Shown: one piece after another, positions 1 to 64,000 of the stretch
Numbering within the stretch: the stretch's first letter is position 1
How the letters are laid out: every line of letters begins with the position of its first letter
Source of the DNA: Haladaptatus sp. QDMS2
GTDB lineage: Archaea > Halobacteriota > Halobacteria > Halobacteriales > Halococcaceae
Length of the DNA stretch: 64,000 nt
Direction of reading: 5' to 3'
Assembly: GCF_029338295.1 (NCBI RefSeq)
Contig: NZ_CP119792.1
Span: 248,001-312,000, forward strand
Notes under the pieces: model-generated
The model's database searches: none
Told to the model about the DNA's origin: nothing
The model's input: only the letters and a program-made list of their open reading frames with translations
Program-made: the position numbers and the translations under genes

Positions 1-486
1 CTCCGCGATTTCCGCCGTCGATTTGTGGAGCGACGGACCGACGAGATGGGAGGGAGCCTCACCAGCCACCTGAATCACGAACTCGCCGAGGTCCGTCTCG
101 AACACTTCGAACCCGGCCGCTTCGAGGTGGTCGTTGAGTTCGAGTTCTTCCGTGGTCATCGACTTGCTCTTTACGAGAGACTCTGCGTCTTTCTCGTCCA
201 TGACCGACTCGATGTAGCGGTTCGCGTCTTCGTCGTCGTCTGCGAGGTAGACCGTCCCGCCGTTCGCCTCCACGCTCTCTCTGACCTGGTCGAGGAGGTC
301 CGGCAGGTTTGCGATGGCGTCTTCCTTGATTGCGCGGGCTTCGGTACGAGCCGCCTCGTAGCTGTCGAAGCGCTCGATGGCGTCGTACCGCTCGCGGTTC
401 ATGTGAACCGTGTTTTCGTGGATGGTGTCGCGTTCGGTTTCGAGCAGGTGGCGGATGTGTTCCGCCTTGCGTCGTGCGTCGCTCAT
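1..486 (-). CDS. lutB: LutB-like iron-sulfur lactate utilization protein (5' part only)
   Basis: The N-terminal 162 codons of a LutB-type protein that runs off the left edge. LutB is the iron-sulfur subunit of the LutABC L-lactate oxidation system. The visible part is the LUD region: a helical lead, a VKSKSMTTEELELN stretch near residue 104, then GEFVIQVAGEAPSHLVGPSLH, the E-x-PSH-x-x-P-x-x-H signature of the family. The Cys-rich cluster-binding part lies outside the window. The ATG overlaps the stop of the upstream LutC-type gene (ATGA, 4 bp), so the two are translationally coupled. The family is recognised from motifs; the substrate (lactate) is inferred from the family. Confidence 0.85.
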   Translation of the reverse strand, partial: MSDARRKAEHIRHLLETERDTIHENTVHMNRERYDAIERFDSYEAARTEARAIKEDAIANLPDLLDQVRESVEANGGTVYLADDDEDANRYIESVMDEKDAESLVKSKSMTTEELELNDHLEAAGFEVFETDLGEFVIQVAGEAPSHLVGPSLHKSTAEIAE

Positions 487-992
487 TTGTCACTCACGAC
501 GATGACGTGGATGTTCTTTGGCCCGTGGACGCCGTAGACGAGCGCGCCCATGTCGCCGGTCGCACTCGGCCCCGTGGCGAGGACGAGGCTGTCGTCGCCC
601 GCGTCGAACTCGTCAGCGAGTTGGTCGACGAGCGTCGGCACGTCTTCAAGCAGTTGGCTCTGCTTGACGACAGCGACGTGATTCTCCGGGTAGAGGCTCA
701 CCGCCTCAGAGCCCTTTTCGTCTGAAGGAACCGCGAGGGTGCCGTATGCGGCCACGGCGTGGCGAACGCCCGTGACGCCGGTCTCGGCAGCAAGCAGTTC
801 GTCAGGCGTCGGGTCCACCGTAACCGGTGCGTCACCGTAGGAGAGGTCCGGGTCTTCGAAATCGATGCCGACAGCCGGTTCGACGACTGCGTCAGCCACC
901 GCATCGGCGAATTCGTCACTGGTCGTCTGCGTGAGGGTTGTGCCCTGCGCCCGCAACGACGTCTCGAACGAAGCGGTCGGTTCTGTAGCCAT
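483..992 (-). CDS. lutC: LutC-like LUD domain protein
   Basis: A 169-residue LUD-domain protein of the LutC type, the small partner of LutB in lactate oxidation. It shows the family features EKGSEAVSLYPENHVAVV in the middle and a GPSATGDMGALVYGVHGP segment near the C-terminus, where the family carries a conserved G-P-S-x-T-x-D-I pattern. The length fits archaeal LutC. I chose the ATG at 992; an in-frame GTG at 1001 would add three residues. It is the first gene of a lutC-lutB operon that leaves the window. No LutA is visible here. Confidence 0.82.
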   Translation of the reverse strand: MATEPTASFETSLRAQGTTLTQTTSDEFADAVADAVVEPAVGIDFEDPDLSYGDAPVTVDPTPDELLAAETGVTGVRHAVAAYGTLAVPSDEKGSEAVSLYPENHVAVVKQSQLLEDVPTLVDQLADEFDAGDDSLVLATGPSATGDMGALVYGVHGPKNIHVIVVSDK

Positions 993-1067
993 ACATGTCA
1001 CACTCGACCGGAGTGGGTTAATGTTTGCTTGTCATGGCCACGCATACGCGGCAACGCTTTCCCCCTC

Positions 1068-1817
1068 TCACTCGAACAGCGCCCGCAGGTCGGTGATAGT
1101 CTCGTCTGGGGCTGGTCCGTTCGCGGTCTCCCTCGCGTGTGCGGTCACGAGGATACCATCGATGCCGGCCGCACGTGCGCCCGCGATGTCTGCATCGGGC
1201 GAGTCGCCGACCATCGCAATCTGCCCAGAGAGCCCCGAGAGTGCCTGTTCGAACAATGTCGCGTGTGGTTTACCGACCACCACGGGATCCCTCCCGACGG
1301 TCGCTCGAATCGCCGCGACGAGCGCGCCGGTCCCCGGTTCGAGGCCGCGAGGCGTCGGGTAGCTTCCGTCTTCGTTCGCGGCAACGAATCGCGCGTCGTG
1401 GTCGAGAATCTGTCTCGCTGCTTGCGCGATGTCGTCGTAGGTGACGGTGCGGTCGAGGCCGACGACGACGGCGTCTGCGGGTGCATCCGTGACGGCGATT
1501 CCCACCCGCCGAATTTCCGTTTTGAATCCCTCCGGGGCGAGAACGTAGGCTGACTCAACGCCTTCAGCCTGCAGATACTGCGCCGTCGCCGAGGCGGCGG
1601 TGAACACCTCGTCTGTAGACGCCTCAACGCCCAAGTCGCGGAGTCGCGCTGCGATTTCCTCGCGAGTCGACCGGGAGTTGTTGGTGACGAACCTGACTGG
1701 CGTGTCACATTCACGGAGGCGAGCGATGGACTCGACTGCTCCGCGGACGGGTTCGTCACCGACGTACACCACGCCATCGAGGTCGAAGCAAAACGCGTCG
1801 TACCGGGTTGCGAGCAT
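1068..1817 (-). CDS. HAD-superfamily phosphatase, NagD (class IIA) type
   Basis: A 249-residue HAD hydrolase that removes phosphate from a small metabolite. Motif I is DLDGVVYVGDEP near residue 12 (nucleophile and acid/base Asp). Motif II lies in FVTNNS near residue 44. The conserved Lys is in VVGKPHATLF and motif III is MVGDSPDADI. A large C2-type cap separates motifs II and III, as in NagD/4-nitrophenylphosphatase proteins. The substrate cannot be read from sequence; phosphoglycolate or sugar phosphates are usual for haloarchaeal members. I chose the ATG at 1817 because it directly precedes motif I; a GTG at 1853 would add an uncharacteristic 12 residues. Confidence 0.85.
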   Translation of the reverse strand: MLATRYDAFCFDLDGVVYVGDEPVRGAVESIARLRECDTPVRFVTNNSRSTREEIAARLRDLGVEASTDEVFTAASATAQYLQAEGVESAYVLAPEGFKTEIRRVGIAVTDAPADAVVVGLDRTVTYDDIAQAARQILDHDARFVAANEDGSYPTPRGLEPGTGALVAAIRATVGRDPVVVGKPHATLFEQALSGLSGQIAMVGDSPDADIAGARAAGIDGILVTAHARETANGPAPDETITDLRALFE

Positions 1818-1924
1818 TGCCTGAGCTTCGCCGTCCCCGCACTTGAGTCTCACGTCGGATGAGTGGGGTGACGGGTGCTTGAGAATCGACCAGTCTGTGC
1901 CGTGGGAACTTTCCGCTGTCCAAG

Positions 1925-1932
1925 GCTATAAG
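1925..1932 (+). promoter_or_regulatory. TATA-like element for the iron alcohol dehydrogenase
   Basis: GCTATAAG lies about 28 nt before the ATG at 1957. This spacing is typical of leaderless archaeal transcripts and supports that start. Confidence 0.55.
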
Positions 1933-1956
1933 GCGATTTGCCGGGTGTGTCCACGT

Positions 1957-3150
1957 ATGACAGACGGGGTCAGCACCATCACCGAGACGTACAGCATCCA
2001 CTCGCCCGCAGCCATCAGGTACGGCGTCGGGGCGACCGAGGAACTGGTCGAGTTCGCCACGACGGAGGAGGTAGAACGGGCACTGGTCGTCACCGACGAG
2101 GACATCGTCGCGGCGGGCGTCGTCGAACCCGTCGTTACCGCGCTCGAACGCGCCGACGTGACGGTGTCCACCTACGACGGCGTGAAACCGGAACCGAAAC
2201 TCTCGATGGTCGAGGACGTGGTTTCCGTCCTCGCCGAAGACGATTTCGACCTCGTGCTGGGCGTGGGTGGCGGGAGCAGCATGGACACGGCGAAGGTCGC
2301 CGCCGCGCTCGCCGTCCACGACGTGCCCATCAGGAGCGTCGTCGGGATGGGGAACGTCCCGGGGAAGGGCCTCCCGCTCGTCCTCCTTCCCACTACCGCG
2401 GGCACGGGCAGTGAAGTCACTCACATCGGCGTCTTCTCCGACGCCCAGGACGGCGGGAACAAGGTCGTCGTCTACTCCGAACACCTGTTCGCCGACCTCG
2501 CAATCGTGGACCCCGCGCTCACCGAATCCCTGCCGAAACCCGTGGCGGCCGCGACGGGGATGGACGCGCTCACCCACGCCATCGAAGCCTACGTCACCAT
2601 GCTTCGAACGCCGTACTCAGACGGCCTCGCCCGACAGGCAATCGAGTTGCTCGGGAACAACCTTCGGGCCGCAGTCCACCAGGGGCCGAACAACGACGAA
2701 GCGCGATACAACGTGAGTTTCGCCGCGACGATTGCGGGCCAGGCGTTCGTCAACTCCGGCCTCGGGGCGGTCCACGCGCTGACCTACCCGCTCGGCATCG
2801 AGTACGGTATCGGCCACGGCCTCGCGAACGCCGTCTTGCTCCCGCACGTCATGGCGTACAACCTGCCCGCAGAACCGGAACGCTACGCCGAAATTGCACG
2901 ACTGCTCGGCGAGGAACGCGAATCCGGCGACACCACGCTGGACATGGCGAAAAAGAGCGTCGACGCCGTCTTCGCGCTCAACGAGGACATCGGGATTCCG
3001 ACCCAAATCCGCGACCTCGGCGAAATCGACCGCGAAGAGTTTACGGACTTCGCGGACACCTGTTTCGAATACTCGAAACACAACATCGACCGCAACCCCC
3101 GGTCACTCACCCGGGAGGACGTGGTCGAAATCTTCGAAAACGCCTACTGA
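1957..3150 (+). CDS. Iron-containing (group III) alcohol dehydrogenase
   Basis: A 397-residue Fe-ADH family enzyme, expected to reduce or oxidise an alcohol/aldehyde or polyol with NAD(P). The nucleotide site GGGSSMDTAK lies at residues 104-113 and is followed by PTTAGTGSEVT. The metal ligands are visible as the Asp and His of MDALTHAIEAY and the two His of AVHALTYPLGIEYGIGHG. The full length is normal for the family. The start at 1957 is preferred over an upstream GTG because a TATA-like box sits 28 nt before it and the family's N-terminus aligns there. It stands alone on the plus strand, tail to tail with a sugar-acid dehydratase gene, which suits a role in sugar or polyol breakdown. The substrate is not determinable. 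Confidence 0.9.
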   Translation: MTDGVSTITETYSIHSPAAIRYGVGATEELVEFATTEEVERALVVTDEDIVAAGVVEPVVTALERADVTVSTYDGVKPEPKLSMVEDVVSVLAEDDFDLVLGVGGGSSMDTAKVAAALAVHDVPIRSVVGMGNVPGKGLPLVLLPTTAGTGSEVTHIGVFSDAQDGGNKVVVYSEHLFADLAIVDPALTESLPKPVAAATGMDALTHAIEAYVTMLRTPYSDGLARQAIELLGNNLRAAVHQGPNNDEARYNVSFAATIAGQAFVNSGLGAVHALTYPLGIEYGIGHGLANAVLLPHVMAYNLPAEPERYAEIARLLGEERESGDTTLDMAKKSVDAVFALNEDIGIPTQIRDLGEIDREEFTDFADTCFEYSKHNIDRNPRSLTREDVVEIFENAY

Positions 3151-3151
3151 C

Positions 3152-4414
3152 TCAGGCGAGGTCGAACAGTTCCTGCCCCGGAGCCAGATGCGGTTCGATG
3201 GCGTCGGGGTCGAGTTCGATACCGAGGCCCGGTTTTTCGGGCACTTCGATGACGCCGTCTTCGATGAGCGGGCCGCCAGTGTGCATGTCGTCCCACCACT
3301 CGACCTCACGGGCGTGCCATTCGAGTGCGAAGGCATTTGGAACCGTCGCGCAGGTGTGGACGCTCGCGATGGTCCCGACCGGACTCGAGATGTTGTGTGG
3401 GGCGACCGGAATGTCGAAGGCGTCTGCGAGCGTCGCAATTTTCCGGAATTCGAGCAGGCCGCCACACTTCTGGATGTCCGGGGCGATGATGTCCACCGCC
3501 TGTTCGGTGACGAACGGGACGAACCCTTCGACGCGAGTGAGGTTCTCGCCGGCGAGAATTGGTGTCTGCGTCCCGTCGGTGACCTTCAGATGGGCGTCCA
3601 CGTTCTCCGGTGGAACCGGGTCTTCGATCCAGTCGAGGTCGAACGGTTCGACGCCGCGTGCGATTTTCACCGCCGTCTCCGTCGAGAAGTTCCAGTGTAG
3701 GTCGAATCCGAGCGTCGGGTCGGTGCCAATCTCCTCGCGCACGGCCTCCACAATGTCGATTTTGTGCTGGATGGCGTCGTTCGAGAGTCGTCGAGTTGCC
3801 GTGTCTGCATCCTCGATTTTCACGTCGAGGTCGAACTTGAGCGCGTCGAAGCCCTCGTCTACGACCTCGCGGGCGACGCTGGCGTACGACTCGGGCGAGT
3901 AGATTTCCCGGGGGTCTGCGTCCGTCGCCTCCGCGAGATTCTCACCCGCGTGGCAGTCTGCGTAAATCTCCACCTCGTCGCGGTACTTTCCGCCGAGCAA
4001 CTGGTACACCGGGAGCCCGGTGACCTTGCCAGCGATGTCCCAGAGGGCGATTTCGATGCCGCTCACCGCCGCCTGTGAGTAGCCGAGCGACCCGCCGAGT
4101 CCCGAGACGAGCTGGGTCATGTGTTCGACGAGTCGGTCTACGTCGAGTGGATTTTGCCCGACCAGCCCGGGTTTGAGAAACTCGACGTACTCGCCTGCCG
4201 GACCGGGAAACGCCTCCCCGATGCCGTACACGTCCGAATCGGTTTCGACCTTGATGAGGTTCCACGGGAAGTTCCCCTCGACCACGACACACTCGATACC
4301 CGTGATTTGCACGTCTCGTTCGGCAGCGCGTCGCTGGCCCGACTCGCGGAGGTCGCGCCACCCCTGCCCGCCGGTCATATCTGCCACTAACTGTCGGTAC
4401 TTCGACTGTTGCAT
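3152..4414 (-). CDS. Enolase-superfamily sugar-acid dehydratase (gluconate/xylonate dehydratase-like)
   Basis: A 420-residue member of the mandelate racemase/muconate lactonizing group. These enzymes abstract the alpha proton of a sugar acid and eliminate water to give a 2-keto-3-deoxy acid. Visible active-site features are the Lys of ALKFDLDVK, metal ligands in GFDLHWNF, WIEDPVPPEN and ILAGENL, and the His of VAPHNISSPVGT. The substrate-capping N-terminal domain (NFPWNLIKVET...GIGEAFPGP) and the LLGGKYRDEVEIYADCH segment resemble haloarchaeal xylonate/gluconate dehydratases as I recall them. The exact substrate is an inference. It ends one base from the convergent iron alcohol dehydrogenase gene. 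Confidence 0.88.
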   Translation of the reverse strand: MQQSKYRQLVADMTGGQGWRDLRESGQRRAAERDVQITGIECVVVEGNFPWNLIKVETDSDVYGIGEAFPGPAGEYVEFLKPGLVGQNPLDVDRLVEHMTQLVSGLGGSLGYSQAAVSGIEIALWDIAGKVTGLPVYQLLGGKYRDEVEIYADCHAGENLAEATDADPREIYSPESYASVAREVVDEGFDALKFDLDVKIEDADTATRRLSNDAIQHKIDIVEAVREEIGTDPTLGFDLHWNFSTETAVKIARGVEPFDLDWIEDPVPPENVDAHLKVTDGTQTPILAGENLTRVEGFVPFVTEQAVDIIAPDIQKCGGLLEFRKIATLADAFDIPVAPHNISSPVGTIASVHTCATVPNAFALEWHAREVEWWDDMHTGGPLIEDGVIEVPEKPGLGIELDPDAIEPHLAPGQELFDLA

Positions 4415-4479
4415 ACACCGAGACGGTTGCTAGCGACTCACAAAGAGGTTCGGGTCCCGACGAATGTTAGGGATACAGA

Positions 4480-6180
4480 TTAGTCCCGTTCCGGGCGTGG
4501 GGTGTACGTCTCCAAATCGACGTTCGGATACAGGACGGCGTCGAGCGTGACCAACTCCTCTGCCACGGTGTTCGCCGTTTCGATTGCCTGTGAGAACACC
4601 CGACGAGGCTCGACGATACCGTCGGCCCACGCATCGGTCGTCGTACCGTCCGCCGCGAGGCCGACCGATGCGGGCTGGGTTTCTGCGGTCGAGTGGGCGA
4701 CGCGGAGCGCGGCCAGCGCGTCGATGGGGTCTGCCCCCGCGTTCTCCGCGAGCGCGACGGGCACCTGTTCCAGCGCCTCCGCGAACGCTTCGACGGCGAG
4801 TTGCTCGACGTCGGGGATGGTCGGCGCGTACTCGCGCAATTCCTGCGCCACCGCCATCGCTGGTGCGCCCGCACCGGGAAGCACCTGTGCGTCCATCACC
4901 GCAAGCGCCGTCACTTCGAGGGCGTCCGCCAGTACGCGTTCGTGCTGGGTACGGGCCGTCTCCGTCTCCACGTCCACGACGAGCGTGAAGACGCCACCGT
5001 CACACCCCTCGAAGAAGGTCCACTTCTCGTCGCCAACCCGGCGTTCAGTTACCTGTGGGACGGTCCCGAGCCGGTCCGGCGTGAGGTCCGTGAGGTCGCC
5101 GACGACGGTTGCGTCGCATGCCCGCGCGAGACGGTACACGTCGGAGAGCGGGTACTCGACTTCGTCCACGACGGCGACGCCGTGTCGATCGAGGGCGGTG
5201 CGAATCCGGTCGTCGACCGCCGGCTGGGAGACGAGCACGTCCACACCGAGGCTGGCAACCTGCGCGGCGACGCCGTCGAGATGCGCGTCGAGTTCCTGCG
5301 TGTACGTCTCCAACTGTTCGAGCGTCTCGACAGTGACTCCCGACTCCTTCCCCTCCCCGAAGGTGGCGCCGGTTCGCTCGAAGTCGATTTCTCGGTCGAT
5401 GAGCGCCACCGTCGCATCCTCGACGGGGTCGAGCAGCGACCAGTCGAACTCGGTCTTCGCCCGGTCTGACTCGTGGAGTGGGCCAGGGAACCGCCGGACG
5501 ATGAGTCCCTCGTAGAAACCACCCTCACCGGGGGGCGCACTGAGCAGTTTCACGTCGTCCGTGTCCAACCACTCGCCGTCCGTCGCCCGAGAGAGCGCCT
5601 GCACCGCTTCTACCACCCGACTCGCGTACGTCTCGCGTGTTTCCGCGTCGAGGTCGCTCGTCATCGACGTCGCGGCGACCTGTCGAAGGCGGGCTGTGTT
5701 TTCGACCGTGACCTCGCGGGCCAGTTCGTCGAGCACCTCGCCGGCGCGGGCGGCGGCCATGGCATACCCGATGACGACGTTCCCGGGGTGGAGTCCCTCC
5801 TCAATGCGGTCGAGACCGTTGTCCACGAGCGCCGCGGTGAGCACGATGGCCGTCGTCGACCCGTCTGCGAGCCCCGTCTGCATCGAATCGATGGCATCGA
5901 CGAACAATGCGGCGACGGGATGGTTGAACCCCTCGCCGCGTTCGACGGCGTCGAGAATCTGACTCGCGTCTGCGGTCTGGACCGTCTCGGGTTCGTCCTG
6001 GAGATTCTTCGTGCGAATCTGTTTTTCCATGCCGAGCGGGCCGAGTGTCGAGCGAACGAGCGATTCGACCCCCCTCGTCGCTAACTGGACGTATCTGCGC
6101 GCCTCCTCGTCGCGAATCGTCCACTCGCCACTTTCGACGGCGGCATACCCGATCTCGTCGCGTCCGCGTTCCATGGCCAC
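4480..6180 (-). CDS. Divergent thermosome-like chaperonin (Cpn60/TCP-1, group II paralog)
   Basis: A 566-residue protein that aligns by eye over the whole group II chaperonin fold but is strongly divergent. Recognisable pieces are STLGPLGMEK near residue 44 (usual TLGPKGMDK), ADASQIL (usual NDGVTIL), ADGSTTAIVLTAALV (usual GDGTTTAVVLAGEL), QVLPGAGAPAMAVAQELREY and ENAGADPIDALAALR. The catalytic Asp residues in the GDGTT and NDG motifs are kept, but the first Gly, the Asn and an RGGT motif in the intermediate region are lost. The Gly-Met-rich tail of haloarchaeal thermosomes is absent. It is monocistronic among metabolic genes. Either a specialised folding ring component or a non-canonical paralog is possible. 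An ATG two codons downstream is an alternative start. Confidence 0.85.
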   Translation of the reverse strand: MAMERGRDEIGYAAVESGEWTIRDEEARRYVQLATRGVESLVRSTLGPLGMEKQIRTKNLQDEPETVQTADASQILDAVERGEGFNHPVAALFVDAIDSMQTGLADGSTTAIVLTAALVDNGLDRIEEGLHPGNVVIGYAMAAARAGEVLDELAREVTVENTARLRQVAATSMTSDLDAETRETYASRVVEAVQALSRATDGEWLDTDDVKLLSAPPGEGGFYEGLIVRRFPGPLHESDRAKTEFDWSLLDPVEDATVALIDREIDFERTGATFGEGKESGVTVETLEQLETYTQELDAHLDGVAAQVASLGVDVLVSQPAVDDRIRTALDRHGVAVVDEVEYPLSDVYRLARACDATVVGDLTDLTPDRLGTVPQVTERRVGDEKWTFFEGCDGGVFTLVVDVETETARTQHERVLADALEVTALAVMDAQVLPGAGAPAMAVAQELREYAPTIPDVEQLAVEAFAEALEQVPVALAENAGADPIDALAALRVAHSTAETQPASVGLAADGTTTDAWADGIVEPRRVFSQAIETANTVAEELVTLDAVLYPNVDLETYTPRPERD

Positions 6181-6273
6181 TCTTGGGGCACCCCTGTGAT
6201 AAATGTGACCGTGTCATCGGCTGTCTCGAAACCGGCCGCAGTGGGCGGTTTTCAGAACGGTGATTGCCGCGTC

Positions 6274-7071
6274 TCAGTCCTCTGCGGGGAGTTCGGCGTC
6301 ACGGGTGTCGAGCGCCGAATCGAAGGCATCCTTCATCGCCTGCCCGCCTTGCAGGAGGTAGCGGGTGTCCGTTCCGACGATGAGCCAGTCGAAGCCGAGT
6401 TCCATCCACCGGTCTACGTCTTCTTCACTGACGGCCAACGACCCGACGGGGACATCTTCGTCCCCGGCAACCGAAAGGACGTGATTCATCGCGTCGAGCA
6501 CCTTCTGGTCGCCCCACTGACCGACCACACCGAGCGACGCAGAGAGGTCGGATGGACCAACGAAGAGCGCGTCTACGCCCTCGACGGCGGCGATTTCCGC
6601 GGCGTTCTCGACGGCTTTCTTCGTCTCGATCTGGATGATGGTGACCAGTTCGTCGTTCGCCTTCGAGACGTACTCGTCGAACTTTGTGCCGTACGCCGAG
6701 GCGCGTCCCCCGGCGAGTCCACGAATCCCCTCCGGTGGGTAGCGCATCGCCTCGACGGCGGCGCGAGCCTCCTCCGCTGTCTCGACCATCGGGACCATGA
6801 CGCCCGCCACGCCGATATCGAGGACGCGCTTTATCTCGACCGGGTCGTTCCACGGAACCCTGACGATGGCCGCGGGCGAACTGCCGTAATCGACCGACCG
6901 GACGAGATTCTCCACTGTCTCTAAGCTGTTGGACGTGTGCTCGATGTCGATGACGACGAAGTCGAAGTCGATGAGGCCGTTTATCTCTGCGACCTTCGGG
7001 TGCCCAATCGAGAGCCAGTTGGCGACGAGGTTCTCACCGCTCCGGAGCGCTGCCGCGAACTCTGTATCCAT
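6274..7071 (-). CDS. HpcH/HpaI-family aldolase (class II, pyruvate aldolase type)
   Basis: A 265-residue TIM-barrel aldolase of the HpcH/HpaI group (2-dehydro-3-deoxyglucarate aldolase relatives), which cleaves 2-keto-3-deoxy acids into pyruvate and an aldehyde with a divalent metal. Visible features are FVVIDIEHTSNS near residue 38, IVRVPWNDP, metal-binding Glu in IIQIETKKAVEN, and GPSDLSASLG carrying the metal Asp. The length is normal. It is divergent from the kinase-enolase cassette starting at 7214, with about 140 bp between them that could hold shared control signals. In context it is a candidate last step for the dehydratases in this island; the substrate is not shown by the sequence. 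Confidence 0.88.
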   Translation of the reverse strand: MDTEFAAALRSGENLVANWLSIGHPKVAEINGLIDFDFVVIDIEHTSNSLETVENLVRSVDYGSSPAAIVRVPWNDPVEIKRVLDIGVAGVMVPMVETAEEARAAVEAMRYPPEGIRGLAGGRASAYGTKFDEYVSKANDELVTIIQIETKKAVENAAEIAAVEGVDALFVGPSDLSASLGVVGQWGDQKVLDAMNHVLSVAGDEDVPVGSLAVSEEDVDRWMELGFDWLIVGTDTRYLLQGGQAMKDAFDSALDTRDAELPAED

Positions 7072-7213
7072 GAGGTCACCGACTCACTGGATGACTATGA
7101 TACTTTCTCTTGGTAACACGGACCAAGCCGGTCACCTCGTACAGTAAAGTAATCGGGGTTCGATAGCTAGCACTGACCACACATGCGAACAGAACGAGGC
7201 TCCCACCGGACCG

Positions 7214-8251
7214 ATGGCTGAAGACCACCCTTCGAGCGAGCGAACGACGCTTTCCCCGGAGACGGCGGTGGCGTACCTGCGACGACACGACGTGCTCACT
7301 GACGGCGAAGACGCGACGGCAGAATCGCTCGGCGGCGGCGTCTCGAACGCCGTCGTCAAGGTCGAAGCAGGGGATGAGGCCTACGTCCTGAAACAACCCC
7401 ATCCAAACCTCGCGGTGGAGGACGACTGGCCCGCAGATGTCTCTCGGGTGCACAACGAGGCGGCCGCCGCTCGCGCCTACGACTCGATTCTCGCCGACGG
7501 TACAGTCGCTGGCCTTCGCGTCCCGGGAGTCGCCACAGAGAGTCACGACGACCACATCATCGTCATCGACTGCGCCCCCGACGGGGCGACGATGTGGAAA
7601 ACCGACCTGCTCGCAGGGACGGTGGACGCGAGCGTCGCGCACCGCCTCGGTCAGTTTCTCGGAACGGCCCACCGCGTCGCTGCGGGCCGACCAGACATCC
7701 GCGAACGGTTCGCGGATAAGACGCCGTTCGACCAGTTACGGGTGGACCCCTACCACCGGACGACGGCGAAGCACCATCCAGAACTCGAAGCGCCGATTCT
7801 GGCGGAGGCAGAACGCGTCCTCGCCGCAGACCGGACGCTCGTCCACGGCGACTTCAGTCCGAAAAACGTCCTCGTCAACCCGGGTACGGACGCGCTCTGG
7901 GTCCTCGATTTCGAAGTAGCCCACTGGGGTGACCCCGCCTTCGACACCGGATTCATGCTCAACCACCTCTGTATCAAGGCCGTCCACGTCGCCTCCCACC
8001 GTGAGGAGTTTCTCGACGCCGCACTCGCCTTCTGGGAGGCCTACACCGACGCGGCGGGGTGGGACGTGGAACGCGACACGACAGCGGAACTCGCGGTGCT
8101 CATGCTCGCCCGGGTGGACGGGAAGTCACCGGTCGAGTACACGGACGTGGAGACGGAGGCCACCCTCCGGCGTATCGCCACGCGGGCGTTACGTGAACCG
8201 GTAGAGCGCGTCCCGGCATTCGTCGAACTCGTCCGGGAGGAAGCGCGATGA
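7214..8251 (+). CDS. APH-fold small-molecule kinase (phosphotransferase family)
   Basis: A 345-residue kinase of the aminoglycoside phosphotransferase/methylthioribose kinase/choline kinase fold. The N-lobe has a Gly-rich loop SLGGGVSNAVVKV near residue 38 and the ATP Lys in AYVLKQPHP. The catalytic loop is LVHGDFSPKNVLVNPG near residue 214, followed by the metal motif WVLDFEVAHWGDPAFDTGFML. These match MtnK-type sugar kinases better than antibiotic kinases. Its TGA overlaps the ATG of the enolase paralog (ATGA), so the two proteins are made together. It most likely phosphorylates a hydroxyl of a sugar or hydroxy acid that the enolase-like enzyme then uses. That link is inferred from the overlap. 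Confidence 0.82.
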   Translation: MAEDHPSSERTTLSPETAVAYLRRHDVLTDGEDATAESLGGGVSNAVVKVEAGDEAYVLKQPHPNLAVEDDWPADVSRVHNEAAAARAYDSILADGTVAGLRVPGVATESHDDHIIVIDCAPDGATMWKTDLLAGTVDASVAHRLGQFLGTAHRVAAGRPDIRERFADKTPFDQLRVDPYHRTTAKHHPELEAPILAEAERVLAADRTLVHGDFSPKNVLVNPGTDALWVLDFEVAHWGDPAFDTGFMLNHLCIKAVHVASHREEFLDAALAFWEAYTDAAGWDVERDTTAELAVLMLARVDGKSPVEYTDVETEATLRRIATRALREPVERVPAFVELVREEAR

Positions 8252-9507
8252 TTACCGACGTAGACGCGTGGGAAGTGCTCGACTCGCGAGGAAACCCGAC
8301 CGTGCGCGTCGCCGCCCACACGGCGTCAGAACGCGGCGTGTTCACGGTTCCGTCCGGAGCGAGCACGGGGGCGCACGAGGTGCTCGAACGCAGAGATGGT
8401 GAGGGACGGTACGACGGGAGGGGCGTCCGTGAGGCGGTTCGCGCCGTCCGGCAGGAACTCGCACCGGAACTGGTCGGCGCAGACCCGACCGACCAACGTG
8501 CAATCGACGCGAGAATCGAGGACTGCGACGGGACGGACAATCTCTCGCGACTCGGCGGCAACGCCGTTCTCGGCGTCTCTGGTGCGATTGTACACCTCGC
8601 GAGCAACGTCCGCGACGAACCGCTGTACGAAACCCTCGCAACAGAGACTCCGGGACGACTCCCCCGCCCCATGGTGAACATCCTTAGCGGCGGCCTCCAC
8701 GCCCGGGGCGGCGTTGAGATTCAAGACTTCCTCGTCGTGCCCCGCGGAGCGACCACCTACCGGGAAGCACTCGAAACCGCATGGGCGGTCAGAGACGCCG
8801 TCCGTGCACGAATCGAGGCAGACGGCCACCGCCCGCTCGTCGCCGACGAAGGTGGGTACGCACCGCCACTCGACCGCATCGACGACGCCTTCGACCTGCT
8901 CGAACGCAGCGTTCGCGACGCCGGATTCGAACCACACCGAGACGACGTGGCATTCGCCGTCGACGTCGCCGCGAGCCACTTCTACGACGCCGAGAGCGAA
9001 ACCTACGAACTGTCGAGTGTGGGGCGAACGCTCGACCGCGACGAACTGACCGACCTCGTCGCCTCGTGGGCTGACCGCTACCCGCTCGTTTCCGTCGAGG
9101 ACCCGCTGGCGGAGGACGACTGGGCCGGGTGGCAGCGCCTCGCAACCCGCCTTGACGGGGTGCAGCTGCTCGGCGACGACCTGCTCGTCACCGACGCGGC
9201 GCGAATCGAGCGGGCTATCGAGACTGGAGCGGCGAACGCGGTTTTGGTAAAACCGAATCAAGCCGGAACCATCACCCGTGCCCGCGAGGCTGTGGCCACG
9301 GCCCGAGACGTCGGCCTCGCGACGGTCGTTTCGGCGCGGTCTGGCGAGACGAGCGACACCACCATCGCTGACCTGGCAGTCGGTCTCGACGCCGGCCAGA
9401 TAAAAATCGGCTCGCTCGCCCGGTCAGAGCGGCTCGCGAAGTACAATCGCCTGCTCGAAATCGACCGAGAACTGGACACGGGGCTGGCCGCAGATCCCAT
9501 CCTCTGA
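8248..9507 (+). CDS. Enolase paralog (phosphopyruvate hydratase-like) with altered active site
   Basis: A 419-residue enolase-fold protein covering the full enolase length. Kept residues (yeast numbering, by-eye alignment) are the Ser39 loop VPSGASTGAHE, His159 in SGGLHA, Glu211 in DEGGYAP, Asp246 in AVDVAAS, Glu295 in VEDPLAEDD, Asp320 in LGDDLL, Lys345 in LVKPNQAGT, Arg374/Ser375 in ARSGET and Lys396 in QIKIGS. Two highly conserved positions differ: Glu168 is Asp (IQDFL instead of IQEF) and His373 is Ala (SARSGET instead of SHRSGET). The C-terminus (RSERLAKYN) is bacterial-like, unlike the ERTAKLN form I recall for haloarchaeal housekeeping enolase. It is coupled to the upstream kinase by a 4-bp overlap. 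I think it acts on a different 2-phospho acid. Confidence 0.85.
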   Translation: MITDVDAWEVLDSRGNPTVRVAAHTASERGVFTVPSGASTGAHEVLERRDGEGRYDGRGVREAVRAVRQELAPELVGADPTDQRAIDARIEDCDGTDNLSRLGGNAVLGVSGAIVHLASNVRDEPLYETLATETPGRLPRPMVNILSGGLHARGGVEIQDFLVVPRGATTYREALETAWAVRDAVRARIEADGHRPLVADEGGYAPPLDRIDDAFDLLERSVRDAGFEPHRDDVAFAVDVAASHFYDAESETYELSSVGRTLDRDELTDLVASWADRYPLVSVEDPLAEDDWAGWQRLATRLDGVQLLGDDLLVTDAARIERAIETGAANAVLVKPNQAGTITRAREAVATARDVGLATVVSARSGETSDTTIADLAVGLDAGQIKIGSLARSERLAKYNRLLEIDRELDTGLAADPIL

Positions 9508-9545
9508 AAATTGCATCGGAGGTCGCACGCCACACCAGCCCCGAC

Positions 9546-9552
9546 ATTTATC
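9546..9552 (+). promoter_or_regulatory. TATA-like element for the cupin gene
   Basis: ATTTATC lies about 27 nt before the ATG at 9576. It suggests the cupin gene has its own promoter even though it follows the enolase paralog by only 68 bp. Confidence 0.45.
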
Positions 9553-9575
9553 ACCTCCCTCTCGCATGTGAAGGT

Positions 9576-9950
9576 ATGACAGGCGACTACTCGATGACGC
9601 TCGTAGCCGACGTAGAACCGAAGCCTTCCGCGAGTTCCGGGACCGACCACGTCGATCTGGTCAGCGAACTCGGTTGCACGGAGATGCGACCGAAGGTGTG
9701 GTACCTCTCGCCGGGGGACGCGATGAGCTATCACCGGCAGACAGAACAGGAGGAGTTCTACTACGTTCTCTCCGGGCCGGGCCGGATGAAAATCGAAGAC
9801 GAACTCCACGACGTGCCCGAGGGGACGGCCGTTCGCATTCCGCCGGAGACGCGCCGCCAGGTGTTGAACGACACCGAGGGCGAACACGTCTGGCTCATCG
9901 TCGGCGCACCACCGGCTCTGGACGACGGCAGACCAGCCAACGACGAATAA
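9576..9950 (+). CDS. Small cupin-domain protein
   Basis: A 124-residue single-domain cupin. The first cupin motif is degenerate: YHRQTEQEEFYYVLSGPGRM, with one His and the two Glu of the E-x(3)-Y type. The second motif is VPEGTAVRIPPETRRQVLN, where the usual metal His is replaced by Arg. Such proteins are often sugar-phosphate isomerase-like or ligand-sensing proteins. It directly follows the kinase and enolase paralog on the same strand and may belong to the same pathway; this is inferred from position. It converges on the KARI-like gene 15 bp downstream. The function is unknown. Confidence 0.8.
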   Translation: MTGDYSMTLVADVEPKPSASSGTDHVDLVSELGCTEMRPKVWYLSPGDAMSYHRQTEQEEFYYVLSGPGRMKIEDELHDVPEGTAVRIPPETRRQVLNDTEGEHVWLIVGAPPALDDGRPANDE

Positions 9951-9965
9951 GCCGGGTGGCCTCGG

Positions 9966-10982
9966 TTAGTCCTCGTCGTGGTCGAACAGTTTCTCGATGG
10001 TTCGCTGTTCGGCCTGGACGAAGTCGGAGTTGCGCTGTTTCTTGTAGAGGCGTTTGAGCCCCGGATGGTCGAGTGACTGCTCTGCGCTCCATTCGCGTAC
10101 GAACGACCCGTTGTCGATGTTCCGGAGTTGCTCCTCGGTGAACTCCTTGAGCGGTTCGACGTACTCAGCGACGAACTCGTCGGCCCGCGAGAGTTGACCG
10201 TACTGGCTCGTCGGTGAGTGGTACGGCAACTGTCCGAGGAACCCTTCTGCGGCCATCAACTCGAAGATTTCCGCGAGTTCGGTCGAGAGGTAGAGTTCGG
10301 ACATGATGATCTCCTCGGGGATGCCGTGGGCGCGCTCGACTTCGAACTTCGCCTGGAACGCGCCCATCATCATCGGCACGAGCGCCTGCTCTGAGAGCAA
10401 GTCCACCTTCGTTTCCATGTCGAAGGTGCCCTCGACGACGCCCGCCTGCGTCGAACCGATACCCTTCGCGAGCGCCAGCGCGATAGCCGTCGCCTCGCCG
10501 GAGGCGTCCTGTTCGACCGCCATGATGCTCGGGAAACTCTTGCCCGCCTCGTACAGGGTGCGCACAGACGGGCCGGCCATCCGCGGTGCGACCAGCACCA
10601 CGTCCACCGTCTCCGGTGGTTGGATAAGGTCGAAGGTGATGTTGTAGCCGTGAGAGAAGTAGAGAACGTCACCCTCCTCCAGATTCGGATGGATGTGTTC
10701 GTCGTACACCGCTGGCGCGACTTCGTCGGGGATGAGCAGGCACACGATGTCGCCCGCGGCCGCCGCTTCGGGAATGCTGAGGGATTCGAATCCATCCTCT
10801 TCGACGGTTTCTCGGTAATCGTCAGACCGATTGCCGACGACCACTTCGACACCGGAATCGCGCAGGTTGAGCGCCTGCGAACGCCCCTGGTTGCCATAGC
10901 CGATTATCGCCACCGCCCGCTCGTCGAGAGTCGATAGCGTCGCGTCTGCATCGTGGTAAATCGTCGTCTCTGTAGCTGCCAT
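9966..10982 (-). CDS. Ketol-acid reductoisomerase paralog (IlvC-like) with altered catalytic motif
   Basis: A 338-residue protein with the class I ketol-acid reductoisomerase layout. There is an N-terminal Rossmann domain with AIIGYGNQGRSQALNLRDSG near residue 28, then the all-helical KARI domain with ETKVDLLSEQALV. In true KARI the segment APKGPGH carries a catalytic His; here it reads APRMAGPSVR, so the Lys is Arg and the His is Pro. The first metal pair (Asp and Glu of DLLSEQ) is kept. The second pair (usual E-C-L-H-E) reads as SELYLSTEL, so one Glu is out of register. It may be an NAD(P)-dependent hydroxy-acid or keto-acid enzyme rather than a branched-chain amino-acid enzyme. Automatic annotation would probably name it ilvC, which I avoid here. 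Confidence 0.78.
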   Translation of the reverse strand: MAATETTIYHDADATLSTLDERAVAIIGYGNQGRSQALNLRDSGVEVVVGNRSDDYRETVEEDGFESLSIPEAAAAGDIVCLLIPDEVAPAVYDEHIHPNLEEGDVLYFSHGYNITFDLIQPPETVDVVLVAPRMAGPSVRTLYEAGKSFPSIMAVEQDASGEATAIALALAKGIGSTQAGVVEGTFDMETKVDLLSEQALVPMMMGAFQAKFEVERAHGIPEEIIMSELYLSTELAEIFELMAAEGFLGQLPYHSPTSQYGQLSRADEFVAEYVEPLKEFTEEQLRNIDNGSFVREWSAEQSLDHPGLKRLYKKQRNSDFVQAEQRTIEKLFDHDED

Positions 10983-11054
10983 CAGCCGAGTGATTTGTGA
11001 GCATGTGTCAAGGCTTTACCGGTCGGACAGACGCGACCAAAACGCGCCCGCCCC

Positions 11055-12149
11055 TCAGTCGAACGAAACCAGTCGTGCCTCTTTCTCTGCTGGGTCGATA
11101 CGGTAGCCGTGACCTGGCGTATCCGGGAGGACGACGTGGCCGTCTTCGACGACGGGAGTGGGGTCGAGCACCGGGCCGACGTCGTACTCAGGAATGTATT
11201 CGACGATGAAGCCCGTCTGCGCTGCGCTCACGATGTGGGAACTGATGGTATAGTAGAAGTGGGTTGCGACAGGGACGTCGTAGGTGGCGGCGAGGTTCGC
11301 GATTGCCATCTGACCCGTGACGCCACCGCCGCGGACGAGGTCGGGTTGGGCAATTTCCATCCCGCCGCTGTCGAGCAGATAGCGAAACTGCTCGGGTCGG
11401 TTTATCATCTCCCCGGTGGCGAGCGGTGGTTCCGTTGCCTCCACCACTCGTCGATGGCCCGCGAGGTCGAACTCGGAGATTGGTTCTTCGACCCAGTCGA
11501 GCCCATGGGCGGCCATCGCGTCGATGGTTCGAATTGCCTCCGAAACGGTCCACGCCTGATTCGCGTCGACGAAGATTTGGGCAGCCGGCCCGACCGCCTC
11601 GCGGACTTCCGCGATACGCCTTGCCTCCTCTGCCGGCGATTTGTCCCCGACTTTTGTCTTGAAAGCGGTAAATCCCTGCTCCGCAAATCCGCCATGGAGG
11701 TCGGCCAATTCGTCGAGGTCGTGGTGGGCGTCCATACTCGAAGCGTACGCCCGGACTCTGTCTTCCTCTCCGCCGAGGAGTTTGTACAACGGCTGCCCGG
11801 CGGCCTGTGCCTTGATGTCCCAGCAGGCGACGTCGATGGCCGCCCTCGGCCACGCGGAGATACCGAGTTCGCCGTAGTAGACCGTTTGTGCACGGAGCTT
11901 TTTTCGAATCGCCTCGGTGGCGAAGGGGTCTTCGCCGACGAGAAGGTCCGCGAACTGCGACTCGACGAACCGTTCGAGTAAGTCGGGCGCGTATCCAAGT
12001 GAGTTCATCCACCCAGTTCCCGTATACCCTGCATCAGTGGCAAGTTCCACGACCACGACGTACATATCGGTGACGCTGAGTCGCGAGTCACCAACGACAC
12101 GGTCGATAGGAAGATGGAGCGTATAGGTCTCTACGTCTGTAATTTCCAT
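11055..12149 (-). CDS. Mandelate racemase/muconate lactonizing enzyme-family protein
   Basis: A 364-residue enolase-superfamily enzyme of the MLE/MR type. The catalytic K-x-K is visible as FKTKVGD near residue 160. Metal ligands are in IFVDANQAW, WVEEPISEFD and ATGEMINRP. The GG-x-x-Q segment (GGGVTGQMA) is followed by VATHFYYTISSH, which supplies the C-terminal His. This combination fits a dehydratase, racemase or cycloisomerase of a hydroxy acid. It is divergently arranged with the SDR gene at 12289, across 139 bp, suggesting joint control. The exact reaction cannot be set from sequence. Confidence 0.87.
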   Translation of the reverse strand: MEITDVETYTLHLPIDRVVGDSRLSVTDMYVVVVELATDAGYTGTGWMNSLGYAPDLLERFVESQFADLLVGEDPFATEAIRKKLRAQTVYYGELGISAWPRAAIDVACWDIKAQAAGQPLYKLLGGEEDRVRAYASSMDAHHDLDELADLHGGFAEQGFTAFKTKVGDKSPAEEARRIAEVREAVGPAAQIFVDANQAWTVSEAIRTIDAMAAHGLDWVEEPISEFDLAGHRRVVEATEPPLATGEMINRPEQFRYLLDSGGMEIAQPDLVRGGGVTGQMAIANLAATYDVPVATHFYYTISSHIVSAAQTGFIVEYIPEYDVGPVLDPTPVVEDGHVVLPDTPGHGYRIDPAEKEARLVSFD

Positions 12150-12288
12150 GGATAAGGTGCGCGACGAAGCTTGTTAAATGTTCGCACAGGACACAGATTC
12201 CGCTGCTTCATTCGAATACCCGGCGTGTGAATCGGAAGGATTCGACTGGTCGGAAAGAGCTATGGTCCTCGTCTCAGCAACGTAGAGT

Positions 12289-13065
12289 ATGTCTGAAACA
12301 TACACGCACACGCCGGTCTCCGTCCGAGACAAGACGGCAGTCGTCATCGGCGGAACGAGCGGTATCGGACGGGGCATCGCACTTGGATACGCCGCAGAGG
12401 GCGCGAACGTCGTGGCGACGAGTCGTACCCAGGAGAAAGTAGAACGCGTCGCTGGGGAGATTCGCGACCAGGGGGCGAAGACGCTCGAAGTCACCTGCGA
12501 CGTGAGTGACCGGGAATCGCTCGAAACTCTCTACGACGCCGTCGAGGACGAGTTCGGCGGCGCAGACATTCTCGTGAACTCCCCGAGCGCCATCGCCCGG
12601 AAGTCCGTGCTCGACGTTTCGGAGGAGGAATGGGCACACGTCCTCGACATCCAGCTGAACGGCGTCTACCGCGCCTCGCAGGTGTTCGCCCGACGAATGG
12701 ACGCCGGAAATATCATCAACATCGCGTCGCTCTCCTCGGTGGTTACCATCAAAGACCTCATCGCCTACTCGACGGCGAAGGGCGGCATCGACTCGTTCAC
12801 CAAAGCAGCGGCGAAGGAACTCGCGCCGGACATCCGGGTCAACGCCATCCGCCCGGGGTTCATCGAGACGCCACAGACTGCAGACGCCTACCACGAAGGC
12901 TCAGAGCGGTACCGCGAGGTGACAGAGCGGGCGGTCATCCCGCGCATCGGGCAGCCCGAAGACCTCGTCGGGGCCGCCATCTATCTCGCGAGCGACGCGG
13001 CGGGCTACACGACCGGCGAAATCGTCACTATCGACGGTGGGTTCACGGCAAGCGCGTTCGAATAA
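12289..13065 (+). CDS. SDR-family dehydrogenase/reductase
   Basis: A 258-residue classical short-chain dehydrogenase. The cofactor motif is VIGGTSGIGRGIALG near residue 18 and the catalytic Tyr and Lys are in AYSTAKGG, preceded by a Ser in NIASLSS. The Asn-rich NNAG motif is altered to VNSPSA. Members with this architecture oxidise sugar lactols or hydroxy acids with NAD(P). It pairs with the divergent MLE-type gene and converges with a small cupin gene. The likely role is oxidation of a sugar or sugar acid; the substrate is unknown. Confidence 0.87.
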   Translation: MSETYTHTPVSVRDKTAVVIGGTSGIGRGIALGYAAEGANVVATSRTQEKVERVAGEIRDQGAKTLEVTCDVSDRESLETLYDAVEDEFGGADILVNSPSAIARKSVLDVSEEEWAHVLDIQLNGVYRASQVFARRMDAGNIINIASLSSVVTIKDLIAYSTAKGGIDSFTKAAAKELAPDIRVNAIRPGFIETPQTADAYHEGSERYREVTERAVIPRIGQPEDLVGAAIYLASDAAGYTTGEIVTIDGGFTASAFE

Positions 13066-13069
13066 GTCG

Positions 13070-13075
13070 AAAAAA
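13070..13075 (-). terminator. Oligo-T terminator after the second cupin gene
   Basis: Six A on the plus strand give six T on the minus strand, eight bases beyond the stop codon of the minus-strand cupin gene, in the 18-bp gap between two convergent genes. Confidence 0.4.
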
Positions 13076-13083
13076 GCGGGCTC

Positions 13084-13425
13084 CTATTCGCTCGCCCACG
13101 GCGGGTTCAGCCGCGGTGGGCTGAATATTTCCACGCCGACAGCCGGTTCGTCGCCGCGGTTCTCCGCCGCGTGGACCACGTCGCCGGGAATGGCGAACGA
13201 GTCGCCCGCTTCGAGGGTGTACTCGGTGTCGTCGATGATAAAGGTGAGTTGGCCCTGTTGGAGGAAACCCGCCTGTTCGTGTTCGTGACTGTGGTCGTCC
13301 ACGTACGCGCCGGGGTCGATGGTGAAGTGCTGGACGCTCATCCGGTCGCCTGCCGCCAGTTGCGCCAGGTGCACGCCGTCGATTACTTCCGGTGCGTCGC
13401 AGTCGCTTCGTGAGACTACGTCCAT
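13084..13425 (-). CDS. Cupin-domain protein
   Basis: A 113-residue single cupin. Motif 1 is YVDDHSHEHEQAGFLQQGQL, with three His and one Glu in metal-binding positions. Motif 2 is LEAGDSFAIPGDVVHAAEN, with the fourth ligand His. Metal binding is therefore likely, unlike the first cupin of this window. Such proteins are isomerases, dioxygenase-like enzymes or sensors in sugar-acid pathways (KdgF-like proteins, which linearise unsaturated uronates, share this size and motif, but identity is not shown). I chose the ATG at 13425; GTG codons at 13434 and 13440 are alternatives. Confidence 0.82.
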   Translation of the reverse strand: MDVVSRSDCDAPEVIDGVHLAQLAAGDRMSVQHFTIDPGAYVDDHSHEHEQAGFLQQGQLTFIIDDTEYTLEAGDSFAIPGDVVHAAENRGDEPAVGVEIFSPPRLNPPWASE

Positions 13426-13505
13426 ATGTGACACACTCACGCACCCCTCCTAAAGCTTACCCGAAATCGAGCGGTTTCGCGCCGGAAGACTGCCCCATGG
13501 CAAGG

Positions 13506-13513
13506 GACTATTA
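13506..13513 (+). promoter_or_regulatory. TATA-like element for the SDR at 13541
   Basis: GACTATTA lies about 30 nt upstream of the ATG at 13541, consistent with a leaderless archaeal promoter. Confidence 0.45.
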
Positions 13514-13540
13514 CCCCGGAGTGAGAGCACAAACCTAGAC

Positions 13541-14320
13541 ATGAGCGGTCAATTCGACGGCCAGACAGCAATAGTCACGGGTTCGAGCAAAGGTATCGGC
13601 AAGGCAATCGCGATGAAGTTCGCAGCAGAGGGCGCAAACGTCGTGACGAACTCTCGGTCGTACGAGCGAGCAGCTGAAACGTCGGAGGAGATCGAGGCGG
13701 CGGGCGGCACGGCACTCCCAGTCGAGACGGACGTGTCGGACCCCGATTCCGTCGCCGCACTCGTTGACGCGACGGTAGAGCGGTTCGGTCGGCTCGACGT
13801 GATGGTGAACAACGCGGGGATGACCATCATCGGCCCAGCAGAGGAAATGGACCCGGCCGACTGGCAGAAGGTCATCGACGTGGACCTCTCGGGGGTCTTC
13901 TACGGGTCGCAGGCGGCGGGTCGCCAACTCATCGAACAGGGCGACGGCGGGGCCATCGTCAACGTCTCCAGCATGATGGGTTCGATGGGGCTCGACCGCC
14001 GAACACCCTACTGTGCGGCGAAGGGCGGCGTCGACAACATGACGCGAACGCTCGCCGTCGAATGGGCAGAACACGACATCCACGTGAACGCCCTCGCACC
14101 CGGGTACATCCGGACGGCCATCACCGACCAGTCCCAGGCATCCGCGGGCTACACGGACCAGGACATCCAGAACCGGACGCCACTCGGGCGGTACGGGTCG
14201 ACCGAGGAGATGGCCAACTGCGTGCTGTTTCTCGCCGCCCAGAACAACTTCGTGACCGGCGAGGTGCTCACCGCAGACGGTGGCTGGTCGGCCTACGCCT
14301 GGGGGAGTGAAGGGAAGTAA
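13541..14320 (+). CDS. SDR-family dehydrogenase (glucose/sugar dehydrogenase-like)
   Basis: A 259-residue classical SDR with VTGSSKGIGKAIAM near residue 12, the NNAG motif in VNNAGMT, the Ser of VNVSSMMG and the catalytic PYCAAKGG. It ends with NFVTGEVLTADGGWSAY, the usual SDR C-terminal signature. The pattern is close to glucose 1-dehydrogenase-like and gluconate 5-dehydrogenase-like SDRs, so a sugar oxidation role is likely. It is followed on the same strand by two enolase-superfamily genes, which would dehydrate the resulting acid. This order (dehydrogenase, dehydratase, dehydratase) supports a sugar-acid pathway. Confidence 0.87.
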   Translation: MSGQFDGQTAIVTGSSKGIGKAIAMKFAAEGANVVTNSRSYERAAETSEEIEAAGGTALPVETDVSDPDSVAALVDATVERFGRLDVMVNNAGMTIIGPAEEMDPADWQKVIDVDLSGVFYGSQAAGRQLIEQGDGGAIVNVSSMMGSMGLDRRTPYCAAKGGVDNMTRTLAVEWAEHDIHVNALAPGYIRTAITDQSQASAGYTDQDIQNRTPLGRYGSTEEMANCVLFLAAQNNFVTGEVLTADGGWSAYAWGSEGK

Positions 14321-14384
14321 CGAGTAGGATACGGATGATGGGGTTTTTACGTACTACTATGAGCCTGCACTGAGAGTCTGATGT

Positions 14385-15521
14385 ATGCAAGACGTTACCA
14401 TCGAGCATGTCGAGACCATCGGCGTCGAAGCGCCGCTCGACGAACCGTTTGGCTACTCGCAATCGTGGGTCGAGACGCGCACCGCGACGCTCGTCAGGAT
14501 TGAAGCGAGCGACGGCACGGTCGGGTGGGGTGAGTGCTGGGGGCCCGTCGCCGGAACCGGAGAAGTCGTAGAGGAGGTCCTTGCCCCGCATATTCTTGGC
14601 GAGAATCCACTCCACGTCGAGCGACTCTACGACCGATTGTACGACGTGGGCCGAGCCACGTACCAGACTATCGTCCCACTGCCGGCGATTAGCGGACTCG
14701 ACATCGCGCTCTGGGACCTCGCGGGCAAACTCCTCGACCAGCCGGTTTCTGCGCTGCTTGGTGGGCGGCGGCGCGAGCGAATCCGCCCGTACGCAACCGG
14801 CCACTACTTCAAACCGGTCGAGGGAATCGAGGCGCAGTACGAGGCCATCTGCGAGGAGGCGGTGGCGAACGCGGAGGCATTTGGCGCTATCAAGTTGAAA
14901 GTCGGCCTCGAACTGTGCGGCTACGGACCCGACGAAGACATCGAACTCGTTCGCCGCGTCAGGGACGCGGTGGGTGACGAGACGACGATAATGGTCGATG
15001 CGAACTACGCATATGACCGCAAGACCGCCCGCCGAGTCGGGGGTGCGCTCGAAGCAGAAGGCGTCTACTGGTTCGAGGAACCAGTCCCGCCAGAGGACAT
15101 GGACGGATACGCCTCCCTGCGCGAGACCCTCGACGTCCCAATCGCTGGCGGCGAGTGTCACACGCCGAGCGAGTTCGACCGTCTGTACGCCATGGACGCG
15201 CTCGACTTCGCACAACCCGACGTCTGCATCGTCGGCGGACTCACGCCGGCCCGACGCATCGCCACCCGGGGGCGCGACAACGGCGTCGCCGTCGTTCCAC
15301 ACGTCTGGGGGACGGCGGTGGCAATCGGCGCGAGTCTGCAACTCGTCGCAACCGTCGAAGGTCGGCCGTGGCTGGAATTCGACCGCTCTGCGAACCCGCT
15401 TCGCGAGGAACTCGCCGTCTCGCCGTTCGTCGCGAGCGACGGGCACGTCTCGATTCCGGACCGCCCCGGCCTCGGCGTCGAACTCGACGAGTCTGCACTC
15501 GCCACGTACCGGGTCGATTGA
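14385..15521 (+). CDS. Enolase-superfamily sugar-acid dehydratase/racemase
   Basis: A 378-residue MLE/MR-family enzyme. The K-x-K motif is IKLKVGLEL near residue 168. The metal ligands are in IMVDANYAYD, WFEEPVPPEDMD and IAGGECHT, and the C-terminal catalytic His is in VVPHVWGTAVAI. The PPEDMDGY and PHVWGT features are typical of acid-sugar dehydratases rather than cycloisomerases. A TATA-like stretch (GTACTACTAT, 14351-14360) lies about 30 nt upstream. It is co-oriented with the SDR before it and the paralog after it. The two dehydratases are clearly different in sequence, so they probably serve different isomers or steps. Confidence 0.88.
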   Translation: MQDVTIEHVETIGVEAPLDEPFGYSQSWVETRTATLVRIEASDGTVGWGECWGPVAGTGEVVEEVLAPHILGENPLHVERLYDRLYDVGRATYQTIVPLPAISGLDIALWDLAGKLLDQPVSALLGGRRRERIRPYATGHYFKPVEGIEAQYEAICEEAVANAEAFGAIKLKVGLELCGYGPDEDIELVRRVRDAVGDETTIMVDANYAYDRKTARRVGGALEAEGVYWFEEPVPPEDMDGYASLRETLDVPIAGGECHTPSEFDRLYAMDALDFAQPDVCIVGGLTPARRIATRGRDNGVAVVPHVWGTAVAIGASLQLVATVEGRPWLEFDRSANPLREELAVSPFVASDGHVSIPDRPGLGVELDESALATYRVD

Positions 15522-15576
15522 GGGGCGTGCTACCGCGACACGGAGATTGAAGAGGGCGAATTACGAACGGAAAGGT

Positions 15577-16668
15577 ATGACTCGCGTAGCCGCAGTCACG
15601 ACTGCACTGTACGGCGTGCCCAACGAAGAGGCACTCGCCGACGCCACCCAATCGTTCGACGAACTCGAACTCGTCGTCGTCGAAGTCGAACTCGAAGATG
15701 GAACGGAGGGCCTCGGCTTCACCTACACCATCGGTGAAGGCGGGGCGGCAATCAAAACGTTCGTCGAATCGACGCTCGAACCGGTACTGGTGGGCGGTCC
15801 CGCCGCCCCGCGCGTCGCCCGCGACCGATGCAGAGCGGCGACGACCTACGTCGGGCGCGAGGGTATCTCCGAACTCGCCATCTCCGCCGTGGACATCGCG
15901 CTGTGGGACGCCCTCGGACGACGATGTGACGCGCCGCTGTACGAACTCATCGGCGGCCAGCGTGGGCGCGTGCCGGCCTACCAGACCCACGGCGGGTGGC
16001 TCCACTTCGAGAAAGCGGAACTCGTCGAAAACGCCCACGAAACGGCCGAACGCGGCTTCGCCGGCATGAAGATGAAAATCGGCCGTGGGCACGCTGCGGA
16101 TGCCGCGCGGATTCGCGCCGTCCGCGAAGCCCTCCCTGACGACATGGACCTGATGGTGGACGCAAACTGCGCCTTCACCGTCCCGGAAGCCCGGCGGTTC
16201 GCGCGTCACCTCGGTGACGTGCCCCTCGACTGGCTCGAAGAACCCCTCGACAAGGGCGACATGGCCGGCCACGCTGACCTGCGGGCGCGCATCGACGTCC
16301 CAATCGCGATGGGTGAGAATCTATTCAACGAGCGTCAGTTCAAGCAGGCCATCGCCGCAGACGCCGCGGACGTCCTCCAGCCAGACGTGTGTCGCGTCGG
16401 CGGCATCACCGCCTGGCTCGCGGTGGCAGACACGGCCCGAACCTGGGGCCTCCCAATCTCACCACACTACGTCGAACCCCTGCACATCCACCTGGCCACC
16501 GCGTTCGACAACGTTCCCTACATCGAGAACCACTCGACCATCCTCGACAGCGTGCTGGAATCGCCGCCCGCCTTCGAAGACGGTGCGTTCGTGCCACCCG
16601 AACGAGCTGGTCACGGCATCCGCTTTGCGGGACTCGACGCGCACAAAAAAGTGGTGCAGGAAAAATAA
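15577..16668 (+). CDS. Enolase-superfamily dehydratase/racemase, second in tandem
   Basis: A 363-residue MLE/MR-family enzyme. Features are MKMKIGRGH near residue 165 (K-x-K), LMVDANCAFT, WLEEPLDKGD, AMGENLFN (three metal ligands) and ISPHYVEPLHIH (C-terminal His). The start ATG at 15577 has a GGAAAGG Shine-Dalgarno-like stretch just ahead and lies 55 bp after the preceding dehydratase, so both may be on one transcript. The open frame continues far upstream, but that part overlaps the other gene in another frame and lacks family features. Its end is 9 bp from the convergent ABC ATPase gene. Confidence 0.88.
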   Translation: MTRVAAVTTALYGVPNEEALADATQSFDELELVVVEVELEDGTEGLGFTYTIGEGGAAIKTFVESTLEPVLVGGPAAPRVARDRCRAATTYVGREGISELAISAVDIALWDALGRRCDAPLYELIGGQRGRVPAYQTHGGWLHFEKAELVENAHETAERGFAGMKMKIGRGHAADAARIRAVREALPDDMDLMVDANCAFTVPEARRFARHLGDVPLDWLEEPLDKGDMAGHADLRARIDVPIAMGENLFNERQFKQAIAADAADVLQPDVCRVGGITAWLAVADTARTWGLPISPHYVEPLHIHLATAFDNVPYIENHSTILDSVLESPPAFEDGAFVPPERAGHGIRFAGLDAHKKVVQEK

Positions 16669-16677
16669 CCGGCGCAG

Positions 16678-17886
16678 TCAGTTGGTGATGTTCTCGCCGG
16701 TTTCGTCGTCGAACAGATGAATCATCTCGAGGCTCGCGGCGAGCTGGACGATTTCGTCTTCTTCGACGGTGCTCTTGGGCGAAACACGGGCGGTGAACTC
16801 CTGACCCGAGCCTTCTGCCGTCGTGAGCGTGAAGAATTTCTCCGACCCCATCGGTTCGATGAGTTTCAGGAAGGCGTCGAAGGTGTTCCCTTCTTTCGCC
16901 ACGTCCGGATTGACCTCCACGTCGTAGACGTCCTCAGGACGCAACCCGAGGGTGAGTCCATCGAGCGGGCCACCCCAATCTTCGACCTGTGCGGCCTTCT
17001 CATCGGGGAGTTCGAACTCGAAAACGTCAGAGAGGGCGATGTAGCCGTCCCCTCGACGTTCGAGTTCGACGTCGAAGAAGTTCATCGGTGGTTCGCCGAT
17101 GAACCCGGCGACGAACTGGTTGACCGGGTTGTCGTAGATGTACTGAGGCGGGGCCAATTGCTGGAGTTCCCCGTCGTTCATCACGGCGACGCGGTCACCG
17201 AGCGTCATCGCCTCCGCCTGGTCGTGGGTGACGTAAATCGTCGTCTTGCCCACACGCTTGTGCAGTTCGTTGAGTTCGGTCCGCATCTGTACGCGGAGTT
17301 TCGCGTCCAGGTTCGACAGCGGCTCGTCCATAAGGAACACGGCGGGTTCGCGCACGATTGCGCGGCCCAGTGCGACACGCTGTTGCTGCCCGCCGGAGAG
17401 TGCCCCCGGTTTCCGGTTCAGCAACTCGGAGATAGAGAGCAGTTCCGCCGTCCGCTCGACGCGGTCCGCAATCTCGTCTTTCGGGTACTTGCGCACCTCG
17501 AGTGGGAACGAAATGTTCTCACGGACCGTCTTGTGCGGGTACAGCGCGTAGTTCTGGAAAACCATCGAGATGTCCCGCTGGCGCGGGTCGAGTCCTGTAA
17601 CGTCCTCGTCCTCGATGATGATACTGCCCTCGGTAGGCGTTTCGAGGCCGGCGACGGTCCGGAGCGTCGTGGTCTTCCCACACCCTGACGGGCCGACGAG
17701 GACGAGGAATTCGCCCCGGCGGATGTCGATGGTGATGTCGTCAACCGCGACGACGTCGCTCCCATCGCTCTCCTGGAACACCTTGGTCATACTGTCGATG
17801 CGAACGTTGTAGTCCTCCGCCGCGGCCGACGACCCGGCCGCCTCGGTGGACGCTGTCGTTTCTTCGGATTGCATGCTGTTACTCAT
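16678..17886 (-). CDS. ABC importer ATP-binding protein (MalK/UgpC type)
   Basis: A 402-residue ATPase of the carbohydrate-uptake (CUT1) class that powers the membrane permeases encoded upstream. Visible motifs are Walker A GPSGCGKTTTL near residue 60, the Q-loop MVFQNYALYPH, signature LSGGQQQRVALGRAIV, Walker B VFLMDEPLSNLDAKLR and the H-loop YVTHDQAEAM. The C-terminal third (TLGLRPEDVYDVEV) is a TOBE-type regulatory domain found in MsmX/UgpC proteins. It is last in the order binding protein, permease, permease, ATPase. It may also serve the second importer at 58591-63207, which has no ATPase gene in this window. Confidence 0.93.
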   Translation of the reverse strand: MSNSMQSEETTASTEAAGSSAAAEDYNVRIDSMTKVFQESDGSDVVAVDDITIDIRRGEFLVLVGPSGCGKTTTLRTVAGLETPTEGSIIIEDEDVTGLDPRQRDISMVFQNYALYPHKTVRENISFPLEVRKYPKDEIADRVERTAELLSISELLNRKPGALSGGQQQRVALGRAIVREPAVFLMDEPLSNLDAKLRVQMRTELNELHKRVGKTTIYVTHDQAEAMTLGDRVAVMNDGELQQLAPPQYIYDNPVNQFVAGFIGEPPMNFFDVELERRGDGYIALSDVFEFELPDEKAAQVEDWGGPLDGLTLGLRPEDVYDVEVNPDVAKEGNTFDAFLKLIEPMGSEKFFTLTTAEGSGQEFTARVSPKSTVEEDEIVQLAASLEMIHLFDDETGENITN

Positions 17887-17977
17887 GAGTTGGTCGTGAC
17901 GACTGGTGTCGCTCGCGCCCAGTCGGCGCGGGTCTGCGTATCGATTCGAGCCGGATTCGTGTGTGGTCCCATCGTGC

Positions 17978-18856
17978 TTACTCCCCCTTCATCGCGCCGG
18001 CGGTCAGGCCACTCACGATGTATTGCTGGAAGAACAACACGACCAGGATGGTCGGAACGATGGCGAGGACCGCTGCCGCCGCCATCTGGTCCCACGAGAC
18101 GTTTACCTCACCCACGAAGTCGTACACGGCGACCGAGATTGGTCGCGACGCCAGCGTGTTCGAAATCATGAACGAGAACAGGAACTCCCGCCACGAGTAG
18201 AGGAAGGTGAGGATGCCCACCGCGGCCACGCCGGGCTTTGCGAGGGGCAACACGACCTTCCGAAACGCCTGAATCTTCGTACAGCCGTCTACGAGCGCGG
18301 ATTCGTCGATCTCCTTCGGGATGGAGATGAAGAAGTTGCGCATGATGTAAATCATGAGCGGCAACCAGAGATACACCTGCGCGAGGATGATGCCCGTGGT
18401 GCTATTGAGCAGGCCGAACGCAGCCAGTCCCTGGAAGTACGGAATGATGATGCCAATCGGCGGGAACAGCCGCGAGAAGATGACGCCGATGAAGATGGCG
18501 TTGTCGAACTTGAAACGGAAGCGGCTGAACCCGTAGCCCGCCGGGATGGCGAGCACCATCACGATGATGGTCGTCGACGTGGAGATGACCATGCTGTTCA
18601 GGAGCGCCTTCCAGTAGTTGTTCTCGATGAGTACCTGCTGGTACGCCTCGGTGGTGAGTTCCGGCGGCAGGTACGCGGCGGTGAACACGCCGTCTGCCGT
18701 CTTGAACGAGGTGAGCGTCATCCAGAGGATGGGCACGAGGATGGACAGGACGGTCAGTATCATCGCCGCGTGGACGACGTACGGACCTTCGACTACGTTC
18801 CAGAAGGCCTGTCGCTTCTCGTAGCTGATCCGCTCGAAGCTATCCTGCGTGCTCAT
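17978..18856 (-). CDS. ABC sugar permease, MalG type
   Basis: A 292-residue inner-membrane permease of the CUT1 class. About six hydrophobic segments are visible, starting with AMILTVLSILVPILWMTLTS near residue 32. The EAA loop reads ESALVDGCTKIQAFRKVVLPLAKPG, which docks on the ATPase. The C-terminal end FFQQYIVSGLTAGAMKG is the MalG signature, as this family normally ends with QxxxVxGLTxGAVKG. It pairs with the MalF-type permease encoded just upstream (58-bp gap). Confidence 0.92.
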   Translation of the reverse strand: MSTQDSFERISYEKRQAFWNVVEGPYVVHAAMILTVLSILVPILWMTLTSFKTADGVFTAAYLPPELTTEAYQQVLIENNYWKALLNSMVISTSTTIIVMVLAIPAGYGFSRFRFKFDNAIFIGVIFSRLFPPIGIIIPYFQGLAAFGLLNSTTGIILAQVYLWLPLMIYIMRNFFISIPKEIDESALVDGCTKIQAFRKVVLPLAKPGVAAVGILTFLYSWREFLFSFMISNTLASRPISVAVYDFVGEVNVSWDQMAAAAVLAIVPTILVVLFFQQYIVSGLTAGAMKGE

Positions 18857-18914
18857 CGGTGACCACCCTTCCGGGGTGCGTCTGTCGTCGGTAGATGTGT
18901 GTCGTACATTGGTC

Positions 18915-19862
18915 TCATTCCTCGATTCGTTCGAGCACCACCGTCACGTAGAAGATGGCGAGCAGTACCGTAATCGCGACGAGGAACACCGCGATTGCAG
19001 AACCGTACCCGAAGTCCAGTTTGATCATCCCCTCGCGGTAGATGTACACCGCGAGCGTGGTCGTTCTGACGCCGGGGCCACCCTGCGTCATCGGATAGAT
19101 GATGGCGAACGCCCGGAACGCGAACATCCACGAGATGAGGCCGACGATGGCCATGTACGGGCGCAGGTACGGGACCGTGATGTTCCAGAACCGCTGGAGC
19201 GTCGTCGCGCCGTCCACCTTGGCCGCGTCGTACATGTGCTGGGGAATCGACTGCAACCCAGCGAGGAACACGACCATCGCAAACGGCATGCGCAGCCACG
19301 CGTCGACGAACGTCACGAGCGGGAGCGCGAGTTCCTTGTTCGCGAGCAGGCTGATGGGACCGTCGGTGAGACCGAAGTCCATCAGGAGCATGTTCAACAG
19401 CCCGTAGGGCTGGCTCACGAAAATCCACTTCCAGGTGAGCGCGACCACGGCGAGTGGGAGCGCCCACGAGAAGAGGATGATGGTCGAGTACGTCGAGCGA
19501 AGGCGCTTGCTCACGACCTGGTTCGCGGCGAGCGCAACGCCGAGTCCCGCGGTGAACGAGAGAATCAGCGACCCGAAGGAGTAAATCAACGTCTGCTTCA
19601 GGTACAGCCAGAACTCGGGGGCCGAGAACAGCCGGGTGTAGTTATACAGCGGCTTGAAAATCGGCTCCGGGAGCCCAGGCGCGGTGAAGAACAGCGACTG
19701 GTAGAACATCCACAAGACGGGGTACAGGAAGATGGCCGTGATGATGGCCAGCGGCGGCCCGAGCATCACGAGGACGACGTGGTCGTTCGCCCACTTGCTC
19801 AACTTCCCGACGAACCCGTTCGCGGACGTATCGATCCCTCCCGGGGAGACATCAGTTGACAT
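18915..19862 (-). CDS. ABC sugar permease, MalF type
   Basis: A 315-residue permease with six predicted membrane segments, the first at VVLVMLGPPLAIITAIFLYP. The EAA loop DAAKVDGATTLQRFWNITVPYLRP is clear. It forms a heterodimer with the MalG-type protein encoded next. The preceding gene, across 48 bp, is the binding protein, so all four genes (21485 down to 16678) form one importer operon for a sugar, oligosaccharide or sugar acid. Confidence 0.92.
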   Translation of the reverse strand: MSTDVSPGGIDTSANGFVGKLSKWANDHVVLVMLGPPLAIITAIFLYPVLWMFYQSLFFTAPGLPEPIFKPLYNYTRLFSAPEFWLYLKQTLIYSFGSLILSFTAGLGVALAANQVVSKRLRSTYSTIILFSWALPLAVVALTWKWIFVSQPYGLLNMLLMDFGLTDGPISLLANKELALPLVTFVDAWLRMPFAMVVFLAGLQSIPQHMYDAAKVDGATTLQRFWNITVPYLRPYMAIVGLISWMFAFRAFAIIYPMTQGGPGVRTTTLAVYIYREGMIKLDFGYGSAIAVFLVAITVLLAIFYVTVVLERIEE

Positions 19863-19910
19863 GAGTTTGACCTGTGTGCATGAATATGGTGAAGTGTGGT
19901 TATGTCCCGA

Positions 19911-21485
19911 TTACTGCCCGAGGACCGTGTCGATGAAGGTCTGGGCCGCATCGAGTGCTTCCTGTGCGGATTTCTCGCCGGAGTAGGCGAGGCCGAGTTC
20001 CTCGCTGACCTTCTGCATGACCGCCCGCTGCTGTGGGAAGGTCTCGTTTTTCGCGACTTCCATCGTCTTCCCGCGAACTCTCGAGAACGGGACGGCGTCG
20101 ACCTCTGCGGCCTCGTCGTACGGTTTCTTCGGCCAGCTCAGGTTGCTCTCGACGACGTACTCCCACCAGCCGTTCTCGTGGGAGAAGCGGGCGTCTTGCA
20201 GCAGTGCGCCCGCGACCTTCTCCGGCGTCGGCGCGAAGGCGTTGGTCGCGAGGACGGGACCGCCTGCCCAGGTCGCCTGCGTCGGACTGGGGCCGACGTT
20301 TGCCTTCGGCGGCGGCGCGAGCACGTACTGGGAGTCCAGTTCGTACTTCTCGCCGGCGTCCGCGAACAGGTCCGTCGCCACGGGAACCATTGCGAGGTTG
20401 CCAGAGAGGAACCCGTCTGCGAGGTCGCCCTGCGTCCAGGTGGTCGAGGCGTCGGGGAGCCAGCCGTTGTCGAGCCACTCGATGAGTTTCTCGAGGGCGG
20501 CGAGCGCACCCGGCCCGTTGACCTTGATACTCTCGTCGTCCTGGATGTACTGGCCGCCGGTCTGGTACCAGTGGATGCGGAAGTCACGCTCGGTGTATGT
20601 GAGCGAGGACCCGCGGAAGCCCCACGCGTGAATGCCGGTGCCCTCGAACGCTTGCATCACGGTTTCTAAGTCGTCCCACGACCAGTTGCCGTTCTTGATG
20701 CCGTCGATGACGCTCGAGTCGATGCCCTGTTCTTCGAGCATGTCGACCCGGACGTGGACTGGGTTGCCCTCGACGTTCGCGGGCGCGCCCCAGTTCGTGC
20801 CGTCCCACGTGAACGTCTGTTTCATCAGTGGCAGGTACGGTTCGTACATCTCCTCTTCCGGGAGGAGGAAGTCTGCCGGTTCGAGCCACCCGTTCTGTGC
20901 GTACGTCGTCATCGACGTGTCGGTCGTTGCTTGCAGCAGATGCGGGTCGCCCTGTTTCGAGGACAGCGTCGCAGCCATCTTCGGAATCGCCTGGTCGACG
21001 ACGATCTGGATGCGCTCTACGGAGATGCCCGTCTTCTCCTCGAACATGGCGTCGACCGCGGCCGTGGCCGGGTCGAACTGCATGTCACCGTAGTTCAGAA
21101 CTTTGAGCGTGTCGACCTCGCTCGCCACGGTCTCCTCCCAGCCTTTCGGGGGTTCCCACGTCGAACTCTTTACCGATTCAGACTGGAGCCACCCGTCGGA
21201 CGTATAGAGGGCGTCTCCAGTGGGAATCTGCGACCGTTTCTCCATCGGCCACTCGTCGAGCGACGTCGTTCGGCGCTGTTTCCAGTTTGACGAAAAGTCA
21301 ATTTTTCCGATTGCCTTCTGGAATTCCGAATCACTACTGCCGCCACCACCGCCGCCGCCAGGGTTCTGGTTCGCGCCATCGCCGCTATTACCACCCATAC
21401 AACCAGCAAACCCAGCAGCTGCGCCGCTACCGAGGTATGCTAACATTTCTCTCCTACTGAGACCACCAATGCTATCAAATGCCAT
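19911..21485 (-). CDS. Extracellular sugar-binding lipoprotein of the ABC importer
   Basis: A 524-residue solute-binding protein (family 1). The N-terminus has a Tat signal SRREMLAYLG followed by a lipobox GFAGC near residue 29, then a Gly-rich linker (residues 31-50), the usual anchoring form of haloarchaeal binding proteins. The mature part has the family's two-lobe features, including KVLNYGDMQFDPATAAVDAMFEE and the central LEKLIEWLDNGW-type segment. The Tat route means it is exported folded. It captures substrate outside the cell for the permeases encoded downstream. The ligand is unknown. It is long for the family. Confidence 0.9.
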   Translation of the reverse strand: MAFDSIGGLSRREMLAYLGSGAAAGFAGCMGGNSGDGANQNPGGGGGGGSSDSEFQKAIGKIDFSSNWKQRRTTSLDEWPMEKRSQIPTGDALYTSDGWLQSESVKSSTWEPPKGWEETVASEVDTLKVLNYGDMQFDPATAAVDAMFEEKTGISVERIQIVVDQAIPKMAATLSSKQGDPHLLQATTDTSMTTYAQNGWLEPADFLLPEEEMYEPYLPLMKQTFTWDGTNWGAPANVEGNPVHVRVDMLEEQGIDSSVIDGIKNGNWSWDDLETVMQAFEGTGIHAWGFRGSSLTYTERDFRIHWYQTGGQYIQDDESIKVNGPGALAALEKLIEWLDNGWLPDASTTWTQGDLADGFLSGNLAMVPVATDLFADAGEKYELDSQYVLAPPPKANVGPSPTQATWAGGPVLATNAFAPTPEKVAGALLQDARFSHENGWWEYVVESNLSWPKKPYDEAAEVDAVPFSRVRGKTMEVAKNETFPQQRAVMQKVSEELGLAYSGEKSAQEALDAAQTFIDTVLGQ

Positions 21486-21513
21486 ACAACGAAGTAATTA
21501 CTCAAACAACCAA

Positions 21514-21527
21514 TACCACTTTTGGTA
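21514..21527. promoter_or_regulatory. Inverted repeat upstream of the importer operon
   Basis: TACCA and TGGTA are separated by CTTT, 29 bp before the start codon of the binding protein, close to where the basal promoter would be. It is a possible operator for sugar-responsive control. The arms are only 5 bp, so chance is not excluded. Confidence 0.35.
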
Positions 21528-21653
21528 GACGCAACATTTGTCAGTTAATAATCAACCGGCAAAGAACGGCGCAGCGTGTCGGATTCGTCTATTCGAGGTA
21601 TTTCGAAGTTCCTTAACCTACACATCGTTTAAAATAAATACGGGACGCACCGG

Positions 21654-22823
21654 TCAGGCCGGTTCGGGCGCACGGAGGACGAAGGCGATACCAGCTATCG
21701 CGACGACTGTGGCGAAGCCGTAGCCAGCGGTCCACGAGAACGTCTCGATGAGCCACCCGGCTACGACGGGCGCGGAGAGCGACCCGAACGTTGAGATGGT
21801 CGTAAGGACCGCGAGGCTCGTACCCGCTGCGCCCTCGTCGGCGAGCTCACTCACGAGAACGAACACGACGCCGATGCCCAGTTGTGAACTCAGCCCCGCC
21901 GCAGCGAGGAGCGCGGCGAAGCCGACCGGCGTGGCGACCAGCGAGATGGCGGCGATAACCGGCAACGAGAGGACGAACGAGGCGATGACGACGGGGCCAC
22001 GCCGACCCCCAAACCGGTCAGAGAGCCACCCGCCGCCCGGCCGAGAGAGGATGCCGGTGAAGGGGACGAGCGCCGTCGCGGCCCCCGCCGCGGCGAGGTT
22101 GATGGAGAGCACCTCGGTGGCGTAAGTGGGCATCCACGAACTGAAAAAGACGAACAGGGCGTACGCGCAGGCGGCGGCCATCGAGACCGACAGCACCGCC
22201 GGGTTGCGGAGCGCAGTGGAGAACTCGCCGAGTGAGATGCGCGAGTCGCTTCGAACCGGCGTCCGACGGACGACGAACAGCCCGAGGAGGCCAGCGATGA
22301 CGATGAACGGGTAGACGAAGAACACGGTCTGCCAGCCCGCCGCACCCGCGATGAGCGGACTGCCGAACTGCGCGATTGCCTGTCCGGCCGGGCCGCTCGC
22401 CACGAACAGACTCGTGCCGAGGGCGCGGCGATGCTCGCCGAACACCCGATTGACGATGTTCGTGTTGGCCGTCCAGAGGAACGCGCCGGTTGCCCCCGCG
22501 ACGAAGCGCGTCACCAGAAACAGGTCGTAGCTCGAAACGACGGCCCCAGCCCACGCGGCGAGGACGAACACGCAAACGCCGCCGAACACGAGTCGACGGT
22601 TGTCGTAGCGGTCCGTGAGCAACCCGCCGGGGATACCGAAGACACCCCAGCTGAGGAAGAAGACGCTGATGGCGAGCCCCGCCGCTGGTTTGTCGATGCC
22701 GAACTCGGCGGTGAGCAGCGGAATGATGCTCGCCGGGGCGATGAGGTAGGCGTTGAACCCCGCGGCCATCGTGAAACAGCACGCGAGGACGGCCCAGGGT
22801 CGCCACGCTCGATTGGAAGTCAC
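21654..22823 (-). CDS. MFS transporter
   Basis: A 389-residue major facilitator protein with about twelve hydrophobic segments, beginning WAVLACCFTMAAGFNAYLIAP. The conserved loop 2-3 motif appears as GGLLTDRYDNRRLVFGG near residue 66 and its C-half repeat as GGGWLSDRFGGRRG. The size and motifs suit organic-acid/anion transporters of the ACS/NarK-like type. It is co-directed with the LarA-like gene upstream (63-bp gap), so it may move a hydroxy acid used by that protein. The substrate is inferred from the neighbour only. Confidence 0.85.
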   Translation of the reverse strand: MTSNRAWRPWAVLACCFTMAAGFNAYLIAPASIIPLLTAEFGIDKPAAGLAISVFFLSWGVFGIPGGLLTDRYDNRRLVFGGVCVFVLAAWAGAVVSSYDLFLVTRFVAGATGAFLWTANTNIVNRVFGEHRRALGTSLFVASGPAGQAIAQFGSPLIAGAAGWQTVFFVYPFIVIAGLLGLFVVRRTPVRSDSRISLGEFSTALRNPAVLSVSMAAACAYALFVFFSSWMPTYATEVLSINLAAAGAATALVPFTGILSRPGGGWLSDRFGGRRGPVVIASFVLSLPVIAAISLVATPVGFAALLAAAGLSSQLGIGVVFVLVSELADEGAAGTSLAVLTTISTFGSLSAPVVAGWLIETFSWTAGYGFATVVAIAGIAFVLRAPEPA

Positions 22824-22886
22824 ACCGGAGAACGGACAGCGACCAGTAAAATAATCCGGGCACCGGCGGGTTTGGCCGTCGGTTCG

Positions 22887-24230
22887 TCAGTGCATCCCCG
22901 GCGTCGGCGCGGTGAACTGGCCCTCGTCGTCGAATTCGATGGGTTTTGGCTCCTCGACCACCCGGAGGTCCTCGCGGTCTCTGGCCTCCTCGACGAGCGC
23001 CTCGGAAACGTAGAGTCGCTGGAGGCGCATCGTGTCGGTCACACGCGCGACGCGGATTTCGTCGGGCGCGAGGATGCCGACGGTCGAGACGCAGGCGACC
23101 AGTCCCGCCCGGTCAGTCTCCATGATTGGCGGCACACGCGCCCCGTGGGGAGCACTCGCCGTGATGGTGTTGATGACCGCCTTGTACAGTTCGGTGTCCG
23201 CGATGAGGTCCTGGTGGACGAAGTCGGCCATGCCGAGCGCGGTGGCGTTTCCGTGCGAGGGGGCGGTGAGCGAACGGACGAAGATGCGCTTTACGTCCGG
23301 TGATTCTGGTTCGGGTTCGAAGCCAAAGCCACGACGCCCGATGACGTTGGTGTCCATCCCGGAGCCGCTGATGTCCTTGCCCATCTGGTCGACGACGAGC
23401 ACGTCCAGTTCCTCGAACGGCAGCGTCGGCATGATGTCGTAGGCCAGTTCGAGCAACTCGGCTTCGCGCTTCAGGAAGCCAGAGGGGGGGACGCCCTCGA
23501 GGACGGCGGTGTCGTCGTGCTGGTCTTCGACGAGGGCGACCCCGCCGACGACCGGCAGGTTCTCCAGGTGCAGCGAGGCGATTTGCGGAATCATCTCGCG
23601 GAAACTCCAGTTGACCGCCCCCTCATGGGCGAACTTCGCGCCGCGCTGTTTGCCCATGCCGATGACGAGCATCTTCGAGAGCCCGCTCTCGACTTTCCCG
23701 CTGAAATCGGTGTGTGGTTTCACGCGATTGATGGGAATGATGGCGTCCGCGGCGGCGGCGTTCGCGTCGGCTACCACCGAAACGCCACGTTCGGGCGTCT
23801 TGCCAACTTCTGTGACCTCCATCGTCGCTCGAATTTCACACCCGACGGTGTCCTCGTTCACGCCGAGCGCGTCGAGTTTTCCGCGCTGGCCCTCGGCGGT
23901 CGCGCCGCCGTGGCTCCCCATCGCCGGGAACACGAACGGCTGGAACCCGTGGTCTGAGAGGCCGCTCACGACGCCGCGGACGATGATGGGCAGGTTGGCG
24001 ATACCCCGACTCCCGACGCCGACCGCCACCTCGCCGCCCTCGGGTATCCGGTCGAGTGCGAGGTCCGAGACGGCGGCGGCGGCCTGCGATTCGATTTCGT
24101 CTCGCGGAATCGGGTCTGTGTCCCACAGTTGCTCGATGACTCCCATCTTCGGGAAATCCTGTTCGCCACAGGCCGTGAGAATCGTCTCCTCCGGTATCGG
24201 GCCGACCACTGGTTCGGCAGAATCTGACAT
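22887..24230 (-). CDS. LarA-like (DUF2088/lactate racemase domain) protein
   Basis: A 447-residue protein resembling the nickel-pincer lactate racemase family. It has a GVGSRGIANLP segment near residue 71 that matches the family's nucleotide-like loop, FPAMGSHGGATAEGQ (where LarA has a GTHR-type motif) and a C-terminal domain with ITASAPHGARVPP. LarA enzymes isomerise alpha-hydroxy acids with a nickel pincer cofactor made by LarB, LarC and LarE, none of which is visible here. This is the broader LarA-homolog type, whose members act on several hydroxy acids. I chose the ATG at 24230; the frame upstream has no family features. Confidence 0.75.
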   Translation of the reverse strand: MSDSAEPVVGPIPEETILTACGEQDFPKMGVIEQLWDTDPIPRDEIESQAAAAVSDLALDRIPEGGEVAVGVGSRGIANLPIIVRGVVSGLSDHGFQPFVFPAMGSHGGATAEGQRGKLDALGVNEDTVGCEIRATMEVTEVGKTPERGVSVVADANAAAADAIIPINRVKPHTDFSGKVESGLSKMLVIGMGKQRGAKFAHEGAVNWSFREMIPQIASLHLENLPVVGGVALVEDQHDDTAVLEGVPPSGFLKREAELLELAYDIMPTLPFEELDVLVVDQMGKDISGSGMDTNVIGRRGFGFEPEPESPDVKRIFVRSLTAPSHGNATALGMADFVHQDLIADTELYKAVINTITASAPHGARVPPIMETDRAGLVACVSTVGILAPDEIRVARVTDTMRLQRLYVSEALVEEARDREDLRVVEEPKPIEFDDEGQFTAPTPGMH

Positions 24231-24343
24231 GACACACACTCCCAAGCGAAAGAGCATAAAAGAATCGCTCGCGGGGTACACGGTCCTTGACTGCCCGCCC
24301 CTCCCGAGAACGAAGCCATTCTCGAATCACGCAGTTGCGGGAA

Positions 24344-24353
24344 ATACTTATCA
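24344..24353 (+). promoter_or_regulatory. TATA-like element for the FAH-fold dehydratase
   Basis: ATACTTATCA lies about 30 nt before the ATG at 24378, in the gap between two divergent genes. Confidence 0.5.
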
Positions 24354-24377
24354 TACTCGTCGCTCCACGTTTGCAGT

Positions 24378-25247
24378 ATGCGGTACTACCTGCTCCCGAC
24401 AGCTTCGGGAGAGAGACTGATAGCTGAGACGCCGGACGGCGCATACGACCTGACGGCCGCGAAGCGGACACTCACATCGTTCTCGCAGTTGGCGGAGAGC
24501 GCCGACCTCGCCGAGACATCGGTCGATGCTATCGCGTCGGGACTCATCGATTCTGCACCCGAGGTGTCGAAAGACCGCCTCGACGATGAGGCAACGCTCC
24601 CGCTTCGCCCCGACGAGGTGTGGGCCGCGGGCGTCACCTACCAGATAAGCGAGCAAGCCCGCGAGAACGAAAGCGGGATGCCGGAGATGTACCTCGACGT
24701 GTACCAAAACGAGCGTCCGGAAATCTTCTTCAAGGCGACGCCGAACCGAACCGTCGGTCCCGGCGAGGCCATCGGCATCCGCGCCGATTCCGACTGGGAC
24801 GTCCCTGAGCCGGAACTCGGCATCGTCCTCTACGACGGTGAAATCGTCGGCTACACCATCGGCAACGACGTGAGCAGTCGTTCTATCGAGGGAAGCAATC
24901 CGCTCTATCTACCCCAGGCGAAAGTGTACGACCGTTGCTGTGCGGTCGGCCCGTGCGTCGCGACGGCCGATTCGATTGGCGACCCACACGAACTCGAAAT
25001 GTCGATGTCCATCACGCGCGATAGCGAAACCGTCTTCGACGGAACCACCTCGACGAGCGAGATGGTGCGCGACTGTGAGGAACTCGTCTCCTACTATCGC
25101 CGGCACAACCACGTCCCGAAGCTCGCGGTGCTCCTGACCGGGACGAGTCTGGTGCCGGACGACGACTTCACGCTCGCAGAGGGCGACGTGGTTCGCATCT
25201 CCATCGAGAACGTCGGCTCGATAGAGAACACGGTAATTACCGTCTGA
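24378..25247 (+). CDS. FAH-family 2-keto-3-deoxy sugar-acid dehydratase (XacE/KdaD-like)
   Basis: A 289-residue fumarylacetoacetase-fold protein of the two-domain type that includes 2-keto-3-deoxyarabinonate/xylonate dehydratases. The Mg-binding Glu and Asp positions are visible as WDVPEPELGIVLYDGEIVGYTIGNDVSSRSIEG. Other features are VWAAGVTYQIS near residue 82, KVYDRCCAVGPCV, and LLTGTSLVPDDDFTLAEGD. In Haloferax volcanii an FAH-family enzyme (XacE) turns 2-keto-3-deoxyxylonate into 2-oxoglutarate semialdehyde. This gene is the best match in the window for that step, with the aldehyde dehydrogenase at 35931 as the next one. Assignment by family likeness. Confidence 0.82.
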   Translation: MRYYLLPTASGERLIAETPDGAYDLTAAKRTLTSFSQLAESADLAETSVDAIASGLIDSAPEVSKDRLDDEATLPLRPDEVWAAGVTYQISEQARENESGMPEMYLDVYQNERPEIFFKATPNRTVGPGEAIGIRADSDWDVPEPELGIVLYDGEIVGYTIGNDVSSRSIEGSNPLYLPQAKVYDRCCAVGPCVATADSIGDPHELEMSMSITRDSETVFDGTTSTSEMVRDCEELVSYYRRHNHVPKLAVLLTGTSLVPDDDFTLAEGDVVRISIENVGSIENTVITV

Positions 25248-25290
25248 TTCGACGCGAGTGGCGTCTCCGAAAGCCGACTGAATGCAATCG

Positions 25291-25296
25291 AAAAAA
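25291..25296 (-). terminator. Oligo-T terminator after the second FAH-fold gene
   Basis: Six A on the plus strand read as six T on the minus strand just beyond the stop of the minus-strand gene, in the 63-bp gap between convergent genes. Confidence 0.4.
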
Positions 25297-25310
25297 CGCT
25301 GGTCGACGCG

Positions 25311-26039
25311 TTACTCCGCGACGTAGTGTTCGAGCGTGCCGATGCCCTCGATTTCTACCTCGACCGTGTCACCTGGTGAGAGCGGACCGACCCCTGCTGG
25401 CGTCCCCGTAGAGATGACGTCGCCGCGTTCGAGCGTCATGTAGGTCGTCACCTCGGCGATGAGTTCGGGCACGGAGAAGATGAGCTGTGAAATCGACGAC
25501 TCCTGTTTCGTCTCACCGTTGACGCGCAGCGAGACGCTCGCGTCCTCCGGGACGTGTTCCGGGTCCGCGACGACAGGACCCATTGGCGCGGCGTTGTCGA
25601 ACGCCTTGCCACGCACCCAGTTTTGCTCGACGCGCTGGTCGTCGCGATTGGAGATGTCGTTCAGACAGGTGTACCCCGCCACCACGTCCATCGCATCTTC
25701 TTCAGACACGTTTCGACACTGCTCGCCGATGACGACGCCGAACTCCGCCTCCCAGTCGACTCGCTCTTTGCCTTCGGGGAGCGAAATCGTGTCGCCGTGG
25801 CCTGCGAGCGTGTTCGGCGGTTTGAGGAACAACAGCGGGCGCTCTGGGATGTCGCTGTCCGTCTCCTCTGCGTGGTCTGCGTAGTTGAGGCCGACACAGA
25901 CGATTTTCGACGGCTCGGTCGGTGGTAACAGGTCCACCGCCTCGGGGTCGTACAGCTCGCCGGCGAATTCGATACCGTCGTCGGTCCATGCTCCGTTGCG
26001 TACAGTGCCCGCTGAATCGCGGAATCGTGCGTGACGCAT
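25311..26039 (-). CDS. Fumarylacetoacetate hydrolase-family protein
   Basis: A 242-residue single-domain FAH protein of the 2-hydroxyhepta-2,4-diene-1,7-dioate isomerase/acylpyruvate hydrolase type. The signature is visible: KIVCVGLNYADHAEE near residue 45, FLKPPNTLAGHGD, metal-binding Glu in DWEAEFGVVIG, metal Asp in CLNDISNRDDQ, and STGTPAGVGPLSPGD. It would hydrate, hydrolyse or decarboxylate a keto acid. It is distinct from the FAH-fold enzyme it converges with. A nearby Gfo/Idh/MocA gene follows upstream on the same strand, so the two could be co-transcribed (60-bp gap). Confidence 0.85.
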   Translation of the reverse strand: MRHARFRDSAGTVRNGAWTDDGIEFAGELYDPEAVDLLPPTEPSKIVCVGLNYADHAEETDSDIPERPLLFLKPPNTLAGHGDTISLPEGKERVDWEAEFGVVIGEQCRNVSEEDAMDVVAGYTCLNDISNRDDQRVEQNWVRGKAFDNAAPMGPVVADPEHVPEDASVSLRVNGETKQESSISQLIFSVPELIAEVTTYMTLERGDVISTGTPAGVGPLSPGDTVEVEIEGIGTLEHYVAE

Positions 26040-26099
26040 ACGATACCTGTCGGCTCAGCCCTCAAAATGGTTCGGTTGGCGGCGAACGTTAACTCCCTC

Positions 26100-27194
26100 C
26101 TACCACGAGGTGACGGTCACGTCTCGGAGCGGGCGTGAGAACGGGACCGTGACCTGCCCGCCGGTCGAGTCGGCGAGGTAGAAGCCGACGATGACTTCGA
26201 GCGACCGGGTCGCCTCCCGCCCTGTCGAGTGATTCGACGCCGTCCCTTCGAGGAGGCCAACGATGTGGTTCGTTGCGTTCGCGAACGACCCGCGGTAGTC
26301 TTCGTCCCACTCCCAGGCGGTGTCGATGCCGGGAATCGGACGTTCTACGTGGGTGCCATCTTCCAGACTCCAGTAGCGCCACTCGCCGTCGTCGTTGTTC
26401 ATGTAGAGTTTGCCCTCCGTGCCGATGAACTGGAACGTCATCGAGGAGATGTCGCGTGCGACGGTACAGTCGATGGTGACGAACGTGCCGTCGTCCATGA
26501 CGACGAACCCACCGCCCCCGGAGTCGTCCACCTCGCGGTCACCTTCCAGCGCAGTCACGGCGTCGTTTTCGCCGTTGAGGTAGCCGCTCACGCGCTCGGG
26601 GCGTGCATCGAGCAGGAACACGAGCGTGTCGATGAGATGTGTCGAGTTGCGCAGGAGTTCGCGTCTGAACTGGGCGGTCACCGATTTCACGTCACCGAGC
26701 AGGCCATCTTGAATGAGGCCCTGTACGTGCTGGAGTTTGTCCGTAAAGCGAAACGAGTGGTTGATGACGAGTTCTGTGTCCGTCTCGTCGCAGGCAGAAA
26801 TCATCGCCTCCGCGTCGGATACGCTCGACGCGATGGGTTTCTCACACCAGATGACGTCCGGATTCGCGTCCGAGTAGGCGGCGTCCACGACGTGGTCGTG
26901 ATGGAGGAACGTGGGCGTACAGACGGAGACCACGTCGAGGTCCTCCTTGGCGAGCATGGCCTCGTGGCCGACGTACCGTCCCTCCTCGGGAATGTCCCAC
27001 GCGTCGCCGAACCGGTCGATTTTCTCGGCGTCCACGTCCGCCACCGCGACGAGGTCGATCTCGTCTACGGCGTGGTAGCCGCCCGCGTGACTCTCCACGA
27101 ACTTTTTCTGGCCGATATCCTCCTCGTCGTGCAGTCCGAGGACGCCCATCCCAGCGATGCCTCCCGTGCCGATGATGCCCGCTCTATAACTCAT
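26100..27194 (-). CDS. Gfo/Idh/MocA-family oxidoreductase
   Basis: A 364-residue NAD(P)-dependent dehydrogenase of the glucose-fructose oxidoreductase/inositol dehydrogenase family. The Rossmann motif is GIIGTGGIAGMG near residue 6 and the catalytic Lys is in WCEKPIASS near residue 124. The C-terminal beta domain is of the GFO_IDH_MocA_C kind (FQFIGTEGKLYMNN). These enzymes oxidise sugars and inositols. The same frame stays open far upstream, but that stretch lies opposite two well-supported plus-strand genes and has no family features, so the start is the ATG at 27194. It is divergent from the zinc dehydrogenase gene at 27357. Confidence 0.9.
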   Translation of the reverse strand: MSYRAGIIGTGGIAGMGVLGLHDEEDIGQKKFVESHAGGYHAVDEIDLVAVADVDAEKIDRFGDAWDIPEEGRYVGHEAMLAKEDLDVVSVCTPTFLHHDHVVDAAYSDANPDVIWCEKPIASSVSDAEAMISACDETDTELVINHSFRFTDKLQHVQGLIQDGLLGDVKSVTAQFRRELLRNSTHLIDTLVFLLDARPERVSGYLNGENDAVTALEGDREVDDSGGGGFVVMDDGTFVTIDCTVARDISSMTFQFIGTEGKLYMNNDDGEWRYWSLEDGTHVERPIPGIDTAWEWDEDYRGSFANATNHIVGLLEGTASNHSTGREATRSLEVIVGFYLADSTGGQVTVPFSRPLRDVTVTSW

Positions 27195-27356
27195 GCGTGG
27201 ATTGCAAGTGTTTGCTGAAACTATTTGAAGATATGCCATCGGGTGACACTCGCAGGAATATTCCGTGCCGGGAGGGCCGCTACGAGGCCAATTCGAACGA
27301 ATGCCGGTGGCCAAACACTTAACCCACCGCCACAGAGATTTGGACGGTAGCGCACC

Positions 27357-28394
27357 ATGAGAGCGATTATTCAGACGGAGCGAGAGCGAGGCGGAATCGA
27401 ATTCGGGGAACACGAGCGGTCGGACCCGGCACCGGACGAAGCGCTGGTGAAGGTCCACACCGCGGGCCTCTGTGGCAGCGACGCCCACGCCTATAAATAC
27501 ACGGCCGGATTCGAGTGGATTCCCGTCCCGCGGGTGATGGGTCACGAGTACTCGGGCGAAGTCGTCGAAGTCGGCGAGAACGTCGTCGACCTGCAACCCG
27601 GCGACAAGGTCGTAGAGAGTCCCATCCACGACTGTGGACACTGCTTCCAGTGCAAAAACGACCAGTCGAACGTATGTGCGAATTTCAAGGTAACCGGGAT
27701 GCACAACGACGGCTGTTACACCGAGTACACCACCGTCGGTGAGCGCCACCTGCACAAGGTTCCCGAAGCCGTCCCGCTCGACGAGGCAGCCATCACGGAA
27801 CCGACGAGCATCGCGGCCCGGGCGGTCCTCGAACGAGGGACCATCCAGCCGGGACAGAACGTCCTCGTCGAAGGGCCAGGGCCGATTGGCATCCTGACGG
27901 GGGCCATCGCGGACGCCCGCGGCGCGAACGTCGTCGTCTCCGGCCTCGGTGCCGACACGAAGTATCGGCTGCCACTGGCTCAGGAACTCGGCCTCGAAAC
28001 CGTCGATATCGAGAACGAGGACCTCGACGCCTTCACCGAGAACTACACCGACGGTATCGGGTTCGATGCCATCTTCGACACGACGGGCCATCCCTCGGGC
28101 GTGGAGAACGCCGCGGAACAGATTCGTCGCGGTGGTGAAATCATCGTCATCGGCCTCCCGACGGGCGAGAGCGAGGTGTTCTTCACCCCGCTCGTCCGCG
28201 GTGAAGTGGACGTGAACACCTCCTACGGTTCGACGTGGCGCAACTTCGAGCAGGCGCTTCGCCTCATCGAAAACGGCGACATCGACGCGAAGACAATCAT
28301 GGACACCTCCTACAGCGTCGAAGAACCGGTCGAGGCGTTCGAGGACTTCCTCGCCGGAGAGACGTGCAAGCCGGTGTTCCGCTTCTGGGACTGA
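27357..28394 (+). CDS. Zinc-dependent alcohol/polyol dehydrogenase (MDR family)
   Basis: A 345-residue medium-chain dehydrogenase. The catalytic zinc ligands are the Cys of AGLCGSDAH near residue 39 and the His-Glu of MGHEYSG near residue 63. The structural zinc cluster reads CGHCFQCKNDQSNVC. The cofactor site is VEGPGPIGILTGAIADARGA. The substrate-pocket pattern suits L-threonine/sorbitol/threonate-type dehydrogenases. It directly precedes the four-carbon acid kinase and PdxA-type genes, so it may produce or use a four-carbon sugar acid; that is inferred from order. Confidence 0.9.
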   Translation: MRAIIQTERERGGIEFGEHERSDPAPDEALVKVHTAGLCGSDAHAYKYTAGFEWIPVPRVMGHEYSGEVVEVGENVVDLQPGDKVVESPIHDCGHCFQCKNDQSNVCANFKVTGMHNDGCYTEYTTVGERHLHKVPEAVPLDEAAITEPTSIAARAVLERGTIQPGQNVLVEGPGPIGILTGAIADARGANVVVSGLGADTKYRLPLAQELGLETVDIENEDLDAFTENYTDGIGFDAIFDTTGHPSGVENAAEQIRRGGEIIVIGLPTGESEVFFTPLVRGEVDVNTSYGSTWRNFEQALRLIENGDIDAKTIMDTSYSVEEPVEAFEDFLAGETCKPVFRFWD

Positions 28395-28407
28395 GACATC
28401 CCGCAAC

Positions 28408-28412
28408 TTTTT
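28408..28412 (+). terminator. Oligo-T stretch after the zinc dehydrogenase gene
   Basis: Five T lie 14 bases past the stop codon, before the start of the kinase gene. They may be a weak terminator or a promoter part for the next genes. Confidence 0.3.
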
Positions 28413-28436
28413 GGTCGGGTGGACAGAGCGAGTGAT

Positions 28437-29717
28437 ATGGAGTACGCTTTCCTCGTCGTCGCAGACGACCTGACGGGGGCGATGGACACGGGCAACGAGT
28501 TTGCGAGGCGTGGCTACGCGACGACGGTCGCACTCGGCGCGAGGCTCGACGACGACGCCGCGTCGGTCGCCGTCGTCAACACCGAATCGCGCTATAGTTC
28601 GCCAGTCGCCGCCGCGGAAGCCATCGAACGTGCCGTGCGTGAGACGCCCGCTGGTGTCGTCTACAAGAAGGTGGATTCGACGTTGCGCGGGAACCTCGTG
28701 GCTGAAATCGACGCCGCACTGAAAGCGACCGGCGCGGACCTCGCCGTCGTAGCCCCGGCCTTCCCGGCGAACGGCCGGACGACCGAAAACGGCATCCACC
28801 GCGTGAACGGCACGCCAGTCACCGAAACAGCGGCCGGGAACGACCCGGACAAACCCGTCGAAACGGCCCACCTGCCGACGTTGCTCTCGGCCAGCGACCA
28901 CCTCGTTTCGCACCTTCCAGCGGCAACGGCAGAAGCAGGACCCGAAGCGGTCGCGACGAGTCTCGCGGAGATTGCCGACAGTGAGGGACCTGCTGTCGTG
29001 TCCTGTGACGCAAGGAGCGCGGCCCATCTCGCTGCGATTGCAGAAGGTAGCGCAGACTCGGGTCTCGACATCGTCTACGTCGGGAGTGCGGGCCTTGCAG
29101 AGCACGTTGGCGTCCCCACAGAACCGACGGAGGGTGAACACGCCGACGGCCCACCCCGCATCGAAGACCGGGAGGCTCGGGTTCTCGGCATCGCGGGCAG
29201 CACGAGCCCGGTAACGGTCGAACAGGTAGCGGCGGTTCCAGAAGCTCTGCGAGTGCAACTCGACCTGCGCGAGACAGTCGTAAACCCGGAGACAGCCACA
29301 GCAGATGCGGCGACTCGGACCCGCACCTGCCTTCGGAAGCAGAATATTGCACTGCTCGAAACAGTCGGCGAGGACGCGGACGAAGCCCTCCGCGTTGGGC
29401 GGGAACGGGATATTCCCGAACGTGAGATTCGGTCGCGTATCTCTGAAACGCTCGGTGCGGTGACCGCACGTCTCGTCACTGAGGAAACGGTGACTGGGCT
29501 GTTTCTCACCGGTGGGGCCGTCGCCGCGGACGTTCTCGGGGCACTCGGAACCGAGGGCATCAGACTGCAGGGCGTGGCAGTCGAGTCGGGTGTTCCCATC
29601 GGCCGCCTCGTCGGTGGCGAGGCCGCCGGCTTACCCGTCGTGACGAAAGCGGGTGCGTTCGGCGAGACAGGGACAATACATAACTGCCTCGCTACCCTCG
29701 GAGGAGTCGATGAGTGA
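28437..29717 (+). CDS. Four-carbon acid-sugar kinase (DUF1537 family, DtnK/OtnK-like)
   Basis: A 426-residue kinase of the family that phosphorylates D-threonate, L-threonate or D-erythronate. The N-terminal domain opens with VVADDLTGAMDTGNEFAR (family signature) and continues with VYKKVDSTLRGN near residue 76. The C-terminal nucleotide-binding domain has LFLTGGAVAADVLGALG and ESGVPIGRLVGGEAAGLPVVTKAGAFGE. The ATG at 28437 is chosen; a GTG at 28419 is also in frame. The next gene, PdxA-type, overlaps its end by 8 bp. In bacteria this pair turns D-threonate into dihydroxyacetone phosphate and CO2, so the same route is likely here. Confidence 0.88.
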   Translation: MEYAFLVVADDLTGAMDTGNEFARRGYATTVALGARLDDDAASVAVVNTESRYSSPVAAAEAIERAVRETPAGVVYKKVDSTLRGNLVAEIDAALKATGADLAVVAPAFPANGRTTENGIHRVNGTPVTETAAGNDPDKPVETAHLPTLLSASDHLVSHLPAATAEAGPEAVATSLAEIADSEGPAVVSCDARSAAHLAAIAEGSADSGLDIVYVGSAGLAEHVGVPTEPTEGEHADGPPRIEDREARVLGIAGSTSPVTVEQVAAVPEALRVQLDLRETVVNPETATADAATRTRTCLRKQNIALLETVGEDADEALRVGRERDIPEREIRSRISETLGAVTARLVTEETVTGLFLTGGAVAADVLGALGTEGIRLQGVAVESGVPIGRLVGGEAAGLPVVTKAGAFGETGTIHNCLATLGGVDE

Positions 29718-30726
29718 CCGACCTACTGTTGGTGTGACCATGGGCGACCCCGCTGGTGTCGGCGGTGAAATCATCGTGAAAGCGTATCCGCAGCTTTGCG
29801 AATTGGCCACCGTCGTCGTCATCGGAGACGCAGACGTGGTTCGGAAGGCTGTCGATGTTTGCGACGCGGAACTTTCAGTTCGAGCGATTTCGACGGTCGA
29901 TGCAGCCACGAGCGACCCCGGCGAAATTCCCGTCCTCGACCTCGACAACGTCTCTGACCACGCCTACGGCGAACTTCGCGAAGCGTACGGGAAGGCGAGT
30001 CTGGCGTACGTAGAGCGGGCAATCGAACTGGCGAAGTCGGGCGACATCGACGCCATCGTGACCGCGCCCATAAACAAGCAGGCGACGCGCATGGCCGGCA
30101 GCGAACACGCCGGCCACACCGGGATGCTCGCCGCCCACACTGGCACCGAGAACTACTCGATGATGCTCATCGAGGAAGACCTGCGAGTAACGCACGTCAG
30201 CACGCACGTCCCGTTGCGGGAGGCCTGTGACCTCGTGACGACTGAGCGCGTGCTCGCCACCATCGAGGTGACGGCCGAAGCACTTCGACGACTCGGCATC
30301 GAAGCGCCGACTATCGGTGTTGCGGGGCTGAACCCCCACGCGAGCGACGGCGGGTTGCTGGGTACGGAAGACGACTCCGAGATTCGCCCAGCGGTCGAAC
30401 AGGCCCGCGAGCGCGGTATCGACGCCCACGGCCCAGAATCGCCCGACACCGTCTACGTCAAAGCCTCCAGCGGAGCCTACGATTGCGTCGTGTCGATGTA
30501 CCACGACCAGGGGCACATTCCCATCAAGATGCTCGGGTTCAGCGACGGTGCGGCGGTCAGTGGCGTGAACATGACCATCGGCCTCCCCATCGTCCGGACG
30601 AGCGTCGACCACGGAACGGCCTTCGACATCGCCGGCCAGAACGTGGCCTCGGAAGCGAGTCTCATCGACGCCACTCGTGTGGCGGTCAGGGCCGTCAGGT
30701 CGTCACAAACCGTTCACTCTGAGTGA
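29710..30726 (+). CDS. pdxA2: PdxA-type 4-phosphate dehydrogenase (PdxA2/4-phospho-threonate dehydrogenase-like)
   Basis: A 338-residue enzyme of the 4-hydroxythreonine-4-phosphate dehydrogenase family. It has GVTMGDPAGVGGEIIVKAY near residue 8, and metal-binding His in EHAGHTGMLA and STHVPLREACDL. The NPHASDGGLLGTED loop and YHDQGHIPIKMLGF are characteristic. In PdxA the metal His residues are exactly these. Because its ATG overlaps the four-carbon acid kinase gene by 8 bp with GAGGAG as a possible ribosome site inside that gene, it more likely serves threonate breakdown (oxidative decarboxylation to dihydroxyacetone phosphate) than pyridoxal synthesis. The symbol reflects that inference. 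Confidence 0.85.
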   Translation: MSDRPTVGVTMGDPAGVGGEIIVKAYPQLCELATVVVIGDADVVRKAVDVCDAELSVRAISTVDAATSDPGEIPVLDLDNVSDHAYGELREAYGKASLAYVERAIELAKSGDIDAIVTAPINKQATRMAGSEHAGHTGMLAAHTGTENYSMMLIEEDLRVTHVSTHVPLREACDLVTTERVLATIEVTAEALRRLGIEAPTIGVAGLNPHASDGGLLGTEDDSEIRPAVEQARERGIDAHGPESPDTVYVKASSGAYDCVVSMYHDQGHIPIKMLGFSDGAAVSGVNMTIGLPIVRTSVDHGTAFDIAGQNVASEASLIDATRVAVRAVRSSQTVHSE

Positions 30727-30834
30727 ACGGCTGTCTCCGCCGTCGAAACGGGCCGTCGAGCGCGGGAAGTGAAGGCGAAACCGTCACTTGCGTTCGGCAG
30801 GCGGACGCCTCCGTTCGCGTAGGGAGCGATGCTG

Positions 30835-30849
30835 TTCAGTAACACTGAA
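30835..30849. promoter_or_regulatory. Palindrome upstream of the IclR gene
   Basis: TTCAGT and ACTGAA flank AAC (6-bp perfect arms). It lies just before the TATA-like element of the IclR gene, 39 bp from its start, where an activator or repressor would act. A related TTCAG(N5)CTGAA appears at 32567. Confidence 0.45.
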
Positions 30850-30854
30850 TAAAT

Positions 30855-30862
30855 GTTTTATG
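30855..30862 (+). promoter_or_regulatory. TATA-like element for the IclR gene
   Basis: GTTTTATG lies about 29 nt before the ATG at 30888. Confidence 0.5.
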
Positions 30863-30887
30863 GGAGGGGATAGTGTGCATAGCACGC

Positions 30888-31652
30888 ATGACCACCAAAC
30901 AAAAAAACACGGTCGGGGCGATCGAGACGACGCTGCGAATAATGGAGACGCTGAAAGAACTCGACGGCGCGGGGGTAACGGAGCTTTCGACCGAACTCGA
31001 CATCCCAAAGAGCACGGTCCACAGCCACCTTTCGACCCTGCAGGAAAACGAGTACGTGGTCCGAAACGAGAACGACTATCGACTCGGCTTGCAGTTCCTC
31101 GAATTCGGGGAGTACATCCGCAGTCGCCGCCACATCTACGAGGTAGCGAAACCGGAGGTGGAGCAACTGGCAGAGGAGACGGGCGAACTGGCGAATCTGC
31201 TCGTAGAGGAGTGCGGACAGGGGGTCTACCTCTGTCGGGCGCGGGGCACGAACGCCGTCCAGCTCGACACCTACGCCGGCATGCGCGTGAACCTCCACTG
31301 TACGGCGCTCGGAAAGGCGGTCATGGCCCACTACCCGGAAGAACGGGTCGACGAGATACTCGACCGCCACGGGATGCCCGTCCGGACGGAGACCACGATA
31401 ACAGACCGCGAAGAACTGAAACAGGAACTCGCCGAAGCGCGCGAAAAGGGGTACGCAATCGACAACGGCGAACGCCTTGCCGGGCTGCGATGCATCGCCG
31501 CGCCCATCACCGACCAGCAATCCAGGGCGCTCGGCGCGATTAGCATCTCCGGCCCGACGAGCCGAATGCAGGGTGAGAAGTTCGACCGGAAACTCCCGGA
31601 ACTCCTGTTGAGCGCCGCGAACGTCATCGAACTGAACATGACGTACTCGTAA
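30888..31652 (+). CDS. IclR-family transcriptional regulator
   Basis: A 254-residue regulator. The N-terminal winged helix-turn-helix spans residues 10-70, with AIETTLRIMETLKELDGAGVTELS and the recognition helix PKSTVHSHLSTL. The C-terminal effector-binding domain has NLHCTALGKAVMAHYPEERVDEIL and ALGAISISGPTSRMQG. IclR proteins in haloarchaea control sugar and aromatic-acid genes. It is downstream of the kinase/PdxA genes on the same strand but has its own promoter. It likely regulates part of this island; the target is unknown. An upstream GTG-type extension has no conserved residues. Confidence 0.92.
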   Translation: MTTKQKNTVGAIETTLRIMETLKELDGAGVTELSTELDIPKSTVHSHLSTLQENEYVVRNENDYRLGLQFLEFGEYIRSRRHIYEVAKPEVEQLAEETGELANLLVEECGQGVYLCRARGTNAVQLDTYAGMRVNLHCTALGKAVMAHYPEERVDEILDRHGMPVRTETTITDREELKQELAEAREKGYAIDNGERLAGLRCIAAPITDQQSRALGAISISGPTSRMQGEKFDRKLPELLLSAANVIELNMTYS

Positions 31653-31743
31653 TCGTCGGGCTAGGACTGTCCGGCCCCGCTTTGAGCCCATCTCGCCGCG
31701 TCTCCCCACACGCGACACAACCGTCCACCATCGCTGAACAGCT

Positions 31744-31757
31744 AGTTGGTACCAACT
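31744..31757. promoter_or_regulatory. Perfect 14-bp palindrome upstream of the orphan RdfA gene
   Basis: AGTTGGTACCAACT is its own reverse complement. It lies 87 bp before the chosen RdfA start at 31844 (63 bp before the GTG at 31820). Likely a protein-binding site. Confidence 0.5.
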
Positions 31758-31843
31758 GACACTGGTCGCGGACGGCGGAATCGAGTCGAGAAACCGGTGA
31801 ACGAAAGGATTTTGCCCCCGTGAATCAGTTCTTCGACAACGCG

Positions 31844-32470
31844 ATGGTCAACGATTCACCCGGGACCGAAACCGCACAGGCGAACTCGAAAATACAGCGA
31901 GTGACCGAGAAGTACGGGCTGGACGACGTAGACGAAGAACTAACAGAACGGTGGACGCGCGCCGAGAATCCGGAGAGCCTGCGAGACCTCGCAGACCAGT
32001 TCAACCGGTGGGTGCTCGCCGCCGCCGTTTCGAACGCCGGAATGAACGTCCTCGATGGCGAACTCGACAATCTCTACAGACTGCTCACGGACGACGTGAG
32101 TAGGGGTGTCAGGACGGAGGCGACGAAGCGCCTCGAACGCAACGGTATCGACCCCGATACGCTTACGAGCGACTTCGTCTCCCATCAGACCGTCCACAAC
32201 CACCTGACGAAACACCTCTCGGTCACCCAGGAGACGGTTTCCGACGAAGAGCGCATCGAGAAGGGGCGCCAGTCAGTGCTCCGCCTGCAAAACCGGCTTC
32301 GCGCCATCACGGAGGAACTGCTCGACCGCCTCGAACGAACCGGACGCATCACGCTCGGAAGCTTCACCGTATTCGTGAACGTCAACGTGTTCTGTGAGGA
32401 CTGCGGTGTGCAGCTGGGCGTCGACGACCTGCTCACCGCCGGCGGCTGTGACTGTGCAGACGACGAGTAA
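31844..32470 (+). CDS. rdfA: RdfA-family protein (rod-determining factor relative), orphan copy
   Basis: A 208-residue protein of the RdfA type, known in Haloferax volcanii as a factor for rod-shaped cells. Family features are KIQRVTEKYGLDDVDEELTERW near residue 16, the LRDLADQFNRWVLAAA segment, YRLLTDDVSRGVR, ATKRLERNGIDPDTLTSDFVSHQTVHNHL and a C-terminal zinc-ribbon-like CEDCGVQLGVDDLLTAGGCDC (CxxC and CxC). Unlike the copy at 48396, it has no SMC-related partner next to it and stands between an IclR regulator and a dehydratase cluster. GTG at 31820 is an alternative start. It could be a second shape regulator or a repurposed DNA-binding protein. Confidence 0.83.
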   Translation: MVNDSPGTETAQANSKIQRVTEKYGLDDVDEELTERWTRAENPESLRDLADQFNRWVLAAAVSNAGMNVLDGELDNLYRLLTDDVSRGVRTEATKRLERNGIDPDTLTSDFVSHQTVHNHLTKHLSVTQETVSDEERIEKGRQSVLRLQNRLRAITEELLDRLERTGRITLGSFTVFVNVNVFCEDCGVQLGVDDLLTAGGCDCADDE

Positions 32471-32482
32471 AGAGGCAGGTGG

Positions 32483-32506
32483 ATTTACAGTAATATGGCT
32501 GTAAAT
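32483..32506. repeat. Inverted repeat just after the orphan RdfA gene
   Basis: ATTTACAG and CTGTAAAT (8-bp perfect arms) surround TAATATGG, beginning 13 bp after the stop codon. It may be an operator, since its centre CAGTAATATGGCTG resembles the CAGTATGGCTG at 32569, or a termination-related hairpin. Confidence 0.5.
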
Positions 32507-32566
32507 ACAAGATGTGGCGACACCCCCTCCCCGCTCGCTGATGCGTTCAGCCGTGGAATATTTGCG

Positions 32567-32581
32567 TTCAGTATGGCTGAA
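32567..32581. promoter_or_regulatory. Inverted repeat TTCAG-N5-CTGAA
   Basis: TTCAG, five bases (TATGG), CTGAA. Same half-site as the palindrome ahead of the IclR gene at 30835, though with a different inner spacing. Confidence 0.4.
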
Positions 32582-32792
32582 TGATTTGCGAATGCCGTGT
32601 GGGTTGATACCATTGTTGATTCGCAAAATCTCACGGCCAGTTTGCGACATCCATCCACTCTCGGCGCTGAAGCGTTGAAATACTACAAATGTCATCACCG
32701 ATGCACAGGTGTGCCCATTACTGCGAGGAGAAAGTCAGGTGGTGACCATCACGTCGAAAATAGCGGATTGTTGGGTCACCGGTTGTCGGTTT

Positions 32793-33014
32793 TCACTGAA
32801 GAGACGGTGAGTCGAGGGGGTCGAGTCCGCCGTTGGAGCCACGGAACCAGTCGATTCGCCATGTCCGGGTAGTCGTTTCTTCTAGTTGAACGGGTATTTC
32901 CACATGCGGGCCGCGTACGCGAGGCTTTCCCTCGATTTTTCGTTCGCCCGTCGAGAAGTCGTATGCGAGCTCGTACCGTGATGTAAACCAACGTTTCGCG
33001 TGAATCGGCCCCAA
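32793..33014 (-). CDS. Hypothetical small protein or gene remnant
   Basis: A 73-codon open frame with a TTG start. The translation has a protein-like middle (YELAYDFSTGERKIEG, then HVEIPVQLEE, then RIDWFRG), unlike the Arg-rich nonsense of most shadow frames here. No family is recognised and there is no ATG. It could be a degraded remnant of a longer gene. Low certainty. Confidence 0.25.
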   Translation of the reverse strand: MGPIHAKRWFTSRYELAYDFSTGERKIEGKPRVRGPHVEIPVQLEETTTRTWRIDWFRGSNGGLDPLDSPSLQ

Positions 33015-33229
33015 AAATTATCAGTGAGGACGTTCCTGTCTCGGGTCAACCTCGAGGGGTGCCGCCGGGCACAACCGCGCCATCCCACGGTTTTCTGCGA
33101 GAGCGACACTGAGTGGGCCGTCCACACTGGATGAATCGAGTTGCGGCGTCCGTTCGGGCGATGACGCCGACGACGAAGGGGCACCTTGAGGCGAAGAACT
33201 ATGCCATCTCATTTCGAAACGTGAGACAG

Positions 33230-34420
33230 ATGGTACCGACATTCACGGGTTACAGACGAGAGAATGGACGGATCGGCGTCAGGAACCACGTGGCAGTCAT
33301 TCCCACGTCGGTCGCCGCCGCGAGCGTCGCGTCGCGAGTCGCGGGGGATGCAGGGGCGTGGGCAAGAGCGACGCCGCATCAGATGGGGACCTCCCAGCCG
33401 GAGGCGGCACGGAAACAGACAGAGCGCGTCCTCGTCGGCGTCGGACAGAACCCGAACGTCGGGTCCGCGCTGGTGGTCGAACTCGGCACCGAGGACATAG
33501 ACGCGGAAGTGGTCGCAGACCGAATCGCGTCGGTCGGCAAACCCGTCGAGACGCTCTCGATTCGAGACGCCGGTGGAACCCGTACCGCGCTCGATGCTGG
33601 AGCGGACGTGTGCGAGGACCTGAATCACGCTATCAAAGATGCTCGTCGCGAAGAGGCAGACGCCTCGGAACTCGTCTTCGGCGTCGAATGCGGCGGCAGC
33701 GACGCGACGAGCGGCATCGCGGCGAACCCGTCGGTGGGGAACGCCTGTGACCGCCTCATCGCGGACGGCGGCACGGCCAGTTTCAGCGAGACGCCAGAGT
33801 TCATCGGTGCAGAGCACCTTCTCGCCGACCGCTGTGTGGACGAAACGGTGCGCGAGCGACTCCTCGCCCGCGTCGAACGCCGTGAGAACATGGCGAAGAT
33901 GATGGGCGTAGACATCCGCGAAGCCCAGCCGTCACCCGGTAACAAGGAGGGCGGGCTTACGACAATCGAGGAAAAGAGTCTCGGCGCAATCTCGAAAGGC
34001 GGGACTTCGCCCATTCGGGGCATCGTCGATTACGGGGAGCAACTCCCCGTCGGCGGGGGGCTCGTCCTGATGGACACCCCCGGCTACGACGTAGAGAGCG
34101 TCGTCGGCAAGGTGGCCGGCGGCGCACAGGTCGTCGCCTTTACGACCGGGCGCGGGAGCACCACCGGCAACCCAATCGCCCCGGTCATCAAGGTGACGGG
34201 GAACCCGAAGTGCTGGGAGCGCATGTCCAACAACATGGACGTGAATGCGAGCACGATTATCGACGGCGAATCGCTCGACACCGTCGGAACGCGAATCTAC
34301 GACAAACTGCTCGCCGTTGCGGACGGGGAACGAACCGAAGCGGAGAAGCGCCGTCTCGAAGAGTTCGCTATCAACGAACTCCAGCCGAACGAACTGGCGC
34401 GACTGGGGGCGGGCGTATGA
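33230..34420 (+). CDS. UxaA-family large subunit 1 (split altronate/galactarate-type dehydratase)
   Basis: A 396-residue protein covering the large part of altronate/galactarate dehydratases (UxaA, GarD). Compared with my recollection of E. coli UxaA, it keeps VECGGSDATSGIAANP near residue 152, SETPEFIGAEHLL, PSPGNKEGGLTTIEEKSLG and FTTGRGSTTGNP. It has lost the N-terminal Cys motifs: the usual HxxGC reads PHQMGTSQ, GLGCE reads ELGTED, the Cys of SLGC is Ala, and the C-terminal Cys region is absent. It overlaps the small SAF gene by 4 bp. It probably needs the second large subunit for a full active site. Confidence 0.87.
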   Translation: MVPTFTGYRRENGRIGVRNHVAVIPTSVAAASVASRVAGDAGAWARATPHQMGTSQPEAARKQTERVLVGVGQNPNVGSALVVELGTEDIDAEVVADRIASVGKPVETLSIRDAGGTRTALDAGADVCEDLNHAIKDARREEADASELVFGVECGGSDATSGIAANPSVGNACDRLIADGGTASFSETPEFIGAEHLLADRCVDETVRERLLARVERRENMAKMMGVDIREAQPSPGNKEGGLTTIEEKSLGAISKGGTSPIRGIVDYGEQLPVGGGLVLMDTPGYDVESVVGKVAGGAQVVAFTTGRGSTTGNPIAPVIKVTGNPKCWERMSNNMDVNASTIIDGESLDTVGTRIYDKLLAVADGERTEAEKRRLEEFAINELQPNELARLGAGV

Positions 34421-34737
34421 AGGGTGAAGTCGTAGACGGCGCGGCGCTGCTCATGACCGAGCGCGACGTGGTCGTCACCGCAATTGCCGACCTTCCGACG
34501 GGCCACGAAATCGCCCTCGATGGCCGGACGATTACGCTCGCAGACGACGTCGATTTCGGCCACAAGTTCGCCATCACGTCGGTCGCTCGCGGCGAGGACA
34601 TTGTGAAGTACGGCGAGGTCATCGGCCGAGCCTCGACCGACATCGAACCGGGCGACTGGGTCCACACGCACAACTGTGAGAGCACCCGCGGGCGTGGCGA
34701 TTTGGAAGCCACCACCTCGGGAGGTGAGGTCGCATGA
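34417..34737 (+). CDS. UxaA-family small subunit (SAF domain)
   Basis: A 106-residue SAF-domain protein, equivalent to the N-terminal domain of single-chain altronate/galactarate dehydratases. It has ERDVVVTAIADLPTGHEI near residue 13, a DDVDFGHKFAITSVARGEDIVKYGEVIGRA stretch typical of UxaA small subunits, and WVHTHNCES, which carries the His and Cys of the family's V-H-x-H-N motif. ATGA overlaps link it to the large subunit genes on both sides, so the three are translated as a unit. Confidence 0.9.
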   Translation: MKGEVVDGAALLMTERDVVVTAIADLPTGHEIALDGRTITLADDVDFGHKFAITSVARGEDIVKYGEVIGRASTDIEPGDWVHTHNCESTRGRGDLEATTSGGEVA

Positions 34738-35867
34738 AGTCGGCCGGCACGGTCAGGGAAACCGAAGGTGCGGTGCAGTTCGAGGCGTTCGACCGCGGTG
34801 ACGGTCGCATCGGCGTGCGAAATCGCGTCCTCGTCCTCCCCTCGGTCATCTGCTCGCACATGGTCGCAGACCGCATCGCCGCCTCAGTGCCCGACGCCGT
34901 GAGCACGCCCCACGACCACGGGTGTGCGCAAATCGGCAGCGACAACGACCAGACGAGGCGAACATTCCTCGGCATTGGAACCAACCCGAACATCGCCGGC
35001 ACGGTCGTCGTCGGCCTCGGATGCGAGGTGATTCAGTCGGACAGTCTCGCGGCAGACCTCGCAGCCCGCGGCGTGCCCGTCTCGGAACTCTCGATTCAGG
35101 GGGTTGGCGGAACCGACGAGTGCGTCGAACAGGGCATCGAGCTGGTCGAAGAGCTGAAACGGTCGGCCCACGAGACCGAGCGCGGGTCGGCCAGTCTCGG
35201 AGACCTCACCGTCGGCATCGTCTGCAGCGACCTCAGCGAGTCGAGCGTCGAGACGGCAGAACCGCTCGTCGGTGAATTCACGGACGCAATCGTCGATGCG
35301 GGTGGCCGCGTCGTCGTCGCAGGCAGTGAGCGAATCACCACCCACGGCGATGAAGCGGTTGCCGCCGCGGCAGACGAGGAGACGGCGGCGCAGGTCGAAG
35401 CCCTACTCTCTCGCCACCGCGACCTCCCGCCGAAAGCGAGCCATCTCGCTGCTGCATCGAGCGGCACGTCTTTCGACCGAGTGACCGGCGTCTGGGGCGA
35501 CCAGTCCGCGCGGGAAGTCGTCGAGTATGGCGACCAGGTCACCATCGATTCGGGTCTCGCGTTGCTGGACGCCCCGTCGAACTTCGAGGAGGCGGCGACG
35601 GGCCTCGCAGCCGCTGGCGCGCAGCTCGTCGTTCACGTCACTGCGGACGGCATCCCGGCAGGCCATCCAATCGTCCCGGTGCTCAAGGTCTCGGGCGACG
35701 TGGACACGGTGGCAGCACTGCCAGACGACATCGACATCGACGCGACGACGACGGACCTCGACGGGCTCGAAGACCGGGTCCGCGCCATCGCAAACGGCGA
35801 CCCGTGCTGTGCGGAGAACCACGGCCTCACCGAGTTCGCCATCACGCGAGTCGGCCCGTCGATGTAG
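34734..35867 (+). CDS. UxaA-family large subunit 2
   Basis: A 377-residue second large-subunit homolog. Here the N-terminal motifs are intact: GRIGVRNRVLVLP, PHDHGCAQIGSDNDQTRRTFLG near residue 60 and VVVGLGCEVIQSD. The C-terminal GDPCCAENHGLTEFAI also keeps the Cys region seen near the end of UxaA. In contrast, the CGGSD-SGITANP motif reads VCSDLSESSVETAEP, the PSPGNKAGG-SLGC block is missing, and FTTGRG reads VTADGIPAG. Its losses complement those of large subunit 1. The pair with the SAF protein likely forms one hetero-oligomeric dehydratase. Confidence 0.85.
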   Translation: MKSAGTVRETEGAVQFEAFDRGDGRIGVRNRVLVLPSVICSHMVADRIAASVPDAVSTPHDHGCAQIGSDNDQTRRTFLGIGTNPNIAGTVVVGLGCEVIQSDSLAADLAARGVPVSELSIQGVGGTDECVEQGIELVEELKRSAHETERGSASLGDLTVGIVCSDLSESSVETAEPLVGEFTDAIVDAGGRVVVAGSERITTHGDEAVAAAADEETAAQVEALLSRHRDLPPKASHLAAASSGTSFDRVTGVWGDQSAREVVEYGDQVTIDSGLALLDAPSNFEEAATGLAAAGAQLVVHVTADGIPAGHPIVPVLKVSGDVDTVAALPDDIDIDATTTDLDGLEDRVRAIANGDPCCAENHGLTEFAITRVGPSM

Positions 35868-35898
35868 GCTCCGGGTGGGGATTGCACCCACCGAAAAA

Positions 35899-35906
35899 CC
35901 CCTAAG
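35899..35906 (+). promoter_or_regulatory. TATA-like element for the aldehyde dehydrogenase
   Basis: CCCTAAGG lies about 29 nt before the ATG at 35931. It is a weaker match than the other TATA-like elements here. Confidence 0.35.
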
Positions 35907-35930
35907 GCTTGGGTGAGAACGTCGTCGTGT

Positions 35931-37367
35931 ATGGGAACCAACCTGAATTTCGTAAACGGGGAGTGGACCGAAGCCGAGACGGGTGACACGTTCGAGAACA
36001 CCAATCCGGCCGACCCGGCGGACGTCATCGGGAGCTATCAGTCCTCGAGCGCCGCAGACGCAGAACGCGCCATCGAGGCGGCGGCCGAGGCAGCGGACGA
36101 GTGGGCGGCGACACCCGGTCCGAAGCGGGGCGCGCTGCTCCGACGGACTGCCGCCGCGCTCGACGACCGACGCGAGGAGGCGACGGCGACGCTCGTCCGC
36201 GAGGAGGGGAAGACGCGACCCGAAGCCGCGGGCGAAGTCGGCCGCGCCGTCGATATCTTCTACTACTACGCGGAGAAAGCCCGCGAGATTGGCGGCGACG
36301 TGAAAGCGGCGAGCGGCGGTTCGACGGACCTCTACACGGTAAACGAACCAGTCGGCGTCGTCTCGCTCATCACGCCATGGAACTACCCCATTGCCATTCC
36401 GGCGTGGAAACTCGCCCCGGCGCTCGCGGCGGGCAACACGGCGGTTCTCAAGCCGGCGTCCATCGCGCCAGAGTGTGCCCGCATCCTCGTCGAGTGTCTC
36501 GACGAAGCCGGCGCGCCCGACGGCGTCGTGAACTACGTCACCGGGTCGGGGAGCAAAATCGGCGGCCCGCTTTCGACCCACGAGGCCATCGACGCCGTCT
36601 CGTTCACGGGGAGCGCAGAGGTAGGCCACCACGTGTACGAGGAGGCGACGGTGGAAGGAAAGCGCGTCCAGACGGAAATGGGCGGAAAGAACCCGACGGT
36701 CGTGACGGAGAACGCAGACGTAGACCGCGCGGTAAACATCGTCGGTTCGGGCGCGTTTGGCGTCACGGGGCAGGCGTGTACTGCAACCTCGCGAGCAATC
36801 GTCCACGAAGACGTGGTAGACGACTTTGTCGAAGGGATCGTCGATTACGGAGAGTCGCTCGAAATCGGCCCGGGCGACAGTGGTGCTGACATGGGTCCGC
36901 ACGTGAGCGAGTCCGAACTCGAAAGTACGCTCAAGTACATCGAACTCGCCCAGGACGAGGGTGCAACGCTCGTGTCCGGCGGCGAGAAAGTAGACCGTGA
37001 CGGCTACTTCGTCGAACCGACCGTGTTCACGGACGTGGACAACGGCATGCGCATCGCCCAAGAAGAAGTGTTCGGGCCGGTGCTCGCCGTCATCACCGTC
37101 TCCGATTACGAGGAGGCAGTCGAGACGGCAAACGATGTCCAGTTCGGTCTCTCTTCGGCCATCGTCACGGAAGACCTCAACGAGGCAAAACAGTTCACCC
37201 GCGACGCGGAAGCGGGCATCGTGAAGGTCAACCAGAAGACGACGGGCGTCGAACTGCACGTCCCGTTCGGCGGGTTCAAGAACTCGTCGAGCGAGACGTG
37301 GCGCGAGCAGGGCGACGCCGGCCTCGACTTCTACACCATCTCGAAGACGGTGTACGAGACGTTCTAA
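35931..37367 (+). CDS. Aldehyde dehydrogenase (2-oxoglutarate semialdehyde dehydrogenase-like)
   Basis: A 478-residue NAD(P)-dependent aldehyde dehydrogenase. The cofactor region is VSLITPWNYPIAIPAWKLAPALAAGNTAVLKPAS near residue 141. Then come VSFTGSAEVG, the catalytic Glu in TEMGGKNPTVV, and the catalytic Cys in VTGQACTATSRAIVH. The C-terminal part VNQKTTGVELHVPFGGFKNSSSETWREQG is characteristic of 2-oxoglutarate semialdehyde and succinate/aldonate-related dehydrogenases. It stands between the split dehydratase and a glucarate-dehydratase-like gene, so it likely completes an oxidative pentose/hexose acid route to 2-oxoglutarate. Confidence 0.88.
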   Translation: MGTNLNFVNGEWTEAETGDTFENTNPADPADVIGSYQSSSAADAERAIEAAAEAADEWAATPGPKRGALLRRTAAALDDRREEATATLVREEGKTRPEAAGEVGRAVDIFYYYAEKAREIGGDVKAASGGSTDLYTVNEPVGVVSLITPWNYPIAIPAWKLAPALAAGNTAVLKPASIAPECARILVECLDEAGAPDGVVNYVTGSGSKIGGPLSTHEAIDAVSFTGSAEVGHHVYEEATVEGKRVQTEMGGKNPTVVTENADVDRAVNIVGSGAFGVTGQACTATSRAIVHEDVVDDFVEGIVDYGESLEIGPGDSGADMGPHVSESELESTLKYIELAQDEGATLVSGGEKVDRDGYFVEPTVFTDVDNGMRIAQEEVFGPVLAVITVSDYEEAVETANDVQFGLSSAIVTEDLNEAKQFTRDAEAGIVKVNQKTTGVELHVPFGGFKNSSSETWREQGDAGLDFYTISKTVYETF

Positions 37368-37449
37368 GCAGCCAATTGCGGTTGTGGCTTTTCTTACATT
37401 TTTGCCCGTTCCCATAGCTTTTCGTCCCCCCTCCACGGTAGCCCGTCAC

Positions 37450-38676
37450 ATGCACGTCGCAGAGATGCAGGTAATACCCGTCGCACATCGCGAGCCGCCG
37501 TTGCGAAACTCGTGGGGGGCGCACAGCGAACTCGCCGCCAGAACCATCGTCCGCCTCGTGACCGCAGACGGCACCGTCGGCGTCGCAGAAACCTACGCCG
37601 ACGACCGCGTCATCGACGCACTCGAACGCGCTCGGTCGCTCGTCGAGGGGAGAAACGTCTACGAACTGCGCCCGCTCGAACTCAGGTTGCAGGACCCGAT
37701 GGCCTACGGAGCCGTCGATACCGCCATCCACGACCTGCTCGGGAAAGCCGTCGGCGAACCGGTGTACAACCTGCTCGGCGGCAAGGTGCGAGACGAGGTG
37801 GAGTTCTCCGGCTACCTGTTCTACAAGTACGCCGATTCTGACCCCGACGGCGCGGCCATCGCCCCCGAGGAGGTCATGACGCCGGAAGCCATGGTCGGCG
37901 AGGCGCGACAGTTCGTGGACGCACACGGTTTTCGGGTCCTGAAGTTGAAAGGCGGCGTCCTGCCGCCGGACGAGGAACTGAAGACCCTCGAACTGCTCGC
38001 AGAAGAGTTCGGTTCGGACACCCCGCTCCGCATCGACCCGAACGGAACGTGGAGCGTCGAGACGGCCATCGACGTGGCGACGCGGCTGAGAGACTCCGAC
38101 CTGAACATCGAGTTCTTAGAAGACCCGGTGGCGAACCTGCACGCCCACGCCCGGTTGAAGCGCCACGTCGATTATCCCGTCGCGACGAACATGTACGTCA
38201 CCGAGTTCGACCACATCGCCCCGGCCGTCGAGATGGACGCGGTCGACGTCATCTTGAGCGACCACCACTACTGGGGCGGCCTCACCGGCAACACCCGCTT
38301 GGACGACGTCGCGCGGACGTTCAACCTCGGCGTCGGGATGCACTCGAACTCCCACCTCGGCGTGAGCATGGCGGCGATGGCTCACGTCGCCGCGGCCATG
38401 CCGACGGTTCGGTACGCCTGTGACACCCACTATCCGTGGATGGCAGACGATGTCATCGAGGAGCCAATCGAGTTCGAAGACGGCTGTATCGAACTCTCTG
38501 ACGACCCTGGCCTCGGAGTGACTATCGACGAGGGGGAACTGGAGCGGATGCACGAACTGTACGAGGAATCCGACCCGCTCGCCTACTCCTCCGTGAGTTC
38601 GATGGCCGCCGAGTACGCGGACGGCATGGCCGACGTTGGCCGAGCGGATTGGCTGCCGAACAAGCCGCGCTGGTAG
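37450..38676 (+). CDS. Glucarate dehydratase-like enolase-superfamily enzyme
   Basis: A 408-residue enolase-superfamily protein of the glucarate-dehydratase group. The catalytic Lys pair is in VLKLKGGVLPP, metal ligands are in RIDPNGTWS, FLEDPVANLH and ATNMYVT, the catalytic Asp is in LSDHHYWGGL and the His in GMHSNSHLGVS. These correspond to Lys205/207, Asp235, Glu266, Asn289, Asp313 and His339 of E. coli glucarate dehydratase by memory. The likely product is 5-keto-4-deoxyglucarate or a related keto acid. The ATG at 37450 is chosen since the conserved N-terminal domain begins there. It converges with an aldolase gene 10 bp away. Confidence 0.88.
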   Translation: MHVAEMQVIPVAHREPPLRNSWGAHSELAARTIVRLVTADGTVGVAETYADDRVIDALERARSLVEGRNVYELRPLELRLQDPMAYGAVDTAIHDLLGKAVGEPVYNLLGGKVRDEVEFSGYLFYKYADSDPDGAAIAPEEVMTPEAMVGEARQFVDAHGFRVLKLKGGVLPPDEELKTLELLAEEFGSDTPLRIDPNGTWSVETAIDVATRLRDSDLNIEFLEDPVANLHAHARLKRHVDYPVATNMYVTEFDHIAPAVEMDAVDVILSDHHYWGGLTGNTRLDDVARTFNLGVGMHSNSHLGVSMAAMAHVAAAMPTVRYACDTHYPWMADDVIEEPIEFEDGCIELSDDPGLGVTIDEGELERMHELYEESDPLAYSSVSSMAAEYADGMADVGRADWLPNKPRW

Positions 38677-38686
38677 TCAGCGGCGT

Positions 38687-39589
38687 TTAGAAATCGGCCA
38701 GTACGTCAGCTACTGACTCCCCGATGTCAGCTTTCGCGTCCGCGTCGAGTTCGACGAGCGGTGGCCGGACGGCCGCCGAGTCGAGCCAGCCGCGGGCTTC
38801 GAGCGCCGCCTTCGTTGCAGGGGCGAAGCCGTGGGTCACGCACTGCTGGAACAGCGGCCCGATGTGGTCGTTTCCGATGGTGCGTGCCCGTTCCGTATCG
38901 CCTGTTGCCACGGCATCGCGAGCCGCGACGAACGCCTCTGGAACGACGTTCGAGAGCGCGTTGATGCCGCCCGCAGACCCCATGAGCAGTCCGGGGACGA
39001 CGTGGCTGTCGAATCCCTGGAACAGCCGAAAGCCGCGCGGGGCGCGTTTGTGGGCGTTGAGGAAGTAGTTGAAGTCGCCGCTCGAATCTTTGAGGCCGTG
39101 GACGTTCTCGTGGGCTGCGACCGACGCGAGCGTTTCGAGGTCGATTTCCTGCCCGGTGCAGGCCGGAATGTTGTACAGGTAGACCGGGAGCGCGGCGTCG
39201 TCCGCCACCCCGGTGAGAAACGCCTCGTTGCCGGCCGGGTCGTTCGCCCCGTGGAAGTAGGGTAGCACGATGAGCGCCGCATCCGCGCCCGCCTCGGCAG
39301 CGGTGTCGATTCGCGACAGCGTGCCTGAAACGGTGGTGTGGGCGGTCCCCGCCATCACCGGGAGGTCGGTCGTTGCCTCGACCGTCGTTTCGAGAACGCG
39401 ACGGTACTCTTCGTCCGTGAGACTTGCGAACTCACCTGTCGTCCCCGTCGGAACGAGGCCGTCCATCCCTGCAGATTCGAGGTGGCCGACGAGGTCCGCG
39501 AGTGCGGCCTCGTCCACTCCGTTGTCGCCGTCGAACGGCGTGACCAGCGGGCACAGTACGCCTTCTATCGCTGTATTCGCACCTGACAT
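38687..39589 (-). CDS. DHDPS/KDG aldolase-family lyase
   Basis: A 300-residue TIM-barrel aldolase of the dihydrodipicolinate synthase/N-acetylneuraminate lyase family. It has PLVTPFDGDNGVDEAAL near residue 14, the pyruvate-carboxylate motif VPTGTTGEFASLT, the Tyr of VYLYNIPACTG and the Schiff-base Lys in HGLKDSSGDF near residue 163. Catalysis is by a pyruvate imine. Haloarchaeal KdgA and 5-dehydro-4-deoxyglucarate dehydratases belong here; next to a glucarate-dehydratase-like gene, processing of the keto-deoxy product is a natural role. A true lysine-pathway function is less likely in this setting. Confidence 0.88.
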   Translation of the reverse strand: MSGANTAIEGVLCPLVTPFDGDNGVDEAALADLVGHLESAGMDGLVPTGTTGEFASLTDEEYRRVLETTVEATTDLPVMAGTAHTTVSGTLSRIDTAAEAGADAALIVLPYFHGANDPAGNEAFLTGVADDAALPVYLYNIPACTGQEIDLETLASVAAHENVHGLKDSSGDFNYFLNAHKRAPRGFRLFQGFDSHVVPGLLMGSAGGINALSNVVPEAFVAARDAVATGDTERARTIGNDHIGPLFQQCVTHGFAPATKAALEARGWLDSAAVRPPLVELDADAKADIGESVADVLADF

Positions 39590-39703
39590 GGCCCGATAAA
39601 GAGGGGGCAGGCAGTTAATTCTTCCCAGTGTCCCGAATCTTGCCCGCGGTGTCGGTGGCTGGCCACAGACACACCGGCAAGTGCTGCGCTATCACGGCAC
39701 AAT

Positions 39704-39711
39704 GTTTAATA
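39704..39711 (+). promoter_or_regulatory. TATA-like element for the Usp gene
   Basis: GTTTAATA lies about 27 nt before the ATG at 39735, a good match to the archaeal TATA box. Confidence 0.55.
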
Positions 39712-39734
39712 GACGGTTCTGTGTTCTCCGTACC

Positions 39735-40172
39735 ATGACGATACTGGCAGCGGTGGACGGTGACGTGACCGAAGACAACGTCGTAACCGTGGGTGCCGAC
39801 ATGGCCGACGCGTACGACGACGACCTGACCGTCATCAACGTCCTCTCGCAGGAAGACTTCGACGACCGGCAGGCAGACCGAGCCGATTCCGACATCGAGT
39901 ACTTCGTGGACGACGGCATCGCGGACGCAGCGAAGGTCGCCGCGGAAGTCGTCGAAGGGACGGTCGAAAAACCGGGTCGAATCGACGCGAAAGGGCGCGT
40001 CGGTGACGTGACGGAAGAACTGCTCGACGAAGCGGCTCGCCAGGACGCCCGCTACCTCGTCATCGGCGGGCGAAAGCGCACGCCGGTCGGGAAAGCACTG
40101 TTCGGAAGCACCACCCAATCCATTCTGCTGAGCGCCGAGTTGCCCGTGGTCGTCGTGATGAGCGACCCGTAG
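39735..40172 (+). CDS. Universal stress protein (UspA family)
   Basis: A 145-residue single-domain UspA-type protein. The N-terminal strand is TILAAVDGDVTEDN and the ATP-binding loop GGRKRTPVGKALFGSTTQSILLSAELPVVVV (G-x2-G-x9-G-[ST] type) lies near the end. Such proteins bind ATP and modulate stress or transport activity in the cytoplasm. Placed between two metabolic genes; no partner can be assigned. It converges on the amidase gene 3 bp away. Confidence 0.9.
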   Translation: MTILAAVDGDVTEDNVVTVGADMADAYDDDLTVINVLSQEDFDDRQADRADSDIEYFVDDGIADAAKVAAEVVEGTVEKPGRIDAKGRVGDVTEELLDEAARQDARYLVIGGRKRTPVGKALFGSTTQSILLSAELPVVVVMSDP

Positions 40173-40174
40173 GG

Positions 40175-41710
40175 TCACTCGGCGACGAACTGTTCGAAGG
40201 CGTGGCCCACTTGCAGGACCTGCTGGTCTGCGTTTTTCGCACCGATGAACTGGATGCCGACGGGCATGCCGTCCGCGGTGCCACCGGGGACCGAAATCGC
40301 GGGAATCCCGGCCAGGTCGGCGGGGCGCGTGTTCACCGCGAGCGGCACGTCGAGTGCGTTCTCGTCGTCACCCTCGCTAAGCGGTTGCCACGCCCCAATT
40401 TCCGGCGCGACGACGGGCATAGTGGGCGAGACGAGGGCGTCTACGTCCGCGAGCGCCGCGTCGAATTCCTGGCGAATCCGGTCGCGAACGGTCTGGGCCC
40501 GGACGTAGTGGCGGCCGCCGTAGGTGTGGAGCAGGTGTGCCCCCTTGACGAGGTTCCGCCGGAGCACCGCCCCGAACTGGTTTTCGTTGGCTCGCACACC
40601 CGCGATAACGGCGTCGTACCAGTCCACGTCGAAGGGGCCGCGTCGCTCGACCGGCGTGACCGTCTGCCCGAACGCCGCCGCGAGTTCCGTGTTCGTAATC
40701 GTATTCCAGGCAGGGACGCCGTCGGCGAGCGACGGGATGGACACCTCGACGAAGTTCGCACCCGCTTCGTCGAGTTCGTCCAGTCGCGTCTCGAACACCT
40801 CGCGAACGCCCGGCGAGACGTGGTCTGCGACCAGTTGCTCGGGGACGCCGAGAGTGAGGTCGCCAACGTCGGGACTGGTAGCGAGTGAATCTGCGGTCTC
40901 GCCGACGCCGATTCGACCGGCGAGGGCGGAACTCGGGTCGCGGACGTCGTAGCCGGCAATGGCGTCGAACACGCGCGCCGCGACTTCGACGTTGCGGGCG
41001 AGTGGGCCGATGTGGTCGAGGGTGTAGGCGAGGTCGACGAATCCAGTTCGGGGGACGGCCCCCCACGTCGGTTTGAAGCCGACGACGCCACAGAAAGCGG
41101 CCGGGATACGAACGCTCCCGCCCGTGTCGCTGCCGAGGGCGGCGTCTGCATCACCGGCGGCCACCACCGCGCCGCTGCCCGAGGACGATCCGCCTGCGAC
41201 GCGAGTTTCGTCGTGAGGGTTCGAGACGGGGCCAAAGCCGCTCGTCTCACTCGTCGGGCCGTAGGCCATCTCGTCCATGTTCGTCTTCCCAGTAAGGGTG
41301 GCTCCGGCCGCGAGGAGTCTATCGACCACGGCGGCGTTCTCGCTCGGGACGGCCGCAGAGAGCGCGCGCGACCCGCAGGTCATCGGCACGCCCGCCACCG
41401 CCATGTTGTCCTTGACCGCGACTCGAAGGTCTGCGAGGTCGGTGTCCCCGTCCGCGTCCGTCGCCTCGAACGTCGTGACGTAGGCGTTGTGCGGGTCACG
41501 CTCCGGGCCAGGGTGGCGGACAACCGACGAGAGGTCGAACGTCGGGCGTGTCGAGGCCTGCGTCGCCGCTTCGAGCGTCTCTGCGTCGGCGTTCGCGTCG
41601 GCCACCGCGTCCTCGTATTTTCGGCGCTCCCGGTCGGACAGTGAGAGGCCGACGTGCGCGCCGAGGTCGCCGATTCCCTCCGAGGCGACGCGTCTGAATC
41701 GGTCGTTCAC
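40175..41710 (-). CDS. Amidase signature-family hydrolase
   Basis: A 511-residue amidase with the Ser-cisSer-Lys catalytic triad: Lys in [12 protein letters not shown], the cis-Ser in [36 protein letters not shown], and the nucleophile Ser within the last part of that motif. The length matches GatA/AtzF/allophanate-hydrolase-like amidases. The frame is open upstream to 41941 but I chose the GTG at 41710, since the longer form lacks family features and would overlap the ilvD gene region. It cleaves an amide; together with the racemase/HyuAB genes it could act on nitrogen-containing organic compounds, but distance (12 kb) argues against one operon. Confidence 0.85.
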
Positions 41711-41830
41711 GCCGTCCCACCCGTGTGTCGATTCCCGACCGCAGTCGTGTGTTGCCGTGCCATACCACCTTCTCTCGATGGTCGCGCAAAAAGCTTCGCC
41801 CGCCGTCGCACAAATTCCCGGGTCGTGAAC

Positions 41831-41838
41831 ACTTATTA
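41831..41838 (+). promoter_or_regulatory. TATA-like element for ilvD
   Basis: ACTTATTA lies about 28 nt before the ATG at 41863. Confidence 0.55.
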
Positions 41839-41862
41839 GCACACGGGACACACGTTGAGGCC

Positions 41863-43587
41863 ATGAGCCTCGAAGAATCAGAGCGCAGCAAACGGCCGGA
41901 CCTCCCCAGCAACGACGTGACGGAGGGACCGGAGCGAGCACCCCATCGGTCGATGTTCCGGGCGATGGGGTTCGACGACGAGGACCTCGCCTCGCCGATG
42001 ATCGGCGTCCCGAATCCGGCGGCGGACGTCACCCCGTGTAACGTGCATCTGGACGACGTGGCCGCCGCCGCCATCGAGGGCGTCGACGAAGCAGGTGGCA
42101 TGCCAATCGAGTTCGGCACCATCACCATCTCGGATGCGATTTCCATGGGCACAGAAGGAATGAAGGCGTCGCTCATCTCGCGGGAGGTCATCGCCGACAG
42201 CGTCGAACTCGTCGCCTTCGGCGAACGACTCGACGCGCTGGTCACGGTGGCTGGCTGTGACAAAAATCTCCCGGGGATGATGATGGCGGCCGTCCGCACG
42301 GACCTGCCGAGCGTCTTCCTCTACGGCGGTTCGATTATGCCCGGCCAGCACAACGGCCGCGACGTGACCATCCAGAACGTCTTCGAGGGCGTCGGCGCGT
42401 ATGCCGAAGGTGAGATTAGCGAGGACGAACTCGACGACCTGGAGCGAAACGCCTGTCCCGGCGCGGGGTCCTGCGGGGGAATGTTCACGGCGAACACGAT
42501 GGCTTCCGTCAGTGAAGCCATCGGCCTCGCCCCCCTCGGATCTGCGGGTCCACCGGCGGAGGACGACGACCGTTACGAGGTCGCGGCAGAAGCGGGGGAA
42601 ATCGTCCTCGACTGTGTGGCAAACGACCGCCGCCCCTCCGACATCCTCACCCGGGAATCCTTCGAGAACGCCATCGCCGTGCAAGTCGCACTTGGCGGTT
42701 CGACGAATGGGGTGCTGCACCTGCTGGCGATGGCCGCCGAAGCAGGAATCGACCTCTCCATCGACGACTTCGACGAAATCTCCCGGCGTACGCCGAAAAT
42801 CGCCGACCTCCAGCCGGGTGGGTCGCGGGTGATGAACGACCTCCACGAGATTGGGGGCGTCCCGGTGGTCATCCGTCGCCTGCTGGGAGCCGGTCTCATC
42901 CACGGCGACGCGCTCACGGTGACGGGTCGAACCATCGCAGAAGAGCTCGACCAGCTCGACTTACCCGCAGACGAGGACATCGAAGCCGACTTCCTCTACA
43001 CCGTCGAGGAGCCAAAACACGACGAAGGCGCGATTAAAATCCTGAAGGGGAATCTCGCACCCGACGGCGCGGTGTTGAAGGTCACTGGCGACGACAAGTT
43101 CCACCACGAGGGCCCTGCCCGGGTGTTCGAGGATGAGGAAAAGGCGATGGCCTACGTCCAGGAAGGACACATCGAATCGGGCGACGTCCTGGTCATTCGG
43201 AACGAAGGACCACAGGGCGGGCCCGGAATGCGTGAGATGCTCGGCGTCACCGCAGCCGTCGTCGGCGCGGGCCACGAAGACGACGTCGCCCTCCTCACCG
43301 ACGGGCGGTTCTCCGGCGCGACGCGCGGCCCCATGATTGGTCACGTCGCTCCAGAAGCGGCGGTCGGTGGCCCAATTGCGGCCATCAGGGAGGACGACAT
43401 GGTCACGGTGGACATCCCAGACCGCACCCTCGAAATGGACGTCTCGGACGCGGAACTCGCTGAGCGATTGGACGACTGGGAGGCCCCCGAGCCGAATTAC
43501 AGCGCGGGCGTCCTCGCCAAATACGGGCAGACCTTCGGGTCTGCGGCAAGCGGCGCAGTCACGAATCCGGGCGCGAAACGCGACTAA
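41863..43587 (+). CDS. ilvD: Dihydroxy-acid dehydratase
   Basis: A 574-residue IlvD/Edd-family dehydratase, which makes 2-keto acids for valine, leucine and isoleucine. It has the Fe-S Cys ligands in [15 protein letters not shown] and [18 protein letters not shown], the [11 protein letters not shown] region, and the C-terminal [15 protein letters not shown] and [11 protein letters not shown] motifs. Its sequence closely resembles my recollection of Haloferax IlvD over its entire length, so a biosynthetic function is likely. No acetohydroxyacid synthase is near, and the reductoisomerase paralog at 9966 looks unfit, so the rest of the pathway is presumably elsewhere. The ATG at 41863 has a TATA-like box at the right distance. 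Confidence 0.92.
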
Positions 43588-43599
43588 CTGCTCTCACGA

Positions 43600-43604
43600 T
43601 TTTT
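43600..43604 (+). terminator. Oligo-T stretch between convergent ilvD and MoaD-like gene
   Basis: Five T follow ilvD by 13 bases. They overlap the stop codon of the minus-strand gene. Confidence 0.35.
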
Positions 43605-43854
43605 AGTCCTCGACCATCGGCGGGTTCGAGACGCTCAGCACGTCACCGGCAGCGAGAATCGTCTCCGTTTGGACGTGTGTTCCTTCCCGCATCAGCACGA
43701 GTTCTGTATCTCGCTGGTCGGAGAAATCGGCGTGAGTCGACGCGAGTTCGTCGAGGGCGTCTTCGACCGTGGCTTCGGCGGGCACGTCCACGGAGACTAC
43801 CTTCTGGCCGGTCGCCGCTCGGACACTGCCGTAGCACTTTACGTTTACCTTCAC
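43603..43854 (-). CDS. MoaD/ThiS-like beta-grasp protein without C-terminal Gly-Gly
   Basis: An 83-residue ubiquitin-fold protein (VNVKCYGSVRAATGQKVVSV start, central EDALDELASTHADFS, ending NPPMVED). MoaD, ThiS and SAMP proteins normally end in Gly-Gly, needed for thiocarboxylation or conjugation; here the tail lacks it. I chose a GTG start at 43854, which gives the usual K-V-N-V-K beginning; an ATG at 43881 would add nine residues. It is divergent from the second MoaD-like gene, which does end in Gly-Gly. It may be a structural or regulatory partner rather than a sulfur carrier. Confidence 0.75.
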   Translation of the reverse strand: MKVNVKCYGSVRAATGQKVVSVDVPAEATVEDALDELASTHADFSDQRDTELVLMREGTHVQTETILAAGDVLSVSNPPMVED

Positions 43855-43928
43855 AGCGAGGCCTATGAAGGGAATGAGCAAGGGCGTTTCGACGCAGGAA
43901 CCAAGTCATCCGACGCCGAAGGCAGGCT

Positions 43929-44210
43929 ATGAACATCGAGGTAAATCTGTTCGGTCCCTTCCGCGAGGCGGTCGGTGAGAAGACCGTTCGCCGCGAGCTG
44001 CCCGACGGAGCGACCGTCGCAGACCTCTTCGCCGAACTCGCAGACGCCCATCCCGACCTGGAGGGACGAGTGCTCACCGCCGAGGGTGACCTCTCGGGAG
44101 CGGTCACGGTGACGAAAAACGGGAAGCCGGTGTCGCTGTTCGACGGCCCGGCGACCGAACTCACAGACGGCGACGTGATTCGAGCCGCGCCGCCGGTCCA
44201 CGGCGGTTAG
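43929..44210 (+). CDS. MoaD/SAMP-like ubiquitin-fold protein ending in Gly-Gly
   Basis: A 93-residue beta-grasp protein of the MoaD/SAMP1 type: NIEVNLFGPFREAVGEKTV, LFAELADAHPDLEGRVL, VTKNGKPVSLFDG and the tail APPVHGG. The Gly-Gly end indicates adenylation and thiocarboxylation by an E1-like enzyme, for molybdopterin or tungstopterin synthesis or for protein tagging. It converges on, and overlaps by 4 bp, the aldehyde oxidoreductase gene, an enzyme that needs exactly such a pterin cofactor. A dedicated MoaD for that enzyme is a reasonable inference. Confidence 0.85.
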   Translation: MNIEVNLFGPFREAVGEKTVRRELPDGATVADLFAELADAHPDLEGRVLTAEGDLSGAVTVTKNGKPVSLFDGPATELTDGDVIRAAPPVHGG

Positions 44211-45877
44211 TCGGCGTTCGAGTAGGCCGCGACCGTCTCGTCGGGAACGGTGCCGTCGTCGTTCCAGCCGCGCAGTTCGTAGTACTCAGTCAGTGCGTCT
44301 TCGATGCCCGGCAGGTCGTAGGGGAGGCTGTCGTCGGCGCGGTCCATCCCACGCTTGTTGTTGAAGTGGCGTTCGAGTTCGACCACGCGTGACCCGACAG
44401 CGAGCAGGTCCTCGTAGTCACAGCCGAACAGTACTTCGTGTTGCTCGGGGTTGATGAGTTCCGTGCCGCCCGCGAACGCACAGACGATACCGCTGTCGCG
44501 GAACGCAGCGTGGTCCTCGCGCTCCCGGACGATTTCGGCTTTCCCGTCTAAGCCCTCCGGGTCGATTTGACCGGAGTATTCGAGCCGGAGCGTCGTCGAG
44601 TACATGTGGTCGCCGCCGCGGTTGGCGACCGCGTAGGAGAGGCCCTGTCCGTGAAGGACGCGGCCGTCGTGGGCGGCGAACTCCATGTCCTTTACCGTGT
44701 AGTTTCTGACCCCGAGGTCGTCTGCGAACCGTGAGATTCCCTCTGCGAGAGTGTCGCCGATGCCCTCTCTGTGAGCGATTTTCTCGACGAGTTCGTGGAC
44801 GAGGTCCGCGTTACCGAACTCGTCTTCGGCCTTGAGGTAGGCGGCGACGGCGTTGCCGGCGCTGATGGTGTCGAGCCCGTAGATGTCACAGAGTTCGTTC
44901 GACTTCATCACGTCCACGATGTCGTCGACCATGAGGTTCGACCCGAACGAGAACACCGTCTCGAACTCGGGGCCTTCGGTTTCGACGCCGCGCGCTTCGT
45001 CGCGGGTGGGGAGCTTGCACGCGAAGGCACAGACCGAACAGGCCGCCTTCTTGTACTTCTTTTCCTCCACAGCATCGCCGCCGATTTTGTCCGCGTGCTC
45101 GAAGTGGTACTCCTCGAAGTACTTCGTCGGGAGCGAGAAGTTGTCGTTGATGAACTCCGTCCCCTGCGTCGTCCCCTGACGGCGCATCATGTCGTCGGAC
45201 GTGGCCGCATTCTGGTGGACGGTGGACTGGACCTCCTCGTCCATCTCGATTTCTGGCGGCGAGTCGCCCGCGAAGGTCACGCATTTGACGTTCTTCGCAC
45301 CCATCACCGCCCCGAGTCCACCCCGCCCGAAGGCGCGACTGTCGTAGGTCATCACGCAGGCGTAGCGGACCAGATTTTCACCGGCAGGCCCGATGGTAAT
45401 CAGGTTCTCCGCTTCGAGGCCGTGGTGCTCGTTCATGTATTCGGTGACCGCCGGAACCTCCGCCCCTTCGAGTTCGGGCACTTCTTCGAAGGAGACCCCG
45501 TCGTCGGTGACGTGGACGGCGAGCAGTTCGTCGCTCTCCCCGGCCAGTTCGAGAACGCTGATACCCGTCCCGGTGAAGTTCCGCGACAGGTATCCCCCGG
45601 CGTTCGTCGAGAGCAGGCCGTCCGTGAGCGGCGAGAGGCCCGTCATGTTCATCCGCCCGGTGAAGCTCATGTTCGACATCTGAAGTGGCCCCGTGGACAG
45701 ATACACCCGATTCTCCGGGCCGAACGGGTCCGCGTCGAACGGAATGCGGTCGTGGGCGAGTTTCGTCGCCACGCCGCGGCCCCCGATGAACGTTCCCAAT
45801 TCGTCGTCGATGTTCGTCTCGGTCGCTTCTCGCGCCCCCACGTCCACTGTCAGTAGTGGACCGACTGCGTGCATCAT
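44207..45877 (-). CDS. aor: Aldehyde:ferredoxin oxidoreductase-family tungsten enzyme
   Basis: A 556-residue protein of the AOR family, which oxidises aldehydes to acids with a tungsten (or molybdenum) bis-pterin and one 4Fe-4S cluster. Cluster ligands appear as C-x2-C-x3-C in ACSVCAFACKLPT near residue 275 and a distal Cys in DSGIVCAFAGG. The N-terminal cofactor domain has IGGRGVATKLAHDRIP and FGRGGLGAVMGAKNVKC. Size is a little below the usual 600. Two adjacent ATG codons (45877 and 45874) could start it. It is downstream of an AT-rich region and tail to tail with a MoaD/SAMP-like gene. A role in oxidising aldehydes formed by sugar-acid breakdown fits the surroundings. Confidence 0.88.
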   Translation of the reverse strand: MMHAVGPLLTVDVGAREATETNIDDELGTFIGGRGVATKLAHDRIPFDADPFGPENRVYLSTGPLQMSNMSFTGRMNMTGLSPLTDGLLSTNAGGYLSRNFTGTGISVLELAGESDELLAVHVTDDGVSFEEVPELEGAEVPAVTEYMNEHHGLEAENLITIGPAGENLVRYACVMTYDSRAFGRGGLGAVMGAKNVKCVTFAGDSPPEIEMDEEVQSTVHQNAATSDDMMRRQGTTQGTEFINDNFSLPTKYFEEYHFEHADKIGGDAVEEKKYKKAACSVCAFACKLPTRDEARGVETEGPEFETVFSFGSNLMVDDIVDVMKSNELCDIYGLDTISAGNAVAAYLKAEDEFGNADLVHELVEKIAHREGIGDTLAEGISRFADDLGVRNYTVKDMEFAAHDGRVLHGQGLSYAVANRGGDHMYSTTLRLEYSGQIDPEGLDGKAEIVREREDHAAFRDSGIVCAFAGGTELINPEQHEVLFGCDYEDLLAVGSRVVELERHFNNKRGMDRADDSLPYDLPGIEDALTEYYELRGWNDDGTVPDETVAAYSNAD

Positions 45878-46353
45878 GTGGTTTGTCACACAGTGGCAAG
45901 AGCAATAAACCCCTGCGCTTTTCGAGTGACTGGTTCCGACCACCCACATAAATCCCTGCATTCCGCCCACCAATCCAAACCAGAAAAACTATACAAACTA
46001 TCAAAAATTACGTGCGATAGAGAGGAGGTTAAGATTGGACATGGTAAACTCATCAATTCTACAGCCATATTATTATCACCTTCATTCTATTTATGCTAGT
46101 AGAATTTGATTGAGTCTTTAGTTGAGAATATGCAATAATTATCGCAAATTCAGAACTATATCCGCGTATTCTAGTATTTAGTAATAATTACGTGATATAC
46201 TGCCAGATATTAATTCCGGGCCAAAGAAAGAATTGGCTCGGTTTATGTTTTTGACTGGAATTGTACGTTTTTATTGTAAAATTAAAATATATTCGGCGCA
46301 CGTGACTCGGGACGATTTCTCAAACCGCAACACGGCCGAAAATCGACCGGCGA
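45878..46353. other. AT-rich, gene-free segment
   Basis: Some 476 bases with no convincing gene. From about 45990 to 46300 the sequence is dominated by A and T, while nearly all neighbours are GC-rich. It would hold the promoter of the aldehyde oxidoreductase at its left end. It lies downstream of the SMC-related gene. It may be a remnant of transferred DNA, a replication- or nucleoid-related site, or simply relaxed spacer. An 8-bp inverted repeat (AATTCTAC at 46055, GTAGAATT at 46099) falls within it and may be chance. Confidence 0.6.
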
Positions 46354-48306
46354 TTAAATCGTGGTGACTCGCTGGTACTCGTCCGAGAGTGCGGCGGCGT
46401 CTTCGGGGAGCAACGCGACCACGAGGTACGAGGAGTAATCGGCGAGGTATTCGAGGAGCGTCGCGATGCGCTCTGAGTCGATGGCTTCGAGCGAGTCGAG
46501 CAGCATGAACGGGACCGATTCGTGGACGTCGTGGGCGAGGTAGCCGGCGAGGGCGAACACGAGGCCCGTCACCTCGCGCTCACTCTCGCTCAGGTGGTCG
46601 ACCGTGTCCTCGTAAGTCGCCCCGGACGCCGTCGACCGGATGACGTGCAGTTCGAAGATGCTCTTGCTGACCTTGCGGCGGCCCTCACGGACCTCGCGTT
46701 CGACCCGTTCGAGCCAGATGCGCTCGATGTTCGCGTAATCGAGGAGTTCGAGCACGGTGTCCATGTGCTCGTTGAAGCCTTCGATGGCCTCGTCCTCGAT
46801 GCGCTCGATTTTCGTCCGGAGTTCCTCGATTTCCGCCTGTACCTCGTCGCGTTCGGCCTCGACGGCGTCGCGCTCGGCGATACGGGATTCGAGGGACTCG
46901 ATTTCGTCCTCGACGCGTTCGAGGTCGTTTTCGAGTTTACCGAGTTCGTATTCGAGTTGGTTAGCCGCCTTGTGAACGTCGAGAATCTCGCTGTAGGAGT
47001 CGTCCTCCAGGTCCTCGACTTCTGCTTCGATGGCTTCGATCTCCTCCGTGAGTTCGGTACGGCGGTCACGGAGCGTCTCGATGTTCTCTTCGCGTGCCTC
47101 GATTTCGGATTCGATGTCGGCGAGGCGGCGTTCGACCTGTTCGCGCTGTTGCTGTTTCTTCTCTAAGTCACGGCGTTCGGTCTTCAGTTCGTCCAAGTCG
47201 TCTTGAATCTCGTTTACCGACGAAATCTTCTCGCGATTGATCTCTTTGAGCTGGTCGACCGTGGTCTGAATCTGGTCGGTTTCGACCGTGCTCCCGCACG
47301 TCCAGCACGTCGTCGCGTCGTCTTCGAGCAGTTTGTCCGTCACCGACCCGGACTCGTCTGCACGCTTCGCCGAGAGCACCTGGAGCACCTCGCGGTTCGA
47401 CCCTTCGAGCATCTCCTCGTTGAAGCGGATAGTGCTCTGGAGCTTGTTGATTTCAGTCTCGATAGTCTGCTTTCTCGAACGGAGGCGCTCGACTTCCGAC
47501 TCGATTTCCTTGATTTCGCCGACCGGTGCCTCGGGAAGGTCCGCGTCTTCTGCTTCGAGTTCGTTCTGCTCGCCCGTGAGCGCGTCCAGACTCTCCTGTT
47601 CGGTTTCGAGGTCGTAGCGAACGTCGTCGAGCGCCGACCGCTTCGACCGGAGGTCAGAAAGCCGGTCTTCGAGTTCGGCTTTCTCGTCGCGGGACTCCTC
47701 TACGTCCGCGTCGATAGCCTCCAGTTCTTCTTCCTTCGCTTCGAGTTCGACTTTCTTCTCCTCGATTTGGTCCTGGAGGTTGCCCCGCTCGGTTTCGAGT
47801 TTCGGCAGGTTCCCCTTCAGCGAGTCGATTTCGTCGAGTTCGCTTTCGAGGGATTTGCGCTCCGCGACCAGCCGGTCGATTTCGGCCTGTATCTCGTCGG
47901 TATCGACCGGACGCATGATGAGTTCGCGCAGGTCCTCGCTCAGCGCGACGGCCCGCCGTGCCTCATTCGATTCGAGGAGGAACGCGAACAGGTCTGCGAG
48001 CATCGAATCGTCCAGAAGCGGGTCGCCGTCCCCGCTCACGACGCCATTGTGTCGCGACAGCGACCGTGTGTACGTCTCATCGCCGAGTGTCAACTCGACG
48101 TAGGCTTCGTCTGCGTCGCCTTTGACGGAGACGTTGTCACTCCCACAGACGGTCATAATCGCCTGCAGAAACGACGTTCGGTTGGTCGCGTTACGACCCG
48201 CAAGAATGGTAACACCGGGTGAAAACGCAAGGTCGGTCTCTTCGATTCCGCCCACGTTCTCGACGTGGATACGGGCACCTTCCTCGACTGGTTGTTCTAT
48301 GCTCAT
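46354..48306 (-). CDS. Archaeal SMC-related coiled-coil ATPase-like protein (Sph/ASRP type)
   Basis: A 650-residue SMC/Rad50-like protein. A degenerate Walker A (ILAGRNATNRTSFLQA near residue 31) has Arg-Thr where Lys-Ser/Thr is usual. Two long coiled-coil arms (about residues 130-290 and 335-500) flank a zinc-hook-like CWTCGS near residue 330. The C-terminal half has a signature-like HLSESEREVTGLVFALAG and a Walker B region PFMLLDSLEAIDS, where the catalytic Glu position reads Ser. This combination is known for haloarchaeal SMC-related proteins found next to rdfA. Its stop is far from other genes. The role is in DNA organisation or cell shape, by family; ATP hydrolysis is questionable. Confidence 0.85.
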   Translation of the reverse strand: MSIEQPVEEGARIHVENVGGIEETDLAFSPGVTILAGRNATNRTSFLQAIMTVCGSDNVSVKGDADEAYVELTLGDETYTRSLSRHNGVVSGDGDPLLDDSMLADLFAFLLESNEARRAVALSEDLRELIMRPVDTDEIQAEIDRLVAERKSLESELDEIDSLKGNLPKLETERGNLQDQIEEKKVELEAKEEELEAIDADVEESRDEKAELEDRLSDLRSKRSALDDVRYDLETEQESLDALTGEQNELEAEDADLPEAPVGEIKEIESEVERLRSRKQTIETEINKLQSTIRFNEEMLEGSNREVLQVLSAKRADESGSVTDKLLEDDATTCWTCGSTVETDQIQTTVDQLKEINREKISSVNEIQDDLDELKTERRDLEKKQQQREQVERRLADIESEIEAREENIETLRDRRTELTEEIEAIEAEVEDLEDDSYSEILDVHKAANQLEYELGKLENDLERVEDEIESLESRIAERDAVEAERDEVQAEIEELRTKIERIEDEAIEGFNEHMDTVLELLDYANIERIWLERVEREVREGRRKVSKSIFELHVIRSTASGATYEDTVDHLSESEREVTGLVFALAGYLAHDVHESVPFMLLDSLEAIDSERIATLLEYLADYSSYLVVALLPEDAAALSDEYQRVTTI

Positions 48307-48395
48307 TCTTAAGGTTAATTGAAAGCGAGTGGCCTTAAGTGTTCAGGGTGTCTCGAACCCAGCGCAGGGAGCGGAATCGGGGTAATAGAATTCCC

Positions 48396-49034
48396 TCAGA
48401 GGGAGGGAGAACAGTCACAGCCACCACGACCGAGGAGTTCTCCGAGTTCGAACTGGCCGCCACAATCTTCACAGAAAACCCGAACGCTCACCATGACGCG
48501 AAACTCTCCGAGCGTGAGGTCTTCACTGGTTGCGAGTTGGGAGAGTTTGCTCTGGGTGACCGTCTCGGTCCGCCCGCGAAGCTTCTGGAGGCTCTGATTG
48601 GTCCGTTCGAGACGGTTTTCGTCGTCCGATTCGTACTCGACGCCGCGATACTTCGTTAAAAAGGTCCGAATCGCCTGATACGAGACGAAGTCCCGCTCTA
48701 ACTGGTCCACGTCCACGCCATCGCGCTGTAGCCTGCGTCTGAGCCTGAGTCGGTCGCCCGAACTCGCCTCTTCGTCGGTCAACAGTCGATAGGCTGTCTC
48801 CACGTCGCCTTCGAGAGTCTGCATCCCGGCCTCCGTCATCGCGGATTCGAGCATCGCGGTGTTGAAGTACGTCGCGAGTTCGCGGAGGCTTCGCTGTTGG
48901 GTGCCGCCCGTGCCGTTCCACGACCGCTCCAGTTCGCCCGCCAGGTGGGTCAAGTCGTACGTTTCGAGTTGCCGTTCTACTTTGCTCCGTCGTCCGGACG
49001 AACGCCCTGTCGTTCCGTCGTTTTCGTCGGCCAT
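48396..49034 (-). CDS. rdfA: RdfA-family protein (rod-determining factor), with SMC-related partner
   Basis: A 212-residue RdfA-type protein, upstream of the SMC-related gene on the same strand. Family features are SKVERQLETYDLTHLAGELERSW near residue 18, LRELATYFNTAMLESAMTEAGM, AYRLLTDEEASSGDR, VDQLERDFVSYQAIRTFLTKYRG and a C-terminal CEDCGGQFELGELLGRGGCDC zinc-binding cluster. In Haloferax volcanii rdfA and an SMC-like gene are also neighbours, and rdfA is needed for the rod form. The two genes here (89 bp apart) likely form the same module. Confidence 0.88.
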   Translation of the reverse strand: MADENDGTTGRSSGRRSKVERQLETYDLTHLAGELERSWNGTGGTQQRSLRELATYFNTAMLESAMTEAGMQTLEGDVETAYRLLTDEEASSGDRLRLRRRLQRDGVDVDQLERDFVSYQAIRTFLTKYRGVEYESDDENRLERTNQSLQKLRGRTETVTQSKLSQLATSEDLTLGEFRVMVSVRVFCEDCGGQFELGELLGRGGCDCSPSL

Positions 49035-49067
49035 CGGTTGTGGGTACGTTGGATGCTGACCAACTTC

Positions 49068-49084
49068 ACTGTTTCCATCACAGT
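49068..49084. promoter_or_regulatory. Inverted repeat upstream of the rdfA-SMC pair
   Basis: ACTGT and ACAGT surround TTCCATC, 34 bp before the start of the minus-strand rdfA gene, overlapping the likely promoter. Confidence 0.35.
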
Positions 49085-49111
49085 AGTACAGCTGTTATGA
49101 GTAAGGGGTGG

Positions 49112-49127
49112 GAATTCGATCGAATTC
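49112..49127. promoter_or_regulatory. Perfect 16-bp palindrome upstream of rdfA
   Basis: GAATTCGATCGAATTC equals its own reverse complement. It lies 78 bp upstream of the rdfA start on the minus strand, in the gap to the downstream end of an IclR gene, so it belongs to rdfA control. Confidence 0.5.
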
Positions 49128-49260
49128 GACTGCCATCGTTCAGTTCCATGGTGTAGCCCAGGTTTGGTCCGAACGCGGAAGTGTTCGGGAGGGTGGAACA
49201 CGGTTCGTGATAGCACGAGTGGTGCAGCGTCGAGAACGGTCGAAATTTGTGGGGGCAGAC

Positions 49261-50040
49261 TCACCGAGGATACGCCAGATTCAGTTCGATTTCGTTGGCG
49301 AGTCCCAGCATGAAGTCGGGGATCTCCTGTTCGAAGTACTGGCCCTTGAAGCGGTGGGAAGGGCCGGAGACGCTCATCGCCCCGAGGACGCCGTCGTTGG
49401 GGTCTCGAACGGGGACGCCGACCGCGTTGAGGCGCTCTAAGTTCTCCTCGCGGTTGAACGCGTAGCCTTGCGAGCGGATCTGCTTCAACTCGGCGAACAG
49501 TTCGTCCTCGTCGATAATCGTATAGGGAGTGACGGCAGGCAACCCCCAGGTGTCGATGATTTCGTGGATGCGCTCGGGGGGCATGTGGGCAAGAATCGCC
49601 TTGCCCGCGGCAGTCGAGTGGAGATAGATGCGTTTGCCGACGCCGGAGTCGGTCCGCACGGCGTGGCGACCGGTCTCGCGAAACAGGTAGACGCCGCGCC
49701 CGTTCTCCTCGACGATGAACTGGGCGCGCTCCTCGAAGTGCGTCGCGAGGTTCTCCGTGTGGCGCTGGAACAACTGGTATTTCGGGTGGTTGTCGCGAAT
49801 CTCCTCGCCCAGTTCGAGGAACCGCCAGCTGAGTCGATACTTGTCACCCTCTCTGACGACGTAATCGAGATGGCACATCGTCTTGAGGTGGTTGTGCACC
49901 GTGCTCTTTGCGAGGCCCAATGTAGTGGCGATGTCCGTAACTCCCGTCTGCTGGGTGTCTGCGAGGAGTTCCATGATGGCGAACGCCGTTTCGACCGATT
50001 TGATGGTTCCCGTCCCTGTTGGCGTTTCCGACATGTCCAT
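49261..50040 (-). CDS. IclR-family transcriptional regulator, second copy
   Basis: A 259-residue IclR-type regulator with a winged helix-turn-helix at residues 10-70 (SVETAFAIMELLADTQQTGVTDIATTLGL, recognition helix AKSTVHNHLKTM) and an effector domain (RIYLHSTAAGKAILAHMPPERIHEII, then LGAMSVSGPSHRF). It differs enough from the IclR at 30888 that different ligands are expected. Its start is ambiguous between ATG codons at 50040 and 50034; CCCACTGTGG just ahead may be an autoregulatory site. It is next to the acyl-CoA gene set and likely controls it. Confidence 0.9.
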   Translation of the reverse strand: MDMSETPTGTGTIKSVETAFAIMELLADTQQTGVTDIATTLGLAKSTVHNHLKTMCHLDYVVREGDKYRLSWRFLELGEEIRDNHPKYQLFQRHTENLATHFEERAQFIVEENGRGVYLFRETGRHAVRTDSGVGKRIYLHSTAAGKAILAHMPPERIHEIIDTWGLPAVTPYTIIDEDELFAELKQIRSQGYAFNREENLERLNAVGVPVRDPNDGVLGAMSVSGPSHRFKGQYFEQEIPDFMLGLANEIELNLAYPR

Positions 50041-50382
50041 GTAATCACTTACCACAGTGGGACAAAAGTGTTCCGTCTGGAAAACCCCCGATTCGTGGGC
50101 TACAGCACTCATATCTGTCATCTAACCGTTCGTGAGGTGCGAACACGTGCCACGTACAGGGGAAGTTCAAGCATGTCCGAATGTGTTACCCAGTGACGCG
50201 CGTTTTCGGGACTATTTCCGATATTCCAGATTATTTGCGGACAGGGTTCGATAATTTCGCTGGATAACAGACGGATATTCAGTTGTCTTGTGTTCCACGC
50301 TGCCGAACGCGGCAATCTATGCGTCGTCTTGCGGCTCGACAGACCTGTCGGTTCGGCGAGGCGAATGGCCAAGACCAGCCCG
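50041..50382. other. Intergenic control region upstream of the second IclR gene
   Basis: 342 bases between an IclR gene start and the acyl-CoA dehydrogenase stop, both on the minus strand. It contains CCCACTGTGG read on the minus strand (4-bp arms) close to the IclR start. Nothing else definite was recognised; no tRNA or coding frame with family features. Confidence 0.4.
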
Positions 50383-51588
50383 TCAGTAGGAACGGGGAAG
50401 GTTGAGCACTTTCGTCCCTACGTAGTTGAGCACGAGTTCCTGCGTAATCGGGACGAGGCGCGTAAGTCTTGCCTCGCGGAAGTAACGTTCGACGTGGTAC
50501 TCCCGAGCGATACCGAACCCGCCGTGGCACTGCACCGCCGCGTCCGCGGCCTCGAACGCGGCATCCGCCGCGAGGAACTTCGCCATGTTCGCCTGTGCAC
50601 CCACGTCACGGCTCGAATTGCCGTCGACGTCCGCCGCCGCGCTGTAGGTCATCTGTTTCGCCGCCTGCACCCGGGCGTACGCCTCGGCCAGCGGGTGCTG
50701 GATGGCCTGATTCGAGCCGATTGGCCGGTCGAACACGACCCGGTCGCGGGCGTACCGCACGCCACGGTCGAGCGCCAGTTCGCCGAGGCCGATGCACTCG
50801 GCGGCGATGACCAGTCGCTCCTCGTTCAGCCCGTCGAGCAGGTGGTAGAAGCCCTTACCCTCCTCACCGATGCGGTTGGCCGTCGGCACGCGCAGGCCCT
50901 CGAACCAGAGTTCGAAGGCGTGGACGGCGTTGCTCGCAGACTTCGGAATCGGCTTCATTTCGAGTTGGCCGTTCGCCTTCGCCTCCTCGATATCGACGAG
51001 GATGAGAGAGATGCCACGCGTCCGTTTCTCGACCTCCGACTTCGGCGTCGTTCGCGCGACGACGAGGAGATAATCGCTCGCGTCCACCCGCGAAATCCAG
51101 ATTTTCTGGCCGTCGATGACGTACTCGTCACCGTCTCTGGTCGCTGTCGTCTCGATAGACGTCGAGTCTGACCCGGCGTTCGGTTCGGTCAGCCCCAGCG
51201 ACTGAATCGCCTTTCGGCCGTCTGCCACCTTCGGGAGCAGGTCGGCTTTCAACTCGTCGCTGCCGTACTTGACGATGGGGACGCTGTTGTAGATGCCACC
51301 GTGAATAGCCTGCGCCGCGGCGAAGCCCCCGCCGCTCGCGGCGATTTCTTCCATCATCACGACCGTTTCTCTCGTCCCCATGCCCGCGCCGCCGTACTCC
51401 TCGGGAATGAGGATACCAAACCAGCCACCCGCCGCGAGTTCGTCGACGAACGCCTGCGGGTACTCGTTGTTCTCGTCTTTCTCCTGCCAGTACTCGTCGT
51501 CGAACTCGCTACAGATGTCCCGAATACTGTCACGCACCAGTCGCTGTTGTTCCGATAGCGCTACCGTATCGGTCGGTATCTCGACCAT
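50383..51588 (-). CDS. Acyl-CoA dehydrogenase
   Basis: A 401-residue flavoprotein oxidising an acyl-CoA thioester at the alpha-beta bond. Features are EEYGGAGMGTRETVVMMEEIAASGG near residue 67, LGLTEPNAGSDSTSIETTATRDGD (family signature 1), QKIWISRVDASD, and QCHGGFGIAREYHVERYFREARL (FAD region). The Glu position used as catalytic base in most members (YEGT) reads NYVGT here. The LNEERLVIA helix offers a Glu in the isovaleryl-CoA dehydrogenase position, so activity is still plausible. The ATG at 51588 is chosen. It is divergent from the CoA-transferase gene at 51756. Confidence 0.9.
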   Translation of the reverse strand: MVEIPTDTVALSEQQRLVRDSIRDICSEFDDEYWQEKDENNEYPQAFVDELAAGGWFGILIPEEYGGAGMGTRETVVMMEEIAASGGGFAAAQAIHGGIYNSVPIVKYGSDELKADLLPKVADGRKAIQSLGLTEPNAGSDSTSIETTATRDGDEYVIDGQKIWISRVDASDYLLVVARTTPKSEVEKRTRGISLILVDIEEAKANGQLEMKPIPKSASNAVHAFELWFEGLRVPTANRIGEEGKGFYHLLDGLNEERLVIAAECIGLGELALDRGVRYARDRVVFDRPIGSNQAIQHPLAEAYARVQAAKQMTYSAAADVDGNSSRDVGAQANMAKFLAADAAFEAADAAVQCHGGFGIAREYHVERYFREARLTRLVPITQELVLNYVGTKVLNLPRSY

Positions 51589-51755
51589 CGCCTTCTGCTT
51601 CGCGGCCGCATCAATAAAGCTATGCGACGAGTCGGGATAGTTGGCTCGAGGCAAACGCTTAACACCTATTCACACCGAGTGTAGGTGTCAGCCGCACGAT
51701 CTGGTGTCAGAGAGCGGAGACACTCGTTCGACTGGCAACACCGAGAGACCGAGCT

Positions 51756-53210
51756 ATGGACCTACCCCCAACTCGAACGAGCGGTGCATTGCCCATCGGC
51801 TCGCCAGCGACGGCAGCCGAACGTATCAGCGACGATGCCACGCTCGTCTTGAGCGGGTTCGGCCGAGCCGGCTATCCGAAGGCCGTCCCACTGGCGCTCG
51901 CAGAGAGCGACCGGGACCTGTCGCTCACCATCGTCTCCGGCGGCAGCGTCGGCGACGAAGTCGATACCGCGCTGGTCGAAGCCGGCGCAATCGCGCGTCG
52001 GTTCCCCTATCAGGCAACCGCGAGTGCGCGGGCGGCGGTCAACGACGCGACCATCGCGTTCCACGACCGCCACATTTCTCGACTCGGCGACGAGGTGGCG
52101 CTCGGCCACTACGGCGACCCGGACGTTGCCATCGTGGAGGCAGTCGCCGTGGGCGAAGACTGGCTCATTCCGACGACGTCCGTGGGTCACACGCCGTCGT
52201 ACGTCCAGAGCGCGGAGAAGCTCATCGTCGAGGTGAACCACGCACAACCGCTCGCGCTCGCGGCACTCCACGACGTGTACCAGCGGGCGTTGCCACCACG
52301 GCGCGAACCAATTCCCTTGCGCGGGCCCGGCGACCGAATCGGGTCTGCGAAGGTATCGTTCGCGCCAGAGAAACTGGAACTGGTGGTGGAAACAGATCGG
52401 CCTGACAAACCCTACGAGTTTCGCGAACCGAACGGCGCAGACCGGCAGGTAGCAGCCAACCTCGCCGGGTTCCTGGCTTCGGAATTTGCCGAGAGTCCGC
52501 TGTACGAGGAGGCGGTCAATCTCCAGTTCGGCGTCGGCAGTCTCGGGAACGCGCTCATGGCGTCGTTCGAGGCATTCGACTTCGGCGACCGCGCCGTCGC
52601 CTACTACGGCGAGGTCATCCAGGACGGACTGCTCGACCTCATCGACGCCGGCACCCTCGACTCGGCGAGCGCCGCGTCGCTCGCGCTGTCCGCCGCGGGC
52701 CAGCAACGATTGTTCGAGGACATCGACCGGTACGCGGAGTCCGTCGTCGTGCGAAACGCGGACATCTCGAACAGTCCGGCGCTCATCGACCAGTTGGGCG
52801 TCATCGGCGTGAACAGCGCACTCGAGGTCGACATCTTCGGAAACGCGAACTCGACGCACATCGGAGGCACCCACATCGTCAACGGCATCGGCGGGAGTGG
52901 CGATTTCAGCCGCACGAGCACGCTGGCTGTCATCGCCCTCTCGTCGACCGCGAAGGACGGCGAAATTTCGCGAATCGTCCCGTTCGTCCCGCACGTAGAC
53001 CACACCGAACACGACATCTGCGTCGTGGTGACCGAACAGGGCGTCGCCGACCTTCGCGGCCTCTCTCCCAGAGAACGGGCGACAGCACTCATCGAGAACT
53101 GCGCCCACCCACGGTACGAAGAGGCACTCACTACCTACTTGCGGCGGGCCGAATCGAGCGGCGGGCACATCCCGCTCGATACGGCTGCCGCATTCGACTG
53201 GACCGACTGA
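51756..53210 (+). CDS. Acetyl-CoA hydrolase/CoA-transferase family protein
   Basis: A 484-residue family I CoA-transferase (acetyl-CoA hydrolase, succinyl-CoA:acetate or 4-hydroxybutyrate CoA-transferase type). The catalytic Glu is expected in YYGEVIQDGLLDLIDAGTL near residue 290, and the Gly-rich LQFGVGSLGNALMA segment precedes it. Other family parts are SGGSVGDEVDTAL, GNANSTHIGGTHIVNGIGGSGDF and VTEQGVADLRGLSPRERA. It activates an acid to its CoA ester for the neighbouring dehydrogenase and hydratase. The substrate is unknown. Confidence 0.88.
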   Translation: MDLPPTRTSGALPIGSPATAAERISDDATLVLSGFGRAGYPKAVPLALAESDRDLSLTIVSGGSVGDEVDTALVEAGAIARRFPYQATASARAAVNDATIAFHDRHISRLGDEVALGHYGDPDVAIVEAVAVGEDWLIPTTSVGHTPSYVQSAEKLIVEVNHAQPLALAALHDVYQRALPPRREPIPLRGPGDRIGSAKVSFAPEKLELVVETDRPDKPYEFREPNGADRQVAANLAGFLASEFAESPLYEEAVNLQFGVGSLGNALMASFEAFDFGDRAVAYYGEVIQDGLLDLIDAGTLDSASAASLALSAAGQQRLFEDIDRYAESVVVRNADISNSPALIDQLGVIGVNSALEVDIFGNANSTHIGGTHIVNGIGGSGDFSRTSTLAVIALSSTAKDGEISRIVPFVPHVDHTEHDICVVVTEQGVADLRGLSPRERATALIENCAHPRYEEALTTYLRRAESSGGHIPLDTAAAFDWTD

Positions 53211-53236
53211 GCGAGTCTGTCACGATGCAAATCTTC

Positions 53237-53242
53237 CTATAG
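53237..53242 (+). promoter_or_regulatory. TATA-like element for the MaoC gene
   Basis: CTATAG lies about 29 nt before the ATG at 53269. Confidence 0.45.
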
Positions 53243-53268
53243 GGCGAGGGCGTGTGTTGGAGTGACGC

Positions 53269-53826
53269 ATGACCGAAACTACCGACCGACGGCTGGTCGC
53301 CGGATGGGAAGGACGTTACTACGAAGATTTCACCGTCGGTGACATCTACAAACACCCATACGGCCGTACCGTCACTGAGACTGACAACGTCTGGTTCACG
53401 AACATCTCGATGAACCTGAACCCAATGCACTTCAACGAGGCGTACGCTGCCCAGACGGAGTTCGGCGAACGACTCGTAGACGGCACGTTCGTCATCGCGC
53501 TCGCCGTCGGGATGAGCGTCATCGACGTGTCGGCGAACGCGACGGCGAACCTCGGTTACGACGCCATCCGCCACCACGGACCCGTCTACCACGGCGACAC
53601 GCTGTTCGCAGAGAGCGAAGTGCTCGAAAAGCGCGAGAGCAGTTCCCGCGACCACGTCGGCATCGTCACGACCGAACTTCGCACCTACAACCAGGACGGC
53701 GACCTCGTCCTCTCGCTCGAACGCACGCCGATGGTGCTGAAACGCGAGTACGCGAAACCGTCGGCGGCGAAACCCACTGGCTGGCCTGAAGGCATCGGGA
53801 CTCAGTCGGAGGACCTCGACGACTGA
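53269..53826 (+). CDS. MaoC-family (hot-dog fold) hydratase
   Basis: A 185-residue MaoC-type enoyl-CoA hydratase. The fold entry DFTVGDIYKHPYGRTVTETDNV near residue 16 is followed by NMNPMHFNEAYAAQTEFGERLVDGTF, where the catalytic Asn/Asp-His pair of the hydratase motif lies (MHFNEAYA). It probably adds water to the enoyl-CoA made by the acyl-CoA dehydrogenase, like mesaconyl-CoA or crotonyl-CoA hydratases. It has its own TATA-like box but is in line with the CoA-transferase gene. Confidence 0.88.
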   Translation: MTETTDRRLVAGWEGRYYEDFTVGDIYKHPYGRTVTETDNVWFTNISMNLNPMHFNEAYAAQTEFGERLVDGTFVIALAVGMSVIDVSANATANLGYDAIRHHGPVYHGDTLFAESEVLEKRESSSRDHVGIVTTELRTYNQDGDLVLSLERTPMVLKREYAKPSAAKPTGWPEGIGTQSEDLDD

Positions 53827-53898
53827 GGGCGAACCATTTATCGTCTGAGAGTCGATTGTCACCGTACCGCACGGACCAGCCGTCCGTGAGTGACGCCA

Positions 53899-54636
53899 AT
53901 GAAAATCAAAGCCATCAACCCGAACACGACCCAGGAAATGACCGAGAACATCGGACGGGTCGCGGACCGATACACAGCCGACACGACGGAAATCGTGGCC
54001 GTTTCACCGGCACGGGGACCGGTTTCCATCGAATCCTACTACGACGACTACCTCGCGGTTCCGGGCCTCTTAGAAGAGATACTGAACGATCCAGACGAGG
54101 AGTTCGACGCCTTCATCGTCGCCTGCTGGGGCGACCCCGGCATCGAGGCCTGTCGCGAGGTAACCGAGAAACCGGTGGTCGGCATCGCCGAAGCCTCGAT
54201 GTACGTCGCGAACATGCTCGGCGCGAAATTTTCCGTCGCCACCATCCTCCCGCGCGCGAAACACTTCATCGAGGCCGCGGTCATCAAAACCGGCCTCCAG
54301 TCGCAGTGCGCCTCGGTGCGCTGTACCGACCTCACTGTCATCGAGACGGAGACGGCGCGGGAGGCGACGGTAGAGGGACTCCTCGAAGTGAGTTGGCAGG
54401 CCATCGAAGAAGACGGCGCGGAGGTCATCTGCCTCGGGTGTGCGGGCATGGGCGGCCTCGACGAGGCACTCGAAGCCGAACTGCCGGTTCCCGTCATCGA
54501 CAGCGTCGGCGCGGCCGCCGTCCTCGCAGAGTCGCTGGTCTCGCTCGGGAAGTCAACGAGCAAGATTATGACGTTCAAGCCCCCCGAGGCGAAGGAAATC
54601 AAGGGATACGGCGACCTGTACCAGCACACTGACTGA
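53899..54636 (+). CDS. Aspartate/glutamate/hydantoin racemase-family protein
   Basis: A 245-residue racemase fold protein with INPNTTQEMTENIGR near residue 7 (family signature) and the two Cys expected for cofactor-independent proton transfer, in FIVACWGDPGIEA near residue 75 and VICLGCAGMGGLDEAL near residue 180. The likeness is best to hydantoin racemases and related arylmalonate decarboxylase-fold proteins. HyuB and HyuA genes follow on the same strand, so the substrate is probably a hydantoin or other cyclic amide. ATG at 53899 is chosen over a GTG nine bases upstream. Confidence 0.87.
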   Translation: MKIKAINPNTTQEMTENIGRVADRYTADTTEIVAVSPARGPVSIESYYDDYLAVPGLLEEILNDPDEEFDAFIVACWGDPGIEACREVTEKPVVGIAEASMYVANMLGAKFSVATILPRAKHFIEAAVIKTGLQSQCASVRCTDLTVIETETAREATVEGLLEVSWQAIEEDGAEVICLGCAGMGGLDEALEAELPVPVIDSVGAAAVLAESLVSLGKSTSKIMTFKPPEAKEIKGYGDLYQHTD

Positions 54637-54686
54637 ACGTCAGCGTGCGGGAGTGTCTCGATTTCGGGGCCAACCCTCCGCTACAC

Positions 54687-54694
54687 CTATTTAG
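54687..54694 (+). promoter_or_regulatory. TATA-like element for the HyuB gene
   Basis: CTATTTAG lies about 26 nt before the GTG at 54716, supporting that start over the GTG at 54695, which it would overlap. Confidence 0.5.
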
Positions 54695-54715
54695 GTGGTA
54701 TGCGAGTCAGTAACT

Positions 54716-56482
54716 GTGACACGAAGAGAGATAGACCCGATTACCCTCTCGGTTGTCCAGGGGGCACTCGAGACGGCGCAACGGGAGATGACGACGACGA
54801 TGATGCACACCGCCCGGTCGAGTGTGCTCAACATCGCCCGGGATTACTCGAACGCGCTGTTCGACGCTGAGGGCCAGATGCTCATCCAGGGCCAGGACAT
54901 CCCGATTCACCTCGGCAGTTTGATGCCGGCGACCAAGGCCATCATCGAACGGTTCAAAGACGACGTCGAACCCGGCGACGTGATGTACCACAACGACCCG
55001 GCGCACAAGGGCAGTCACATCCTCGACTGCTGTATGTACAAGCCGGTGTTCGTCGACGACGAACTCATGTACTGGACCGTCTCGAAGGGTCACGTGACCG
55101 ACATCGGCGGCCCCGTCCCGAGCGGTTACAACCCCGAGGCGACCGAGATTTACGCGGAAGGCCTTCGCATCCCACCCATCAAACTCTGGGAGGCTGGCGA
55201 ACTCAGAACCGACGTGCGCGACCTGTTGCTCGCGAACGTTCGTTCAGCCGAGGACTGGAAGGGCGACCTGAACGCCCAACTCGGCGCGGTTCAGATTGGT
55301 GAGCGACACCTCGTCCAACTCGTCGAACGCTACGGTGCGGACACCGTAAACGCCTGCTTCGACCAATTGTTAGACCGTGCAGAAGAACAGATGCGCGAGG
55401 AAATCGAGACGATTCCAGACGGCACGTATACCGGGACGGTGCCGCTCGAAGATTCCGGCCACGGCCTCGGGGAAATCGACATCACGGCCCACGTGACCAT
55501 CGACGGCGACGAGGCACACGTCGAACTCGAATCCCCCGAGCAGTTGCCCTACTACATCAACTCCTACGAGGCAAACTCGGTAAGCGGTATCTACCTCGGG
55601 TTCATGATGTTCATGCAACTCGACCCGCCGTACAACGAGGGGCTCTACCGACCCATCTCGGCGGACGTGGGCGAACCCGGCACGATGACGAACGCGACGT
55701 CACCGGCCCCGCACGTAAACTGCACGACGACGCCGAGCGAGACGATTACGGACGCGGTTCGGACGGCGCTCGAACACGCGGTTCCAGAACGCGCTGTCGC
55801 GTCCTGGGGTCACACGAGTGGCGTGAACATCGCCGGAACGAAACCCGACACCGGGGCCGCCTATACGACCATGGTGCTCGCCTCCATCATCAGTGGTGCC
55901 GGTGCCTCGAACGACGACGACGGCTGGCACTCGCGCGGGCCGCTTTGTTGCTTCGGCGCGCTGTCGAGTGGCGACGTCGAAATCATGGAGCACATGTACC
56001 CGTTCATCCTCCACCAGTACGCGCTGCGCCCCGACAGCGGCGGAGCGGGCCACCACCGCGGCGGCTGTGGCACGATCTGGGAGGTCGAACCGCGTGACCA
56101 CCAGATGCAGGTCATCATGTGGGGCGAAGGGCGCAAGAACGAGACGCCGAACGCGCTCGGGTCGTACAACACGCTCACCGAACCGAAACTCGGTCGCGTC
56201 GAACACGAGACGGCGGACGGAACCGTGACCGAGTACCGCGAGAACACCATCATCGAGGTGGCCCCCGGCGAGCGGGCGCGGAACTACAACCCCGGGGGCG
56301 GCGGCGTCGGTGACCCGATGACCCGCCCAATCGAACTGGTCGAAGCAGACCTCAAAAACGGCATCGTCACCGCAGAAGGGGCGACGACGGAGTACGGTGT
56401 CGTGGTGAACGAAGACGGAACCGTGGACGTGACACAGACGACACAGCGCCGCGAAGCCGCGGCCAACGGAGGGGCGAACTGA
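54716..56482 (+). CDS. hyuB: Hydantoinase B/oxoprolinase-family subunit (HyuB)
   Basis: A 588-residue HyuB-type subunit of ATP-dependent amide or ring-opening enzymes (N-methylhydantoinase, 5-oxoprolinase, acetone carboxylase). It has DPITLSVVQGALETAQREMTTTM near residue 6, the GQDIPIHLGSLMPATKAI segment, the metal-region MYHNDPAHKGSHILD, VKGH-type SKGHVTDIGG, and RPDSGGAGHHRGGCGTIWEVEP followed by NPGGGGVGDP near the end. The order HyuB-HyuA is conserved; the HyuA gene starts in its stop codon. The GTG at 54716 is the likeliest start. Confidence 0.92.
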   Translation: MTRREIDPITLSVVQGALETAQREMTTTMMHTARSSVLNIARDYSNALFDAEGQMLIQGQDIPIHLGSLMPATKAIIERFKDDVEPGDVMYHNDPAHKGSHILDCCMYKPVFVDDELMYWTVSKGHVTDIGGPVPSGYNPEATEIYAEGLRIPPIKLWEAGELRTDVRDLLLANVRSAEDWKGDLNAQLGAVQIGERHLVQLVERYGADTVNACFDQLLDRAEEQMREEIETIPDGTYTGTVPLEDSGHGLGEIDITAHVTIDGDEAHVELESPEQLPYYINSYEANSVSGIYLGFMMFMQLDPPYNEGLYRPISADVGEPGTMTNATSPAPHVNCTTTPSETITDAVRTALEHAVPERAVASWGHTSGVNIAGTKPDTGAAYTTMVLASIISGAGASNDDDGWHSRGPLCCFGALSSGDVEIMEHMYPFILHQYALRPDSGGAGHHRGGCGTIWEVEPRDHQMQVIMWGEGRKNETPNALGSYNTLTEPKLGRVEHETADGTVTEYRENTIIEVAPGERARNYNPGGGGVGDPMTRPIELVEADLKNGIVTAEGATTEYGVVVNEDGTVDVTQTTQRREAAANGGAN

Positions 56483-58545
56483 TGTACCGACTCGGCATCG
56501 ACAGCGGCGGAACGTTCACCGACTTCGTCCTCGCGGGCGACGGCACGCTGAACGTCTACAAGACGCCCTCGACCCCAGACGACCCCTCGCAGGCGGTAGT
56601 CGATGGCCTCGAACTCATCGCCGCGGACCACGACACCAGCGTCTCCGGCCTGCTCGAATCTATCAACATCATCATCCACGGGACGACCGTCGCCACGAAC
56701 GCGCTCATCGAACACACCGGCGCGAAGACGGGCCTCATCTGCACGGCGGGCCACGAGGACTCCCTCGAAATCCGGCTCGGCCACAAGGAGGACGGCCACC
56801 GCTACGACGCCTCCTACCCGATGGCGGAGATGCTCGTCCCCCGCCACCTCCGGATGCCCGTCCGCGGGCGCATCCTCTCGGGTGGCGAAGAACACGAACC
56901 GCTGAACGAGGAGGACGTGTACGCCGCCGTCGAACGCTTCCGCGAGGAAGACGTAGACGCCGTCGCCGTCTCGCTCGTCTGGTCGTTCGAGAACCCGGCC
57001 CACGAGGAGCGAGTCCGAGAGATTCTGGAAGCAGAACTGCCAGACGTCTACACCTCCGTCTCCGTGGACGTACTCCCGCAGATTCGCGAGTACACCCGGA
57101 CGAGCACCACCGTCGTGAACGCCTACGTGAAGCCGACGCTCGACCAGTACGTCGCCCGCGTGGACGACTACCTGGAGGAGAACGGCTTTACCGGGCAGAT
57201 TCGCTACATCCAGGCCAACGGCGGCATCGCCAGCAGCGAACTGCTCCGCGAGCGCCCGGCCTACGCCATCAACTCCGGGCCAGCGGGCGGGCCGGCAGCA
57301 GGACTCCACCTCGGCCAGCAGTTTGGCTCCAGCGACGTCATTACCATCGACATGGGCGGGACGAGTTTCGACGTGAGCCTCACGAAAGACGGCGCGACGG
57401 AGATTCGCAAGGACTTCGACCTCATGCGCTATCGCATGGGTTTGCCCATGTTGCAAGTCGAGACCATCGGCGCGGGTGGCGGGTCCATCGCTGCGTTGAA
57501 CCGCGGCGTCCTCGAAGTCGGCCCCGAAAGCGCCGGCGCAGAACCCGGCCCGGCCTGCTACGACCGCGGCGGGACGAAACCGACCGTCACGGACGCACTG
57601 GTCGTCCTCGGCTACCTCAACCAGGAGGAACTGCTCGGCGGACGCATGCAAATCGACGCCGAGGCGTCGCGCCGCGCCATCGAGACGAACATCGCCGCAG
57701 ATTCGCAGTTGGACGTGGAGACGGCCGCCGCGGGCATCCTCGAAATCGTGAACAAGCGCATGGTCGCCGGCATCCGGCAGGTGAGCATCGAGAAGGGTCA
57801 CGACCCGCGTGACTTCACGATGGTGTGTGGCGGCGGGGCCGGCCCCGCCCACGCGACTGGGCTCGCGGACGAACTCGGCATCCGGCGCGTGCTCGTTCCG
57901 AAGACGGCGAGCGTGCTCTGTGCCTACGGTGAGGTCGTCTCGAACTACCGGCACAACCACCTCGCGTCGTATCCCTCGGCTATCGGGGACATCGACGCCG
58001 CAGACCTTGAGGCGCAGTTCGCCGCCCTCGAAGCCGATGCGACCGACCAGTTGCTCGCAGAGGGTATCGACGAAGAAGACATTCGCTTAGAGCGCGTCTT
58101 CGAGATGCGCTATCAGAATCAGATCAAGGAGTGTGAGGTGTCGATGCCGGCCGAGGAGATAACCGACGAGTGGCTCGCCACGCTCCGCGACGCCTTCGAC
58201 CGTCGCCACGAGGAACTCTACACCTACGCCGAACCCGAAACGCCGGTCGACCTCATCAACATCGAGAGCGTCGCCCACGGTCGGGTCACTCCCCCGGACA
58301 TCACCGGCGATATGCCCGAGGGGACCGACCTCGCGGCGGCACAGGAAGGAACTCGCGAGGCGCTGTTCGAGGAAGAGACGGCCGCAAGTTCGGTGCCCGT
58401 CTACGACGGCGAGCGAATCCCCGTGAACGCGAGCGTCGAGGGGCCGGCCATCATCGAGGAACCGACCACGACCATCGTGGTAAATCCTGCGTGGACCGCA
58501 CGACTCGACGAGTCCGGAGTCTACGAACTGACGAAGGCAGACTAA
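56482..58545 (+). CDS. hyuA: Hydantoinase A/oxoprolinase-family subunit (HyuA)
   Basis: A 687-residue ATP-using subunit. The actin-like ATPase N-terminus has LGIDSGGTFTDFVLAGDG, then IHGTTVATNALIEHTGAKTGLI and YDASYPMAEMLVPRHL. Further features are NSGPAGGPAAGLHLG, ITIDMGGTSFDVSLTKDG, VETIGAGGGSIAAL, GPESAGAEPGPACYDRGGTKPTVTDAL and the C-terminal MVCGGGAGPAHATGLADELG. It phosphorylates or activates the ring substrate for the HyuB subunit. ATG and the previous stop overlap by one base (TGATG), so the pair is co-translated. Confidence 0.93.
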   Translation: MYRLGIDSGGTFTDFVLAGDGTLNVYKTPSTPDDPSQAVVDGLELIAADHDTSVSGLLESINIIIHGTTVATNALIEHTGAKTGLICTAGHEDSLEIRLGHKEDGHRYDASYPMAEMLVPRHLRMPVRGRILSGGEEHEPLNEEDVYAAVERFREEDVDAVAVSLVWSFENPAHEERVREILEAELPDVYTSVSVDVLPQIREYTRTSTTVVNAYVKPTLDQYVARVDDYLEENGFTGQIRYIQANGGIASSELLRERPAYAINSGPAGGPAAGLHLGQQFGSSDVITIDMGGTSFDVSLTKDGATEIRKDFDLMRYRMGLPMLQVETIGAGGGSIAALNRGVLEVGPESAGAEPGPACYDRGGTKPTVTDALVVLGYLNQEELLGGRMQIDAEASRRAIETNIAADSQLDVETAAAGILEIVNKRMVAGIRQVSIEKGHDPRDFTMVCGGGAGPAHATGLADELGIRRVLVPKTASVLCAYGEVVSNYRHNHLASYPSAIGDIDAADLEAQFAALEADATDQLLAEGIDEEDIRLERVFEMRYQNQIKECEVSMPAEEITDEWLATLRDAFDRRHEELYTYAEPETPVDLINIESVAHGRVTPPDITGDMPEGTDLAAAQEGTREALFEEETAASSVPVYDGERIPVNASVEGPAIIEEPTTTIVVNPAWTARLDESGVYELTKAD

Positions 58546-58568
58546 AGCGGTCGCTCGACGGGCGAGCA

Positions 58569-58581
58569 TTTTTTCGAAAAA
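58569..58581. terminator. Bidirectional terminator between HyuA and the permease gene
   Basis: TTTTTTCGAAAAA is nearly a perfect palindrome and gives an oligo-T tail to both converging transcripts. Confidence 0.5.
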
Positions 58582-58590
58582 GAAAGCAGC

Positions 58591-59502
58591 TCAGTTTTGC
58601 GCGATGTCCGTGATGTCCACGTAGCGCGTGAGCAGGTAGACGATACTGAAGATGATGATGAGCAGCGTGATAGAGAGCGCCGCTGCGTCGGGGTAGTTGA
58701 GCCCGTTGTTCACCGAGAGGTAGATGAGCGTCGTAATCGTTCCCGTCCCGCCCGAGAGGAACTGGGGCACGGTGAAGTCACCGATGGAGAGGACGAACAC
58801 GAAGATGACGCCGATGATGACGCCCGGCATCGAAAGCGGCAGCGTGACGTGGCGGAACGTGTCGAGCGGGTTGCCACGCAGCGTTTCCGAGGCGTCGAGC
58901 AGGTCCTCGTCGATTTGCGCCAGCGAGATGTAGATTGGCGAGGCCATGAACACGACGAACGCTGCGATGTAGCCCACCGTCTGTGAGAACGGCGAGAACA
59001 GCAGGAACCCAAGCGGTGCGTCGATGAGGCCCCACGAGATGAGGAGTTTGTTCACGACGCCAGTCCGGCCGAGAATCGGGTACCAGCCGATGGTGCGGAT
59101 GACCGCAGAGGTCCAGAACGGGATGACGAGGAACAGCAACAGCAATATGCCGCCGTTCTGGCTCATGTAGAACCGCATGTAGTAGGCGAGCGGGTAGCCG
59201 ACGACGAGCGTGAGCACCGTGACCACGACGCCGATGAGGAGCGAACTCGCGAACACGCTGTAAATCGTGGGCTGGAACACAGCCTCCCACGCCGCGAGCG
59301 TGAACGTGAACTCGACGTTGAAGCTCGTGTAGGTGAGGAAGCTGTAGTAGAGGATGACCACGAGCGGTGCGAGCAAGAACAGCGCAAACCAGAGAATGGT
59401 CGGCCCGACCAGCAACTGGATTTCGCCGATGCCATTGTGCCGAATCCGCTGGGGGAGGCTTTGCTCCTGGCTGACAACTGTGTCTGATGTTTCCGAACTC
59501 AT
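58591..59502 (-). CDS. ABC permease, PotB type
   Basis: A 303-residue permease of the polyamine/opine/organic-compound class. Six membrane segments are predicted, the first near residue 31 (LVGPTILWFALFLLAPLVVIL). The EAA loop is DASETLRGNPLDTFRHVTLPLSMPG. It follows the solute-binding protein gene on the minus strand and is the likely partner of the PotC-type permease encoded at 62362. GATAA-CGC-TTATC at 59511-59523, just before the start, could be a control site. Confidence 0.9.
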   Translation of the reverse strand: MSSETSDTVVSQEQSLPQRIRHNGIGEIQLLVGPTILWFALFLLAPLVVILYYSFLTYTSFNVEFTFTLAAWEAVFQPTIYSVFASSLLIGVVVTVLTLVVGYPLAYYMRFYMSQNGGILLLLFLVIPFWTSAVIRTIGWYPILGRTGVVNKLLISWGLIDAPLGFLLFSPFSQTVGYIAAFVVFMASPIYISLAQIDEDLLDASETLRGNPLDTFRHVTLPLSMPGVIIGVIFVFVLSIGDFTVPQFLSGGTGTITTLIYLSVNNGLNYPDAAALSITLLIIIFSIVYLLTRYVDITDIAQN

Positions 59503-59510
59503 TGGTTGAC

Positions 59511-59523
59511 GATAACGCTTATC
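59511..59523. promoter_or_regulatory. Palindrome before the PotB-type permease gene
   Basis: GATAA and TTATC flank CGC, nine bases ahead of the permease start, between it and the binding-protein gene. It may act as an operator or processing site. Confidence 0.35.
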
Positions 59524-59573
59524 ATGAATGTAGGTTTCGGTTGGTCGTGAAAACGAAAGGGTCGTCGTGCGCT

Positions 59574-60965
59574 CTACGCGCTCGTGAACTCCTTCCAGCG
59601 TTCTAACATGTAGTCTGCGTTGCTCGGCCAGATCTGGAAGAAGCCAATCCGGTCGATGCGTTCTTCCACGGGACCACTGTTACGAACCTGTCCGTCCGAG
59701 GCGGGCGAGCCCTCCTCCATCGACCACTCGTACTGCTGTGGGTCGAACAGGCCGGGTTCGTCCACGGACTGGTAGGTCGCCTTACCTTCGTATGCCCAGT
59801 CGTAGTACTCTGGACCCATGCCCTCCCCGGAGTCGTCGGAGCCGTCGCGGACGAGTTCCTTGTTCGGGTAGTGGGGCACGGAGTAGCCCCATCCCTGGAT
59901 GAAGCCGGGGAACCACGCGCCGTAGTGGACGTCGTTGATGAGCTGGTGGACCTCGTCTACGTTGTTGCGGTCGGACGCACCGGGGTTGAGCGGTGCGATA
60001 CCACCGAACCAGTAGCGGTAGCCCTGGATACCGTCTTCCATCGTCGCGTAGGTACACGGCGTCCCGGCGCGGCGAACGTCCAGACAGGCTGGCTGCCAGA
60101 TGTCGCCGATGATGGCTTCCTCACTGGACATGAGGTTCACGGAGTTACCGTACGCCACCCACGTAGAGCGGAACTGGCCGGACTGCTTTTGCTTGATGAG
60201 GAAGTCCACGGCCGCGTCGAGTTGGTCCTCGGATGGGTTGTTCAGGTCGCCCACCTCGCCCTCGATCATGTCGTTGTCCATGAGGTGCATCAGCGCCTCG
60301 GGGATGCTGATGGCAGAGGTCGCGCCCATCGCGACCTTCCCCTTGTACTGTTCGTCGAACAGCGCGCTCCACTTCGAGACGGAACTCTCGTCGACGAATT
60401 TCGGGTTGAGCCCGATCGCGTCGAAGTTGTACACGTGCGGCGGGAAGCGGAGTTCGGTCTTCTCGTCGTCAGCCCACAGTTCGTCGAGCATCGTGTCGGT
60501 CTGTGCGCCAAGATAGCTAACGCGCTCTCCGGGGTTCGTGAACAGTTCCGTAATCTTCTCTTCGTCCCATTTGTCGAGGGCGTCCTTCGGAACGGACAGA
60601 CTCGCGTCGTTGTCCTTCGTGAGTGCGCCGGCACCCGACGAGTCGATGGAAAAGGCGTCGAAGTTGGCCCGGTCACCGCTCAGCAGTTTCTGCTGGGTGG
60701 TGGGGATGTCCGCCGTCGTCGTTTCGACGTCGATGCCCGTCATCTCCGTATATTTCTGTGCCTGCCCGTCCCGCACGGCCCAGGCCGGTCCCATCCACTT
60801 GAGTGGGCGAGAGCCGTCGTCGGTGGAACCGCCGCCGCCGCCACCGCCGTTGCCGTCGCCATTTCCATCGCCGCCAGTGCCACCAGTGCACCCGGCGAGT
60901 GCGAGTGCTCCTGAGACTGCGCCAGCGCGAACCATGAAGTTGCGCCTATTGATACCACTTGGCAT
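59574..60965 (-). CDS. Extracellular solute-binding lipoprotein (PotD-like)
   Basis: A 463-residue binding protein exported by the Tat pathway: INRRNFMVRAGAVSG followed by the lipobox ALAGC near residue 26, and a Gly-rich spacer. The mature part has the two-lobe form of the spermidine/putrescine and iron-type binding proteins (family 1/8). It captures a substrate outside the cell for the PotB/PotC-type permeases. The ligand is unknown; the neighbouring HyuAB and racemase genes suggest an amide-containing compound. ATG at 60965 is chosen because the Tat motif follows directly. Confidence 0.9.
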   Translation of the reverse strand: MPSGINRRNFMVRAGAVSGALALAGCTGGTGGDGNGDGNGGGGGGGSTDDGSRPLKWMGPAWAVRDGQAQKYTEMTGIDVETTTADIPTTQQKLLSGDRANFDAFSIDSSGAGALTKDNDASLSVPKDALDKWDEEKITELFTNPGERVSYLGAQTDTMLDELWADDEKTELRFPPHVYNFDAIGLNPKFVDESSVSKWSALFDEQYKGKVAMGATSAISIPEALMHLMDNDMIEGEVGDLNNPSEDQLDAAVDFLIKQKQSGQFRSTWVAYGNSVNLMSSEEAIIGDIWQPACLDVRRAGTPCTYATMEDGIQGYRYWFGGIAPLNPGASDRNNVDEVHQLINDVHYGAWFPGFIQGWGYSVPHYPNKELVRDGSDDSGEGMGPEYYDWAYEGKATYQSVDEPGLFDPQQYEWSMEEGSPASDGQVRNSGPVEERIDRIGFFQIWPSNADYMLERWKEFTSA

Positions 60966-61155
60966 TGTTTGTGAGTGGTCAGCCTGAGTACTTATAGATT
61001 CACATATATACACTGAGATTGGCTTGCACCAAACGTTTTTTCGGATTTCTGACTTATTTTGTCACCGTCTCGACGCATCTGCCAGCCGCCGTGATACTGG
61101 TCAGCCGGAGGTCTCGCGCCGATAACGCTATTCCAGTCGGGATGAATGGGTTGGT

Positions 61156-61923
61156 ATGTCACGGCTAGCAGACAGAGTCGCACTCGTAACGGGTGCAAGC
61201 TCAGGAATCGGTAACTCCATCGCCGCCACGTTCGGGCGTGAGGGGGCGAAAGTGGTCGTCGCGGACGTTCGAAAAGAACCGAAACTCGACGACGAACGCT
61301 CCGTCTTCGACCAGTTAGACGACTCCGGGGCCGAATACTCGTTCGTCGAAACGGACGTGACGGACCCAGCCCAGGTGCAGGCGGCGGTTGACGTGGCCGT
61401 CGATGCGTTCGGCGGCCTCGACGTCCTCGTGAACAACGCGGGCATCTACTACCAGTACGCCGTCGGCGAGACGCCATTCGAAGAGTGGGACGAAATCCTC
61501 GACGTGAACCTTCGGGGACTGTTTCTCTGCTGTAAGGCGGCGCTCCCCGAACTCGAAAAGAGCGACCACGCGAAGATAATCAACCTCTCTTCGATCTACG
61601 GGCTGGTCGGCGGGAAAGGCAGCGGGGCGTACTGCGCCTCGAAGGGAGCCGTCTCGAACCTTACTCGACAGATGGCACTGGACTATGCCGCGGCAGAAAT
61701 CAACGTAAACGCCCTCGCGCCGGGCATCATCGAGACCGCCCAGAACGCCGAGTGGCGCGAGACCGACCCCGAACTCCTCGAAGACTGGCAGCGGGCCACG
61801 CCGTGGCCGCGATTTGGCAAGCCACAGGACGTCGCCAACGCCGCGCTGTTTCTCGCGAGCGACGAGAGCGACTTCGTAACGGGAACCGTTCTGAGCGTCG
61901 ACGGCGGCTGGACGGCGAGGTGA
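61156..61923 (+). CDS. SDR-family dehydrogenase
   Basis: A 255-residue classical SDR with LVTGASSGIGNSIAATFG near residue 11, NNAG in VNNAGIYYQY, a Ser in INLSSIYG and the catalytic GAYCASKGA. It ends DFVTGTVLSVDGGWTAR. It oxidises a hydroxyl group with NAD(P). It is followed after four bases by the DUF3830 gene, so the two form an operon inserted between parts of the importer on the other strand. Substrate unknown. Confidence 0.88.
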   Translation: MSRLADRVALVTGASSGIGNSIAATFGREGAKVVVADVRKEPKLDDERSVFDQLDDSGAEYSFVETDVTDPAQVQAAVDVAVDAFGGLDVLVNNAGIYYQYAVGETPFEEWDEILDVNLRGLFLCCKAALPELEKSDHAKIINLSSIYGLVGGKGSGAYCASKGAVSNLTRQMALDYAAAEINVNALAPGIIETAQNAEWRETDPELLEDWQRATPWPRFGKPQDVANAALFLASDESDFVTGTVLSVDGGWTAR

Positions 61924-61927
61924 TAGC

Positions 61928-62344
61928 ATGAGTGAAATCGAATTCGTCGTCGGCGACAAGACGTACACCGGAACGCTCCTCGAAGACGAAGCCCCAGAAT
62001 CCATCGCGGCGATGCGGGACTTCCTCCCGCTCGAATCCGAGATTCAACACGTCCGCTGGAGCGGCTATGCGGGCTGGGTCAACATCGACGACGTTGACCT
62101 CCCCGACATTCCACGGGAGAATCACACCGTCTACCCTTCACGGGGCGACGTGTTATTGTACCCGGGCTACCGGAACGAAAAGGAGATTCTCATCGCTTGC
62201 GGGCCGACCTGCTTCAAGAGCCCCGCGGGCGAACTCGCGGGCAACCACGTCGCCATCCTCGACGCGACCCGTGAGGAACTGGCGGCGCTCGAAGTCTCGC
62301 TACTGAAAGACGGCGCACAGGACATCACGGTTCGGATAAAATAG
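61928..62344 (+). CDS. DUF3830-family protein (cyclophilin-like fold)
   Basis: A 138-residue protein matching the DUF3830 pattern: VRWSGYAGWVNIDD, then ENHTVYPSRGDVLLYPGYRNEKEILIACG, and a C-terminal AGNHVAILDATREELAALE. The family has a cyclophilin-like fold and is often found beside amidases, hydantoinases and ABC importers, with no established reaction. It begins four bases after the SDR stop. In this cluster a role in handling a cyclic or nitrogen-containing substrate is possible but not shown. Confidence 0.85.
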   Translation: MSEIEFVVGDKTYTGTLLEDEAPESIAAMRDFLPLESEIQHVRWSGYAGWVNIDDVDLPDIPRENHTVYPSRGDVLLYPGYRNEKEILIACGPTCFKSPAGELAGNHVAILDATREELAALEVSLLKDGAQDITVRIK

Positions 62345-62352
62345 GCGGCCCC

Positions 62353-62357
62353 TTTTT
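62353..62357 (+). terminator. Oligo-T stretch after the DUF3830 gene
   Basis: Five T lie nine bases after the stop, in the 17-bp gap before the convergent permease gene. Confidence 0.35.
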
Positions 62358-62361
62358 GGCG

Positions 62362-63207
62362 TTACTTGGTTCGCCCGTAGAACACCAATAGCCCGGCGAA
62401 GGCGAGCAGGATGGTCGAGGCGATGGTGGTCACGCTCCCCAGCGCGAACAACACGGGCGTCGCCCGCGTCGCAGAGGCGATGGAGAACACTTCGAGGGGC
62501 ATCGTGTTGCTCCCACCGAGGAGCAACAGGCTGCGGGTCGCTTCGTTGTACGAGAGGGTGAACGCGAACACCGCCGCGCCGAGCACCGTCGGGGCGATTT
62601 GAGGGAGGATAATCTTCCGGAACACGGTGACCTTGTCTGCGCCCATGACGCGGGCGGCTTCCTCGTTTTCGGCGAGGTTCGGCGGGAAGCCGGCGAGCAG
62701 CACGATGAGCGCGAACGGGAGCGTCCACACGACGTGCACCGGTGTCGCGAGCCAGAGCCCCTTTTCGAGCCCGAGCAGTTCGTTCAGGAACAGCGTCGCG
62801 CCGACGCCGTAGGTGATACCCGGGGTGATGATACCGAGGATGAACAGGAACAGCACGCCGCGTTGGCCCCAGAAGTCGTAGCGGTAGGCGAGCGCCGCAG
62901 CCGTCGCCAGAATCGTGGTGATTATCATGACCACGATGGCCAACTGGAGCGACCGGTAAACCGCGGACACCATCGATTCGGTCGCGAGCAGTTCGCCGTA
63001 CCAGTCGGTCGTAAACTCGAGGAAGGGGAAGGTGAGTCCACCCGAGTTAAACGAGAACCCGATGACGGAAAGTATCGGGAGGTAGATGTATATCGCGATG
63101 AGCGCGGTGTACACCATGAGGACGTGCTTGATACTGATTCGTTCCCCGAGCGAAACGAGCGTGGACTGATTGCGCTGCTCGCCCGGCCGAGCGCTTTGTG
63201 TTGCCAT
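62362..63207 (-). CDS. ABC permease, PotC type
   Basis: A 281-residue permease with six membrane segments, the first around residue 30 (VLMVYTALIAIYIYLPILSV). The EAA loop is EAARVMGADKVTVFRKIILPQIAP. It resembles PotC/YdcV proteins, and pairs with the PotB-type permease at 58591. The binding protein and the other permease lie beyond the SDR-DUF3830 pair on the same strand; no ATPase gene is present, so the importer must borrow one, such as the gene at 16678, or have one outside the window. Confidence 0.9.
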   Translation of the reverse strand: MATQSARPGEQRNQSTLVSLGERISIKHVLMVYTALIAIYIYLPILSVIGFSFNSGGLTFPFLEFTTDWYGELLATESMVSAVYRSLQLAIVVMIITTILATAAALAYRYDFWGQRGVLFLFILGIITPGITYGVGATLFLNELLGLEKGLWLATPVHVVWTLPFALIVLLAGFPPNLAENEEAARVMGADKVTVFRKIILPQIAPTVLGAAVFAFTLSYNEATRSLLLLGGSNTMPLEVFSIASATRATPVLFALGSVTTIASTILLAFAGLLVFYGRTK

Positions 63208-63303
63208 CTACCACACCAGTTCTCGTGCAGCTATATAAATTCTCAGGAGGAGTCGCGAGATTCGTGATACGTGACTGGAACGTTTCGAGTCGGGCGCAAC
63301 CGC

Positions 63304-63999
63304 TCAGTGCATCGCGTCTCCGCCGTCGGGGCTGAGCGTCTGGCCCGTGTAGTAGCTGCTGTCGTCGGACGCGAGGAAGACGGCGGTCGGAACCACGTCG
63401 TCCACCGTACCGAGGCGGCCCATCGGCAGTTCCGCCTCCTTCGCCGCGCGCCACTCCTCGGAGATGTCCGCGAGCAGGTCCGTCTCGATTGGGCCGGGAG
63501 CGATTGCGTTGACCGTGACCGTCGGCGCGACCTCACGAGCGAGGGCCCGCGTGAACCCGATGACGCCGCCTTTCGCCGCCGAGTAGTGGACGAGTTCCGG
63601 CGCGCCCTTGAAGCCGAGCTGAGAGGCGACGTTGATGACGCGGCCGTGGCCGGCGTCGAGCATCCCGGGAAGGACGTACCGCGTGACGAGGAACACGCCC
63701 CGGAGGTCCACGGCCATCACGTCGTCCCACATCTCTGACGACATCTCCACGAGCGGCGACTGAGTGACGATGCCCGCGTTGTTCACGAGGACGTCTGCGG
63801 GGCCGAAGCGCGACTCGAACCGCTCGACCATCGACGTGACGCTCTCCTCGTCGCTCACGTCCCCCTCGAGTGCGATTGCGACGCCGCCGGCATCCTCGAT
63901 TTCCTCGACCACTTCCTGCGCCTTGCGTTCCTCCCCCTCTCCAGGTGGGTGGTTGACCGCGACCGACGCGCCCGCTTCGGCCAGTCCAACCGCGATTCC
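63304..63999 (-). CDS. SDR-family dehydrogenase (N-terminus beyond the window)
   Basis: A classical SDR whose start lies to the right of the window; 231 codons are visible. It has NNAG in VNNAGIVTQS, a Ser in INVASQLG, the catalytic VHYSAAKGG and the C-terminal YTGQTLSPDGGDAMH. The cofactor Gly motif is partly outside; GIAVGLAEAGASVAVNH is seen at the right edge. It is in the same direction as the permease gene, about 96 bp upstream of it, so they may be co-transcribed. Confidence 0.88.
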   Translation of the reverse strand, partial: GIAVGLAEAGASVAVNHPPGEGEERKAQEVVEEIEDAGGVAIALEGDVSDEESVTSMVERFESRFGPADVLVNNAGIVTQSPLVEMSSEMWDDVMAVDLRGVFLVTRYVLPGMLDAGHGRVINVASQLGFKGAPELVHYSAAKGGVIGFTRALAREVAPTVTVNAIAPGPIETDLLADISEEWRAAKEAELPMGRLGTVDDVVPTAVFLASDDSSYYTGQTLSPDGGDAMH

Positions 64000-64000
64000 A

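Follow-up and report, generated by a model that had tools for sequence, protein, structure and literature searches.

Glycolytic enolase is usually regarded as functionally invariant, and we know of no description of a non-glycolytic catabolic function within the enolase subgroup. The locus described here lies in a window of 64,000 nucleotides from Haladaptatus sp. QDMS2 (contig NZ_CP119792.1, positions 248,001 to 312,000) and raises the question of which reaction is served by an enolase paralog with an altered active site, encoded directly behind an APH-fold kinase. In public records members of the paralog clade are labelled phosphopyruvate hydratase, and the kinase subfamily is labelled aminoglycoside phosphotransferase. 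The best reading of the pair is the scheme proposed in the first-pass annotation, in which a predicted 2-phospho-acid kinase is coupled to a predicted dehydrating enolase paralog. Within that interpretation the presence of a normal enolase and the conservation of the pair were borne out, while a further step by the neighbouring HpcH/HpaI aldolase was left without support.

The kinase and enolase genes overlap

The features of the pair are given below in window coordinates.

7072..7213, between genes: divergent intergenic region separating the HpcH/HpaI aldolase and kinase genes (from ORF coordinates)
7214..8251, plus strand: APH-fold kinase gene, 345 aa (PF01636, E 4e-19)
8248..8251, plus strand: ATGA overlap of the kinase stop and the enolase start (direct sequence reading)
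8248..9507, plus strand: enolase paralog gene, 419 aa (PF00113/PF03952 and TIGR01060)

The arrangement had been described as a kinase fused by overlap to an enolase; the ATGA overlap at 8248-8251 is as reported, but these are two genes sharing 4 nucleotides and not a fusion. The coordinates of both genes were correct within the originally annotated span, 7214-9950, although that span runs on over a separate cupin gene at its end (9576-9950). An identical kinase protein is encoded on a plasmid of Haladaptatus sp. YSMS36.

The active-site signature of the enolase paralog

The paralog scored 465 bits against the TIGR01060 enolase family (cutoff 300), with strong Pfam matches to Enolase_N and Enolase_C and a weak match to MR_MLE_C. 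No match to MR_MLE_N was found by Pfam, and the paralog does not have the domain pair of the MR-subgroup sugar-acid dehydratases. Its AlphaFold model (mean pLDDT 89.7) has the full-length fold of glycolytic enolase (EC 4.2.1.11, TIGR01060; SFLD enolase subgroup), with TM 0.93-0.97 to enolases and 39-46% identity to solved enolases.

Aligned to yeast enolase, the numbering of which is used here, the paralog retains Ser39 and its loop, His159, Glu211, Asp246, Glu295, Asp320, Lys345, Arg374, Ser375 and Lys396, the metal ligands included. It differs from the glycolytic enzyme in having Asp in place of Glu168 and Ala in place of His373. The alignment thus confirmed the retained and altered residues first noted, and revealed two more substitutions, Asn155 to Ser and Thr397 to Ile.

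Asp168 and Ala373 were present in 61/61 distinct enolases of the paralog clade, a set chosen partly by these residues themselves, and in none of ∼40 other archaeal and bacterial enolases (including second copies from the same genomes), which have Glu168 and, apart from a few with Glu373, His373. Full-length enolases found by their position beside a kinase all carried Asp168/Ala373, with the exception of a remote Enterobacter pair (Gly373). In the 61 clade members position 397 is Ile or Val, with one Pro, and position 155 is Ser or Gly, with one Asn. The metal ligands, Lys345, Lys396, Arg374 and Ser375 are retained across the clade despite high divergence. The Enterobacter relative, which lies on a plasmid opposite its kinase, has also lost Glu211 (Lys), and its surroundings look like a biosynthetic cluster.

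The paralog is distinct from housekeeping enolases

The genome of Haladaptatus sp. QDMS2 contains three enolase-family genes, the paralog at 8248-9507 being one. A normal enolase is present at C1:801031, where His159, Glu168 and His373 are intact, and this was taken as the housekeeping gene; by eye, the gene that follows looks like ribosomal protein S2. The third enolase (C2:95030) has different substitutions and is followed by a MOFRL glycerate-2-kinase-like gene. At least one further enolase was present in 11 of the 12 whole genomes with the pair, the remaining one being an incomplete assembly with a contig ending early; in the complete genomes checked the kinase-linked paralog is a second copy.

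In a maximum-likelihood tree calculated with columns 155, 168, 373 and 397 excluded (quick search, single support measure), one branch (SH-aLRT 99) divided 25 other enolases from the 61 clade members, and the paralogs therefore form a separate clade even when the signature columns are removed. Only the long-branched Enterobacter relative was placed apart. The haloarchaeal paralogs formed one clade (support 100) inside an otherwise bacterial group, a nesting that suggests transfer from bacteria. The paralog had been called bacterial-looking, which holds insofar as its haloarchaeal members are one clade within a mainly bacterial set.

The kinase belongs to an uncharacterised subfamily

The best named family for the kinase was methylthioribose (MTR) kinase, TIGR01767, at 57 bits and far under the cutoff of 275. 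Its AlphaFold model (mean pLDDT 93) was compared with the PDB using Foldseek, and the top seven matches were all MTR kinases (TM 0.74-0.83). The subfamily is marked by the motifs HGDxSPKN, DFEVAHxGDPAFD and LARVDGKSPVEY. The kinase thus resembles 5-methylthioribose kinase (MtnK) in its nearest PDB fold, a similar DDWP/ESWP loop and the HGD motif, but identity is 16-18% and the neighbouring genes encode an enolase and sugar-acid enzymes. A role in methionine salvage is disfavoured by the TIGR01767 score and by these neighbours.

Glycerate kinases fall into three classes that are unrelated to each other, and in the branched Entner-Doudoroff pathway enolase acts after a 2-hydroxy acid (glycerate) has been phosphorylated with ATP (PMC2063504). 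The chemistry proposed here is alike; however, profile and structure searches matched the kinase to none of classes I-III and gave only APH/MTR-kinase-type matches. We propose that it is an APH-fold small-molecule kinase of an uncharacterised subfamily, with a fold near that of MTR kinase, acting on the C2 hydroxyl of a 2-hydroxy acid.

The kinase-enolase pair is conserved across phyla

Related kinases, 74 of them distinct, were found in Halobacteria, Acidobacteria, Actinomycetota, Bacillota, Rhodothermales, Bacteroidota, Atribacteria and Proteobacteria. Of these, 54/74 had an enolase gene no more than 150 bp away on the same strand, nearly always on the downstream side, and a further 11 had one elsewhere in the locus, giving 65/74 in all. 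No enolase was found in the stretch seen for the other nine, some of which are on short contigs or loci, and some of these kinases may have other functions or represent losses. In one haloarchaeal genome (G243) without an enolase beside the kinase, an Asp168/Ala373 enolase lies 26 kb away, and in another genome a 143-residue match to the paralog adjoins a kinase otherwise scored as having no enolase.

The kinases occurred in 8/293 genomes of the Haladaptatus order, 11/151 of the family of a Pedobacter locus, 11/249 of the class of a Conexibacter locus, 8/154 of the class of a Bacillota locus and 7/114 of the order of a Rhodothermaceae locus. Named loci with a related kinase came from Acidobacteria, Actinomycetota, Bacillota, Bacteroidota and Atribacteria, and plasmid-borne copies from Proteobacteria and Rhodococcus. 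Over 52 loci the kinase and enolase distances were correlated (r 0.78, the best of 5000 permutations reaching 0.13), and nearest neighbours agreed in just 26 of the 52. The pair is kept in relatives across phyla. The 54/74 adjacency and the distance correlation rule out a chance pairing or a single-lineage oddity.

Gene neighbourhoods in other genomes

One type of locus, seen in Roseibium (L076), Paracoccus (L086), Sinorhizobium (L085), Rhizobium RCAM05350, Embleya, L167 and a Thermoleophilia-type locus (L170), contains an FAH hydrolase, in most cases accompanied by an SDR and transporters; L085 and L170 additionally have an SMP-30 lactonase. The Roseibium and Paracoccus operons consist of kinase, enolase, FAH hydrolase and SDR together with a sugar ABC transporter, and no dehydratase was found in either, judged from annotation. 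The best structural match of the Roseibium FAH protein was L-2,4-diketo-3-deoxyrhamnonate hydrolase (8gsr), and those of the SDR were L-2-keto-3-deoxyfuconate (L-KDF) 4-dehydrogenase (8xwk/8y11) and its mammalian homologue. When fucose and rhamnose are broken down without phosphorylation, the final two steps are catalysed by L-KDF 4-dehydrogenase and a diketo-acid hydrolase (PMC11199699).

L170 is a compact island of sugar ABC transporter, SDR, FAH, SMP-30 lactonase, enolase and kinase genes, beyond which lie a transposase and a chemoreceptor gene. Its FAH protein again best matched L-2,4-diketo-3-deoxyrhamnonate hydrolase, its SDR matched other SDRs, and no other dehydratase was recognised in Pfam scans of chosen ORFs. 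The Sinorhizobium locus has a distant UxuA-like gene in the same gene set, and a dehydratase is therefore not always absent near the pair. Compared with the non-phosphorylating L-fucose/L-rhamnose pathway (FucA-FucB-FucC-FucF-FucG), the Roseibium, Paracoccus and Sinorhizobium loci share a FucF-like SDR and a FucG-like FAH protein, and L085 and L170 the lactonase, whereas the Roseibium, Paracoccus and L170 operons have the kinase and enolase paralog instead of a FucC-type dehydratase. Clusters that combine a diketo hydrolase, an SDR and sometimes a lactonase without a dehydratase point to aldonate-type acids.

A second type of locus, in Rhizobium, Paraburkholderia, Cupriavidus, Rhodococcus and Sphingobium, draws on a 2-hydroxyacid dehydrogenase, an HpaD-like dioxygenase, a cupin, a zinc dehydrogenase and FAH. 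The dehydrogenases adjoining the pair in Rhizobium, Rhodococcus and Sphingobium are of the hydroxypyruvate-reductase/PGDH type. Three Rhizobium clusters contain PEP carboxylase, and Sphingobium a very divergent homologue; such a neighbour would be explained most simply, and against an aldonate, if the product were PEP itself. The open-access literature searched yielded nothing usable on whether PEP carboxylase accepts substituted analogues of PEP. Other contexts include a PF09370 'PEP hydrolase-like' gene and UPF0261 ahead of the pair in L181, with a relative in L182, a sodium-solute symporter and TIM-barrel protein in Sphingobacteria, an RraA-like protein, and GFO/IDH/MocA with PfkB and ROK. 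This variation between phyla would be just as compatible with a small substrate common to all these loci, glycerate for instance, and it tells against an aldonate. Here and in the first type of locus, the steps given to the 2-hydroxyacid dehydrogenases and SDRs are inferred from homologues.

Proposed function and alternatives

We take His373 of yeast enolase to contact the C3-hydroxyl end of the pocket. In the Mycobacterium tuberculosis enzyme Glu204 (equivalent to Glu211) removes the C3 hydroxyl and Glu163 (equivalent to Glu168) is an active-site residue (PMC10619443). No structural paper on His373/Glu168 was found in the open-access literature searched. By analogy with known enolases, positions 168 and 373 would both lie at the C3-hydroxyl end; the roles proposed for the paralog's residues are those of the glycolytic enzymes. 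With the proton-abstracting and Mg residues retained and 168/373 altered, the paralog is predicted to dehydrate a 2-phospho acid that differs from D-2-phosphoglycerate at its C3 end; since the altered positions border the leaving C3 hydroxyl, the acid would most likely be bulkier at C3 than glycerate, that is, of aldonate type.

In the proposed scheme the kinase would transfer phosphate from ATP to the C2 hydroxyl of a 2,3-dihydroxy carboxylic acid. With its Mg ligands, Lys345 as base and Lys396, the paralog would then take the C2 proton and expel the C3 hydroxyl, leaving an enol phosphate, and the pair would stand in for a sugar-acid dehydratase. Our guess is that pyruvate kinase or a PEP-handling neighbour would then dephosphorylate the enol phosphate to a 2-keto-3-deoxy acid, and the PEP carboxylase and PF09370 genes near some pairs would suit such a step. 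The conserved neighbours of the pair include no phosphatase dedicated to a substituted enol phosphate, an observation that sits poorly with an aldonate substrate.

We give an even chance to the view that kinase and paralog form a two-step catabolic module in which a 2-phospho acid, most likely aldonate-type, is dehydrated. The broader idea is held more tentatively, at somewhat under even: that ATP-assisted sugar-acid dehydration is widespread, an MTR-kinase-like enzyme phosphorylating C2 and a neofunctionalised true enolase removing the C3 hydroxyl, with the resulting C3-substituted PEP analogues entering 2-keto-3-deoxy-acid pathways.

A less probable but serious alternative is glycerate salvage. 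Here a glycerate would come from upstream enzymes (as L-glycerate, for example, if FAH cleaved a 2,4-diketo-3-deoxy-L-hexonate), the kinase would phosphorylate it to the corresponding 2-phosphoglycerate, and the paralog would be an enolase adapted to turn this compound into PEP. A small intermediate common to several routes would be expected to leave the pair in many unrelated settings, as is seen; this variety and the PEP carboxylase of the Rhizobium clusters both indicate glycerate and PEP, and the adjoining hydroxypyruvate-reductase/PGDH-type dehydrogenases are in keeping, as is the glycerate-2-kinase-like gene adjoining the C2:95030 paralog of the same genome. L-KDF 4-dehydrogenase also accepts L-KDGal (PMC11199699), the later cleavage of which would give L-glycerate, and the Sinorhizobium locus would then carry a nearly complete route. 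On the other hand, D-2-phosphoglycerate requires no special enolase because the genomes already have one, retention of the Lys345 base favours the same hand at C2, and the Roseibium, Paracoccus and L170 operons would be left without a dehydratase step.

It is improbable that the paralog eliminates some group other than hydroxide from a 2-phospho acid, or that it serves as a binding or regulatory subunit of the kinase. Asp168 and Ala373 do alter the surroundings of the leaving group, and the Enterobacter relative in its biosynthetic-looking cluster lacks even Glu211, but the invariance of the remaining catalytic residues over highly divergent sequences argues that enolase-type catalysis is retained. 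Very improbable indeed is the view that the paralog is just an ordinary extra copy of glycolytic enolase, whose substitutions do no harm and which stands next to a resistance-type kinase by chance: the score above the TIGR01060 cutoff and the phosphopyruvate hydratase label agree with it, yet it is strongly disfavoured by substitutions fixed in 61/61 members and by the separate clade, with a normal enolase alongside and the pairing kept across phyla.

The recurrent kinase and altered-enolase pair looks like an undescribed route to activate and dehydrate a sugar-type acid, and no description of a kinase-enolase sugar-acid pathway was found in the open-access literature searched. If the clade uses another 2-phospho acid, many genomes contain a mislabelled pathway; the enolase active site would have a natural, repeatable specificity switch (168/373/397), and a function would be assigned to a kinase subfamily now called aminoglycoside phosphotransferase.

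Neighbouring genes in the window

The genes flanking the pair are as follows.

3152..4414, minus strand: mandelate racemase/enolase-superfamily sugar-acid dehydratase-like gene, context (PF13378/PF02746)
6274..7071, minus strand: HpcH/HpaI aldolase (PF03328; best PDB match 1dxe)
9576..9950, plus strand: small cupin downstream of the enolase (PF07883), adjoining the pair in some haloarchaea only
9966..10982, minus strand: ketol-acid reductoisomerase (KARI) homologue, sugar-acid cluster context, outside the module (PF07991/PF01450)

The HpcH/HpaI aldolase, whose nearest solved relative is 2-dehydro-3-deoxygalactarate aldolase, had been suggested as a further step. In the closest relative, Halomarina L072, the gene is missing from that position, and nearly all other loci likewise lack it next to the pair; it was rejected as a conserved part of the module. 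Halomarina L072 (81%) and L014/L035 (72%) have cupin homologues adjoining the pair.

In both the window and Halomarina the pair is surrounded by a cluster made up of MR/ENO dehydratase-like, SDR, KARI and chaperonin-like genes. The window's own cluster has several MR/ENO dehydratase-like genes, which does not favour an aldonate substrate; that at 3152..4414 has a 74% relative near the pair in L039. The KARI homologue, which has a 77% relative in Halomarina L072, raised the idea of an apionate pathway; this was set aside because, among the loci compared, Haladaptatus and Halomarina are the only ones in which that gene is found with the pair.

A second kinase-enolase pairing in haloarchaea

The genome of Haladaptatus sp. 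QDMS2 carries a second enolase paralog (C2:95030, loci L002/L041), distinct from both the window paralog and the housekeeping enolase, with Leu159, Glu373 and Glu155 (yeast enolase numbering), and the same residues were found at L122, L197 and L198. In four haloarchaeal genomes this paralog is directly adjoined by a MOFRL glycerate-2-kinase-like gene, and all four also contain the APH-kinase pair. The MOFRL-type gene and this paralog constitute a second kinase-enolase pairing, unrelated to the APH-kinase pair.

Genes flanking the APH-kinase pair and its relatives

The following features were recorded at the compared loci (L numbers) and in the window.

L075:10656-13400, Sphingobium: very divergent PEP carboxylase homologue, 914 aa, annotated hypothetical, adjoining the pair
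L181:5745-7862: UPF0261 and PF09370 (PEP-hydrolase-like) genes, directly 5' of the pair, with a relative at L182:1644-2534
Window 4480-6180: divergent TCP-1/thermosome paralog, in the sugar-acid cluster adjoining the pair
L072:4513-7860, Halomarina: two such paralogs, likewise placed
L022:7914-9986 and 12261-14318, also L021, L023 and L033, Rhodothermales: 685-690 aa protein flanking the pair
L091 and L093, 6208-8933, Enterobacter plasmids: distant relative of the pair, enolase-like gene opposite the kinase

The placement of the UPF0261 and PF09370 genes may assist in assigning both uncharacterised families. The Rhodothermales protein, present in two copies in some loci, had no Pfam match.

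The enolase-like protein of the Enterobacter plasmids has Lys211, Gly373 and Ala347, and the L091 surroundings include aminotransferase, U32 peptidase, M14 peptidase and MFS genes. This distant pair perhaps represents a biosynthetic use of related chemistry. At L202 (genome G764), where a kinase is accompanied by just a 143-residue match to the enolase paralog, the pair appears to survive in truncated or decaying form.
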